Source: Candidatus Moraniibacteriota bacterium (GTDB lineage: Bacteria > Patescibacteriota > Minisyncoccia > CAIUEV01 > JAHKAQ01). Taken from it: 56,620 nucleotides of DNA. Of the stretch, positions 1-56,620 are shown piece by piece. Position 1 is the first letter of the stretch. The number at the start of each line of letters is the position of its first letter. A program made the position numbers and the translations under genes. The DNA lies in contig WJJI01000028.1 in the NCBI GenBank assembly GCA_014729795.1, forward strand, positions 1 through 56,620, written 5' to 3'. Under the pieces are notes generated by a model, which worked only from the letters and a program-made list of their open reading frames with translations, did no database searches and was not told where the DNA came from.

Positions 1-57
1 AAATATAATAATGTATAATAAAAGGGAAATAAAAAAAATAAAAATTAAAAAATAATC

Positions 58-240
58 ATGACCAACATCAACGGAGAAAAAATCATCGATCATTGCCCTT
101 GTTGCGGCAGCCACAATATCGACCATGTTACTCGAGTAACCGGCTATTTTTCCAAAGATTCAATGTGGAACCGAGGGAAAATCGCTGAACTCAGGGATCG
201 AGCCAAAGAAATTAATAAAAAATACTTAACTTCTCATTAA
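58..240 (+). CDS. Small stand-alone NrdD C-terminal (glycyl-radical) domain-like protein
   Basis: 60 aa; CPCCGS followed by RVTGYFS..W.N.GK..EL.DR, resembling the class III RNR C-terminus around the radical Gly (RV-x-GY). Preceding 57 nt are AT-rich and show no NrdD body. Confidence 0.75.
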   Translation: MTNINGEKIIDHCPCCGSHNIDHVTRVTGYFSKDSMWNRGKIAELRDRAKEINKKYLTSH

Positions 241-347
241 TTATTTCATGGTTTTTCATATATTCACTAAACACGCCAACGCCATTTATAGCTTATTCTA
301 AACTAAAAAATTTTAAATCAAGGCTTGCGTTTTCAAACTATTAACAT

Positions 348-390
348 AAGCTGCCGGCATAATACATGAATAACGGCAGCTTTATTTTTA
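348..390 (+). terminator. Hairpin AAGCTGCCG/CGGCAGCTT followed by TATTTTT; terminator or attenuator between the glycyl-radical ORF and nrdG
   Basis: Perfect 9-bp inverted repeat (348-356 / 374-382) plus T-rich tail. Confidence 0.6.
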
Positions 391-412
391 CCAGCTGATT
401 GACCTAAATATT

Positions 413-1135
413 ATGACCAAAACCAAACTTCAAATTGGCGGACTTGAGCCCGCTTCCATGCTCGAAAGAAAAGGCAATATTTCTTCAATTATTTTTGTGC
501 TTGGTTGCAACTACCGCTGTGGGTTTTGCCATAATCCTGAATTGGTTTTTAATACCAAAGGCGAAATCCAACCTTATCCGCATCAAGAAGTGCTAAAAAT
601 ACTAAAAAGTAAAAAAAATTGGATCGATTCGGTTATTTTTACCGGCGGCGAACCCACTATTTATCAAGGTTTACCCAATTTCATGCACAAGGTTAAAAAT
701 CTTGATTTAAGCATTGGTCTGCATACTAATGGCACTAACCCGAAAATGATTGAAGAAATTCTGGAGCAAAATCTGCTTGACTATTTAGCTATGGATGTTA
801 AAAATCATTTAGCTAAATATACTCAAACTGTTGGCCTTGAAAAAATCAATCTTGATTCTATCAAGCAAAGCATTCAATTGGTTTTACAAACTCAAGATCA
901 AATCCAAACAGTTTTTAGAACCACTGTGGTTCCTAATTTAATTCAAAAAAAAGACTTGCCAAAAATTGGCCGCTTGATTAAAGGGGCTAAAAAAGCCTGC
1001 TTGCAGCAATTTCGTCCTCTCAGGTGCTTGGATAAAAAATTTGAAAAAATCCAACCCTATGATAAGCTAGTATTGGATCAAATGGCTGATATTTTAGAAC
1101 AATATGTTGAAACCGTAGATCGTGATTACTTATAA
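413..1135 (+). CDS. nrdG: Anaerobic RNR activating protein, radical SAM
   Basis: CNYRCGFCHNPELVF (CxxxCxxC), FTGGEPT motif. Confidence 0.85.
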   Translation: MTKTKLQIGGLEPASMLERKGNISSIIFVLGCNYRCGFCHNPELVFNTKGEIQPYPHQEVLKILKSKKNWIDSVIFTGGEPTIYQGLPNFMHKVKNLDLSIGLHTNGTNPKMIEEILEQNLLDYLAMDVKNHLAKYTQTVGLEKINLDSIKQSIQLVLQTQDQIQTVFRTTVVPNLIQKKDLPKIGRLIKGAKKACLQQFRPLRCLDKKFEKIQPYDKLVLDQMADILEQYVETVDRDYL

Positions 1136-1150
1136 TTTTTAAATAATCTC

Positions 1151-2458
1151 ATGCTTGACATTAAATACATTAGGGATAACGCCCAAGCTATCCAAAAGGC
1201 GGCTCGTCAAAAAAAAATTGATTTAGACGTTAACCAACTTTTAAAAATCGATAAAAAAAGAAGAGAACTACAGACCCAAATCAACCAACTAGAAAAACAA
1301 AAAAATCAACTTTCCGCCAAAATAAAAGGCAAACCCACCGTCCAACAAATCAAGCAGGGAAAAACCATTAAACAAAGAATTAATCAACTAGATCAAAAAT
1401 TTGAGCAAGTAAAAAATCAATACCAAGACCTCATGGTTTTGGTTCCGATTGTTCCATCAAAAGATACTCCGATTGGTAAAGACGAAAGCGAAAACGTGGA
1501 AATTTATCGACAAGGCGATATTCCTAAATTTGACTTCCCGAGTAAAGATTATTTAGAAATTGCCAAGACCCATGATCTGCTTGATCTGGAAAGAGGGGTT
1601 AAAGTGTCCGGATATCGTGGTTATTATATAAAAAATCAAGCCGTGCCTCTGGTTTTAGGTATGATGATGCATGCTTTGAATAAACTAATCGCTAAAGGAT
1701 TTACTCCCATTATCCCTCCAACTTTGGTTCGAGAATTTGTTTTATATGGAAGTGGTTATTTTGCCGGCTCCTCTTATAATCCAAAAGCCGACAATATTTA
1801 CCAACTTGCCAATCAGGAAATCAAGGCTGATGGCAGTCAAGACAAACAAAAAAATTTCTTAGTTGGTACCGCTGAACCATCTTTACTCGCCTACCACGCT
1901 AACGAAACCTTGGAGGAAAAAGATCTTCCCTTGAAATTTTGCGGCTTTTCACAATGCTATCGCTCTGAAATTGGCAGTTATGGTAAAGACACCAAAGGCA
2001 TTTACCGGGTACATGAATTTCTTAAAGTCGAACAAGTCTGTCTGAGCAGGGCTAGTATTCAAGAATCCGATCAACTCCACCAAGAAATGCTTGGTGTTTC
2101 TAAAGAATTACATCAAGATTTGGAAATACCCTTTAGACAAATCCAGATCTGCACCGGTGATTTAAGCGCCGGCAAATACAAACAATTCGACATGGAGGCT
2201 TGGATCCCCAGCCGCCAGGATTGGGGCGAGACCGGCTCTGCCTCAAATTTTCTTGACTGGCAATCCCGTAGATTGAACGTTAAGTATAAAGACAAAAAAG
2301 GTCAAAAAAAATATGTTTATATGCTTAACAACACCGCCCTAGCCAGTACTCGACCTTTGATTGCCATTCTGGAAAACCTTCAACTCCAAGATGGTAGCGT
2401 CCGAATCCCCAAAGCCTTACAATCTTATTTGAAAACTAAAACCATCAGCAAAAAATAA
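1151..2458 (+). CDS. serS: Seryl-tRNA synthetase
   Basis: N-terminal coiled coil MLDIKYIRDN; class II motifs (YRSEIGSYGKDTKGIYRVHEFLKVEQ, ASTRPLIAILEN). Confidence 0.95.
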   Translation: MLDIKYIRDNAQAIQKAARQKKIDLDVNQLLKIDKKRRELQTQINQLEKQKNQLSAKIKGKPTVQQIKQGKTIKQRINQLDQKFEQVKNQYQDLMVLVPIVPSKDTPIGKDESENVEIYRQGDIPKFDFPSKDYLEIAKTHDLLDLERGVKVSGYRGYYIKNQAVPLVLGMMMHALNKLIAKGFTPIIPPTLVREFVLYGSGYFAGSSYNPKADNIYQLANQEIKADGSQDKQKNFLVGTAEPSLLAYHANETLEEKDLPLKFCGFSQCYRSEIGSYGKDTKGIYRVHEFLKVEQVCLSRASIQESDQLHQEMLGVSKELHQDLEIPFRQIQICTGDLSAGKYKQFDMEAWIPSRQDWGETGSASNFLDWQSRRLNVKYKDKKGQKKYVYMLNNTALASTRPLIAILENLQLQDGSVRIPKALQSYLKTKTISKK

Positions 2459-2463
2459 GCTTT

Positions 2464-3420
2464 ATGTTCTGGCGTAAAAAAAAATCAATCCCTAAAAAAA
2501 GAAAAGCACCTACCGACAAAAAAACCAAATTCAAGTCAACTGGCAAAGCTTTTATTGCTACCACCCAAACAGAAACATTTAAAGCTAAGAGTAATTTTGA
2601 AGAAAAAATTTCCAGAATATTTTTTTCTCTCACCACTATCGTTATCTTGGCTCTTGCTTGTTATTATTTAATATTTTCCTCGCTTCTAAGAATCAATAAA
2701 GTTGTAATAAAAACCCCAACCAGAATTAAAAAAGAATTGATAAAACAAGAGGTTCGCCCTTTCTTGCAAGGGGCCTTTCTAAAATATTTTAATCGTGACC
2801 ATTTCTTGTTTATCAATCGGGGCGCTATAGAAAAACATCTCTTACAAACTTTTCCCAGTTTTGAAGATGTCCGAGTTAAAAAAAGTCTTTTTAAAAAAAT
2901 CGAGATTGAAATTATAGAAAAGCAAATTCAATTAAATATGTGTGGCGACTTTGAGTGTATAGCTATTGATCAACAAGGCACCGTGATCGCAAGATTTTCC
3001 AAAGATAATCTCTTTAAATACAGTAATGATGCTGAGTTAATTATTGATAAATCGAATCAATTAGCCCTGCCTGGCCATGGCGTTAATACAGCTGACTTTG
3101 TCAAAGCCGCCAGCCAAATTAGGGAAAAACTTAACCAAAAATTAAGTATTAACGCTCGAGGAGTTTATGTCCCTCTTGCTCAGGCTCCGGAAATTCAAGT
3201 CGCTACAAATAAAAATTATTTGTTAATTTTTAATTCCAAAGATCCATTGAACGATCAGTTGCAAGCTCTAAAGGTTATTTTAGAAAATGAGATTCAACCT
3301 CAAGATTTAGATTGTTTAGAATACCTAGACCTAAGAGTTCAAGGCAAGGTATTCTATAAATTTCACGACGACTGCCGAACCGAAGCGCAAGAAAGCGAAC
3401 AAGAAGCGGTTGCTTCTTGA
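2464..3420 (+). CDS. ftsQ: FtsQ/DivIB-like POTRA cell-division protein
   Basis: Basic N-terminus, single TM, POTRA-like segment (LLRINKVVIKTPTRI...FPSFEDVRVKKSLFKKIEIEIIEKQ). Confidence 0.6.
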   Translation: MFWRKKKSIPKKRKAPTDKKTKFKSTGKAFIATTQTETFKAKSNFEEKISRIFFSLTTIVILALACYYLIFSSLLRINKVVIKTPTRIKKELIKQEVRPFLQGAFLKYFNRDHFLFINRGAIEKHLLQTFPSFEDVRVKKSLFKKIEIEIIEKQIQLNMCGDFECIAIDQQGTVIARFSKDNLFKYSNDAELIIDKSNQLALPGHGVNTADFVKAASQIREKLNQKLSINARGVYVPLAQAPEIQVATNKNYLLIFNSKDPLNDQLQALKVILENEIQPQDLDCLEYLDLRVQGKVFYKFHDDCRTEAQESEQEAVAS

Positions 3421-3554
3421 AAACTTAATAAATATTCATTATGTTAAAAAGTCACGTGTCTGGTAAATATTTAAGCCACCAAAAAATAACTTGATAATTT
3501 TCTCAAACGAATAATTTTAATTTACAATATTTTAATAAAGTAATAATTTATACC

Positions 3555-5411
3555 ATGAAAACCAATTTAATACGAAAAGCTTATCTAGATTTTTTTCGCT
3601 CAAAAAATCACGCGATTATTCCCTCTGCCTCTTTACTGCCGGAAAACGACCCTACGACTTTGTTTACCGGCTCTGGCATGCAGCCCATGGTGCCTTATCT
3701 GCTTGGAGAAAAACATCCGCTAGGTAAAAGAATTGCTGATTCTCAAAAAAGCTTTCGCGCTCAGGATATCGAAGATGTAGGTGATAATCGCCATACTACT
3801 TTTTTTGAAATGCTTGGTAATTGGAGCTTGGGTGATTATTTTAAAAAAGAACAAATTTCTTGGATTTTTGAATTCCTAACTCAAGTATTAAAATTAGATC
3901 CCCGGCGTCTTTATGTTTCAGTTTACCAAGGTAATTCCAAAATCAATATTGATCCAGACCAAGAAGCGGTAAAAATTTGGCAACAACAGTTTAAAAAAGT
4001 AAATATCCAAGCCCAAACAGTTAAAAATGCTTCAAAAAAAGGCATGGGTAAAGGTCGTATCTTTTTTTACGATGAAAATGAAAACTGGTGGAGTCGCGCT
4101 GGCGTGCCTGATAATATGCCTATTGGCGAACCTGGCGGACCAGACTCGGAAATCTTCTGGGATTTTAAAGCCTCTCGCCAAATTCATGAAGATTCTATCT
4201 ATAAAGACCAACCTTGCCATCCAGCTTGTGATTGTGGTCGTTTCTTAGAAATCGGCAATAATGTTTTTATGCAATATTTAAAAACTAAAAATGGATTCAA
4301 GCCGCTGGAAAATAAAAATATTGATTTTGGGGGCGGGTTGGAAAGATTGGCCGCTGCCATCCAAGATGATCCCGATATGTTTAATATCGATTTATTTAAA
4401 CCCTTAAAAAAAGAATTGGAAAAACTTAGCCAAAAACAATATCAGTTAAACCAAAAAACAACCCGGGCATTCCGCATTATAATGGATCATATTCGTGCCG
4501 CTGTCTTCTTAATTAGCGATGGGGCCGGCCCTTCAAATAAAGATCAGGGATATTTTACTCGACGTCTAATTCGCCGCGGCATCCGTTCAGCCCATCAGCT
4601 CAACATTCAAGATAATTTTACCCAAAATTTGGCCCGCTCGATTATTAAAATCTATGAAAAACCCTACCCGGGACTTAAAAATAACCAAAACCTAATTTTG
4701 GATGCTCTGAAAAAAGAAGAAACCGGTTTTAAAAAAACTTTAAATCAAGGCTTAAAAAAGTTTGAGCAACTTAGGAAAAAACAAAAACATATTGATGGAC
4801 AACAAGCTTTTGATCTTTATCAATCTTATGGTTTCCCGATTGAAATGACTCAAGAACTGGCTCAAGAACATGGTATCAAGGTTGATCTTCAAGCCTTTAA
4901 ACAAGCTCAAAAAAATCATCAAAAAATTTCTCGCCAAGGCGCTCAAAAAAAATTCAAAGGTGGTTTGGCGGATCAACAAAAATCTACTATTCAGCTTCAT
5001 ACTGCGGCTCACTTATTATTAGCAGCCTTAAAAAAAATACTTGGCCATCACGTCAAACAGAAAGGCGCCAATATCACGGCTGAGCGTCTTCGCTTCGACT
5101 TTTCTCATCCAGCTAAATTAACAGAACAAGAGATTAAAGAAACCCAACAATATGTCAATGAAATTATTGAAAAAAACTTGCCGGTTAAAATGCGGGAAAT
5201 ATCTATTGAGCAAGCCCGAGAACAAAACATAACTGGAGAATTTAATGATCGCTACCAAAATCTTGTAAAAATTTACACAATCGGCAGCTACTCCCAAGAA
5301 ATTTGCGGCGGCCCACATGTTAAAAACACCAATGAACTGGGAAAGTTTCAAATCATCAAACAACAAAGCGCGGGCGCGGGTGTTAGACGTATAAAAGCTA
5401 TTTTGGAATAA
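3555..5411 (+). CDS. alaS: Alanyl-tRNA synthetase, short form
   Basis: RKAYLDFFRSKNHAIIPSASLLP, FFEMLGNWSLGDYFKKE, HTAAHLL and CGGPH editing motifs; 618 aa, ends after the editing domain. Confidence 0.95.
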   Translation: MKTNLIRKAYLDFFRSKNHAIIPSASLLPENDPTTLFTGSGMQPMVPYLLGEKHPLGKRIADSQKSFRAQDIEDVGDNRHTTFFEMLGNWSLGDYFKKEQISWIFEFLTQVLKLDPRRLYVSVYQGNSKINIDPDQEAVKIWQQQFKKVNIQAQTVKNASKKGMGKGRIFFYDENENWWSRAGVPDNMPIGEPGGPDSEIFWDFKASRQIHEDSIYKDQPCHPACDCGRFLEIGNNVFMQYLKTKNGFKPLENKNIDFGGGLERLAAAIQDDPDMFNIDLFKPLKKELEKLSQKQYQLNQKTTRAFRIIMDHIRAAVFLISDGAGPSNKDQGYFTRRLIRRGIRSAHQLNIQDNFTQNLARSIIKIYEKPYPGLKNNQNLILDALKKEETGFKKTLNQGLKKFEQLRKKQKHIDGQQAFDLYQSYGFPIEMTQELAQEHGIKVDLQAFKQAQKNHQKISRQGAQKKFKGGLADQQKSTIQLHTAAHLLLAALKKILGHHVKQKGANITAERLRFDFSHPAKLTEQEIKETQQYVNEIIEKNLPVKMREISIEQAREQNITGEFNDRYQNLVKIYTIGSYSQEICGGPHVKNTNELGKFQIIKQQSAGAGVRRIKAILE

Positions 5412-5425
5412 AAATTTTGTAAATG

Positions 5426-5458
5426 AAAAGAGGCCGATTCAAAGAATCCGCCTCTTTT
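5426..5458. terminator. Bidirectional intrinsic terminator between convergent alaS and the M23 gene
   Basis: AAAAGAGGCCGATTC-AAA-GAATCCGCCTCTTTT: 15-bp stem, one mismatch, 3-nt loop, A/T flanks on both sides. Confidence 0.85.
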
Positions 5459-5507
5459 ATGAAAAAATGTTTAAATTAAGCAGTGTTTATAACCCATCAA
5501 ACCCTTT

Positions 5508-6563
5508 TCAGGTGTTGGAATTTAAAATAAAAGAAATTATAATTGATAAAAACTCCAAACCCTTTCCCGACTCCGGAATATAAACGTATTCTGGAACAAC
5601 CTCAATTACTCCAATTTCATCATCTTCATCGGAAAAATTGTTATCGCTATTGTCATCATAATCATTTTCCACCCCAACTCCAATATAATAAATTCCCAGC
5701 TTATTCGGGGCTAATACAAATTCTTTTTCCCATTTATCGTCACCACCTTCCAGCGTTTTAATTGAGTCTTCCCCGATAATCTCATCATTATGATCAAAAT
5801 ACCGGTCTCGACTCACATAATAATAAACTTTACTTTCGGTTGTAGCGCTATCACTAGCCTTATTTTTAATACGCGCCTTAACTGTAATATTCTCTCCCGG
5901 GTATACTTTTAAACTTCGGTTTCCTGCAATTTCTTGATCGTTTTGATTAATCCACAATTCGCTTACTGCCATATCCGGCTCAGCTGCTTCTCGATGGTTA
6001 TCAATAAAATCGCTTGGCTCGTAATACCAATTTTTTACTTCATCCCGACTCCAGCCTGTAACCCAATCGCAAGGGCCGCGCTTTTTTTTCCGAACCTCAA
6101 AATGCAAATGCGCTCTATATTCATTGTTGTAACCTTGACCAATTGTTCCAATTTTTTCACCTCGATTAACCGAATCATTATCCCCGACTCTACGACTTTG
6201 TAGATGCGCATACTGCGACCAAACATCATCGCCATTAGCCAATTCATGTTTTACCACAATCACGTTGCCCCAGCCACTACCACAGTTTCCACTGTAAACA
6301 ACCTTTCCATTCGCGATTGCATAAACTGAATCACCTAAGTCCGTATTGCCGCCGCCATCGCCATTCCAGTCTTCTCCTGGATGATAAACTCCTCCATAAG
6401 TATACTCTAAATACCCCCAACCGAAAGTTTTGTTGTAACCGGTTCCGTCTGGTTTGCCCACGGGATAGTCAAAACTATCTGCTACCGCGTAAGCCCAACT
6501 TTGTTCAAGATTAAATCCAAAAACCACTGCCGCCAATACTAAAATCAACCAACATTTTTTCAT
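5508..6563 (-). CDS. Secreted M23 metallopeptidase with C-terminal CARDB-like domain
   Basis: Signal peptide; HPGEDWN and HLHFE zinc motifs; CARDB-like PDMAVSELWIN...YYIGVGVEND. Confidence 0.85.
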   Translation of the reverse strand: MKKCWLILVLAAVVFGFNLEQSWAYAVADSFDYPVGKPDGTGYNKTFGWGYLEYTYGGVYHPGEDWNGDGGGNTDLGDSVYAIANGKVVYSGNCGSGWGNVIVVKHELANGDDVWSQYAHLQSRRVGDNDSVNRGEKIGTIGQGYNNEYRAHLHFEVRKKKRGPCDWVTGWSRDEVKNWYYEPSDFIDNHREAAEPDMAVSELWINQNDQEIAGNRSLKVYPGENITVKARIKNKASDSATTESKVYYYVSRDRYFDHNDEIIGEDSIKTLEGGDDKWEKEFVLAPNKLGIYYIGVGVENDYDDNSDNNFSDEDDEIGVIEVVPEYVYIPESGKGLEFLSIIISFILNSNT

Positions 6564-6663
6564 TGCATGCCTTCCTTTCGTTAGGAAATTTCTTCCTGGT
6601 TTTTAAAGAGCCCTATGCTCTTTTTGTTTACCTTCCGAGTATATCAAAGCTCTATCAAAGCTT

Positions 6664-6787
6664 TTATGACTTACGCGATTGGAAAAATTTTATAGAAAGT
6701 ACCAAGAATTTTGCAAGGCTTATTGAGTACACGTAGTCAAAAACCTCAAGATTTGCTCTAAAAATTTACCAATCGCGTAAGTCATAA
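6664..6787. repeat. Palindromic intergenic element, best copy
   Basis: Perfect 19-bp inverted repeat TTATGACTTACGCGATTGG (6664-6682) / CCAATCGCGTAAGTCATAA (6769-6787); inner flanks also near-complementary. Confidence 0.9.
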
Positions 6788-6801
6788 TTTTTTAATAAAG
6801 A

Positions 6802-7419
6802 TTAAATCCGTTTAAATGATTCTACAATCTTTTTCTTTTCTTCTTGAGTTATTTGAGAATCATAAAAACTAATCATAAAATCTTTACCGTTAATTATAAA
6901 CTTATAAGCTTCTAAATTATCAACACATTTTTCATGGGTGCAAAATTCCTCAATTTCATAATAATAACCGCCTAAATCATTTATTTCTACTTTTTTTGTG
7001 GGCGAATGATCAAAATAAGTATCATGACTATCTTGATTTTGTCTTACCCTTAGGTCGAATATTTTGCTTTGATCTTGATCTTCTTTGTAAAAAATAATTA
7101 AGTGATTTGTCTGATCCATAACCTTTTTATATTCCAAATCAGCTGGGTATTTAACTTCAAACTTATGCTTTATATCCTGATAAGTCTTCATTTTTAATTC
7201 ATTCATATTACGAGACTGGTCTGTCTTTATGGTTTTCTCATCTTGTCTTTGAATTGAAGCATCTGACAAATTCTGTTTTTTCGCTTTTTGTTCATTTTTT
7301 TCGATAGAGTTTTCGATTTGTAACTTCTTTGATTCAGTTGGCTCGACTTTTTCTTTGGCTGATCTTGTACAACCAATTAAAAGTAAACCGCCTAAGAAAC
7401 CAATCAATGCTTTTTTCAT
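6802..7419 (-). CDS. Putative lipoprotein, unknown function
   Basis: MKKALIGFLGGLLLIGC lipobox; charged linker, then a small globular domain. Confidence 0.65.
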   Translation of the reverse strand: MKKALIGFLGGLLLIGCTRSAKEKVEPTESKKLQIENSIEKNEQKAKKQNLSDASIQRQDEKTIKTDQSRNMNELKMKTYQDIKHKFEVKYPADLEYKKVMDQTNHLIIFYKEDQDQSKIFDLRVRQNQDSHDTYFDHSPTKKVEINDLGGYYYEIEEFCTHEKCVDNLEAYKFIINGKDFMISFYDSQITQEEKKKIVESFKRI

Positions 7420-7521
7420 GCTCTTTTAGTTAATTATTAAATAACTATTATTAAATATACAACTATTGTCCCATTATAAAAAAACAAGATGAAAAAAAGA
7501 TAAATTTTTTATTAATTTTTA

Positions 7522-8613
7522 TTAATATCGTTTAGATTTTACCCAATCGATAATTTTTTGCTTTTCCGTAGAGGTTAGCTTACTGCCAAAATTATTTTTC
7601 AGTTTATTTTCAATTTCAAATATGACTTGTCGCATTGCTTGAATCGAATCCATATCGCTAAATCTTACAGGCTCCACTTTAAAATTTAGACTCTGTAAAT
7701 GAAACCATTGCTTATTTATCAGTGCTTTAGCTATTACTTGATATTTACCGGGTTTTGTTAGATTAGTTTCAGAAAATTGAAAATGAAGACTTTTGTTGGG
7801 CTTTAACCTTAAATTACGCAAGTATCTAGGTTTTTTTGTTTCAGGCTTTGTTAGATCGGTTATAAATTTATTATTGTTATCATGAACAGCCAAAGCTAAT
7901 TGTTGAATTTGAATGTCTTGTTTACCTGTATTTTTTAATTTAAACTGCGCGTCAAAATTTGATTGCGTCGAATCGGCGCTTAAATTAGCATAAATAGGAT
8001 CGGCTTTTTTCCAAAAATCATAAACTTTCAAATCATTAATCGGGTTTTTCAACACATAGCCGCTAAGTTGCTTAAACAACCAATCTTTATTAATAGCCCA
8101 ACCTGGACAGCTTTTACTAGAATAATCTCGATGAAATTTTATTTTCAAAGTATCGATTTGTAGATACTTCATTAAAATTTTGATCGCCCCTACCGCATTG
8201 TCGTAAGTTTTACCGCTCCATAGTTGATAATCATAGTTCCCAACCACCTCGATCCCGATTGAATAATCCATTAACCGATATAAACTGCTATTTGTATAGC
8301 CTGAAAAAATTCTACCGGTTCGTTTATGTTTCCATAAAGCATTACCTTTGCCAGCGTGAATACCAACTTGATCCATATCTGTAAATAGCCAAATTCCATC
8401 CTCAGCGATAAACAAATGAGGACCTACCGGCCAACCCTTGCTTTCATAAAAACGTTTTAAACCCTGAATTGATTTGCTTCCCTGCCATTGTTCCTTTGTT
8501 GGTTTCCAAGTATGATGAATTACCAACCAGCCGGGTTTAATCTGACCAAAGTCTTTACCGCTGACATAAGCTTCAAATTCCTTGATGGTCAGCTTTTTAT
8601 TTACAATCCGCAT
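7522..8613 (-). CDS. N-acetylmuramoyl-L-alanine amidase (Amidase_2/PGRP fold)
   Basis: LVIHHTW, IGIEVVGNYD, KFHRDYSSKSCPG. Confidence 0.85.
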   Translation of the reverse strand: MRIVNKKLTIKEFEAYVSGKDFGQIKPGWLVIHHTWKPTKEQWQGSKSIQGLKRFYESKGWPVGPHLFIAEDGIWLFTDMDQVGIHAGKGNALWKHKRTGRIFSGYTNSSLYRLMDYSIGIEVVGNYDYQLWSGKTYDNAVGAIKILMKYLQIDTLKIKFHRDYSSKSCPGWAINKDWLFKQLSGYVLKNPINDLKVYDFWKKADPIYANLSADSTQSNFDAQFKLKNTGKQDIQIQQLALAVHDNNNKFITDLTKPETKKPRYLRNLRLKPNKSLHFQFSETNLTKPGKYQVIAKALINKQWFHLQSLNFKVEPVRFSDMDSIQAMRQVIFEIENKLKNNFGSKLTSTEKQKIIDWVKSKRY

Positions 8614-8902
8614 GTCTTTATAGAATAATTCAAATTAATTTGGGTTCCAATAAAAGGCGATTAGGTAAACCCTGTTTATTTCCACAGCTTAATATGCATT
8701 AACAATCTACCATAATATTAATCTAAAAATTTGTAAAGGAGCCTCTGAAGAAAAGAATGTGATTAAATTACATTTTTTGAAAAAACTTTAAAGCATAATA
8801 ATTTAATTATGTTGAAAAATCATTTCAAAAAATTTGCCAAAAACCAAGATTACAATAATTACTTTTTTTTCAAAGATTCCCTCAGATCAGAGTTTAAAAA
8901 AG

Positions 8903-8986
8903 TGCCGGTGGTCGGATTCGAACCGACACGAACCGAAGTTCACGACATTTTGAGTGTCGCGTGTCTGCCAGTTCCACCACACCGGC
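8903..8986 (-). tRNA. tRNA-Leu(CAA)
   Basis: Reverse complement GCCGGTG...GTGGAACTGGCAGACAC..CGACA-CTCAAAA-TGTCG..GAAC-TTCG-GTTC..GGTTCGAATCC..CACCGGC-A; long variable arm; CCA not encoded. Confidence 0.93.
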
Positions 8987-8996
8987 TTTCTACTGA

Positions 8997-10106
8997 TTAA
9001 TCTTCCAATTCCGGCTTTTCCAGCTCTCTAACATCAACCTTGCCTCCCGATTTACCCTGACTTATACGGTACACATCTTTATCGATTTTCGCAAATTCTT
9101 TAGCCGAATTATTATAAGCGCCAACCGTTGTCGCTAAATGAACGCCTACTTTTTGAAAATACACCTGGTAATTCTTTAAGTGCCGATCCAATTTTTCAAT
9201 ATTTTTCTTAAAATCTCCAATAGACTCCTTCATTTTTACCAAGCTTAATCCGTGCAAAACCGTTTGCAGGTATGCATAAAAAGAAGTGGGCGAAACTAAA
9301 ATCACCTTTCTTCTGTATGCGTAATCGATTAAATCATCAGCGGTTTGCTTTAACTCGCCTATCTTGGCGTTAAGCAGATCATGATATAAACCCTCGGAGG
9401 GAATAAACATAAAAGCAAAATCAAAAGTGCTTTCTTTGGGTCTTATATACTTGGCGGTCTCATCGATTCTTTTTTTTATGGAAGCGTAAATTTCTTTTTG
9501 TAATCTCTGTTTTTTTTGCGGGTCTACCTCCTCTACCATTTCATTATATTGTCTTAGTGTAAACTTTGAATCAATAGGTAAAATTTTCTTCTTATAAAAA
9601 ATCGCCGCATCCACGATATCTCCATTTTTAAATCGATATTGCATCTTATATCGATCCGGCTCAAAAACATTCTTAAGCATTGATTCTAAATAATACTCCC
9701 CTAAAACCCCTCTCTGCTTTGGGTTGCGTAAAATATTCTCAAGACTTTGCATTTGACCGGCAAAATCCGCGATCTTTTTATTTGTTTGTTCAAATCTTTC
9801 AATTTTACGAGCGGTTTGATCGATTAAATTCCGACTCTCTTTAAATTGCTTTTCAATAGTCTGGGTGGAATTATCAATGCCTTTGCTCAACAAATCGCTA
9901 ATTCGATCCAATCTATTCTGAATTTCATTACGACTTTGACCGGAAAACTTATGCACTTCCTGTCTTAAATCGCTCAATAAAGGCATGATTAATTTGTCTT
10001 GGTTTTTTTTATCTTGTTCCTGTTTAAGCTCTTCAAATTTTCGGTTCACTAAATAAATAATCACAGCAAAACCAAACACAATAAGTATTATTATAATTTT
10101 TTCCAT
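8997..10106 (-). CDS. rmuC: RmuC family protein
   Basis: N-terminal TM and coiled coil; RGVLGEYYLESML, DAAIFYKKKILPIDSKFTL, FIPSEGLYHDLL. Confidence 0.85.
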   Translation of the reverse strand: MEKIIIILIVFGFAVIIYLVNRKFEELKQEQDKKNQDKLIMPLLSDLRQEVHKFSGQSRNEIQNRLDRISDLLSKGIDNSTQTIEKQFKESRNLIDQTARKIERFEQTNKKIADFAGQMQSLENILRNPKQRGVLGEYYLESMLKNVFEPDRYKMQYRFKNGDIVDAAIFYKKKILPIDSKFTLRQYNEMVEEVDPQKKQRLQKEIYASIKKRIDETAKYIRPKESTFDFAFMFIPSEGLYHDLLNAKIGELKQTADDLIDYAYRRKVILVSPTSFYAYLQTVLHGLSLVKMKESIGDFKKNIEKLDRHLKNYQVYFQKVGVHLATTVGAYNNSAKEFAKIDKDVYRISQGKSGGKVDVRELEKPELED

Positions 10107-10475
10107 TTAGGTAATCTTAACTTGTTTTAATTTCTTATTTTGTCGCTCTAGCTTAGTCTTTAAAATCTCAATTTTTTTATTAATCTCGCCCACTCGATTG
10201 ACTTTTTCCCGCAATTCAAATTGATCTCTTTTTAATTTGGTTTCCAGCCGACCTAATTTATGTTTAATTGAGACAATTTCTTCTTCTACCTCTTGCACCG
10301 AATCCTGAGCAAATCTAATTTGTAAATCCAAATCCTTTTTTTCATTTTCCAAACCCTGTAACTCGTCTTCAAGGTTTTGAATTGTTGCTTTATAGTTTCT
10401 TATTAAATTTTCTCTTTCTATCCTATGCTCCCGGCGTTCTTTATTGGCTTCATCCTGTTTAAAGTAATCGGTCAT
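10107..10475 (-). CDS. Coiled-coil protein of unknown function
   Basis: 122-aa heptad-rich ORF directly upstream of rmuC. Confidence 0.6.
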   Translation of the reverse strand: MTDYFKQDEANKERREHRIERENLIRNYKATIQNLEDELQGLENEKKDLDLQIRFAQDSVQEVEEEIVSIKHKLGRLETKLKRDQFELREKVNRVGEINKKIEILKTKLERQNKKLKQVKIT

Positions 10476-10500
10476 GATAAATAATTATTATTAAATCTAT

Positions 10501-10575
10501 TATAAAGCGTATGAAGTAACCGTGACCAAAAACCGCAATATTTTCTCAAAAAATCCGCCAAAAGCGTAAGTCATA
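10501..10575. repeat. Half copy of the palindromic element (one arm)
   Basis: CGTGACCAAAAACC...CTCAAAAAATCCGCCAAAAGCGTAAGTCAT matches one arm of the 6664-6787 copy. Confidence 0.65.
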
Positions 10576-10614
10576 TTTCCATCTAATTTAATAACTTTAA
10601 AACTTAATCGGTAA

Positions 10615-13600
10615 TCATTGCTTGCCCATGGCATAGCTCTTCAGTTTGTTAAAATTCTCGCCAGCTAATTTGTATTCACCTTGAATTTTAACCTTGATAA
10701 AAACTCCATTATCGGTCTTGATTTTTAGAATAATCTTTCCCCGCCCGGGTTCAAGCCTTTTTAGTTGTTGTTTAATTTTATCAGTCCGCGTCTGCTTTGG
10801 ATCAAATTCAACCACAAACTCCCTAAGCCAATCCGTTTCGGTTTTTCTGCTTTTAATAGCTTCGTCTTTTTGCTTATTGTTGTTTTCTTGTTTTTTAACC
10901 CCGGCTGACATTTGAGCGGTAATCTCTCCCATTCGATTACATAAAAGCTTTAAATTTCCATCCTTGTCATTTAATTTTCCACTCGCCCAAACAACTCGAT
11001 CCTCGGTAATCAAATCATAGTATTTACTAAAAATTTTCGGAAAAATCACTAATTCCATCTTGCTAGATAAGTCTTCAATCTGGACAAACGCCATTTCTTG
11101 ATTATTCTTTGTTAAAATTTTCTTCACGCTGGTAATGATTCCGCCCACGGTTTTATTGGCTTTGCTTAAAGATTTCACCTCTTGACTTGTGTAATCGGTT
11201 TCTAGTTTTTTAATAGAGTCTGTTTTTTGATTTAAATAATTTTCATATTCGCTTAACGGATTTTCGCTAATATAAACACCCAACAATTCCTTCTCCCAAG
11301 CTGCTCTAATTTTTTTATCAATGGTTTGAGTAAAGTCTAATTTTAAATCTTGTCCTTGGGTTTCTTGTTCTTCGCCCCCGCCAAATAAACTGCTCTGACC
11401 TCTTTTTTCAATATCGCGAATTTCTTTTAAGTATTTCAATATTTTATCAATATTTTCAATCACTGCCTCCTGTTTAGCTATACCAGACAAAGCTCCTGAT
11501 TTGGCCAGACTTTCCAAGGATTTCTTATTTAAATCTTTGTCTTTTATTCTTTTTAAAAAATCAACTAGATTTTTAAACTTACCGTTTTTTTTCCTTTCTT
11601 GAATAATGGTTTTGGTTATGTTAGACCCTACGTTTTTAATAGCGCTTAAACCATAGCGAATAAACTGCTGATTCTGCTTGCCCAAAGCTGAAAAACGTTC
11701 ATAACTCTCATTCACATCAGGCGGTAACACTGGTATTTGCATTTTCCGACATTCTTCAATTTCAATCGCGATTCTATCTGTATCTCCCTGTTCGCTGGAA
11801 AGTAAGGCAGCCATAAACTCCACCGGATAATAAGCCTTAAAATAGGCGGTCTGATAACCAATCATGGCATAACAAGCGCTATGAGCCCAATTAAAACCGT
11901 ATCCGGCAAACGGTTTGATAAAATCCCAAATTTTTTCCGCGGTTTTTCCTTTAATTTTATTATTAATACAACCCAAAATAAATTTGTCCCGCTGTTCATC
12001 CATGAGCTTTTTTATTTTTTTGCCCATGGCTTTTCGTAAATAATCAGCCTCTCCGGCGGTAAATCCCGCTAATTGTTTGGCAATTTCCATAACCTGTTCT
12101 TGCACCACAATAATTCCATAAGTTTTTTTTAAAATCGGTTCAAGTTTAGGATGTAGGTAACTAATCTTTCTTTTCCCGTATTTGCCGGCAATATAGTCTG
12201 GAATCCAATCCATTGGTCCGGGCCGGTATAAAGCCACCATGTCAATTAAATCTTGAAAACGAGTAGGCTTGAGCTCGCGCAAGTACCGTTTAAAACCAGC
12301 TGACTCAAACTGAAACACCCCGGTCGTTTCTCCTTTTGCAAACAATTCCAAAGTCTTCTTGTCATCAAGTGGAATTTTATCCAAAGTGTATTCTTGCTTG
12401 TATCTTGCCCGAATAATATCGATTACGTTCTGCAAAATTGTTAAATTTTTTAAACCTAAAAAATCCATTTTCAGTAATCCTAAGGCTTCAATGGCTTTAC
12501 CTTCATATTGACTAACAATCACTTCTTCCTTTTTGGAGCTGTCTCTAATATTTTTCTGCAATGGTACGTAATGATTTAAAGGTTCTTTGGTAATTACCAC
12601 GCCGCAAGCATGAGTTGAGGCGTGTCGAGCAACTCCCTCCAACCTTTTGGCAGTATCCACGATTTTTTTTACGTTTTCATCTTGATCATACATCCTTTTT
12701 AGCTCGCCGGAAATCTCACAAGCCTCCTCCAAAGTGGTCAAAGCCGGAACTTGTTTGGCGATTTTATCGCAAAAATCATAAGCGTAATCCAAAGAGCGAC
12801 CCGCGTCGCGAATAGCGGCTCTAGCCGCCATAGTTCCAAAAGTTATAATTTGCGCCACCTTGTCATGGCCATATTTATTAGCCACGTATTCAATAACTTC
12901 ATCCCGACGATTATCCGCGAAATCTATATCAATATCCGGCATACTGATTCTTTCCGGATTTAAAAACCTCTCAAATAATAATTCAAACTTAATTGGATCA
13001 ATATTGGTAATTCGGGTCAAATACGAAACAATGCTTCCGGCGGCCGAACCTCGACCCGGGCCAACAACAATCTTGTTTTCTTTAGCCCAGTTAACAAAAT
13101 CCGCTACTATTAAAAAATACGAAGCATATCCCATTTTTTTAATAATACCTAGCTCGAAATCCAATCTTTTGTAAACTTCATCGCTGGGTTCATCCCCATA
13201 GCGAAATTTTATCCCCTGCTCACACAATTTTCTCAAATACTGATTTTCATTCTGATCTCCGGGAATTTCTAAATGCGGCAACACAACCTCTCCCATTTTA
13301 GGAGAAAAATTACATTCAGCTGCGATTTTAACTGTATTTTCCAAAGCCTCCGGACAATGTTTAAACAATTCCCACATTTCTTCAACACTTTTCAGGTATA
13401 AATCAAACTCCTTCATCCCTAACCGATTCTTGTCGGTCACTTTTTTATTTTGTTGAATGCACAACAACACATCCTGAATTTCCTTGTCTTGCTTATGGAC
13501 ATAGTGCACGTCACAAGTAGCCACCAATCGCGCTTTAGTTGTTTTGGAAGCCTTAATAAGGGCTTGATTGACCCTTTTTTGGGTTTCTGAATTTTCATGA

Positions 13601-14151
13601 CCCTCTAACTCTAAATAAAAATTATCCCGACCAAAAATTGTTTGATATTCTTTGATAACTTTTTCCAGCTTTTTTTTATTAGTTGAAACCGCGGTTTTGG
13701 GAATCTCGCCCGCCATGCAAGCGCTGGTAGCAATCAAGCCCCGACTGTGCTTTTTTAATAATTGTTTATCGATTCTGGGTTTATAGTAAAAACCCTGCAA
13801 ATGCGCCTTGGAAACCAATTTAATCAAATTTCGATAACCGATTTCATCTTTAGCTAACAACACTAAATGATAGCGTTCTTCATCAACTTTTGGTCGTTTA
13901 TTATTCATACCATTGATTGCTAAATAAACTTCGCAACCAATAATCGGTTTTATTCCGTATTCTTTGGCTTTTTGAAAAAATTCAATAGCGCCGTACATCA
14001 CGCCGTGATCAGTCAAAGCCAAAGCCTTCATTCCCATTTTCTTGGCTTGTTTCAGTAAATCATCAATCTTACCCAAGCCATCTAATAGAGAATAATGGGA
14101 ATGCACATGCAAATGCACAAAATCATTTTTTCTTAATTTAACCTTTTTCAT
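10615..14151 (-). CDS. dnaE: DNA polymerase III alpha subunit
   Basis: PHP domain [57 protein letters not shown]. Confidence 0.97.
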
Positions 14152-14239
14152 TTTTCAATATTTTTTTTGGTCATACCTACTAAAAAATTTATTCAAAGCT
14201 CAAAAATTTTAATTAGGCTTATAAAGCTTATATCGTTAA

Positions 14240-14267
14240 AAATCAAGCCGGTCTTATTTTGCTTGAT
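14240..14267 (-). terminator. Hairpin terminator after the helicase-nuclease gene
   Basis: Minus strand ATCAAGC - 12-nt loop - GCTTGAT followed by TTTT. Confidence 0.5.
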
Positions 14268-14269
14268 CT

Positions 14270-17200
14270 TTAACCCTCTCTCTGACAAATAAAATAATAA
14301 TCGCAATTATCGCACTGTTGCTTCTGCGGATTAGCTTTAAAATTCAAACTTTTGATTTGCTTAATTGCGTACTCTAATTCTTTTTTTAAATTTTCTAAAT
14401 CGTTTTCATTAATAACAAAACTATGCTTTAAAAATTCATCAGAGTCTTTTTTGGGTTTAATAAAATCAATCTCAGCCTGATCAACCTTATAACTAAATTT
14501 TTTATCCAATTGGCTCAATAATTTATAAAAAACCAATTGTCGAAAAAGATCCCCGTTAGAGTTTTTGGTTTTTCCCAAAATCATATTTTTACTTCCGGGT
14601 TGTTTGGTTTTATAATCAACCACCTTAACCAATTCCGATTCTCGATTTTTTCCCATCTTAGAGATTAATTCTATTTTATCAACTTTACCCGACAGCTTAA
14701 CTTCTTGAATATACCTTGCGGTTAAATTTGTTTCCAACGCTATTGGTTTAACAAAACTATCTTGATAATAATTAAAGTAAGCTTCCAAAGATTGGCGGCC
14801 TTCTTGACTGGCCATCTTATAATCGTTTTTTTGCAAAGGTTCTTTTTCCAGGCTTTGTTCAAAACTTTTCAATAAAAGCTCTTTTTCTATTCTACCAGTT
14901 TTCATGAATTTTAAAAAAAACTTTTCCAGAGCTTTATGGACCGCTGTTCCCAGGCTAGCGGTTTTATTTTTAGCTTTTGGTACAAATAAAAGTTTTTCAT
15001 ATTTGTAGCGTCTTGGACAATTTAAAAATAGATTCAGCGAGGTTGGACTCAAACTTAATTTCTTCACGCGCTCTTGTAAAAATTCCTGCTCTTGCTTGTT
15101 TTTCAAGGTTTTAATCTTGGATTTAAGCTCTATTTCTACTCGTTTCAAACTTTGGTCTTCATAACGCTTTAAATCTTTAAATTCTTTAACCTTTTCTTGA
15201 ATTTCTGCGATAAAACGAGAATCTGTTCTTGGCTTGCTTTTGCCGTTTAAAGAGTGGTTTTTATAATTACTTAAAAATAAATATGCTTTAGCTCTGGTCA
15301 TGGCCACATAGGCCAGTCGTCGCTCTTCTTCCAATTTCTGATTAACGCTATCTTTAATTGTCGGCAGCTCCCAGCCCAAATCAAAAAAATAACTACTGTC
15401 TGGAAGTTTCAGTTTGTTATTTACTCGCTTACCATCCCAAACTCCCCGATTCAAACTGGGAATAAAAACTGCTTCAAATTCTTGCCCTTTGGCTTGATGC
15501 GCGGTCATAATTTTTACATCCCGACTAGCCAAGGATAATTTCCTGGCTTTAATTTGGATACTTTCGGCTTTCATCATCTCCAAATCCTTTAAGGCTTGCT
15601 TTAATTTCCATTTTGGGCTGCTTTGGTTTGTCTTTTTTATAAAATTAAATAAGCTGGATATTTTATTTAAAAGCTGTAAATCTTTATTTAATAAAAGTTC
15701 ATTTAAAAAACCCGAGTCGTTTAATATTCTTTCCGCCATCAAAACCGCTGGGGTTTTAGCCGCTAACTTATTCCATTTTAACAATGAGTTAAAAAAATTT
15801 TTTATTTTTTCAAAATCTTCAAAATTTATTTCTGTTGCCTGAATTCCATTCGAATTACTTCCCTTTTGCTGTCTAGAATTTAGCTTAAGATAATAGTCAA
15901 TTAAATTCCTCTTGGTTTTATTGGCCAAATCATTAAATCGATAATAGTCTTGGAGAGAAATCTCAAAGCAAGACATCGACATTGCGGTGTAAACGCTTTG
16001 ATTACTTTTTGGGTTGCTGGCTGCTCTTAATAAATCTAAAAACAGATCAATTTCTTCAGAATCCAATACCGATTTTGAGCTGGAAGTCTCTACTTGTAAA
16101 CCTGCTTTCATTAAATATTCCGCCATTTCTTCCACCTCTTTGTTGGTTCTTAAAATTATCGCGATCTCATTCAAATCAAGTCCTTGTTGTTGTAATTCTT
16201 TAATCTTTTGAGTAATAAAATATTTTTCCACTATCTCATCGCTAAACCGATACAATTGCGCCCGGTTATCTTTTTCTTTGTTAATCTCGGCTGCTTTAAT
16301 TTTATTACTTATTCCCTCTAATTCGTTTGTATTCACCAACCGCTCCTGATTGGAACTAATTAACGCCTGACTGGCTTGGATAATTGCCGGACTGCTTCGA
16401 TAGTTGGTATTGATGTTGATTAATTTTAAATTCTTAAAATGTTTTTTAAAAAAAAGCATATTGGCCAGGTTTGCTCCCTGAAAACGATAAATAGCTTGAT
16501 CATCATCGCCTACCACAAAAATATTAGCTTGTTTTTGTGTCCCCACAATCAAATTCACCAATTTGTTTTGAGCATTGTTGGTGTCCTGATATTCATCCCC
16601 TAAAATATATTTGTATTGGCCCGCTATCTTAAATAAAAAAGCTTGATCTTTTTCCAATGCCTGCAAAACCCATAGAATCATATCTTCATGATCATATAAG
16701 CCGTATTTTTTACATTGTTTTTCATATTGTTCAAAAACTTGCCACAATTCTTGATTCTTTTGCGCTTGCTTTTTTAAATCCCGCCATTTTGCTTTTGGTT
16801 TCAAGGTTTTTTTATTAAGCATTTCTTGCTTTTTGCTTTCTACCTGCTTGACATAATTATCGGTAATTTTTTTAAAAGCTTGACTATCTATACCCTCTTT
16901 TTTTAAAAAAGCGATTTTTTTAATTATCTCTTCTTTATAAAACATCTGGTCAATAAACAACTTCAAATATTTCAAATCCATATCTTTAATAATCTTTTCC
17001 ATCAGCTTAGCCTTGGCTAAATCATCAATATTTTCTAAATTTTTACTTTGTTTAAATAATTCTTGGTTGTTTTGAATTAATTCGTTACAAAAACCATGAA
17101 AAGTATTTATCTGTGCGTCATAGGCGCTTGGACCTAAAAAACTTGTCAGTCTTTCCCGCATCGAGCTTGCTCCGGCCTCACTAAAAGTTAAGGCTAGGAT

Positions 17201-17380
17201 TTCCCGAGGCAAAGCCTTTTTTTGGTAAACAATATTAGCGATCCGTAAACCTAAAACCTGAGTTTTACCCGTACCCGGACCGGCAACTACCATTACCGGA
17301 CCATCGACAATTTCAACTGCTTGACGCTGAGCTTTATTTAAAACTTGAAAATTTTTTTTGAAATTCTCCTTATAATTCAT
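14270..17380 (-). CDS. UvrD/PcrA-like helicase fused to a C-terminal PD-(D/E)XK nuclease with predicted Fe-S cysteines
   Basis: GPGTGKTQVLGLRI, GDDDQAIYRFQGA, VAMTRAKAYLFLS; C-terminal CPRRYKYEKLL, VVDYKTK, CDNCDYYFIC. Confidence 0.9.
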   Translation of the reverse strand: MNYKENFKKNFQVLNKAQRQAVEIVDGPVMVVAGPGTGKTQVLGLRIANIVYQKKALPREILALTFSEAGASSMRERLTSFLGPSAYDAQINTFHGFCNELIQNNQELFKQSKNLENIDDLAKAKLMEKIIKDMDLKYLKLFIDQMFYKEEIIKKIAFLKKEGIDSQAFKKITDNYVKQVESKKQEMLNKKTLKPKAKWRDLKKQAQKNQELWQVFEQYEKQCKKYGLYDHEDMILWVLQALEKDQAFLFKIAGQYKYILGDEYQDTNNAQNKLVNLIVGTQKQANIFVVGDDDQAIYRFQGANLANMLFFKKHFKNLKLININTNYRSSPAIIQASQALISSNQERLVNTNELEGISNKIKAAEINKEKDNRAQLYRFSDEIVEKYFITQKIKELQQQGLDLNEIAIILRTNKEVEEMAEYLMKAGLQVETSSSKSVLDSEEIDLFLDLLRAASNPKSNQSVYTAMSMSCFEISLQDYYRFNDLANKTKRNLIDYYLKLNSRQQKGSNSNGIQATEINFEDFEKIKNFFNSLLKWNKLAAKTPAVLMAERILNDSGFLNELLLNKDLQLLNKISSLFNFIKKTNQSSPKWKLKQALKDLEMMKAESIQIKARKLSLASRDVKIMTAHQAKGQEFEAVFIPSLNRGVWDGKRVNNKLKLPDSSYFFDLGWELPTIKDSVNQKLEEERRLAYVAMTRAKAYLFLSNYKNHSLNGKSKPRTDSRFIAEIQEKVKEFKDLKRYEDQSLKRVEIELKSKIKTLKNKQEQEFLQERVKKLSLSPTSLNLFLNCPRRYKYEKLLFVPKAKNKTASLGTAVHKALEKFFLKFMKTGRIEKELLLKSFEQSLEKEPLQKNDYKMASQEGRQSLEAYFNYYQDSFVKPIALETNLTARYIQEVKLSGKVDKIELISKMGKNRESELVKVVDYKTKQPGSKNMILGKTKNSNGDLFRQLVFYKLLSQLDKKFSYKVDQAEIDFIKPKKDSDEFLKHSFVINENDLENLKKELEYAIKQIKSLNFKANPQKQQCDNCDYYFICQREG

Positions 17381-17457
17381 AATGTTATTGTGGCTTATTA
17401 AAAAAACTTGTCAAAAACAATAATATTTTATGTGGCTATTGTCCAATAAAACAATTA

Positions 17458-18045
17458 TTACAGATTGAATCGCTGTTGTTCTCTATTTTCCAGAACTTGA
17501 ATTCTTTGCTCAAGATGAGCGCATCGACTTTGTAAATGTTTCAATTCATTAATGCTTTGCGTGCTATACCCAAAATAAACCATCAAACCCAATCCAACTA
17601 AACCTAAAACCAAGGCCATGCCTCGATAAATCCAAGTAATTAAACCAATGATTTTTGGATATAAATTTAATTCCAAATAACCTGGCTCATTATCATCTTC
17701 AGCCCGGACTGGCTCCTCTTGCGCTTCTTGATCCTGATTAAACCGATGTTTTAAGTTTTCCAAAAAACTTTCAGATTCCTCCCTGGCTCTTTGAATAACA
17801 TTTAATTTTTCCAATTTTTCATCTGTGTTTTGAATCATGTCTAAAATTCCGGCCTTCTCTGCGCTTTTTGCCGCTAAACTCTTATAAACCCCTCCAATAA
17901 ACAAAGCTGAAAGCGCCAAGGCTAAAAAAATCGGAAACAAAAGCATTGGAATTGCAGCCATTATTTTTAAAATTTTACTTCTCAGAAAATATGCCGCGGT
18001 TAAAAACGCGATCACAACCAAAACAATAATTGTAAAAATATTCAT
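17458..18045 (-). CDS. Membrane protein with coiled coil, unknown function
   Basis: Three predicted TM stretches and a C-terminal coiled coil. Confidence 0.6.
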   Translation of the reverse strand: MNIFTIIVLVVIAFLTAAYFLRSKILKIMAAIPMLLFPIFLALALSALFIGGVYKSLAAKSAEKAGILDMIQNTDEKLEKLNVIQRAREESESFLENLKHRFNQDQEAQEEPVRAEDDNEPGYLELNLYPKIIGLITWIYRGMALVLGLVGLGLMVYFGYSTQSINELKHLQSRCAHLEQRIQVLENREQQRFNL

Positions 18046-18059
18046 TTTTTTTATTTTAA

Positions 18060-18127
18060 GAATTATACGTTAAAAAATTTTCATAATCATTGTTTAACGG
18101 TTCAAAAAATTACCAAACGTATAATTC
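18060..18127. repeat. Palindromic element copy
   Basis: 12-bp perfect inverted repeat GAATTATACGTT (18060-18071) / AACGTATAATTC (18116-18127), inner AAAAAATTACC. Confidence 0.75.
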
Positions 18128-18143
18128 CCGCTTTTTTAAAAAA

Positions 18144-19235
18144 CTAAGATTGTTTAGAAATATTCAATAAAATTCCGGTTCCGACTAAAGACACAATCAG
18201 AGCCGAAGCTCCATAAGAAATAAAGGGCAGAGGTATTCCTGTTAAAGGAATCAGGGAGGTAATGGCTGCAATATTAATAAATGCTTGAAAAACAAACCAA
18301 GTGGTTATCCCTCCCGCCACCAGTCTAGCAAAAGTATCTTGCGCTCTCTTGGTAATTAAATAACCTCGCCAAGCAATGATTAAAAATAAAAGCACCACTA
18401 AAAATCCCCCGATCATGCCTAGTTCTTCACAAATAATTGCAAAAATTGAGTCTCCAATCGGTTCTGGTAAATATAAAAACTTTTGTCTGCCTAAACCCAA
18501 ACCGTTGCCCCAAAAACCGCCACTGCCTATAGCAATTAAAGCTTGATTTATTTGATAGCCGATTCCGCGCGGATCTGTTTCCGGATTCAAAAAAACCGTA
18601 AATCTTGCCATTCTGTAAGGAGCAAACACAATCAGCAAGTACAAACTCAAAAGCCCTATCATAATTAAAAGAAGCAAATGCGCTAATCTTCCCTGAGCCA
18701 AAAAAAATATAGTTACCGATATGATAACGATTATTCCTAATGTTCCAATATCTGGTTGTTTAATAATTAAAACAGCCATCACTAAGATAACCGCAAAAAA
18801 AGGTAAAAATCCTTCGGTAAAATCTTTAATTTTTTGCTCGCGTTTCGATAACCAAGCCGATAAGTATAAAATAACCGCCAATTTAGCAATTTCAGTTGGT
18901 TGCACGTTGATCGGACCTAAATTTAGCCATCTGGTCGATCCTTGATAATTCTCGCCCAAACCCGGAATAAAAACCGCCATTAGTAAGCCCAAAACCAATA
19001 AAAACAAAGGAAAAGCGATTCTTTCCCAAATCTTATAATTAATATTTTGAGCGATAAACCAAACTATCAAACCCGGTATAACTCCAAAATACAGTTGGTG
19101 GAAAAAAAAGTAATAAGGCTGACCATAATTATTCATCGATAAAACAAATCCGGCTGAAAAAATCACCAGCATACCAAACAATAGCAAGCAAAAAGTAGTT
19201 ATCATTAATGGCTTATCCGCGTTTCTTCTTGTCAT
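18144..19235 (-). CDS. ftsW: FtsW/RodA/SpoVE family lipid II polymerase
   Basis: QPTEIAKLAVILYLSAWLSKRE, KQPDIGT, LTGIPLPFISYGASALIVSLVGTGILLNIS. Confidence 0.9.
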   Translation of the reverse strand: MTRRNADKPLMITTFCLLLFGMLVIFSAGFVLSMNNYGQPYYFFFHQLYFGVIPGLIVWFIAQNINYKIWERIAFPLFLLVLGLLMAVFIPGLGENYQGSTRWLNLGPINVQPTEIAKLAVILYLSAWLSKREQKIKDFTEGFLPFFAVILVMAVLIIKQPDIGTLGIIVIISVTIFFLAQGRLAHLLLLIMIGLLSLYLLIVFAPYRMARFTVFLNPETDPRGIGYQINQALIAIGSGGFWGNGLGLGRQKFLYLPEPIGDSIFAIICEELGMIGGFLVVLLFLIIAWRGYLITKRAQDTFARLVAGGITTWFVFQAFINIAAITSLIPLTGIPLPFISYGASALIVSLVGTGILLNISKQS

Positions 19236-19888
19236 TGTTTGCTTTTATCTTGTCTCCATTTTTTAATCTTTTGATGATTACCGCTAAGTAAAACCTTGGG
19301 CACCCGCCAATCCTGAAAAACTTCCGGTCGGGTATATTGAGGATATTCGCTAACTATTCCCTTTTCATAAGACTCCTCCAACAGGGATTGTTCATTGCCT
19401 AACACTCCTTGCGCCAATCTTGCGGTTGAATCAATTATAACCGCGGCCGCCAATTCGCCGCCGCTTAAAATATACCGCCCAATCGAAATCGCTTCATCGC
19501 AAACATGATCCTCTACCCGCTGATCAACCCCTTCGTACCGACCGCAGACAAAAATGATTCGATCATACTTAGTCAATTCAATGGCTTTTTTTTGAGTAAA
19601 AACCTTGGATCCGGCCGCCAATAAAATCACTCTGGTTTTTTGAGATTTGAGTTTGGCTTGTTTTCTCAAGTAGTTCACCGCCTTATAAACCGGCTCGACT
19701 CTCATCACCATGCCTGGCCCACCGCCAAAAGGTTTATCGTCCACGGACTTATGTTTATCTGTGGTAAAATCTCTTAGATCATGAAAATTAACCTTTAATA
19801 ATTTCCTTTCCCTGGCCTTACCCAAAACCCCTTGCTCAAAATAAAGTTCCAGCGCTTGTGGAAAAATTGTCAGCACATCAAAAATCAT
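19232..19888 (-). CDS. trmD: tRNA (guanine-N1)-methyltransferase
   Basis: MIFDVLTIFPQ, VDDKPFGGGPGMVM, GRYEGVDQRV, SIGRYILSGGELAA; overlaps the ftsW start by ATGA. Confidence 0.92.
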   Translation of the reverse strand: MIFDVLTIFPQALELYFEQGVLGKARERKLLKVNFHDLRDFTTDKHKSVDDKPFGGGPGMVMRVEPVYKAVNYLRKQAKLKSQKTRVILLAAGSKVFTQKKAIELTKYDRIIFVCGRYEGVDQRVEDHVCDEAISIGRYILSGGELAAAVIIDSTARLAQGVLGNEQSLLEESYEKGIVSEYPQYTRPEVFQDWRVPKVLLSGNHQKIKKWRQDKSKQ

Positions 19889-20060
19889 TTGCGTATTTTT
19901 ATTTTTATTATCATCTCCGCTTTTTTATTCCCTCTTTACAATTCCTTATCTCTCTATATTATTTAATTTAAACAACAAAATCAAATTTATTAAATTTTAA
20001 AACCGTAACAAGATTCTTTGGTAATAATGGTAATATTTTCTATATCATTGTAATTAAACT

Positions 20061-20738
20061 ATGACAGGCACCCTCCTTAACGCAACTTTAGTTATCCTGG
20101 GCGGTTTAACCGGTATGTTCTTGAGCTCTAGGCTACCCAAAGCCTTAACTAAAATGATTCTTAATGTCATAGGTTTATTAATTTTGATTTTAGCCATTGG
20201 TATGGCTTTGGAATTCAATCAATTGCTTATCGTGGCTTTAAGTTTATTATTTGGCTCAACCCTAGGACAAGCCTTAAAATTAGAAAAAAGAGTAAAGCGT
20301 CTTTCTCAAAACTTAAAACAAAAAATCAGAATTAAAAACCCTGAATTCTCTCAAGGATTTATTACTGCCTCTTTGGTGATTTGCGTAGGCGCCTTAGCTA
20401 TTATTGGTCCTATCCAAGAAGGTCTGGGTCTGGGTAGAGAGTTACTTGTCACCAAGGCGATTTTAGACTTTTTTGTAATCATGAGTTTAGCTTCTAATTA
20501 TGGGGTTGGAGTTTTATTTTCTTTTTTGCCGCTTCTAATCTATCAAGGATCGATCGCTCTTTTGGCCCAATGGGCGCAAAATTTTTTCACTGATCAAATT
20601 ATCACGGATTTAAGTGCCGTGGGTGGGATTCTACTGCTAGCTTTAGCTCTAAACATCTTGAAAATCAAAAATATCTCTATTACCAATCTACTTCCAAGTT
20701 TAATTTTTGTTGTGGTTTTAACTTATATTTTTGGTTAA
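20061..20738 (+). CDS. DUF554 family membrane protein
   Basis: MTGTLLNATLVILGGLTGMFL; GFITASLVICVGALAIIGPIQEGL. Confidence 0.85.
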   Translation: MTGTLLNATLVILGGLTGMFLSSRLPKALTKMILNVIGLLILILAIGMALEFNQLLIVALSLLFGSTLGQALKLEKRVKRLSQNLKQKIRIKNPEFSQGFITASLVICVGALAIIGPIQEGLGLGRELLVTKAILDFFVIMSLASNYGVGVLFSFLPLLIYQGSIALLAQWAQNFFTDQIITDLSAVGGILLLALALNILKIKNISITNLLPSLIFVVVLTYIFG

Positions 20739-20814
20739 AAAGCTCGAATTGGCAAACATTTGCTTTTTTGTTAAGATTAGCTCAATATCAATCTAGATTA
20801 GGCAAAAAATATTT

Positions 20815-21714
20815 ATGAAATCCATTAAAACCCCAAATTATAATTGGCTTTATTTTGAAAATCCGGATAAAGACGATTTGGCCGCTATTCAAAAAATATT
20901 CACCTTACATCCGGTTGTGCTAAGCGAATTTAATAGTCCAACCTACCGTCCAAGAGTGAATCAATATGAAAACTATACCTTTATGGTGCTTCATTTTCCG
21001 GTTTACGACAAGCAATCCCGTACTCCCAAAACCGGTGAGGTCGATGTTTTAATCAATGACCAATATTTAATTACCAGCTGCAACTATCACCAACGTGGTC
21101 TTTTTCAATTTTTTGAAAAAACCAGAAAAAATCAAGCATCTCTTACCGGCAACCATCAACCTGAAAATACTTGGGCATTATTGCTAATGGCCTTTGATGC
21201 TTTAATGAACGCTTGTTTTCCCAAGCTTGATCATATTAGCAGCCGACTCGAAACAATCGAAGAAAATATTTTCCAGGGTCGAGAAAAAGAAATGGTTCAA
21301 GAAATTTCTCTGGTTAAAAGAGATATTTTAAACTTCCGCCGTTCCATAAAACCCCAACGGTCAATTTTGGAATCTTTAGCCGCCACTCAATCTTTTAAAA
21401 ATAATCAAGACCTTAAAACTCGGATAAATGATATCATCGGCACCAATATTCGCATTTGGAATGTTTTGCAAAATCACAAAGAAGTCATGGATTCGCTCGA
21501 AGCCACAAATGATTCTCTATTTTCTTACAAACTAAACCAAAACATGAAGGCTTTGGCTATTATTTCTATTATTTTTCTGCCTTCCACTTTAGCGGCTAGT
21601 TTATTTGGCGCCAACACTATCATGCCCATTCAAAATTTTTGGCAAGCTCTAGGCATTACCTTGATTCTTATGGTCATGATGCTTATAATCGTTAAACTAA
21701 AGAAATGGCTTTAA
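20815..21714 (+). CDS. corA: CorA-like Mg2+/Co2+ transporter
   Basis: Two C-terminal TM helices; FLPSTLAASLFGANTIMP at the canonical GMN position. Confidence 0.85.
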   Translation: MKSIKTPNYNWLYFENPDKDDLAAIQKIFTLHPVVLSEFNSPTYRPRVNQYENYTFMVLHFPVYDKQSRTPKTGEVDVLINDQYLITSCNYHQRGLFQFFEKTRKNQASLTGNHQPENTWALLLMAFDALMNACFPKLDHISSRLETIEENIFQGREKEMVQEISLVKRDILNFRRSIKPQRSILESLAATQSFKNNQDLKTRINDIIGTNIRIWNVLQNHKEVMDSLEATNDSLFSYKLNQNMKALAIISIIFLPSTLAASLFGANTIMPIQNFWQALGITLILMVMMLIIVKLKKWL

Positions 21715-23195
21715 AGCTATACAATTCCTTAACCAAAAAAAAGCAATTATTTAAAAGCTTGAAAAAAAACCAAGTCAAGCTTTACACCTGCGGCCCCACA
21801 GTTTACGATTATGCCCATATCGGCAATCTATGGTCTTATCTAACCGCGGATGTTTTACGCCGTTATTTAGAGTTTCTCGGTTTTCAAGTTAAACATGTCA
21901 AAAATATAACCGATGTGGGTCACTTTACCGATGATGAAGAAGTTGAGCCAACAGGTGAAGACAAGATAGAGAAAGCTGCGCGACGCGAAAAAAAAACTCC
22001 TTTGGAAATAGCTCGTTACTACACTCGCTACTATCTCAAGGATGAAGCGAAACTTAACATTAAAAAACCGCATGTTCAACCTCGACCCACCCAAGAAATC
22101 CCCCAAATCATTAAAATCATTCAAGATTTAATCAAAAAAAAGTACGCTTACGAAACCTCCGATGGTGTTTATTTTAATGTTAAGCACTTTCAAGCTTATG
22201 GAAAACTATCCGGTAACACTCTAAACAAAATTCAAGCCGGTGCCCGAGTTCAAATCAATGAAAACAAAAAAAATCCCGCTGATTTTGCTTTATGGATCAA
22301 ACGGGTGGGCAAAAACAAAAAACATACCCTGCATTGGCCAAGCCCTTGGGGTCAAGGATTTCCAGGCTGGCATATTGAATGTACCGCCATGGCCACCAAA
22401 TACCTGGGGGGCTCGATTGACATTCATACTGGAGGAGAAGACAACATCTTCCCGCATCACGAATGTGAAATCGCTCAAAGTCAGGCTTATACCGGTAAAA
22501 AATTTGTTCGTTTCTGGATTCATACCCGACATTTTTATCTAGATAATCAAAAAATGTCCAAATCGCTAAAAAACATCTATACTTTATCCAAAACCCCTTC
22601 TAACAAATACCCCAGTTTAGAGCAAAGAGGCTATCAACCCTTAGCCTTCCGTTTGCTTAAACTGCAATCCCACTATCGCAGCAAAGCCAATTTCTCTTTT
22701 AAGGCCCTGGATCAAGCCAGTAAAAATCTACAAAAAATCAACCAGCTTTATCAAGAGCTCCGGGATTTTCCTCAAACAAACAATCCAAAACCAAAACAAA
22801 CCGGCGCTAAAGCTAAATCAATTAACGTCCGTTCTTACTTAAAAAAGTTCATCCAAGCGCTCAATCAAGACCTAAACACTCCTTTGGCGGTTAGCGTACT
22901 TTTAGATTTGGTAAAAAACACCAACAAAACCATAAAAAACCAAACCTTATCTAATCCTAAACAGGTACTGGCCACACTAGAAAAATTAGATCAAGTTTTT
23001 GCTATTTTAACTAAAACCTCAAAATCCAAACAAGTTATTCCCCGCAACATTAAAAAACTTGCTCAAAAAAGAGAACAAGCTCGTCAACAAAAAAAATTTA
23101 AACTAGCTGATCAACTCAGAGATAAAATTATAGCTCAAGGTTACAAAATAATCGACACAAGCAAAGGATCTAAAATTAAAACTAAAAACTTATGA
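21705..23195 (+). CDS. cysS: Cysteinyl-tRNA synthetase
   Basis: YTCGPTVYDYAHIGN, GWHIECTAMA, HHECEIAQSQA, KMSKS. Confidence 0.95.
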   Translation: MALKLYNSLTKKKQLFKSLKKNQVKLYTCGPTVYDYAHIGNLWSYLTADVLRRYLEFLGFQVKHVKNITDVGHFTDDEEVEPTGEDKIEKAARREKKTPLEIARYYTRYYLKDEAKLNIKKPHVQPRPTQEIPQIIKIIQDLIKKKYAYETSDGVYFNVKHFQAYGKLSGNTLNKIQAGARVQINENKKNPADFALWIKRVGKNKKHTLHWPSPWGQGFPGWHIECTAMATKYLGGSIDIHTGGEDNIFPHHECEIAQSQAYTGKKFVRFWIHTRHFYLDNQKMSKSLKNIYTLSKTPSNKYPSLEQRGYQPLAFRLLKLQSHYRSKANFSFKALDQASKNLQKINQLYQELRDFPQTNNPKPKQTGAKAKSINVRSYLKKFIQALNQDLNTPLAVSVLLDLVKNTNKTIKNQTLSNPKQVLATLEKLDQVFAILTKTSKSKQVIPRNIKKLAQKREQARQQKKFKLADQLRDKIIAQGYKIIDTSKGSKIKTKNL

Positions 23196-23202
23196 ACCAT
23201 GA

Positions 23203-23883
23203 TCATCCAGGAACTGATTTACCCCTCCCCTTTTTTAAATATCCTTTCCATAACGCATCAACCAAATTGGTAAGATTTTGGTTTGGTAAATCCAAGCCTA
23301 TTAGGTTTTTATTATCTATACTGCTACCAATCAACATATGAAATAATAATGTCTTTTTTAAAGCTTGATAAGCTGTCTGGCAATCCATAAAAGCTTCATC
23401 GGCTTCTCTAATTTGATCAATATCCAAATTTTGTGTTAAAGCTCGAATCTTTGATTCTATTACGTTATAATAATTAGAAGATTTTTCTTGATTAATAACT
23501 TCGTCTTTAATCCTTGCTAACCTCAAACAAGCCTGCATCTGTTTAAGTATCTTTAATAATTCTCCATTGGGCAAATCCACATTCATATCTTCAAGTTTAC
23601 CTAAATCAAATGTTCCTCCGACTAACGCATGTCCTAATAAAATAGTTTCTGGCTCTGAATCATAAAAAGAATTATTAGAAATTTTTTCTTGTGTTATTTT
23701 ATCGTAAACTCTTCCAACAATACCATTAATTATGGTAAGTAGAGTAAATTTAGATTTTTTATCTTCAAAAACATTTAAAAACTTTAATCTAACCGATTTT
23801 GCGTATTCATATTTCTCTTTTTTGCTGAGCGATTTCCATTTTATCGGATCTTCGTAGCTCCTGGGCCTTTCATAATAATTCAC
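23203..23883 (-). CDS. Orphan predominantly helical protein
   Basis: 226-aa ORF, 9 nt downstream of the ADA-like gene; no family recognised. Confidence 0.6.
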   Translation of the reverse strand: MNYYERPRSYEDPIKWKSLSKKEKYEYAKSVRLKFLNVFEDKKSKFTLLTIINGIVGRVYDKITQEKISNNSFYDSEPETILLGHALVGGTFDLGKLEDMNVDLPNGELLKILKQMQACLRLARIKDEVINQEKSSNYYNVIESKIRALTQNLDIDQIREADEAFMDCQTAYQALKKTLLFHMLIGSSIDNKNLIGLDLPNQNLTNLVDALWKGYLKKGRGKSVPG

Positions 23884-23892
23884 AAAAATTTT

Positions 23893-25014
23893 TTAATTAT
23901 CAATAAAACTGGCCTTTTTGGCTATATCAAGACATTTCATAAGCTGGTTCTGACTCAAAACCTTATTGTCGAATAAATGTTTAAACTCTTTGGCTAATCC
24001 GGTTTGCGCCAAGTAAGGCCCGTCAGTGTTGATAGCAAATTCAATATCATTTGCTAAAAAAGTTTTTAAAATAAAACGCATCTCTTGCCAATCCTTTACT
24101 GTGCCTGTCAATAAATTCATACTAGGACATACCTCTAAAACAATCCGGTTTTTCTTTATCATTTTCATAGCTTTTTGATTCCACGCCGCTTTAATACCAT
24201 GTCCAATCCGATCCGGTTTGATCGCTTCAATTACTTTAATTACCCGCTCCCCGGTTGTATTATATGCTTCGCCGGTATGAACCGTAATGCCTAAACCTGC
24301 TTGCTTGGCTTTTTTAAATAATTCAATATATTGCTTTAGATAATCGCTGTCTTCAAAATTTAGATATTTTGGATTAGTAATGTCCACTCCGATGTTTTCT
24401 TTAAAGTGCTTTTTATAAGCCTTAAAGCTCTTTTCTTTTTTAAAATAAAATTCTTCAGGTCCGGTTATATCAATCCCAACCACGCCTCGGTCTTTATAAT
24501 CTACGGCTTTTTCCATAATAATTTTATTGTAATCATAATGCAGACGCCGATCAAGACAAAAAATCAATCCCGCTTTTACCCCATAATCAAGCATGGCTCG
24601 TTCCATCCCCCTGATAGCTGCGTGAATGATATGATCCATATCAATCTCGCCACCCCGGGTTCGAAATAAAGGATTAAATCGCAACTCAATCACCGAAACA
24701 TTAGCTGATCGATATTCTTTAGAAATAACATTATAAATCCCCCTTTCGATGGCTTTGGGACTGCTTTGAATCTTCTCCGTCCACTCGTAAACTTTATGCA
24801 GGTCTTCCATGTTGTCAATATTGCGTAAAAACATCACAAAATCCCAATAATCCTTAACCGGTAATTTTATTCCCTGACTGTGAGCAATTTCCCATAAGGT
24901 GTGAGGGCTCATGGCTCCACCAATATGAATATGCAGGTCAATTAAATCATGTCTTAAAAAATTCTTAATAAATTTTTGATCCAATTTGTCCTTTTCTCTG
25001 ATTTTTACCTTCAT
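23893..25014 (-). CDS. Adenosine deaminase-like amidohydrolase
   Basis: LIDLHIHIGGA, VHTGEAY, RIGHGI, INTDGP. Confidence 0.85.
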   Translation of the reverse strand: MKVKIREKDKLDQKFIKNFLRHDLIDLHIHIGGAMSPHTLWEIAHSQGIKLPVKDYWDFVMFLRNIDNMEDLHKVYEWTEKIQSSPKAIERGIYNVISKEYRSANVSVIELRFNPLFRTRGGEIDMDHIIHAAIRGMERAMLDYGVKAGLIFCLDRRLHYDYNKIIMEKAVDYKDRGVVGIDITGPEEFYFKKEKSFKAYKKHFKENIGVDITNPKYLNFEDSDYLKQYIELFKKAKQAGLGITVHTGEAYNTTGERVIKVIEAIKPDRIGHGIKAAWNQKAMKMIKKNRIVLEVCPSMNLLTGTVKDWQEMRFILKTFLANDIEFAINTDGPYLAQTGLAKEFKHLFDNKVLSQNQLMKCLDIAKKASFIDN

Positions 25015-25520
25015 ATCTTTATTATTTTGCCTTGATTATTGTTTAAATTATAAACAGCTACGCTGGGTTGAATTTTTTTCCGAACCGGTCGACCATAATA
25101 ACCCATCACTGATCCGGGATTAATAACTATGGTTTGGTTATGCTGTTCGATTTGCGCCCAATGAGTGTGCCCGCAAAACACCAAATCGTAACGACCCGAA
25201 TCGATAATTTTTTGTAAAAAGTTTTGATCATGCCCATGATAAACAGCTATTTTTTTATTTTGCTGCCTGTCTTCAAGCAATCGATCGCTGATCTTAACAT
25301 CTGTTTTCCCCCGAATTTGATAATCCAAATAATTTAAATCGCAATTACCCATCACTCCCCGGATCGCAATTCCTGTTTGAGCAAATTTTTGCATGACTTC
25401 GGGTTCGGTCCAATCTCCACAATGATAAATCCTGCCAACCTGCAGCTGTTGCATCTTAGTTATAGCCTTATCAATATTTTCCCAAACAGAATGCGTATCA
25501 GAAACAATACCTAAAAGCAT
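25011..25520 (-). CDS. YfcE/MJ0936-type metallophosphoesterase
   Basis: GIVSDTHS, HCGDWTEP, GNCD, YHGHD, GHTHWAQI, NPGSV; ATGA overlap with the ADA-like gene. Confidence 0.9.
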   Translation of the reverse strand: MLLGIVSDTHSVWENIDKAITKMQQLQVGRIYHCGDWTEPEVMQKFAQTGIAIRGVMGNCDLNYLDYQIRGKTDVKISDRLLEDRQQNKKIAVYHGHDQNFLQKIIDSGRYDLVFCGHTHWAQIEQHNQTIVINPGSVMGYYGRPVRKKIQPSVAVYNLNNNQGKIIKI

Positions 25521-25610
25521 AGTTTTTATTGAATTTAATGAAATACTTTTGCCCTTTTAGACAAATTTTAAAAAACATCAACTCGGGATTTTTTCAAAAA
25601 TTTTCTAAAA

Positions 25611-25658
25611 CTTATTGAATACACGTTTCCAAAAAAATTCAGCTTTTTCTGCAAATTT
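25611..25658. repeat. Degenerate copy of the palindromic element core, between yfcE and atpD
   Basis: CTTATTGAATACACGTTTCCAAAAA...CTGCAAATTTA vs CTTATTGAGTACACGTAGTCAAAAA...CTAAAAATTTA at 6719-6767. Confidence 0.6.
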
Positions 25659-25696
25659 ATTATATAATTAACAAGTCTTTTCAAATGCTTTTTTAT

Positions 25697-27055
<1,359 letters not shown>

Positions 27056-27097
27056 TTAAGATTTATTATAAAGTTTTTCCTGGCGCTTAATGAACCC

Positions 27098-28072
27098 TTA
27101 ATCATTTAAAACCGCCATTCCGGCGCTAATTTCGGCTAATTCCGAAGTAATCGCCGCTTGTCTAGCTTGATTATACTGAAATTCGAAACTTTTAATCATA
27201 TCCATGGCTGTGTCGCTCGCATTCTTCATAGTTAACATGCGCGCGGAAAACTCAGCTGCTTGCGATTCCAAAAAAGCCTGATAAATCTGGCTTTCCACCA
27301 CTTTGGGCAAAATCATTTCCAAAATCTTCTCTTTATTTGGCTCGAAAGTATAATAACGCTCCTCAACTTCAGCTTTCAACTCTTCCATTTCCTGTTCTTC
27401 TGAAACTCCTCGACCCAATTCTTCGAGCTGTCGCTCTAAATCTTTTCTGGAAACCGGCAAGACTTGCCTTAATCTTGGTTTATTTGAAACCGTGGAAATA
27501 AAATCAGTATAAGCAATTACCACTTTATCATATTTTTTAGCCACATAACCATCAATAGCCATTTTCGCCACTGGTTTTAAGTTACTCAAAGTCGACTGTT
27601 CGTTAAAATCATTAAAAACCGCAATCAAATTCCGATTTAATCTTATCATTTCCTCTTCTCCTTTTTTACCCACGGTCACGATCTCAAAAACCGCCTGCTT
27701 TGGATCAATTTTGGGCAAAATCTTGCGATCATGAGTCCTGTTAATCAATAAATTATAAGGATTTTTTAAATTAGTATTAACTTTTCTCAATAATTGGTTA
27801 TTTAATCCGCCACATAAGCCCTTGTTTGAAGTAAAAACAATCAAACAAACTTTTTTTACCGGTCTTATCATTAATAAAGGATGGATTTTGTCCACAGATT
27901 CGGAAATTTTAGTCAAAATTTCCCAAGCCGTTTGCGTGTATTCTCGAGTTCTAATCGCTCTATTGATTACCTTTTTCATCTTCGAAGCCGCCACCATTTC
28001 CATGGCTTTTGTAATTTTGCGAGTATTCCTAATCGATTTTAACCTGGCTTTTAGCTCTTTGGTGTTGCTCAT
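27098..28072 (-). CDS. atpG: F1 ATP synthase gamma subunit
   Basis: LKARLKSIRNTRKITKAMEMVAASKM; C-terminal MLTMKNASDTAMDMI. Confidence 0.95.
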   Translation of the reverse strand: MSNTKELKARLKSIRNTRKITKAMEMVAASKMKKVINRAIRTREYTQTAWEILTKISESVDKIHPLLMIRPVKKVCLIVFTSNKGLCGGLNNQLLRKVNTNLKNPYNLLINRTHDRKILPKIDPKQAVFEIVTVGKKGEEEMIRLNRNLIAVFNDFNEQSTLSNLKPVAKMAIDGYVAKKYDKVVIAYTDFISTVSNKPRLRQVLPVSRKDLERQLEELGRGVSEEQEMEELKAEVEERYYTFEPNKEKILEMILPKVVESQIYQAFLESQAAEFSARMLTMKNASDTAMDMIKSFEFQYNQARQAAITSELAEISAGMAVLND

Positions 28073-28131
28073 TAAAAAATAATTTATTATGCGTAATTTT
28101 TTGAATTCAAATCCTAACGCTTATTTAATCA

Positions 28132-28566
28132 CTAATTAACCTGCGCAAAGTTTATTTTTTCTCCGGCCTTATCTAAATCAACATACAAACCCTTAATTTT
28201 CTTCACTTCAATCTGCTGTTTAATTTTGTTCATGGCTTCTTTAATTTGCTTTAACTGAAACTCTTTTTCTTGTTCAATTGAATCAAATTTTTTTCTTCCG
28301 CCATAAGCTCCGCAATCAGCGTGATTAATTATTATAATCTGCTCAATACAGTGAAGCCGGCTGGAAACTTGCAAACTTTTCTCCACTAAATTGCTCTTGG
28401 GGTCTAATATCTCTTTAGCCGCGCCCGGTACCGCGATAATATCAAAATCATTAATATTATTGGTTTTTAAATATTCAATCACCGGCTCCCAAAACCGAAA
28501 ATCCATACAAAGCACAATCGCGGCTTTACAATGATGAGTTTTTTGGTATTTAAACCTCATGGTCAT
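28132..28566 (-). CDS. Mini beta-carbonic anhydrase-like protein
   Basis: CMDFRFW (CxDxR) and HADCGAYGG (HxxC) zinc/catalytic motifs in 144 aa. Confidence 0.75.
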   Translation of the reverse strand: MTMRFKYQKTHHCKAAIVLCMDFRFWEPVIEYLKTNNINDFDIIAVPGAAKEILDPKSNLVEKSLQVSSRLHCIEQIIIINHADCGAYGGRKKFDSIEQEKEFQLKQIKEAMNKIKQQIEVKKIKGLYVDLDKAGEKINFAQVN

Positions 28567-28573
28567 TTAATTA

Positions 28574-30157
28574 TTATTCTTGATCCCTTTTAACTTTTTT
28601 CTCATACTTCTGATCCTTCTTTTCGCTATCCGCATAAATCTTATCCCGAGCCTCTACCTGATTGGCCGCAAATTCATCTAAGGCCTTGTTTAAATTTTTT
28701 AAAAGCTCATCGCTTAACTGACCGGTTTCTTCAATTTTCTGCATAGTGTCGCTAATTTCTGCTTCCAAAAATTGAATCAGTTTTTCTTCATATTTTTTGA
28801 TCGCCTTTACTTTTATTTCATCAAAATAACCTTCATTTACCGCGTAAACAGTAACCACCTGATGAGCCATTGATATAGGCTCATATTGATCCTGTTTAAT
28901 AATCTCGGTTAAACGTTTGCCTCGATCAATCATCTGTTTGGTTTTTTCATCTAAGTCTGAAGAAAATTCTGCAAAAGCTGCTCTTTCTCGAAACTGCGCC
29001 AAATCCAGCCTCATTTTTCCCGCCACTGATTTAACCGCCTTGGTTTGCGCGGCCGAACCCACTCTGGAAACCGAAAAACCCACGTTAACCGCTGGCCTAA
29101 TGCCTTGATAAAACAAATCCGACTCCAAATAAATCTGCCCATCTGTAATCGAAATTACATTAGTAGGAATATATGCAGAAATATCTCCGGCTTGGGTTTC
29201 AATAATGGGCAAAGCGGTTAAAGAACCCCCGCCTTGATCCTTGCTTAATCTGGCTGCCCGTTCCAACAATCTTGAGTGCAGGTAAAAAATATCGCCAGGA
29301 TAAGCTTCCCTGCCTGGGGGTCTGCGAAGTAATAAAGAAATTTGTCGATAACTCCAAGCATGCTTGCTTAGATCATCATAAACAACTAATACGTCTTTGC
29401 CTTGATCCATAAAATATTCGCCAATCGCGCAACCCGAATAAGGCGCCATATACGAAAAAGATGCCGGTTCCGAAGAACCGGCCAATACCACGGTGGTGTA
29501 TTCCATGGCTCCGCGCTTTTCTAACTCAGCCACGATTTTAGCTACTTTTGATTTTTTCTGACCAATTGCCACATAAATACAGATACAATCCTTACCTTTT
29601 TGATTAATAATTGCATCGATCGCCACCGCGGTTTTTCCGGTTTGACGATCTCCAATAATTAGTTCTCTCTGGCCTCGTCCAATCGGGATCATTAAATCAA
29701 TCGCTTTAATACCTGTTTGCAATGGTTGGTCCACTGATTTTCTTTTCATCACTCCGGGCGCGATTTTCTCAATTGGATAATAATGCTGGGTTTTCACTTC
29801 ATCCTTACCATCCAAACTAAAACCCAAAGGATTAATCACTCTGCCAATCATTTCTTCTCCAACCGGCACTGATAAAATTCGCCCTGTGCTTTTTACCACG
29901 TCTCCTTCCTTAATATTTTCATAATCACCTAAAATCACCGCTCCGATGTTATCTCGATTTAAGTTCAAAGCCACTCCGTAAACATCTTGACCAAAATCCA
30001 ATAATTCCTGGCTCATGGCTTGACTCAAACCGCTTACAGTTGCGATTCCGTCTCCGACTTCAATTACTTTGCCTATTTCTTCGGTTTTAGCTTCGGGTTC
30101 AAACTCGGTAATTTGCTTTTTTAAATATTCAATTATCTGATCCTTTTTTGAAGACAT
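28574..30157 (-). CDS. atpA: F1 ATP synthase alpha subunit
   Basis: [56 protein letters not shown]. Confidence 0.97.
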
Positions 30158-30271
30158 AAATATTTTTAAAAATTTATTTGATCTTATTCTGTTAGAAAAA
30201 ATGCTTGTCCCTTATCATACTTAAATCAGTTTCATGGCTTAACTTATCAAATGCGAAAGTTCTGTTTTGGT

Positions 30272-30664
30272 TCAGCCAACCCGTTGCTTAAAACTTGCCA
30301 ATTTACCCTGCACCGAGCCGTCTATTAAATACTCATCGGTTGACAGTCTGGCACCGGCTATTAAAGCCGGGTTCTGCTTTGCTTTAATTACAATCTCTTT
30401 ATCGGGATATTGTTGTTTTAAAAAATCTTTAATCTGCTCGGTTGGATTTATTTCCAAATACTCAAGCAATACCGGCACAGAATATTTTTTGTCACTTTGA
30501 TAAATTTCTTGTATCTGATTGACAATCAAATCAAGATCAAACTGCCGATGATGCTTTTTAAGCAAAGCCACAAATTTAGCCAATATGCTTGGCAATTGCT
30601 CATTCGATGCTCGTTCGGTCGCTTCACACAAAGCTCGGGCGTATTTTTCTACTGCTATGGCCAT
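30272..30664 (-). CDS. atpH: F1 ATP synthase delta subunit, short
   Basis: YARALCEA; C-terminal NPALIAGARLSTDEYLIDGSVQGKLASFKQ; between atpF and atpA. Confidence 0.85.
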   Translation of the reverse strand: MAIAVEKYARALCEATERASNEQLPSILAKFVALLKKHHRQFDLDLIVNQIQEIYQSDKKYSVPVLLEYLEINPTEQIKDFLKQQYPDKEIVIKAKQNPALIAGARLSTDEYLIDGSVQGKLASFKQRVG

Positions 30665-30668
30665 CTTT

Positions 30669-31169
30669 TTACCTACGTTTAATTAATTCAAGCAATTCCT
30701 GATTGATTTTTGCTTGATCTTCTTGCTTAATATTTCTCTTGATTATCTTTTTGGAAAGCTCAACTACCAAATTAACGATTTCTTGCCTGGCTTCATTTAC
30801 TAAATTGGCCTTTTCTTCTTGCAGTTCTTTGGCGGTCTTGTCTTTCAATTGCTTGATTTCCTCGCGCGCTTGTTCTTTGGTTTTGTTTTTTTCTTTATCC
30901 GCGTTTTCTTTGGCTTTCTCAATAATCAATAAGGCTTGCTTCTTTGCCTTTTTAAGTGTTTTTTCCACTTGCTGGTCGGTCTTTTCCATTTTAGCACTGA
31001 TTTGTTTTGCTTCTTTTAAGCTTTTTTCAATTTTTTTCCGCCTTTTCTCCAGCATTTTTAAAACCGGACGGTATAAAATTTTCCGCAACAACAATAAAAA
31101 GATAATAAAAGATATAATATTAAATAATATAATCTTAATATCTACACTGAAGAGTTCTAATATTTCCAT
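30669..31169 (-). CDS. atpF: Fo ATP synthase subunit b
   Basis: N-terminal TM, YRPVLKMLEKRRKKIEKSL, long charged helix. Confidence 0.92.
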   Translation of the reverse strand: MEILELFSVDIKIILFNIISFIIFLLLLRKILYRPVLKMLEKRRKKIEKSLKEAKQISAKMEKTDQQVEKTLKKAKKQALLIIEKAKENADKEKNKTKEQAREEIKQLKDKTAKELQEEKANLVNEARQEIVNLVVELSKKIIKRNIKQEDQAKINQELLELIKRR

Positions 31170-31196
31170 GTTAATATATATTTACTCGCTTGCTAA

Positions 31197-31442
31197 TTAC
31201 ATAATAAACGAGAGAATCAATGTAATAATTGCAATTCCTTCGGCAAAAGCCGCTGCAATAATCATTGATACTTGAATTTTCGGGGCCGCTTCTGGATTTC
31301 TGCCAATCGCCTGCATGGCTTTACTGGCGATCATGCCAATTGCTATGGCTGGCGCTACTCCAGCTAAGGCAAACGCGATGCCTTTGGCTAAATATTTTAT
31401 TTGACTCGCTGCTTCTACAGCATTATGAGTTGTCTCTTCCAT
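31197..31442 (-). CDS. atpE: Fo ATP synthase subunit c
   Basis: Two-TM hairpin with GRNPEAAPKI loop and AAAFAEGIAIITLI carboxylate. Confidence 0.95.
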   Translation of the reverse strand: MEETTHNAVEAASQIKYLAKGIAFALAGVAPAIAIGMIASKAMQAIGRNPEAAPKIQVSMIIAAAFAEGIAIITLILSFIM

Positions 31443-31471
31443 TGTTTTAATTTATTTAATAATTATTTATA

Positions 31472-31557
31472 GGAATTACGCGTTTGAGGAAATTTTCCAA
31501 AAAACTCGCATGATCGAAAAGATTCAGACTCAAAAAATTTACCAAACGCGTAATTCC
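31472..31557. repeat. Palindromic element copy in the atpB-atpE spacer
   Basis: 15-bp perfect inverted repeat GGAATTACGCGTTTG (31472-31486) / CAAACGCGTAATTCC (31543-31557). Confidence 0.88.
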
Positions 31558-31592
31558 AAATTTAAGATCTATTAAAAAACCTAAATTCTTAA

Positions 31593-31641
31593 GAATTACC
31601 TGCTTGCAAAAATTTCAAAATTTATCCAAACGGCTAATTCC
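31593..31641. repeat. Second, degenerate copy in tandem in the atpB-atpE spacer
   Basis: GAATTACCTGCTTG / CCAAACGGCTAATTC imperfect inverted repeat; TTTATCCAAACGGCTAATTC matches the consensus arm. Confidence 0.6.
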
Positions 31642-31651
31642 TAATTTTAAA

Positions 31652-32422
31652 CTAATGGTGTTCCTCTGTAGCCATCTTAATAAAAACCAAGGTCAAAGTC
31701 GTGAAAATTAGAGCCTGAATGAATCCAACAAACAACTCAAGACCATAAAACGGGATTGGTGTGCCAAAAAGCGGCAAATTTACCCCTGAGACCTTAAAGC
31801 TGGATGTCATTTCGCTAATTATCAAAAGCACTATTCCGCCTCCTAAAATATTACCAAAAAGCCGAAAACTGAAAGTCACGATTCGGGATAATTCACTAAT
31901 AATCTCTATAATTCCGACAAAAAAATCAATGGGCCCTTTTAAATTAATAAATTTACTAAAATAATTAAAAAAACCCAAACTACTAACCCCAAAAAATTGC
32001 ACCAATCCTACCGAAATCAAAGCCCAGCTTAATGTTACGTTTAAATCTGTGTTGATCCCCCGCAGTAAATGAACTTCGTGGCTTTTATGAGCTAACGGGG
32101 CTTGGACATAAATCGGAAACAATTCAATTAAAATTCCAGTCCAATTGCCAATCACAATTATCAAAAAAAAGCTTGTTAACAGTGCGAAATATTTCTTAGT
32201 CTTTTTTTTATCTTGAAATACCGAGTTGTAGTAATTATATAGTCCTTCAAGAATAAGCTCCGCCACATTCTGCATACCGCGCGGCACCGATTGAATATTT
32301 CTGCCAACCAAATAAGCGCCAACAAGAACCATGGCCATCACAACCCAAACCGTGATCATCGTATTTGTAATCGGCAACCCTCCCAATTCAAATACTTTGT
32401 CCGCTGCCAAAGAAATATGCAT
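31652..32422 (-). CDS. atpB: Fo ATP synthase subunit a
   Basis: SFRLFGNILGGGIVLLII; C-terminal LELFVGFIQALIFTTLTLVFI. Confidence 0.95.
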   Translation of the reverse strand: MHISLAADKVFELGGLPITNTMITVWVVMAMVLVGAYLVGRNIQSVPRGMQNVAELILEGLYNYYNSVFQDKKKTKKYFALLTSFFLIIVIGNWTGILIELFPIYVQAPLAHKSHEVHLLRGINTDLNVTLSWALISVGLVQFFGVSSLGFFNYFSKFINLKGPIDFFVGIIEIISELSRIVTFSFRLFGNILGGGIVLLIISEMTSSFKVSGVNLPLFGTPIPFYGLELFVGFIQALIFTTLTLVFIKMATEEHH

Positions 32423-32530
32423 AAATGTTTGCTAATCAAAAATAACCACTTGATATTGTGGTAATATTTATCTTGATTAAAATATATCAAAAAAATCCGA
32501 AAAAGCAAATCAACAATCTTTTGGGCTATA

Positions 32531-34402
32531 TCAATCAATAGGAACGAATCCCTCTGCGCCCTCATCTGAATCCTGCTCCTTGATCCTCTTCAAATCCTCC
32601 TCCTTTAACTCCATTAATTTATTAAACTTTTCCATTTCTTTTTCGTCAATTTCCTCTGTAGGAAAAACATGATAATGGTCAAGTAAAAATTTGTTTAATT
32701 TGCCGGTTACCAAAGCCGAGGAATCAGCCGCAAATCTCACCGCGTTTACTTTATCTAACTTTACTAAAGTTACAAATTTAGGATCTTGAGCTGGCGCAAA
32801 TCCAATAAAGCTATGGATAGTATCATCGGAATATCCATTTCCATCTTGCGCCGGAATTTGCGCTGTTCCGGTTTTACCGCCAATCAAATAACCCGGTACT
32901 TTGGCCTTTTTTCCCCAACCGTTCTCAACTACTGAAATCAACATACTTCTCATGCTTTTGGAAGACTGTTCGCCGATAACCCTTCTGATTACTTCCGAAT
33001 CAACAACAGCTTCTTTTTCTTTATCTTTATGATTATAAATAACCTTTTCAACAATTTGCGGTTTCATCAACTCTCCGCCATTCACAATCGCAGAAAATGC
33101 GGTTACTAATTGAATGGGCGTCACTGAAATCCCTTGTCCAAAAGCCGCGGTCACAAAATTAACCTCTCGATTATAACCTAAATTTCTAATATCCCCTTTA
33201 ACTTCACCCTCTAGTTCAATTCCGGTCTTTTGGCCAAAACCATAATCTTTCAAATATTGATGAAATTTTGCCTGGCCGGCGGTTTTCATTGCCCAAATCG
33301 CTCCGGTATTTAACGACAATTCTAAAAATTCGGTTAGACTTACCGTGCCGTAAACCTTCTCATCGGAATTTTTAATCGTGTATTCATCTACCTTATAGTA
33401 TCCCTTATCCTGATAAGTTGTATTCGGATTAACCAAGCCCAAATTTAAAGGAATTGAAGCGGTTACTGGTTTAAAAATCGAACCGGGTTCATATTGACTA
33501 CTAACACAATTATTCTGAAAAACTCCAATGTCTTCAACTTTGGAAAATTCATTATTGTTATAGGTTGGATAATTGGCCATGGCAAGTACCTTGCCCGTAT
33601 CTGGCTCCATCACCAAAATACTGCCTGAACTGGCCCCATACTTATTAACCGACTCTTCTAGTAAGCTTTCCACATAGTATTGCGCCGTCTGATCTAGAGT
33701 TAAAACCAAATCTGCCCCGTTTTCCGGCTTTTCTAAAATCCGCTGACTCAAAGATATCCAGCGCCCGGTCCCATCCCTTTCAGCGCGAATATAACCTGAC
33801 TCGCCTTCCAATTCATCATTAAACTCTCCTTCTATCCCATATTGACCAACCCTTTCATTCTCTTTATAACCCACAAAACCAATGGTTTGAGCAGCCAATT
33901 GTCCTTCCGGGTAACTTCGCCAGCTTTCCATAACCAAATCAACTCCGGCCATATTTTTTGATTTAATTATATCCGCTTGCTCTTGAGTTATTTTCCGTTT
34001 AATAATCTCGTAATAATCGTTTTCTTTAGTCACCTTTTTTCTTACTTGCTTTTCATCAAGTTCTAATGCTGTGGCTAAGGTTTTAATCACTCCTTCGGTA
34101 TCGCGAATATTTTTTGGCACCACCACCACCGAGGCTTTATCCTCATTAATAGCTACCGGAATTAAGTTATCCTGACCGTCTCTAATATAAATATTGCCGC
34201 GATTAGCACTCAATTGCTCAAAAAATTCATACTGATCGGCAGCCCTGGCTTCAAATTTATCATGCTCTAAAATCTGTAACTTATAAAGTCTGCCCATCAC
34301 CACCCCTGCTATAACAACTACGATTAAAAACAAAAAACTAACCCGCCAATTGCTCTTAACCGGGTTTTCATTGTTTTGAACTGTTTTTCGTTTTCTAGGC
34401 AT
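32531..34402 (-). CDS. Penicillin-binding protein (FtsI/PBP2 class B transpeptidase)
   Basis: EPGSIFKPVT (SxxK), SLNTG, GGKTGTAQIP (KTG). Confidence 0.93.
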   Translation of the reverse strand: MPRKRKTVQNNENPVKSNWRVSFLFLIVVVIAGVVMGRLYKLQILEHDKFEARAADQYEFFEQLSANRGNIYIRDGQDNLIPVAINEDKASVVVVPKNIRDTEGVIKTLATALELDEKQVRKKVTKENDYYEIIKRKITQEQADIIKSKNMAGVDLVMESWRSYPEGQLAAQTIGFVGYKENERVGQYGIEGEFNDELEGESGYIRAERDGTGRWISLSQRILEKPENGADLVLTLDQTAQYYVESLLEESVNKYGASSGSILVMEPDTGKVLAMANYPTYNNNEFSKVEDIGVFQNNCVSSQYEPGSIFKPVTASIPLNLGLVNPNTTYQDKGYYKVDEYTIKNSDEKVYGTVSLTEFLELSLNTGAIWAMKTAGQAKFHQYLKDYGFGQKTGIELEGEVKGDIRNLGYNREVNFVTAAFGQGISVTPIQLVTAFSAIVNGGELMKPQIVEKVIYNHKDKEKEAVVDSEVIRRVIGEQSSKSMRSMLISVVENGWGKKAKVPGYLIGGKTGTAQIPAQDGNGYSDDTIHSFIGFAPAQDPKFVTLVKLDKVNAVRFAADSSALVTGKLNKFLLDHYHVFPTEEIDEKEMEKFNKLMELKEEDLKRIKEQDSDEGAEGFVPID

Positions 34403-34446
34403 ATCAACAAAATTTAGAATTTACCAAAAAAATTATATAAAAAAAT

Positions 34447-35616
34447 TTATTCAAATAATCCCATACCCTCAACATCATCCACCTCCTGGGCTAAATATAA
34501 AAGCGCGAAAGCTAATTTTTCCGCGGCTTGTGGATAATAGAACTTCTGAACTTTTTTAATCATATTTTGCTTAAGCATGGGATTGGTCAAAATTTCTCGA
34601 ATATTACGTAAAATAATCTCTCGAGTAAAATTATGCTCCTCTAAAACTACCGCTGCGCCTAATTTACCCACGCTATAAGCATTATAAAGCTGATGTTTAT
34701 TGGCCCCGCTTCCTAACGGCACCAAAATTGAAGGCTTACCCACCGCCGCTATTTCGCTAATTGTAATGGCTCCGGCCCGAGAAATAATAATATCCGCCGC
34801 TTGATAAGCATGAATCAGCTCATCCGACATGAACTCAATCGTATGATAATCGGATCTATTCATTTTTATTCCTTGCCGAGCTAGAATTGAACGCACTTTT
34901 TCTCGCTTTCCCATGCCGGTTTGATGAATTATCTGAAAATGCTTTAATAAAACTTTAGCCAAACGAGCCATACGCTCGTTTATTAGCTCAGCCCCTTGGC
35001 TTCCTCCCATAATCAAAATCACCGGTTTTTGATTGGTTAATTTAAAAATCCGCCGAGCCTTTTCAAAGCTACCGCTACGAATATTGGTTCTTACCGGATT
35101 ACCGGTGAAAAAAACCTTTTTTAAGCTAAAGCTTTCCCTTGCTCCTTCAAAGGAAATTGCCACTTTATCGGCTATTTTGCTCATAATTTGATTAGCCTTA
35201 CCCGCAATCGCGTCTGACTCGTGGATTAAAATCGGAATAAAATATACCCTGGCCGCTATCAAAGCCGGAACGCTACCATAACCACCTTTGGAAAAAACCA
35301 CGTCCGGCATAAATAGTAAAACCTGAAATAAACTCTGCAATAGGCCTAAAGGAAAAAACAATATCTCCAAAAAATTTAACACAGAAAAGTAGCGTCGCCA
35401 TTTTGCCGCAAAAATCGCTTTGGTCTTAATCCCGTTTTTCTCCAATATTTGTTTAGAATATTTATTTACCGGTCCAATAAATAAAAACTTGACTTGTCCT
35501 TGTTTAAGTTGATTGATTTTTCTAGCCGTTGACAAAAGCGGATATAAATGCCCCCCAGTTCCGCCGCCAACTAATAAAACTTTGAGTATTTTCATAACTT
35601 TTTGCTTATTTTTCAA
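34447..35616 (-). CDS. murG: UDP-GlcNAc lipid II synthase
   Basis: LVGGGTGGHLYPLL, HESDAIAGKAN, GGSQGAELIN, SRAGAITISEIAAVGKPSILVP. Confidence 0.95.
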   Translation of the reverse strand: MKNKQKVMKILKVLLVGGGTGGHLYPLLSTARKINQLKQGQVKFLFIGPVNKYSKQILEKNGIKTKAIFAAKWRRYFSVLNFLEILFFPLGLLQSLFQVLLFMPDVVFSKGGYGSVPALIAARVYFIPILIHESDAIAGKANQIMSKIADKVAISFEGARESFSLKKVFFTGNPVRTNIRSGSFEKARRIFKLTNQKPVILIMGGSQGAELINERMARLAKVLLKHFQIIHQTGMGKREKVRSILARQGIKMNRSDYHTIEFMSDELIHAYQAADIIISRAGAITISEIAAVGKPSILVPLGSGANKHQLYNAYSVGKLGAAVVLEEHNFTREIILRNIREILTNPMLKQNMIKKVQKFYYPQAAEKLAFALLYLAQEVDDVEGMGLFE

Positions 35617-36646
35617 AGGCTTGTTTGGCTTTTTGAGCGATTAAAAGCTCCTCGTTGGTTTCAATAGGAAGAATTTTGACCTTGTTTAAAATTTTTAAAT
35701 TCTTCACCGCTCGATTACGCGTTATTGGCATACCCGAACCAACCGATCCGGTAAAAATCACTGCGTCACAACCGTTAAGCACTGCGTAATAAGCGCCTAA
35801 ATATTTTCTGATTCGGTAAATATAAATATCATAAGCTAATTTAATTAAGGGCTTGTCTAAATTTTTTAAAACCTTGAGCATGTCTTTCTGCGCACAAATT
35901 CCAAAAATTCCACTCTCCTGATTCAATAAATTATCGATTTTAGCGGGTTTCCATCCCTTATTCATTAAATCAATTACCAACCCTGGATCAAGATCTCCGC
36001 TACGGGTCATCATGGCCAAGCCCTCCAAAGGAGTAAAGCCCATGCTGGTATCAATAGCCCGCCCGTATCTCGTTGCGGTTATGCTAGCGCCTCCACCTAA
36101 ATGCACCGATATTAATTTTATTTTTTTTAACTCTTTTTTAAGTTCTTTAGCCGCCTGATTACAAACATATTCGTGCGATATTCCATGAAAACCAAAACGC
36201 CGATAGCCGTATTTATCCGCCACCTTTTTATTAATTGCGTATCTCCAAGCAACTTCTGGTAAATCTTGATAAAAGGCCGTGTCAAAAACCGCTACGTTTT
36301 GTGCCTTTGGTAATTGTTTTTGCGTAGCTATAATTCCGGCCAGATTGTGCGGGTTATGAAGCGGCGCAATATTATTCAGTTGCTCTAATTTATCAAGATC
36401 ATTTTTATCAATCACCTCCGGCTTAACAAATTCATTACCTCCATTAACGTAGCGGTGGCCAACAATTTGTATTTGTTTAACTAAACCGCCTATTTCTTCT
36501 ACCGCTTTTTTTAAAGCTTGAGTATGGTCTTTAATTTGACTAAAACCAATCTTGCTTACCCCTCCTTTTTTTATCATTTCAAAACTCCGATTGAACAATT
36601 TATATTTCAAAGTCTGGCTGCCACAATTGATTGCTAAAATATACAT
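35606..36646 (-). CDS. ackA: Acetate kinase
   Basis: LAINCGSQTLKYKLF, HNPHNLAGI, FDTAFYQDLPEVAWRYAI, GFHGISHEYV, HLGGGASI, MTRSGDLDPGL. Confidence 0.95.
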   Translation of the reverse strand: MYILAINCGSQTLKYKLFNRSFEMIKKGGVSKIGFSQIKDHTQALKKAVEEIGGLVKQIQIVGHRYVNGGNEFVKPEVIDKNDLDKLEQLNNIAPLHNPHNLAGIIATQKQLPKAQNVAVFDTAFYQDLPEVAWRYAINKKVADKYGYRRFGFHGISHEYVCNQAAKELKKELKKIKLISVHLGGGASITATRYGRAIDTSMGFTPLEGLAMMTRSGDLDPGLVIDLMNKGWKPAKIDNLLNQESGIFGICAQKDMLKVLKNLDKPLIKLAYDIYIYRIRKYLGAYYAVLNGCDAVIFTGSVGSGMPITRNRAVKNLKILNKVKILPIETNEELLIAQKAKQAFEK

Positions 36647-36788
36647 TTTTTATTTTAAAAATTAACTCATAAATTTTAAACCAATAATGGATTATCGACT
36701 CCTATGTTGATTTTTATCCTATTTTGTGTTATTAATTAATTCATAATTTTCTTTTAAGAATCCTTATAATAATATCTTAATCAATTTC

Positions 36789-37055
36789 ATGCCAAATACC
36801 AAGTCAGCCAAGAAATTCGTCAAAACCAGTGCCAAAAAAAGAAAAACCAACCAGCGGGCTAAAAATCAAGTCAAACAATTAATCAAACAAACCAAAAATT
36901 ACCTTGCTCAAAACAAACCTGAGCAAGCCGGAAAAAGCTATCAAAAAGCTCAAAAAGCTATTGACAAAGCCTGTCAAAATAAAGTCATCAAGAAAAACAC
37001 CGCGGCTCGTAAAAAAAGTCGTCTGGTAAAAGCTTTAACTAAAAGCCGCCAATAA
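36789..37055 (+). CDS. rpsT: Ribosomal protein bS20
   Basis: MPNTKSAKKFVKTSAKKRKTNQRAKN...KVIKKNTAARKKSRLVKAL. Confidence 0.92.
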   Translation: MPNTKSAKKFVKTSAKKRKTNQRAKNQVKQLIKQTKNYLAQNKPEQAGKSYQKAQKAIDKACQNKVIKKNTAARKKSRLVKALTKSRQ

Positions 37056-37982
37056 ATAAAGGGCGTTTTCCGGATTAGACTGCCCGGTCTTTATTGAGTA
37101 ATCAATCTGACTAATTTTCACCATTATTCTCTTTAAGCTTTCTAGGGTGTAACGATTCGCGTAGCTTAAGTTTTTAGCTACCACAAAACGATTCAATTTG
37201 GTTTGCTTAACAATACTATCAATAGAGTTAGCCGCTGCGCCTTGAGCGCTTTTTATTTTTGTCAAAGTTCGATAACCATAAGCAATCATACTGAGTAAAT
37301 AATAATGGTTTTCCCCGGTTTCCAAGTGATTACCTAATAATTTCAAAGCTGCTTTTCTGTCTCCTCTACCCAAAGCCTCGATTGTTTTAAAAATATCATT
37401 GATTATTTGAGCGTCGGTAATCTGTTCTAGGTCTTGTATTTGAATCCGCTTGCCTTGCTTGTAGTTTTTAAGCTTATCCAAAGCATTCATAATCATAAAT
37501 GGATCCTGAAAATAATCCTGAACTAAACGCTGAAGCACATCCCTGGAAACCAAAATATTTTTTTCTTTGGCTAAACCGCCAATATAATTTATTAAATTAG
37601 CTCCATCAAGTCTTGTAAAATCTTGCTTATAACTAGCGTTTCTTTGTAAATATTTATAAAATTGGGTACGCTTATCTATTTTGGGTTCAAAAAAATATAA
37701 AACATTATCTTGATCTTTGTATAAATTGTTATTTTTTAACAAGTTAAGCAATTTTTCTTGTTGTTCTTTATTGGTTTGGCCTGCAAAATCAGACATAAAA
37801 ACATTGCTTTGCTTGCTAAACAATCCGCCTCCTCCTAATAAATCCGCTAATTTATCAAGCTTAAAATCTGTAAAGTCGCTTAACTCCACCAAAACCTGTT
37901 TTTTTTCCTGAAGCTTTAATCTAATTTGTTTTTTTCTATTCAGTATTTGGTGTTCGCCAACCCCATAGTATAAATATAGCAT
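37035..37982 (-). CDS. holA: DNA polymerase III delta subunit
   Basis: MLYLYYGVGEHQ; DPFMIMNALDKL; FKTIEALGRGDRKAALKLL. Confidence 0.85.
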   Translation of the reverse strand: MLYLYYGVGEHQILNRKKQIRLKLQEKKQVLVELSDFTDFKLDKLADLLGGGGLFSKQSNVFMSDFAGQTNKEQQEKLLNLLKNNNLYKDQDNVLYFFEPKIDKRTQFYKYLQRNASYKQDFTRLDGANLINYIGGLAKEKNILVSRDVLQRLVQDYFQDPFMIMNALDKLKNYKQGKRIQIQDLEQITDAQIINDIFKTIEALGRGDRKAALKLLGNHLETGENHYYLLSMIAYGYRTLTKIKSAQGAAANSIDSIVKQTKLNRFVVAKNLSYANRYTLESLKRIMVKISQIDYSIKTGQSNPENALYLLAAFS

Positions 37983-37999
37983 TTTATTTCAATGTTTAC

Positions 38000-38113
38000 T
38001 ATGACTTACATGTTAAGGAGATTTTGCAAAAAATACCGGAATTTTTAAAGCGCATATTAAGCACACGTGAAAACCGCGGAGTTTTCTCTGAAAATTTACC
38101 AAGCGCGTAAATA
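38000..38113. repeat. Palindromic element copy between DUF3048 and holA
   Basis: TATGACTTAC...TATTAAGCACACGTGAAAACC...CTCTGAAAATTTACCAAGCGCGTAA, strongly similar to 6665-6780. Confidence 0.8.
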
Positions 38114-38172
38114 CTTGAAATTTACCCTAAAAAAAATTTATGTTTCGAGCTCTAATTGAAAATTTCCGATTC

Positions 38173-39363
38173 CTAGATTGTTACCGGCTCCCATTTTAAT
38201 TTCTGGCCCGGCTCTAATACTTCAACCCAAATTTGTCCGGGAATAAGTTTAATTTCCTCTCCGTTTTCATTCAAGAATTTCAATTTAGCGGAATTCAAGC
38301 ATACTAATTCATTACCAATTACACAGTTACCTTTTTTCTTCTCCCATTTGCCTTTTATTTCCTTGCCCTCAATGTAAGCGTATAAATCTCCCTCTCCCTC
38401 CACGTCAACGTCATTATATTGACCTTCAATCTGTCTACTGTTGGCAAACATTACTATTACATTTTTCGGCGCTACTTGTTCTTTGGTGTTGGCGTCCGTA
38501 TCAATTCGTCCGCCCCATTTTCTTAAATAACTGTTGGTTTTAGGATCATAAGTATACTGTACTCGAAACTGAGAAGCAAAACCAACTGTTAAGGTACCGC
38601 CTTTGCCTCGTTCATTCATTGGGCTTTCTTCTCTATGAGGATAGCCTTCAAAATGATTCTCGGTTCGATAACCTAAAGATTTGGCTGATGATAAAAGACC
38701 CTCATATGAAGTAAAGCCATTATCCGGCGCCGGTATTCCCGGTTTTCGGTAAAAGGCTCCACCTTTGTTAGCCAAAGCATCTAAATCCGGAACCGTATTC
38801 TTGTTTTTTAACATTTCTAAAGCAAAATGAGAACCACCCCAATGCGCATAAATAGCGTCCAAACCCTTGGCAAGGGTTAAATAATCATGCCTGGCGCTCC
38901 TAATTGAACCAATTTCTTCTGGAGAATTACAAACATAAATCGCCATTAATCTGGTTACGCTTGCGGTAATCACCGGCATTTCAATCACCATATCTGCGGT
39001 TGAATTACCAGAAAGCGGTCGCACGCTTTTATCAGCGGCCAACATAACCGCGATGGGACGACGATCTTTATTGGCTGGCTCTTCACATTTCAAGCCTGAA
39101 ATTGGACTCACCTCATCCGGATTCAAAGGTTGTTGTTTTTTATTAAAATCAGGAAATTCTGAACTATATTCAAATTCTTGTTCTTCAGCTCCTGATTGTT
39201 CATTCTCCGTTGCTGGCTTATTATTGTTGCCGCTAAATACTTTTGAAAGCGCGATTAAACCCACAATTCCAATCACTACCATACCAATTGTGATTTGCAG
39301 ACCTCTGTCATTTTTAACTTTTTCCCATATTTTTTTCATAGGATTTTCCGAAATTTTTTTCAT
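38173..39363 (-). CDS. DUF3048 (YerB-like) membrane-anchored protein
   Basis: N-terminal TM; PIAVMLAADKSVRPLSGNSTADMVIEMPV; SIRSARHDYLTLAKGLDAIYAHWGGS. Confidence 0.82.
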   Translation of the reverse strand: MKKISENPMKKIWEKVKNDRGLQITIGMVVIGIVGLIALSKVFSGNNNKPATENEQSGAEEQEFEYSSEFPDFNKKQQPLNPDEVSPISGLKCEEPANKDRRPIAVMLAADKSVRPLSGNSTADMVIEMPVITASVTRLMAIYVCNSPEEIGSIRSARHDYLTLAKGLDAIYAHWGGSHFALEMLKNKNTVPDLDALANKGGAFYRKPGIPAPDNGFTSYEGLLSSAKSLGYRTENHFEGYPHREESPMNERGKGGTLTVGFASQFRVQYTYDPKTNSYLRKWGGRIDTDANTKEQVAPKNVIVMFANSRQIEGQYNDVDVEGEGDLYAYIEGKEIKGKWEKKKGNCVIGNELVCLNSAKLKFLNENGEEIKLIPGQIWVEVLEPGQKLKWEPVTI

Positions 39364-39433
39364 AATATAATTTAAATATTAATAATTAATGCGAATTAAA
39401 AAATGTTAATATTTTCAATTAAGTGTTTGTAAT

Positions 39434-39697
39434 TTACTTCATTTCAATCGCTTTAACCGGGCAAATGTCTGAACACAATCCACAACCTTTGCAATAATCA
39501 TAATCGATTTTAATCTGATCATCTGCCGGCTTCATTGCATCCTCCGGACAATTACGAGTACATGTCTGACATTTTACACATTTTTGCTGATCTATCAAAG
39601 GTTTTTCCATCCGCCAGTTTCCGGTTTTGTTGGTTTTTGAATTGCCTGGCTGCACAATATAGCCTCCAATTGGAATATCTTTCCAGCTTTTTAACAT
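39434..39697 (-). CDS. porD: 2-oxoacid:ferredoxin oxidoreductase delta subunit (2x[4Fe-4S])
   Basis: CVKCQTCTRNCPEDAM and CKGCGLCSDICPVKAIEM; N-terminal SWKDIPIGG. Confidence 0.9.
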   Translation of the reverse strand: MLKSWKDIPIGGYIVQPGNSKTNKTGNWRMEKPLIDQQKCVKCQTCTRNCPEDAMKPADDQIKIDYDYCKGCGLCSDICPVKAIEMK

Positions 39698-39725
39698 TAT
39701 ATAATTTGATTAATATGTTAAGAAC

Positions 39726-40286
39726 TTACAAACTATCATAACCTCGATCAATAACATTCATGGTTTTAGCCATGATTTCCGGACCTAATTTTTCTTCAAA
39801 TTTATTCTTGTAAACCTTTTTAAAATCTTCAAGCGAGATCATTTCTGTTATTTTAATTAACTTCCCAAATATGGCCGCTGAAAAATGAACTCCCTTCTCC
39901 CCCTCAATAAACTCTAAGGCATCTATCAAATAAAGCTTGCCATCGTAATTTATCCTTCGCAAAATCACTTCAACAATGTCCTCTTCTTCTTTGTTGGTAT
40001 TCACTATTAAAATCGGATTGTCTCTTAAGGTCTCTATAACTTCTCGATTTTCTAATAAGCTATCGTCTAGCATTATTACTAAATCAGGCTTACTGACGGG
40101 CTCTTTGGTTAAAATTTGATTATTACTCATTCTTACATAAGCTCGAACCGGCGCCCCGGTACGTTCTGGACCATATTCGGGAAAAGCCTGAGCGAATTTA
40201 CCTGATTCTATGATAGCTTCGGCTAATAACATCGCCATAGTTTTGGCTCCTTGTCCGCCTCTACCGTGAATAATTACTTTGTACAT
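39726..40286 (-). CDS. porG: 2-oxoacid:ferredoxin oxidoreductase gamma subunit
   Basis: IHGRGGQGAKTMAMLLAEA, AFPEYGPERTGAPVRAYVRMS. Confidence 0.92.
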   Translation of the reverse strand: MYKVIIHGRGGQGAKTMAMLLAEAIIESGKFAQAFPEYGPERTGAPVRAYVRMSNNQILTKEPVSKPDLVIMLDDSLLENREVIETLRDNPILIVNTNKEEEDIVEVILRRINYDGKLYLIDALEFIEGEKGVHFSAAIFGKLIKITEMISLEDFKKVYKNKFEEKLGPEIMAKTMNVIDRGYDSL

Positions 40287-41344
40287 CTATAAGTTTCAAT
40301 TTTTTTTATTAAAAATTTTTTAGCTTCACTACAAGTTATTTTTTTCTTAACTTTGCCTTTTTCAAAATACATCAATTCCTTATTTTTTGAATCCATCCCG
40401 CTTACTCCAAAGTCAGCTTGCTTTGCCTCGCCCGGTCCGTTTACCAAACAACCCATGACTGCTACTTTTATTTGCTTTTTCATATTTTTGGTTGAACGTT
40501 CTAATTCCTTAGCTAATTGTTCAACATCAATGCAAGTTCGCGCGCAAGTCGGACAACTGATTATCTCAACTCCGGCTTTTCTTAAACCTAAAAAACTTAG
40601 CATTTTACGCCCCGCTTCAATTTCTTTTTTTGGATCTTGGCTTAAAGATACTCTTATAGTATCGCCAATTCCTTGATAAAGCAAGACCCCAAAAGCCAAA
40701 GCCGATTTAATCAATCCAGAAGAACCAAAGCCAGCTTCGGTCACCCCTAAATGCAAGGGATAATCAACAAACTTACTAATTTGTTCATTGGCTTTCACTG
40801 TTTCAATAACATCGCTGTGCTTAACTGAAATTACTAAATTGCTAAATCCCCGCTGCTGAAAAAAATCAATTTGTCTCTTAGCGGAAGCAACCAAAGCTCG
40901 CGCTTTTGGCTTTTTAAATTTTTTTAAAATATCTGTTTCAATGGAACCGGAATTAACCCCAATTCTTATGGGAATATTACTATGCTTAGCCGCCGCGATT
41001 ATTTCGAGCAAGCCTTTTGGTTTAATATTGCCGGGATTAATCCGAATTTTATCCGCTTGATTGCGACAAGCCATAACCGCTAACTTATAATCAAAATGGA
41101 TATCAGCAATAATCGGTATGTTTATCTTAGGTTTAATCCTGCTAATCGCCATGGCCGAGGCTTTATCCGGAATAGCTACTCGAACCAACTCGCAACCCGC
41201 TTTTTCCAGATTTTTAATTTGTTTAACCGTGGCTCTTACATCGCTTGTTAATGTGTTAGTCATGGACTGAATCCGAATCGGCTCCTTACCTCCTATTGCT
41301 ATTTGCCCGATTTTAACCTTTTTGGTTTTTCTTCTTAATAACAT
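40274..41344 (-). CDS. ispG: 4-hydroxy-3-methylbut-2-enyl diphosphate synthase
   Basis: PIRIQSMTNT, CELVRVAIPD, IRINPGNI, ISCPTCARTCIDVE, VMGCLVNGPGEA. Confidence 0.95.
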   Translation of the reverse strand: MLLRRKTKKVKIGQIAIGGKEPIRIQSMTNTLTSDVRATVKQIKNLEKAGCELVRVAIPDKASAMAISRIKPKINIPIIADIHFDYKLAVMACRNQADKIRINPGNIKPKGLLEIIAAAKHSNIPIRIGVNSGSIETDILKKFKKPKARALVASAKRQIDFFQQRGFSNLVISVKHSDVIETVKANEQISKFVDYPLHLGVTEAGFGSSGLIKSALAFGVLLYQGIGDTIRVSLSQDPKKEIEAGRKMLSFLGLRKAGVEIISCPTCARTCIDVEQLAKELERSTKNMKKQIKVAVMGCLVNGPGEAKQADFGVSGMDSKNKELMYFEKGKVKKKITCSEAKKFLIKKIETYRCTK

Positions 41345-42266
41345 TTTTTATAGTTTGAGCGATTAACCCGGCGCAAGAAATTATTCTAAATTTCGCTATC
41401 CGCTTTTTTTCCGGAATTGGATAAGAGTTGCTTAACCAAATTTTATCAATTCGACTTCTCTGAATTTTTTCCCAAGCTCGATTAACCAACACCCCATGAG
41501 CGATACAAATTAAATAATACCTTACCCCCAAGTTTTTAATGATTTCACATGATTTAATTAAGCTGAAACCGGTTGAAACAAAATCGTCAAAAGAAATCAC
41601 TTTCTTGCCGTCTAAATCATCAGTAAAATCCGCGAAAGTAACCTTGCCAGTATTTAGATCCCGATCTTTCTTTAACTTTATTAATTGCAATCCTAATTTT
41701 TCCGCTAAAGTTTTAGATCTTTCCAGCGCTCCCTTGTCAATACAAAGCACACTCCATTCCCGCCTTTGTTTTTTTATCTTTTGAGCCAATAAATCGACAA
41801 AAATATCAACCGCGTTTAAAACTTTAACCTCTAGGCCAATTTCTTGAAAATATTTTTGGTTAAGCGGTGAATGAGTCTCTAGTAAAATTACCTCTTGAAC
41901 CCCGGCGGATTTAATAAGTTTTGCCACCAATCGAGCCGATAAAGGCTCCCCCGGACGAAAAATCTTATCCTGAGCCGAATAGCCAAGCCAAGGAATTACC
42001 GCCACAATTCTTTTTGCTCCACTGTTTCTACAAGCATCCACTAAAAGCAACAATTCCATCAACATTTCATCAACCGGTTCAACCAAAGACTGTAACACAA
42101 AAACCAAATCATCGCTTAAGTCTTCCTTGATTCGAATTCGTTTTTCGCCATTGGGAAATTTATCAATATCTACTTTTGTTAGTTCAATTTCCATCTGTTT
42201 TTCCAATTCTTGAGCCAATATTTTATTGGAATTACCGGCGATTATCTTGGTTTTTTTATAAAGCAC
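41313..42266 (-). CDS. prs: Ribose-phosphate pyrophosphokinase, divergent
   Basis: FPNGEKRIRI, LLVDACRNSGAKRIVAVIPWLGYSAQD, PGEPLSARLVAKLI, SFDDFVSTGFS. Confidence 0.85.
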   Translation of the reverse strand: MLYKKTKIIAGNSNKILAQELEKQMEIELTKVDIDKFPNGEKRIRIKEDLSDDLVFVLQSLVEPVDEMLMELLLLVDACRNSGAKRIVAVIPWLGYSAQDKIFRPGEPLSARLVAKLIKSAGVQEVILLETHSPLNQKYFQEIGLEVKVLNAVDIFVDLLAQKIKKQRREWSVLCIDKGALERSKTLAEKLGLQLIKLKKDRDLNTGKVTFADFTDDLDGKKVISFDDFVSTGFSLIKSCEIIKNLGVRYYLICIAHGVLVNRAWEKIQRSRIDKIWLSNSYPIPEKKRIAKFRIISCAGLIAQTIKNVIKKKNQKG

Positions 42267-42331
42267 GGTTTTATTTAGCTATAAATTATAAATTTCTGCT
42301 ACCGCCTCAAAATATTTAAATTACCCGGGTA

Positions 42332-43363
42332 TTATTTTTCAATCGTCAAACCTTCTTTAATGCCTTCAAAAATAATCTCATATCTTCCATCATTCTGCAA
42401 ATTCACGATCACATATTGCTTCTCTTGATTCATAATTACATAAGGTTTGTCTTTTGAATCAAATTTAACGTAATCCTTGGGCACTAAATAGCTTGGTCGC
42501 GCTAAAGTTTTTAACTCAATTTCCACCAATTCTCCGGTTAATCCTGGTTTAAGTTCGCTATCTATGGCAATTTCCACATAAATCAGTCCAGCGTAAGCGT
42601 ATTTATTTTTATCAATTTCGTTAATTACCCCCTTGATACTTTCAGAGGAATTAACTAAGTCCACTTTAGCCTGTAATCCAAATGAAAGGTGATTGTTAAA
42701 ATCCTGAGGTAAAAATGATCTAATAACCATTCTTGAATTCCCGCTAGCTCTGACTTCTTTTTCTAAAACCTTAGCTTGCAATTCGCCAACCGCTTTTTCT
42801 AATAAAGTCATTCTGGGATTTTTGCTTGGGGTTGGCTGTTCTTGGTCTATTTGACTCTTTAAGCTAACCTGCTCCTTTTTTTTTGGCTTAGATAAATCAA
42901 TTAAAGAATTATCTTGTTTTGATTGCCGATAATCATTTTCATTACGCTCGTCCTTGAAATCTTGTAAATCAATCACAAAAGTCTCGTCATCATATTCAAA
43001 TCTCTGTTGTTTTTTATTTTTATAATAATATTGATAATCTTTGGGCTTTACGATATCTATCACTCCCGGAAAAACAATCTGCTTTTCATATAATTCTTGA
43101 TGTATAATATACGTGTTTTGATTTTGCTCTTTCTCAGGTTCGGGGCTAATTGGAGCGGGATTTAATTTTTTAACCGTTCTATTCTCTCGAATATAATTTG
43201 TGAAAATCAAAATCATTAAACTGACCAACAAAACTATCAAATAAACACTTAAGCCCTTGTTTTTTTGTAGGGTTTTTTTGGTTTTTCTTAAAATAAAATC
43301 TAACTTGCCTCTTAAATTGGCAACCCATTCCTGTTTAATTTTTTCTACTTGTTCTTTATTCAT
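42332..43363 (-). CDS. Single-TM protein with C-terminal membrane-fusion/periplasmic-adaptor-like region
   Basis: N-terminal TM; C-terminal GLTGELVEIELKTLARPSYLVPKDYVKFDSKDKPYVIM...GIKEGLTI resembles HlyD/RND adaptors. Confidence 0.5.
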   Translation of the reverse strand: MNKEQVEKIKQEWVANLRGKLDFILRKTKKTLQKNKGLSVYLIVLLVSLMILIFTNYIRENRTVKKLNPAPISPEPEKEQNQNTYIIHQELYEKQIVFPGVIDIVKPKDYQYYYKNKKQQRFEYDDETFVIDLQDFKDERNENDYRQSKQDNSLIDLSKPKKKEQVSLKSQIDQEQPTPSKNPRMTLLEKAVGELQAKVLEKEVRASGNSRMVIRSFLPQDFNNHLSFGLQAKVDLVNSSESIKGVINEIDKNKYAYAGLIYVEIAIDSELKPGLTGELVEIELKTLARPSYLVPKDYVKFDSKDKPYVIMNQEKQYVIVNLQNDGRYEIIFEGIKEGLTIEK

Positions 43364-43423
43364 AAAACCGCTTGTTTAAATGATCCTATTAGCAAAAATC
43401 ATGATTAAAACAAAACAGTCTAT

Positions 43424-43450
43424 TTTGAATATTTTCTTATATTTTGTCAA
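43424..43450 (-). promoter_or_regulatory. Candidate sigma70-like promoter upstream of the adaptor-like gene
   Basis: Minus strand TTGACA - about 17 nt - CAAAAT. Confidence 0.35.
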
Positions 43451-43497
43451 GGATTGGATGTTGCTAGGTTCCTATAGACCCGCTTAAAAAATTCGGC

Positions 43498-43653
43498 ATG
43501 CTAATTAAAATTTTTTACCTTATCCTGATTTTATCAGTCTGTTTTTCTGCGGCTTTAACCTGTTTAATCGCCATATTTACCCGTTTTTTTAATTTTTTTA
43601 ACCTCAAAATCAAGTTAAAGCAAGGTTGCTACTGTTCCCGACGTTGCAATTAA
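43498..43653 (+). CDS. Possible small membrane protein with Cys-rich tail, below the ORF-track cutoff
   Basis: Own translation: MLIKIFYLILILSVCFSAALTCLIAIFTRFFNFFNLKIKLKQGCYCSRRCN* in a ~425-bp spacer; no obvious SD. Confidence 0.25.
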   Translation: MLIKIFYLILILSVCFSAALTCLIAIFTRFFNFFNLKIKLKQGCYCSRRCN

Positions 43654-43789
43654 TATTTTTCCAATTAAAGCCATTTAATTTGCCGGAAGCTTGTTGCTGA
43701 TTTAGCCGCAATCCCTGCAATTAAAAGCTCTGACTATGCTGAAAATTCCCCATCTTCTTAGTTTTTGTCCTTTTCCTATACGTTTCTAT

Positions 43790-44368
43790 CTATTCCAGAT
43801 TCGCGTGTCTTTTTTTTAAATCAGCTTCGGTTTTCCCTAATTTGCTCATTAAAATCGCTATCAAAGTGTCTAAAGTTATTAAGGCTGCGGTTTCAAAGGT
43901 GGTTCCCATTGGCGCTATTTGTCTTCTCGTGCCTAACAATTGCATAGTCAAATAATCTCCGGATTTTTCTTTGGTTTTCGTTTTTAAATATATTACGTAA
44001 TCTGCTTGTTGATGTAATTTTCCGGATTGCTCGCCAGTTATGCCTAAAACCACCAAGCCTTGCTGTTTGGCAATTTTTAACATATTAACTACACTCACCG
44101 TGTTTCCTGAACCTGAAATAAACAAAATCGCATCTCCTTTAGCAACCGCCGGGGTCACGGTCTCTCCTATAAAAAACACTTCTATCCCGAGGTGCATTAA
44201 CCGCATAGCAAAAGCCTTGCCAACCAAACCGCTGCGACCCGCGCCATAAATAAAAACTCGATTGGCAATACTCAGTTGGTTACCTACTCGCTCAATTTGA
44301 TTGAAATTCGCTTTTTCCAATACTTGTTTTAAATTGTTTACGTAATCTTTTATTATAGCGTTAATCAT
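43790..44368 (-). CDS. hxlB: 6-phospho-3-hexuloisomerase (SIS domain)
   Basis: YGAGRSGLVGKAFAMRLMHLG, ISGSGNTVSV, MGTTFETAALITLD. Confidence 0.9.
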   Translation of the reverse strand: MINAIIKDYVNNLKQVLEKANFNQIERVGNQLSIANRVFIYGAGRSGLVGKAFAMRLMHLGIEVFFIGETVTPAVAKGDAILFISGSGNTVSVVNMLKIAKQQGLVVLGITGEQSGKLHQQADYVIYLKTKTKEKSGDYLTMQLLGTRRQIAPMGTTFETAALITLDTLIAILMSKLGKTEADLKKRHANLE

Positions 44369-44377
44369 ATTTTGTAA

Positions 44378-45031
44378 TTATAGTTCATCCAAAGCTTTTT
44401 TAATTTTTTTAGCTTCCTCCTTGGAATTTTCGGCTCTAGTGATGCCTCCGCCAACAATCACAACATTTAGATTTCGTATTCCCGCCAATTCCCTAACGCT
44501 TTGCGCGTTAATACCACCGGCCACAGCCAATTGCAAATTAGTAATCTTGGCGATTTCTTCAATTTGGGCAAACGGAGACATGCCTTGCCGTTGTTGACTT
44601 ATTGTTGTGTGAACCTCCAATAAACCCGGCTGTAACGCTTCAATGTCTTTAATTCTTCGCTTTAAACCTTCAAAACCTACCAATTCCATAATTCCACAAA
44701 TATCAACCGCGATTGTAACATCATCATGTTTTTTAGCTTCTTCTACCGCTTCCTTTACGGTTTCCAAAGGCGATATCCCCAAAACATGGACAATATTTGC
44801 GCCGGCTTGCGCCGCAATTCGGGTTTCCAAATCTCCCACGTCAGCTGCCTTCATATCTGCATCAATGATTTTATGCGGAAACCTGTCTTTTAAAGCTCTG
44901 ACCGCTTCCAAACCCACTGCTTTTATCAAAGGTGTGCCTGCCTCCATTATATCAATATAATCAGCGGCCTTTTCCGCTACTTCAAGCGCCGGATTTAACT
45001 CGGTAAAATCCAAGGCTAATTGTAATTTCAT
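44378..45031 (-). CDS. hxlA: 3-hexulose-6-phosphate synthase
   Basis: MKLQLALDF, YIDIMEAGTPLI, IIDADMKAADVGDLE, AVAGGINAQSV, VIVGGGIT. Confidence 0.9.
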   Translation of the reverse strand: MKLQLALDFTELNPALEVAEKAADYIDIMEAGTPLIKAVGLEAVRALKDRFPHKIIDADMKAADVGDLETRIAAQAGANIVHVLGISPLETVKEAVEEAKKHDDVTIAVDICGIMELVGFEGLKRRIKDIEALQPGLLEVHTTISQQRQGMSPFAQIEEIAKITNLQLAVAGGINAQSVRELAGIRNLNVVIVGGGITRAENSKEEAKKIKKALDEL

Positions 45032-45045
45032 TTTTTAATATTAAA

Positions 45046-45163
45046 AAATTAGCGATAACATTTTTTTAACAAGTTAAGAAACTTCTCAAAAAAACAAAGC
45101 GACGTGACCAAGTTTTCATTTTTTGAAAAATTTTTTATCAAAAATACCCAACGCTTAATTCTT
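45046..45163. repeat. Degenerate palindromic element copy between rpiB and hxlA
   Basis: GCGACGTGACCAAG...ATCAAAAATACCCAACGCTTAATTC matches the consensus arm; left arm TTAGCGATAAC degenerate. Confidence 0.6.
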
Positions 45164-45167
45164 AAAA

Positions 45168-45650
45168 TTAAAAACAACCTGGGCAACTTGGCGGCATTAA
45201 TTCATCCATCATGATCGTTCTTTTAAGATAACGCTCCTTTTTAGTTGGTTTGGTAATCAACCAATCGGACAACATTTTTTTCTGTTCTTTTAAAGAAAAA
45301 TGATCCGCGGCCAAACAAATAACATTAGCTAAATTATGCTCACGAGTATGTTTGGCCACCTCCCGATTATAAACCAGGGCTGCTCGAATACCCGCGAAAC
45401 GATTTGCCGCCATGCTCATTCCAATCCCGGAAGAACAAATTAAAACCCCCAAAGCTTTATCTTGAACCAAAACCGCATTAACCGCTCTAGCCGCTATTTT
45501 GGGATAATCCACGCTTTTTTCCGAATCGGTGCCGTAATCCTTTACTTCATATTTATTCCGATTCAACCATTTGATCAATTCTTGTTTAAGTTTATAACCT
45601 CGATGGTCCGAGCCAATTATAATCAATTGTTTACTCATAAAATTATTCAA
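45168..45650 (-). CDS. rpiB: Ribose-5-phosphate isomerase B
   Basis: IIGSDHRGYKLKQELIKWL, VDYPKIAARAV, GVLICSSGIGMSMAANR, ANVICLAADH. Confidence 0.92.
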   Translation of the reverse strand: MNNFMSKQLIIIGSDHRGYKLKQELIKWLNRNKYEVKDYGTDSEKSVDYPKIAARAVNAVLVQDKALGVLICSSGIGMSMAANRFAGIRAALVYNREVAKHTREHNLANVICLAADHFSLKEQKKMLSDWLITKPTKKERYLKRTIMMDELMPPSCPGCF

Positions 45651-45670
45651 GTTATTTAAAAATCATATAA

Positions 45671-45684
45671 CCTACGCGCGTAGG
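45671..45684. repeat. Perfect 14-bp palindrome CCTACGCGCGTAGG
   Basis: Self-complementary, in the pyrE-rpiB spacer. Confidence 0.8.
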
Positions 45685-45694
45685 AAATAAATCA

Positions 45695-46345
45695 TTAGTT
45701 GTTAAGCGCATACCTCTTTGCCCATTCAAAACCAAGCTCTTTCCATTCACCCGCGATTTTCTTTTCCTGTTCGGTAATGTAATTTTTTTGATAAGCCTGG
45801 TCTAAAACCCGGTCAAAGCCCACTAAATAATGAGCTTCTAATTTGGCTTGCGAAAAATTTTCTTTACAGACTTTAAGTTCATGAGAATAAATTACCACCA
45901 CTGCTAAAACTTGGGCTTGGCATTCTTGCTTTAAAGCCTGAGCCGAACTTATTGAGCTGCCGCCAGTGCTAAGCATATCTTCAACCACAACCACCTTGGC
46001 TCCTTTTTTTATCTTACCTTCCACTTGTTTGCCGGCTCCATGTTGCTTTTTTTCTGGTCGTACATAAACCATGGGTAAATTCATATCTTGAGCTAAAAAA
46101 GCAGTCCATGGGATCGCGGCTGTAGCGGTGCCAGCCAAAACCAAATCCGGATCTTGACTTACAGCTTCAATTCTGGCTTTTAATTTATCTGTAATTATCT
46201 TTCTTGAGCTGGGCATGGAAATTAAAATCCGATTATCAACATAAATCGGTGAGATCATGCCTGATGTAAAGGTAAATGGTTGTTTGGGTTGAATCAAAAC
46301 CGCTTTTTCTTCTAGTAAAATTTCAGCAATCTCTTGATTGTTCAT
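45695..46345 (-). CDS. pyrE: Orotate phosphoribosyltransferase
   Basis: FTFTSGMISPIYVDNR, VVVEDMLSTGGSSI. Confidence 0.93.
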   Translation of the reverse strand: MNNQEIAEILLEEKAVLIQPKQPFTFTSGMISPIYVDNRILISMPSSRKIITDKLKARIEAVSQDPDLVLAGTATAAIPWTAFLAQDMNLPMVYVRPEKKQHGAGKQVEGKIKKGAKVVVVEDMLSTGGSSISSAQALKQECQAQVLAVVVIYSHELKVCKENFSQAKLEAHYLVGFDRVLDQAYQKNYITEQEKKIAGEWKELGFEWAKRYALNN

Positions 46346-46370
46346 GTTTGTAAATTATAATAATTAAGTT

Positions 46371-47186
46371 TCACGCCTTAACAATACGACCACGCTCATC
46401 TCTTTTATAGCTACCGAACTCGGGAGAGGTTAAAGCTTTTTCCGCGCTTAAAACAGGGCCATCCTTACAAACTCTAATCCCGGAACCATCCAAAACACAT
46501 TGACCGCAAATACCAATCGCGCATTTCATCATTCGTTCTAATGATACTTGACAGGCAATGTTATTTTTTACCGCGATTTTCGCGCATTTATAAAGCATTA
46601 TTTCCGGCCCGCATGCTAAAATCTGATCAATTTTTTGGCCTTTTTTTATTAATTTTTCTAAAATCTCTGTAGTGAAGCCTTTTTCTCCGAAAGAACCGTC
46701 GTCGGTTGTAAAATAACAATTCTTAATCAGTTTAGCAATTTTTTCTCTTTTTAAAAAAACCGCTTGATTGCGACAACCTCCAATAAAAGTAATATTTTTA
46801 TTTTTTGCTTGGGCGCGTTCAACTAATAAATTTATCGGCGCGATCCCACAACCGCCGCCCATAATCACAATATTATTTTTTTCTGAAATCTGAAAACCTC
46901 GACCATAAGGTCCCTGAATGCCAACCTGATCACCGACTTTTAAGTTAAACATGGCTTGTGTAAAATCACCAATTTTCATTGCGGTTATTTCAAAATATTC
47001 ACCATCAGAAGAGGAAACACTAAAAGGCTTCATGTCTAAACCCGGAATCCAAAACATAATAAACTGCCCGGCTTCTAATTCCATTTTACCTTGAAACCTA
47101 AAGGTCTTGAACCCTTGAGCTTCTTGAATAATTTGCTTAACTTTATAAATCTTTGGTTGTTCTGGTTTTTTAATTGCTTTAGACAT
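46371..47186 (-). CDS. pyrK: Dihydroorotate dehydrogenase electron transfer subunit
   Basis: MGGGCGIAPINLL, CAIGICGQCVLDGSGIRVCKDGPVL. Confidence 0.93.
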   Translation of the reverse strand: MSKAIKKPEQPKIYKVKQIIQEAQGFKTFRFQGKMELEAGQFIMFWIPGLDMKPFSVSSSDGEYFEITAMKIGDFTQAMFNLKVGDQVGIQGPYGRGFQISEKNNIVIMGGGCGIAPINLLVERAQAKNKNITFIGGCRNQAVFLKREKIAKLIKNCYFTTDDGSFGEKGFTTEILEKLIKKGQKIDQILACGPEIMLYKCAKIAVKNNIACQVSLERMMKCAIGICGQCVLDGSGIRVCKDGPVLSAEKALTSPEFGSYKRDERGRIVKA

Positions 47187-47195
47187 GATTTTAAT

Positions 47196-48128
47196 TTATC
47201 TATGAGCCGCTCCCACCAATTCAGCGATCGATTTCACTTGATTTTTTTGCATCCATTTTCTAATTTCTTGGTTAATTTTGGCAAAAATATCTATACCTTG
47301 ATAATAAACCCCGGAACCAACTCCCACTAACTCAGCCCCGGCCATAATCATTTCCAATGCATCTCGCCCCGTGGTTACGCCTCCAATGCCCACCAAAGGA
47401 ATCTTAACCGCTTGATAAACATCATAAATCATTCTTACCGCTAAAGGACGAATCGCCGGTCCGCTTATTCCACCCGATCCAACAGACAATACCGGCCTTT
47501 TTGCTTCAATATTAATCACCATCCCCGGTCCCAAAGTATTAATCGCGGAAATTGCGTCCGCCCCGGCATCTTCAACTTCTTTGGCAATCGCCACAATATC
47601 GGTAACATTAGGCGACAATTTTACAATAATCGGTTTTTTGGTGTTTTTTTTAACCAACTTCACAACCTGCCTGGGCATACCTGTTAAACAAGCAAAAGGT
47701 TTCGGGGTTTCTTCTTTTACGTTTGGGCAAGAAATATTAACTTCCACCAAATCAGCTTGAGTTTGGTCAAGCTTTTTAGCAATCTGTTCAAACTCCTCTA
47801 AGCTAAAACCAAAAATACTAATAATAACCGGATTTTCCGGTCTTCTCTGTTTTAATTCTTTAATTTCATTTTTTTCATTTAGAAAACCCGCGTTGGTTAA
47901 ACCATAACAGTTTAACATGCCCGCTTCATAAGTAATGACTTTGGGGCAAGGATTGCCGTCCCTGCCTGAAATATTTGTTGATTTTGTAGTAACTCCACCG
48001 GCTCCACTTGTAATTACCTTTTCCATGGAGGTAGCGGTCATGCCTAAAATTCCCGAACTCAAAACAATTGGATTGGGAAATTCAACTCCCAAGAAATTTA
48101 CCCTTGAATCAATTTTTTGCTTACTCAT
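47196..48128 (-). CDS. pyrD: Dihydroorotate dehydrogenase, class 1B
   Basis: VEVNISCPNVKEE, PIIVKLSPNVTDI, GSGGISGPAIRPLAVRMIYDVYQAVKIPLVGIGGV. Confidence 0.95.
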   Translation of the reverse strand: MSKQKIDSRVNFLGVEFPNPIVLSSGILGMTATSMEKVITSGAGGVTTKSTNISGRDGNPCPKVITYEAGMLNCYGLTNAGFLNEKNEIKELKQRRPENPVIISIFGFSLEEFEQIAKKLDQTQADLVEVNISCPNVKEETPKPFACLTGMPRQVVKLVKKNTKKPIIVKLSPNVTDIVAIAKEVEDAGADAISAINTLGPGMVINIEAKRPVLSVGSGGISGPAIRPLAVRMIYDVYQAVKIPLVGIGGVTTGRDALEMIMAGAELVGVGSGVYYQGIDIFAKINQEIRKWMQKNQVKSIAELVGAAHR

Positions 48129-48175
48129 GTATTAATGATACTAATTTTCCCGAACTTGACCTGTTGTCTGCTATG

Positions 48176-49384
48176 TTAATCGATCATGTTCTGGTTATAA
48201 TCACTATAAACCAATCTTCCCCCGGCCACAGTTATCTTTGGCCAGCCGATCAGTGACCAATCTTCAAAGGGACTCCATTTTGCCTTGCTTTTGATGCCTC
48301 TTTGCTTCAACGTGTGTTTACTGGATAAATCAACAATTACAAAATCTCTTAATTTGGTTTTAATCTGATTTGGATTATAGCAATAATTATAATTCTCACC
48401 AATCTTAAAAATTTGAGCCGGATTCTTAACCATTAAGTAAAAAATTTGCTGTAAAGTTATGTTTTTTTCTAAATATGCCTGCATCATCAAAGCCATGCTT
48501 GTTTCTATGCCGGGCACTCCAAAAGGCGGCTCTTTGCTTTTCTTTTCCTTGATTAAATGAGGAGCATGATCAGTACCGATCGTATCAACTACTCCCTGCT
48601 TGATTCCCTGCCAAAGCGCTGCTTGATCATCTTTGCCCCCCAAAGACGGTTTCATCATTTTAAAAGCATCGTCATCGGCCTGTTTGGTTAAAAACAAATG
48701 GTGTAAGGTAACTTCAATAAAAAACCGATTCGGGTATTTAAGCTTATATGGCCTGATCTTCTCAAGTTCCTCCCTGCCTCTTACGTGACATAAATACAAC
48801 TTGGTTCCATATTTTTTAGCTAATTTAATCACTAAATCAATCTTTTCCTGCTCGGCGTGCACGCTTATAAGATCTATGTTGCGAAAATATTTCTCTAATA
48901 GCTTCTGATTTTCAATTAATAAATCGCCGGTCGTGTGGTTTAAATACAACTTCACCGAATGAACTTTGTTGTTCTTTGCTGCTTCTAAAATCGCTTCTAA
49001 ATTGTCTTGGCTGCTGGCGCCAAAATGAAAGCCGCATTCCAAACAGCTCAAATTTGCGGCTTTAACGCGCTTGCTCAAAGTCTTTAAATCAACTACCGGC
49101 GGTTGACTGTTGGGCATATCTATAAAATAAACATAGCCGCCAGCTGCCGCCGCCTGTGAAACAGATAAAAAGTCTTCTTTATGGCTTTGTTCAAAATCTC
49201 GAACATGAACGTGCGGATCAATTAAGCCTGGAAAAAGCAACCAATCTCGATCAGCTTTAAGTAATAACTGTTTGTTTTTTTTAATATTCTTTATCGGTAT
49301 AACTAAATCACTAACCGTTTCAATTTTGCCTTGATTAAATATTTTAATTTTTTCAGCTTTTAGCTCCATATCTTTTAAACCCAT
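48176..49384 (-). CDS. pyrC: Dihydroorotase
   Basis: FPGLIDPHVHVRDF, ISVHAE, LYLCHVRG, TIGTDHAPH. Confidence 0.92.
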   Translation of the reverse strand: MGLKDMELKAEKIKIFNQGKIETVSDLVIPIKNIKKNKQLLLKADRDWLLFPGLIDPHVHVRDFEQSHKEDFLSVSQAAAAGGYVYFIDMPNSQPPVVDLKTLSKRVKAANLSCLECGFHFGASSQDNLEAILEAAKNNKVHSVKLYLNHTTGDLLIENQKLLEKYFRNIDLISVHAEQEKIDLVIKLAKKYGTKLYLCHVRGREELEKIRPYKLKYPNRFFIEVTLHHLFLTKQADDDAFKMMKPSLGGKDDQAALWQGIKQGVVDTIGTDHAPHLIKEKKSKEPPFGVPGIETSMALMMQAYLEKNITLQQIFYLMVKNPAQIFKIGENYNYCYNPNQIKTKLRDFVIVDLSSKHTLKQRGIKSKAKWSPFEDWSLIGWPKITVAGGRLVYSDYNQNMID

Positions 49385-49440
49385 AATTGTTAACCATTTA
49401 GGAAAGAGTCTGTTTTTTCCAACCTTTGAGCTTTCCGCGC

Positions 49441-50358
49441 TTAATCAGATTTCTCTAAAATATCCACTAATAAAGCCATTCTAATATACATTCCATTCCG
49501 AGCCTGCTCAAAGTAATGCGCGTGTTTGGTTTTGTCGATTTCCGGATCAAGCTCTTGTCGGCGCGGCAAAGGATGTAAGATCTTTAAAGCCGGGTTGCAA
49601 TTTTCCAACATTTTTTTGTTTATCGTTAAAATATTTAATTTTTTTGTCCCGACTTGTTCGCTTTTAAATCTTTCAGTCTGCGTTCTAGTCGCGTAAATAA
49701 TATCGGCTTTTTTTAAGACCTGCTTGATGTTTGGTTTTAACTCTAGTTTTAAATTTTTGCGCTTCAGTTCCTGTCTTAACTTTGAAACAAAACCTAATCC
49801 GGGGTGGTGTACGCAATAAATTGTAACATTTTCATAATTAGCCAACCCCAAAGCCAAAGATCGTGCCGTCCGCCCATACTTCAAATCTCCCCAAAGCGCG
49901 ATCTTTAATCCATCCAAAGCGCCTCTGATTTCTTTTATGGTCATCAAATCTAGCAATGTTTGAGTAGGATGTTCGTTGGCTCCATCGCCGGCATTAATTA
50001 ATGGCCGGTTAACAACTTGAGCTGCCAACTCTACTGATCCCATTTCCGGATGACGCATCACAATTAAGTCAGCATAACCGCCCACTATTCTAATAGTGTC
50101 TTCTAGGCTTTCTCCTTTTCCGCCATAAGAGGTATTGGTCTTATCGGCAAAACCGATCACTTTAGCGCCTAATCGCAAGCTAGCGACCTCAAAGCTTAAT
50201 CTAGTGCGAGTTGAAGCCTCGAAAAATAAGCTAGCTATAATTTTTTTATCTAATTTTTCCGCAAATTGAGCCGGCTCTTTTTTAATCAGGTTTGCCAACT
50301 CGATCAGTTGTTCAATTTTTTGCCGATCTAAATTTCTAATACTAATTAAATGTTGCAT
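49441..50358 (-). CDS. pyrB: Aspartate carbamoyltransferase catalytic subunit
   Basis: FFEASTRTRLSFEVA, NAGDGANEHPTQTLLDL, HPLPRRQELDPEID. Confidence 0.96.
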   Translation of the reverse strand: MQHLISIRNLDRQKIEQLIELANLIKKEPAQFAEKLDKKIIASLFFEASTRTRLSFEVASLRLGAKVIGFADKTNTSYGGKGESLEDTIRIVGGYADLIVMRHPEMGSVELAAQVVNRPLINAGDGANEHPTQTLLDLMTIKEIRGALDGLKIALWGDLKYGRTARSLALGLANYENVTIYCVHHPGLGFVSKLRQELKRKNLKLELKPNIKQVLKKADIIYATRTQTERFKSEQVGTKKLNILTINKKMLENCNPALKILHPLPRRQELDPEIDKTKHAHYFEQARNGMYIRMALLVDILEKSD

Positions 50359-50390
50359 AAAAAAATATTTTATAACGAGTTAGTTCTTGA

Positions 50391-53300
50391 TCAATGATAA
50401 TTATCAACATAATCATCCCAGCTTTTGATCTTCAAAACCGGATTTTTTTCCAAAGACCGTACTATTAATTTAGCTACCTGTAAATTATTTATCAAAGGAA
50501 TATTACCGTCAATTGTCGCTCTTCTAATATAATAACCCTTGGTAGCGCCTTTTTTATTTAAACTTTTAGGAATATTAATTACCAATTCAATGTTTTTGCT
50601 TAAAAACTGATTTAAAATCTGAGTATGGTCTTTGACTTGATTTTTGGGAAATTTTAATTTTAATAATTGTAATTTCACGCCTCGTTTTGAAGCCACTTCG
50701 GTTGTTTTTTCAGTGGCATAAATCCGATAGCCCAAGGCTTTTAATCGTTCAAAATAACTGATAAAATCAAGCTTAACTTCAAGCGGACCCAGAGATACAA
50801 AAATACTCTTTTTAGGTTTTTGAAACCCTATCGCGTACATTGATTTCAAGAAAGCTTCTTCTAGGGAATCGCCAATGGTTGCTACCTCGCCGGTAGAGGT
50901 CATTTCCACGCCCAAAACAGGATCAGCTCCCTTTAATCGAGAAAAAGAAAATTGCGGCGCTTTAACTCCAATATAGTCTAAGTCAATGGTATTATACTGT
51001 TCATCTTTATTGTCTTCACGCATAACCTGAGCCGCGATTTTGATAAAATTATAACCGGTTGTCTTACTGGAAAATGGAAAGGAGCGACTTGCTCTTAGGT
51101 TGCACTCAATTACTTTTATATCATTGGCTTTGGCTAAAAATTGAATATTAAACGGCCCGGTAATTTTCAAGGCCTGAGCAATATTTTTTGTAATTCTTTT
51201 AATCCTTCTGATTGTCTCTAAATACAATTTCTGGCCTGGCAAAGCAATGGTAGCGTCGCCGCTATGTACTCCGGCGTGCTCTATGTGCTCTCCAATCGCA
51301 TAAATCAACACATCGCCTTGATTGGCCACCGCATCAATTTCTATTTCTTTGGCGCCGACTTCAAATTTGCTAACAACCACCGGATGCTCCTTGGAGATCT
51401 GAGTGGCAATATCCAAATAATTACGCAAATGCGCTTTATTAAAAGCCACGCTCATGGCCATACCGCTTAAAACATAAGAAGGTCTAACCAAGACCGGGTA
51501 GCCCACTTTTTTGGCAAAAGCCAAAGCTTTTTCGATGCTGGTTAACTCCTTCCATTGCGGTTGAGAAATTTGTAGCATATCCAACAAGCTGGAAAACTTG
51601 TGTCGATCTTCGGCTCTATCAATATTTTTAGGGTCGGTTCCTAAAATTTTCACTCCGCTTTTATTCAAAGCCAATGCTAAATTATTCGGCACCTGTCCGC
51701 CCACCGAGATTATTATTCCATTCGGCTTTTCCTGATCCCAAATATCCAAAACTCGCTCTTCGCTTAATTCATCAAAGTATAATTTATCACATTCATCATA
51801 ATCAGTTGAAACGGTTTCCGGATTATAATTTACCATTACTGTCTCATAGCCGGCTTTACGAAAATCTCTAATCGTATTCACGCAACACCAATCGAATTCA
51901 ACCGAAGAACCAATGCAATATGGGCCGCTGCCTAAAACCACAACTTTATTTTTTGCTTTTTGAGTTGCTTTTATGTCATTCTCCCAACCGTTATATGTAA
52001 AGTAAAGATAATTGGTTTTAGCCGGAAATTCGGCCGCCATGGTATCAATCCGTTTTACTACTGGAATAATTCCCAACTCTTTTCTTAGTTTTCTAACCTC
52101 CCTCTCATTAACCATCAAATACCAACCAATTTGCGCGTCTGAATAACCTAATTGCTTGGCTTGTCTTAAAATTCCAATGGCGCGTTTTTTTTGCTTTACC
52201 CCCTTTATCAAAAAAGCCGTGTGTTTTTTATAAATATTTCTTATATGTTTGATGGTTTTACTTTTGTATTTGTCTAGCTTCTCAAATTTTAAATATTTAA
52301 TTAAGTTATGAATTTCGTTTCTATACTCAGATATTTGCCTTAATTTATATAAAAACCAAGGGTCAATCTGACTAAGCTTAGCGATTTCCTTCACGCTCCA
52401 ACCATCTTCAAGTGCTTTGGCAATGGCAAAAATTCGTCTTGGAGTTGGTTTCCTAATTTCTTTGGCTAAATTTTTAAATTCAAAACTCCAATCTGTAAAG
52501 CCATAAGAACCGGTCTGAAGCATCCTGATAGCTTTTTGCAAAGCTTCGGCAAAATTTCTACCAATAGCCATAACCTCACCCACGCTTTTCATTTCCGAGC
52601 CAATTTCCAAATTAACCTTTCGGAACTTGTTTAAATCCCAACGTGGAAATTTAACTACCACGTAATCTAAAGCCGGCTCAAAGCAAGCTGTGGTTTTTTG
52701 AGTAATCGCATTTTTAATCCGCCAAAGCTTTTGCCCTAATCCAAGCTTTGCCGCGATGTAGGCTAAAGGGTAACCGGTAGCCTTGGAAGCCAAAGCCGAT
52801 GATCTACTTAAACGAGCGTTCACCTCAATAACTCGATAGTCAAGACTTTCCGGGTCAAGCGCGAATTGAATATTGCCTTCCCCCACAATACCCAAATGTT
52901 TCATTACTTTAATCCCGACTGATCGTAAAAAATGATACTCGCGATTATTCAAGGTTTGGCTTGGCGCAACCACGATTGATTCGCCGGTGTGAACTCCCAA
53001 AGGATCAAAGTTTTCCATATTACAAACTGTCACGCAATTATCATATTCATCTCGAACAACTTCATATTCAATTTCTTTCCAACCTTTTAATGATTCCTCC
53101 AGCAAGACCTGTTTGGAATAGCTAAAAGCCGTATCCAATAATGCTTCCAACTGTTCCTGATTTTTTGCAAAACCCGATCCCTGACCTCCTAAAGAATAGG
53201 CCGCCCGTACAATAATTGGATAACCGATTTTTTTGATCATGGTCAAAGCTTGTTTTTTCGAGCTTACTGCTATGCTTTTCGGGGTTTTAACTTTAATTTT

Positions 53301-53705
53301 TTTTAATTCTTTAACAAACAAATCCCGATCTTCGGTTTTCATAATTGTCCTAATCGAAGTACCAAGTATTTTTATTCCATATTTTTTTAAAACTCCCTTT
53401 TCATGTAATTCTAATCCGCAATTTAATGCGGTTTGACCGCCAAAAGCCAGCATTATCGCTTCTGGTTTTTCTTTTTCAATAACCTGTTTTACAAACTCAT
53501 ACCTTACCGGCAAAAAATATACCTTATCAGCCAATCCTTTATCGGTTTGTACCGTGGCAATATTCGGATTCACTAAAATTATTTCAAGTTTTTCCTCTTT
53601 CATTGCTTTAATTGCTTGACTGCCTGAATAATCAAACTCGCCAGCCTGACCAATTTTTAAGCCTCCGGAACCCAATAATAAAACTTTTTTAATTTTTTCT
53701 GCCAT
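50391..53705 (-). CDS. carB: Carbamoyl-phosphate synthase large subunit
   Basis: GSGGLKIGQAGEFDYSGSQA, duplicated ATP-grasp halves, GSGPYCIGSSVEFDWCCV. Confidence 0.97.
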   Translation of the reverse strand: MAEKIKKVLLLGSGGLKIGQAGEFDYSGSQAIKAMKEEKLEIILVNPNIATVQTDKGLADKVYFLPVRYEFVKQVIEKEKPEAIMLAFGGQTALNCGLELHEKGVLKKYGIKILGTSIRTIMKTEDRDLFVKELKKIKVKTPKSIAVSSKKQALTMIKKIGYPIIVRAAYSLGGQGSGFAKNQEQLEALLDTAFSYSKQVLLEESLKGWKEIEYEVVRDEYDNCVTVCNMENFDPLGVHTGESIVVAPSQTLNNREYHFLRSVGIKVMKHLGIVGEGNIQFALDPESLDYRVIEVNARLSRSSALASKATGYPLAYIAAKLGLGQKLWRIKNAITQKTTACFEPALDYVVVKFPRWDLNKFRKVNLEIGSEMKSVGEVMAIGRNFAEALQKAIRMLQTGSYGFTDWSFEFKNLAKEIRKPTPRRIFAIAKALEDGWSVKEIAKLSQIDPWFLYKLRQISEYRNEIHNLIKYLKFEKLDKYKSKTIKHIRNIYKKHTAFLIKGVKQKKRAIGILRQAKQLGYSDAQIGWYLMVNEREVRKLRKELGIIPVVKRIDTMAAEFPAKTNYLYFTYNGWENDIKATQKAKNKVVVLGSGPYCIGSSVEFDWCCVNTIRDFRKAGYETVMVNYNPETVSTDYDECDKLYFDELSEERVLDIWDQEKPNGIIISVGGQVPNNLALALNKSGVKILGTDPKNIDRAEDRHKFSSLLDMLQISQPQWKELTSIEKALAFAKKVGYPVLVRPSYVLSGMAMSVAFNKAHLRNYLDIATQISKEHPVVVSKFEVGAKEIEIDAVANQGDVLIYAIGEHIEHAGVHSGDATIALPGQKLYLETIRRIKRITKNIAQALKITGPFNIQFLAKANDIKVIECNLRASRSFPFSSKTTGYNFIKIAAQVMREDNKDEQYNTIDLDYIGVKAPQFSFSRLKGADPVLGVEMTSTGEVATIGDSLEEAFLKSMYAIGFQKPKKSIFVSLGPLEVKLDFISYFERLKALGYRIYATEKTTEVASKRGVKLQLLKLKFPKNQVKDHTQILNQFLSKNIELVINIPKSLNKKGATKGYYIRRATIDGNIPLINNLQVAKLIVRSLEKNPVLKIKSWDDYVDNYH

Positions 53706-54806
53706 TTATAGCATCTTAACGAATTTTTCAATTAACCAGGCCGTATCCTGCGGCCCCGGAAAAGCTTCAGGGTGAAATTGAACCGCGAAGAATCGCTCAT
53801 TATCGTGTTTAATCCCTTCAATCGTCCCGTCATTAACATTAATAAACCAAGGTTTCCAATCTCTGTTTAAGCTATTTTTAGCCACCACAAAACCGTGATT
53901 TTGGCTGGTTAAATAACAACGACTGGTACCAATTTCTTGACAAGGTTGATTTTGACTTCGATGACCAAATTTTAATTTATAGGTTTTTGCCTTAGCCGCC
54001 AAAGCCATTAATTGATTACCTAAACAAATCCCGAAAATCGGTTTTTTACCCTGAAAAGCCTTTGCAATATTTGCAATTGTTTGTTGATTTACCATTGGAT
54101 CTCCCGGGCCATTGGAAATGAAGATTCCCTGACATTTTTCTTTGGTAAAGTCATAATCGTAAGGAACTCGCAAAACCTCCAAACCAAAATCCAAAAAACT
54201 CCTTAGAATGTTATTCTTAACCCCGCAATCAACCACCACAATTCGTTTGGGTTTCTTCCAATATTTATTGCCGCTTATTTTTTTGCTCGGTTTATAGTTA
54301 ATTGGCTTTTTTACGCATACCTGAGCCACTAAATTTTCTTGATTTGGATCCCGAAAATCCAATTTTGATTTTTTTTTATCTGCCGAAAAAATTATTTTTC
54401 CCAACATCACTCCTTTGCTGCGCAATTTTTTGGTTAAAGCTCGGGTATCAACTCCAAAAATTGCCGGGATTCCTTGTTCTTGTAAAAACTTACCCAAACT
54501 CTTAGTTGCCTGCCAATGATTGTAGTTAACCGAATAATCAGCTACCACCAAACCGCTAATTTGCGCTCTGTTTGATTCAAAGTATTTTGCCAAACCGTTT
54601 TCCTTGTCTGTTGCCGGAATTCCATAATTTCCAATCAAAGGATAAGTTAAAACTAAAATTTGTCCACGATATGAAGGATCGGTTAAACTTTCTGGATAGC
54701 CTACCATACCGGTATTAAAAACAACTTCCCCAGTCTTGGCTTTTTCAAAACCAAACGATTCCCCTTCAAAAACCGTTTTATCTTCCAATATTAGCTTTGC
54801 TTTCAT
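53706..54806 (-). CDS. carA: Carbamoyl-phosphate synthase small subunit
   Basis: TGMVGYPESLTDPSYRGQILVLTYPLIGNYG, GICLGNQLMALA, QFHPEAFPGPQDT. Confidence 0.97.
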   Translation of the reverse strand: MKAKLILEDKTVFEGESFGFEKAKTGEVVFNTGMVGYPESLTDPSYRGQILVLTYPLIGNYGIPATDKENGLAKYFESNRAQISGLVVADYSVNYNHWQATKSLGKFLQEQGIPAIFGVDTRALTKKLRSKGVMLGKIIFSADKKKSKLDFRDPNQENLVAQVCVKKPINYKPSKKISGNKYWKKPKRIVVVDCGVKNNILRSFLDFGLEVLRVPYDYDFTKEKCQGIFISNGPGDPMVNQQTIANIAKAFQGKKPIFGICLGNQLMALAAKAKTYKLKFGHRSQNQPCQEIGTSRCYLTSQNHGFVVAKNSLNRDWKPWFINVNDGTIEGIKHDNERFFAVQFHPEAFPGPQDTAWLIEKFVKML

Positions 54807-54863
54807 GATTTATTAACCTGTTTCTATTTATTTAGACACACTCACCTAAAGCTTCCTATAAAA

Positions 54864-54885
54864 AAATTCCCTGTTTTGGGAATTT
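54864..54885 (-). terminator. Intrinsic terminator/attenuator-like hairpin 58 nt upstream of carA
   Basis: Minus strand AAATTCCC-AAAACA-GGGAATTT followed by TTTT. Confidence 0.65.
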
Positions 54886-55052
54886 AATTACTGAGCTAAA
54901 TATGATATTTGATTGCGGGTCAACACCAATCTTGTTTGTTTTGGTGATATGTTTAAAAACCTAAAGAATTTATTCATAAAAAAGTTAATTTATCAATTTT
55001 ATTATCTTCATTTACTTGGGAAAAATTTTTTCCTCGTTTTTTTACATCTAGA

Positions 55053-56222
55053 TTAATTTAGCACAGACTCAAATACCCTGCAAGTCTCATTTGCGCATCT
55101 ATCCCAAGAGAATTTCCCGACTTGTTTTAATCCCTTTTTGATCATCTTTTTCTGAGCTTTTTGATCTTTTAATACCTCAACTAAGCTATTAAATAAATCA
55201 TCCAATCTTTTTTCATGAAAGTACCTAACCGCCTCGCCTCCAACTTCAGTTAAGCTGGAATTTCTAGCCGCCACTACCGGAATTCCGCAGGCCATGGCTT
55301 CTAACATTGGCATACCAAAACCCTCATACAAGCTTGGCAAAACAAACAGCTCAGCTCCTCCCAATAAATAAGGCAGTTCCTGGGTTTCAAATTGCCCGGT
55401 AAAAATAATATCTGTACTATATCGTGATTCTCGAGCCGCTTTTGTTACGCCTTCGTGCATCCATGCTTTTTCACCGGCAATCACTAATTTCAAATCTTTA
55501 AATTCTTGATGATAAATATAATAATCTTTTAATTTTTTAAAGGCTTTTATTAAAAGCTTTAAATTTTTTCTTGGCTGAATCGCTCCGGTATAGATAATAT
55601 AGCGACTATTAATGTTATATTTGGCCATAACTTTTTCAATTTTAGCCGTATTTTTAGCCTTTTCAGGATTAAAAAGCTTTTGATTATAACCATGATACAC
55701 AACCGCTACTTTATTTGGAGAAACTTGATAATATTTTATAATATCTCGACGGGTGTTTTCTGAAACCGCAATAATCTTGTCCGCTCTTTTTATTGCTTGT
55801 TTGGTAAAATTAGTTAATAAAAAATGATCCTTGCTTAAAAAATATCGTCCATAAACCTTGAAGGCCAAATCATGAATCGTAACCACTACTTTTATATTCT
55901 TGGGTAAGTAAAAAGGCACGGTTTGCAAAGGCATCCACAATAAATCCGGCTTGTCTCGGGCAAGTTCAAAAGGAAACTTTAATTGAGTCCAAAAAAATGG
56001 AGAATAAGACTTCTTTAAAATATAATTCTTAAACTTTTTAAATTCTAGTTGCTTGTTAACCTTGCCTTTTAAGTATATTAAATATTTATTATTTTTATCA
56101 ACTAAACCGATTTTATCTAAAAGATTCTGGATGTAAATTCGGGTGCCATCTACCCTATTATAGCACAAATCAGCCGCATCAACCGCGATTTTATAAGATC
56201 CTTGGTTATTATTATTAGTCAT
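55053..56222 (-). CDS. Glycosyltransferase family 4
   Basis: YTGAIQPRKNLKLLIKAF, LPSLYEGFGMPMLEAMACGIPVVAARNSSLTEVGGEA. Confidence 0.9.
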   Translation of the reverse strand: MTNNNNQGSYKIAVDAADLCYNRVDGTRIYIQNLLDKIGLVDKNNKYLIYLKGKVNKQLEFKKFKNYILKKSYSPFFWTQLKFPFELARDKPDLLWMPLQTVPFYLPKNIKVVVTIHDLAFKVYGRYFLSKDHFLLTNFTKQAIKRADKIIAVSENTRRDIIKYYQVSPNKVAVVYHGYNQKLFNPEKAKNTAKIEKVMAKYNINSRYIIYTGAIQPRKNLKLLIKAFKKLKDYYIYHQEFKDLKLVIAGEKAWMHEGVTKAARESRYSTDIIFTGQFETQELPYLLGGAELFVLPSLYEGFGMPMLEAMACGIPVVAARNSSLTEVGGEAVRYFHEKRLDDLFNSLVEVLKDQKAQKKMIKKGLKQVGKFSWDRCANETCRVFESVLN

Positions 56223-56456
56223 TAAATCTTTTATTGTTTTAATTGAAAATAAAAAATATTATAAGTTACGAACTTAAAAAACCCGCTACCCGATAACACA
56301 ATATAACAAGAGTTCCATATTATAAAAAAATTTACCAAAAAAAAGAATTTGCCGTAAGTGATTGTTTTATTGAATAACGGACCTTTAAATGTCTAAATGT
56401 CAATATAGCATATCTTCCCTTTTTTTAACATTATATCGTTTTTTATGCGCACCTCC

Positions 56457-56485
56457 TTGACTCCTCGCCCTCTCTCCTGTATAGT
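56457..56485 (+). promoter_or_regulatory. Sigma70-like promoter for the truncated ORF at the window edge
   Basis: TTGACT - 17 nt - TATAGT. Confidence 0.6.
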
Positions 56486-56547
56486 TTAAGCGTCCTATCA
56501 CAAACATCAACAAACCAAAAATAAAAATCAATCATTATACATATATC

Positions 56548-56620
56548 ATGAAAAAAACTTACGTTAAAATCATTAATCTTTTTTTAATCGTTTGTTTGCT
56601 TGGTTTTGGTCTGCCTTTAT
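56548..56620 (+). CDS. 5' end of a secreted or membrane protein, truncated by the window
   Basis: MKKTYVKIINLFLIVCLLGFGLPL..., signal-peptide-like. Confidence 0.6.
   Translation, partial: MKKTYVKIINLFLIVCLLGFGLPL

Follow-up and report, generated by a model that had tools for sequence, protein, structure and literature searches.

The ERIC elements, a MITE family of the Enterobacteriaceae and Vibrionaceae, are about 127 bp long, and the RUP family of Streptococcus pneumoniae and the Correia/NEMIS family of Neisseria are associated with a TA duplication. Strand preference in such repeats can be modest: pneumococcal RUP, BOX and SPRITE elements are 61-63% leading-strand, which mirrors the coding bias (PMC3049150). 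REPINs need a RAYT, and their arms show compensatory changes (PMC3116915). The TIR families linked to TIRYT tyrosine transposases have terminal inverted repeats and form dispersed repeat families (PMC3733652). For IS608 and ISDra2 the chemistry takes place on the lagging-strand template, and the orientation of insertion follows replication (PMC5371812); several other IS families have a similar orientation bias, and Tn7 is targeted through TnsE and the sliding clamp (PMC5371812).

The window, that is, the whole stretch of DNA analysed here, is the 56,620-nt contig C19 of its source assembly (G000; 1.08 Mb in 50 contigs, 93% complete). It carries copies of a mobile repeat, a dispersed near-palindrome of about 118-122 nt that begins TATGACTTACGCGCTTAGG and ends CCAARCGCGTAAGTCATA, with the consensus TATGACTTACGCGCTTAGGAAAATTTTGTAAAAAATACCGGAATTTTTGTAAAGCGTATTGAGTATACGTGGTCAAAAACCGCGGAATTTTCTCTAAAAATTTACCAAACGCGTAAGTCATA. 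The terminal inverted repeats of the family are TATGACTTACGCG / CGCGTAAGTCATA; its ends are sharp, the sequences flanking them are unrelated, and the unit is short and non-coding. The features in the window are as follows (bit scores refer to a profile made from 19 copies in the genome).

6665..6786, + strand (canonical strand): best copy in the window, full-length, 122 nt; 101.9 bits, E=1.4e-29
6665..6682, + strand: left terminal inverted repeat of that copy, starting with TA
6769..6786, + strand: right terminal inverted repeat of that copy, ending with TA
10499..10575, + strand: copy without the left arm (profile positions 46-122); 41.1 bits
18060..18127, no strand assigned: short palindrome with similar ends, GAATTATACGTT / AACGTATAATTC; under the profile threshold, membership doubtful
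25549..25658, + strand: weak degenerate copy; 18.4 bits, E=9e-4
31471..31557, + strand: short variant, 86 nt, with ends GGAATTACGCGTTTG / CCAAACGCGTAATTCC and a mostly unrelated interior; 20.9 bits
31592..31641, + strand: second short palindrome, 50 nt, with the same type of ends, adjoining the 31471..31557 variant
38000..38115, + strand: near full-length copy with a decayed hairpin (RNA fold z = -0.9); 88.9 bits (match 38000-38112)

The best copy has perfect 18-bp terminal inverted repeats (TATGACTTACGCGATTGG / CCAATCGCGTAAGTCATA) within imperfect arms of about 50 nt (50 nt each, 78% complementary, with 24 nt between them), and its hairpin has an RNA fold z of -8.4. A first-pass annotation of the same DNA had drawn this inverted repeat at 6664-6787, where it is exact, and had joined to it the arms at 10555-10574, 31472/31557 and 38095-38113 as well as a core common to 6721, 38055 and 25612; the 19-copy profile places all of these in one family. 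Two other arms that it listed fare less well, as 45146-45163 is a lone arm that fails the profile threshold, leaving its membership unsupported, and the arm at 18109 is part of the 18060-18127 palindrome, a look-alike that fails the same threshold. The consensus that it proposed, TTTACCAAACGCGTAATTC, turns out to be that of a minority end type (31472-31557 and 31592-31641), the genome-wide end consensus being CCAARCGCGTAAGTCATA. The two palindromes of the minority type stand side by side at 31470-31643 and share the alternative ends GGAATTACGCG / CGCGTAATTCC; palindromes resembling this pair occur at G000:C9:34739-34816 (78 nt) and at G002:C30:30946-30997 (52 nt). A minus-strand tRNA gene at 8903-8986 is the only Rfam match of the window.

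A BLAST search of the genome with its own 124-nt element finds about 20 other loci, with identities of 71-79% where the match is close to full length. Over the 648 kb of copy-bearing contigs the 19-copy profile detects 46 copies, against none once that sequence is reversed, and the end motif has 37 matches (5 of them outside copies) against 0 in the control; on these two counts chance is excluded. Its statement that no copy lies inside a gene holds for the window, and genome-wide becomes 44 of 46 copies intergenic, although about 89% of the DNA is in ORFs. Its placement of the copies 3' of stop codons proves non-specific: the 22 strong copies flanked by two genes of one strand lie at a median of 39.5 nt from the stop codon upstream and 33.5 nt from the start codon downstream. 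In the contig C23 of G000, two copies (735-843 and 1225-1336) lie about 500 bp apart with a 115-aa ORF between them, and share a long near-identical core while having different ends; one of them may have arisen by duplication not long ago, or the two may have undergone gene conversion.

Outside the source genome the family is narrowly distributed. A second genus of the same taxonomic family (G002) has about 10 copies, seen as 12 matches to a sequence-only model at E<=1e-4, some of which are both strands of one copy, and seven other members of the order give no match to that model at E<=1e-4. Across 286 genomes of the class, matches come from G000 and G002 alone, apart from a single weak one elsewhere. 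Viral contigs do not match the end motif, and in 84,980 species genomes it has one exact match, in a Komeilibacteria MAG (MHKO01000027.1); the lone element-like arm there (1569-1587) adjoins a different GC-rich repeat, ATTGCGAGCGAGGCTACTGCCGAGCGAAG... One copy in the second genus (G002:C58:1342-1470) has its usual apex replaced by an unrelated GC-rich hairpin, CTCCGCCAATTAAGCGGAG.

The spacing of orthologous gene pairs, compared between genera (G000 against G002 and G001), shows the repeat as an insertion. Copy-bearing gaps in G000 are longer than their orthologues by a median of 127 bp (control gaps, -23 bp), an excess that insertion of a unit of about 122 bp predicts, and 22 of 25 orthologous gaps have no copy. 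For example, the orthologues of the 172-bp gap at C10:13988 span 16 and 25 bp, and those of the 156-bp gap at C12:15502 span 11 and 19 bp. Three G002 copies share their gap with a G000 copy, so that inheritance or a site preference may account for some of the sites. In such gaps the G002 copy resembles its G000 counterpart no more closely than it does other G000 copies, and one pair has opposite orientations, which leaves shared inheritance unproven.

TA is found at the left border of 14 of 22 copies and at the right border of 17 of 22, with no other flank consensus; given the palindromic ends, and with empty sites compared between genera and not strains, a TA belonging to the element and a TA from target-site duplication look the same. 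As single-stranded DNA, either strand of the consensus folds into a single long hairpin (z -6.3 and -7.6). Its two orientations can still be told apart, since about 12 positions differ between the arms. Copies diverge from one another by 20-30%. The leading strand has a small ORF (MTYALGKFLEKIPRFL...) that is open in the consensus; it is judged non-coding since stops or frameshifts break it in most copies and codon periodicity is slight. Promoter searches in the repeat found no conserved sigma-70-like site beyond what shuffles give.

The strongest regularity, overlooked in the first-pass annotation, is that orientation is locked to GC skew, taken here as a proxy for the direction of replication. 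Copies of one contig nearly always share one direction, and orientation matches the sign of the local GC skew for 43 of 46 copies (93%; p=5e-10), the canonical strand being the C-rich strand. Agreement is 32/34 for copies of at least 30 bits, 22/22 for those that score at least 60 bits and lie where the skew is clear, and 10/10 for the G002 copies at E<=1e-3. In most contigs the intergenic DNA and the genes on both strands carry the contig's skew sign, so the skew is replicative; 64% of genes run in the direction of the G-rich strand. Collapsing the sequences to purines and pyrimidines returns the same orientation call for 46 of 46 copies, and the orientation is therefore not a product of strand-biased transitions. 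The bias is alike from well-preserved to decayed copies (22/23, 10/11 and 11/12), which favours a bias that arose at insertion rather than through slow purging.

The directions of replication and transcription are largely confounded, because the 22 strong copies that lie between two genes of one strand all have leading-strand genes on both sides; none is found between lagging-strand genes, where 30% would be expected from tandem intergenic bp (p=6e-4). This distribution speaks for the main alternative, in which the element inserts either way round and selection then removes one orientation, through co-transcribed mRNA or through replication/transcription conflicts, since every one of the strong tandem copies points the same way relative to its flanking genes. 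ERIC and Correia elements can, moreover, expose RNase E/III sites, and the effects of ERIC on transcripts are orientation-dependent (PMC3049150, PMC10969869). A rule based on gene direction only, however, predicts flipped copies in the roughly 30% of tandem intergenic bp that lies between lagging-strand genes, where the strong copies are missing. Three weak copies do lie between lagging-strand genes, and these, the only clean separation of the two rules, follow the skew and not the genes; convergent and divergent gaps are skew-consistent in 13 of 15 cases, and do not separate the rules cleanly. Nor does the bias rise with the age of the copies. We consider selection of this kind unlikely; the avoidance of lagging-strand gaps by strong copies is nonetheless not accounted for by fork-coupled insertion alone.

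Other functions can be weighed against the same data. One reading in the first-pass annotation was a structured RNA, in the 3'UTR or between cistrons, that controls how stable the mRNA is. Such a cis-acting hairpin, amplified and kept for that function, would suit an intergenic element with one sense relative to transcripts whose best copies are strongly hairpinned (z -8.4 at 6665-6786). It seems very unlikely in view of the arms, where compensatory variation is no more frequent than in shuffles (paired cells 77.6% vs 78.3%; two-sided pairs 3 vs 4.6 expected), and of RNAalifold, which predicts zero consensus pairs; diverged copies fold like shuffles (z -0.9 and +1.2), there is no stop-codon bias, most orthologous gaps have no copy, and Rfam matches the tRNA but not the repeat. 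The REP/RAYT version of its other reading, a REPIN-type element moved by a RAYT (HUH Y1) transposase, would explain an extragenic inverted-arm hairpin oriented with replication, as single-strand transposition would give, but is highly improbable: the Y1 transposase (PF01797) is absent from both carrier genomes, G000 and G002, no GTAG-tagged REP units are present, and the arms lack the compensatory changes described for REPINs (PMC3116915). Strand polarity in two genera would also be expected of a polar signal for chromosome architecture or recombination (KOPS/Chi/AIMS-like), selectively kept on one replication strand. That idea is hardly credible for copies that are 20-30% different and decay freely, that are absent from the orthologous gaps of close relatives and from almost every other genome in the class, and whose end motif is not a frequent stand-alone word (5 of 37 matches outside copies). 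Integron attC sites were rejected, as the copies are dispersed and not in cassette arrays, and so was the Rickettsia RPE, as the copies are intergenic and not in-frame within genes.

The non-autonomous, MITE-like reading agrees with the dispersed sharp-ended copies, their unrelated flanks and TA borders, and the shorter empty orthologous gaps; the observation in the first-pass annotation is partly confirmed and its interpretation partly supported. The family probably represents old non-autonomous MITE/ERIC-like elements, inserted in a fork-dependent orientation by a trans-acting helper that is lost or undetected. A transposase supplied in trans would have copied the repeats into intergenic gaps, where the copies would now decay in place, and a helper active at replication forks would, by analogy, have fixed their orientation at insertion. 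Such a helper could use the ssDNA hairpin on the lagging-strand template, like IS200/IS605, or could contact the fork or the sliding clamp, as is reported for Tn7/TnsE and several other IS families. Because searches of G000 found no DDE_3/IS630, Y1, DDE_Tnp_1, rve or reverse transcriptase (RVT_1) (the genomes are 93-94% complete), we infer the mechanism by analogy; G002 has no IS630 DDE_3 and no PF01797 Y1 protein, and the end motif is absent from the vicinity of its transposase loci. Tentatively, we suggest that a miniature element with a near-perfect hairpin, classical TIRs and TA borders may undergo strand-obligate transposition at the fork, through a hairpin on the lagging-strand template and by means of a putative Patescibacteria helper. 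We know of no description of strand-obligate fork transposition in TIR-type MITEs.

The near-absolute strand polarity suggests that replication forks can determine which way round a TIR element lies, and the orientation of the repeat can mark the direction of replication for unordered contigs of this lineage. The literature searched, which gives partial coverage, contains neither a description of this repeat family nor any MITE family from Patescibacteria.

Among known systems, those of the IS200/IS605 family (IS608, ISDra2) share with the repeat an orientation that follows replication (by the GC skew proxy here), but their hairpins are subterminal, they lack terminal inverted repeats, and their Y1 transposase is absent here. 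REPINs and the REP-RAYT system share the inverted-arm hairpin, the extragenic location and the non-autonomy; the repeat differs in having no RAYT, no GTAG tags and no covariation, and in its 122 nt with true terminal repeats. The TIR families linked to TIRYT are likewise dispersed and bounded by terminal inverted repeats, but PF01797 is absent from both carrier genomes. RUP, which is linked to IS630-Spn1, and Correia/NEMIS are, like the repeat, intergenic inverted-repeat MITEs of about 100-150 bp with TA borders, and no RUP-like IS630 helper (DDE_3) is found in G000 or G002. ERIC resembles the repeat in being near-palindromic, intergenic and non-coding, in its tens of copies, and in having no known helper in its hosts, a likeness of architecture between repeats whose hosts belong to different phyla. 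A lock to the replication strand is not reported for ERIC in the literature searched, unlike the repeat here, and RUP, BOX and SPRITE reach 61-63% leading strand where the repeat reaches 93%. The repeat is a new family, and it is new chiefly for this strand lock.
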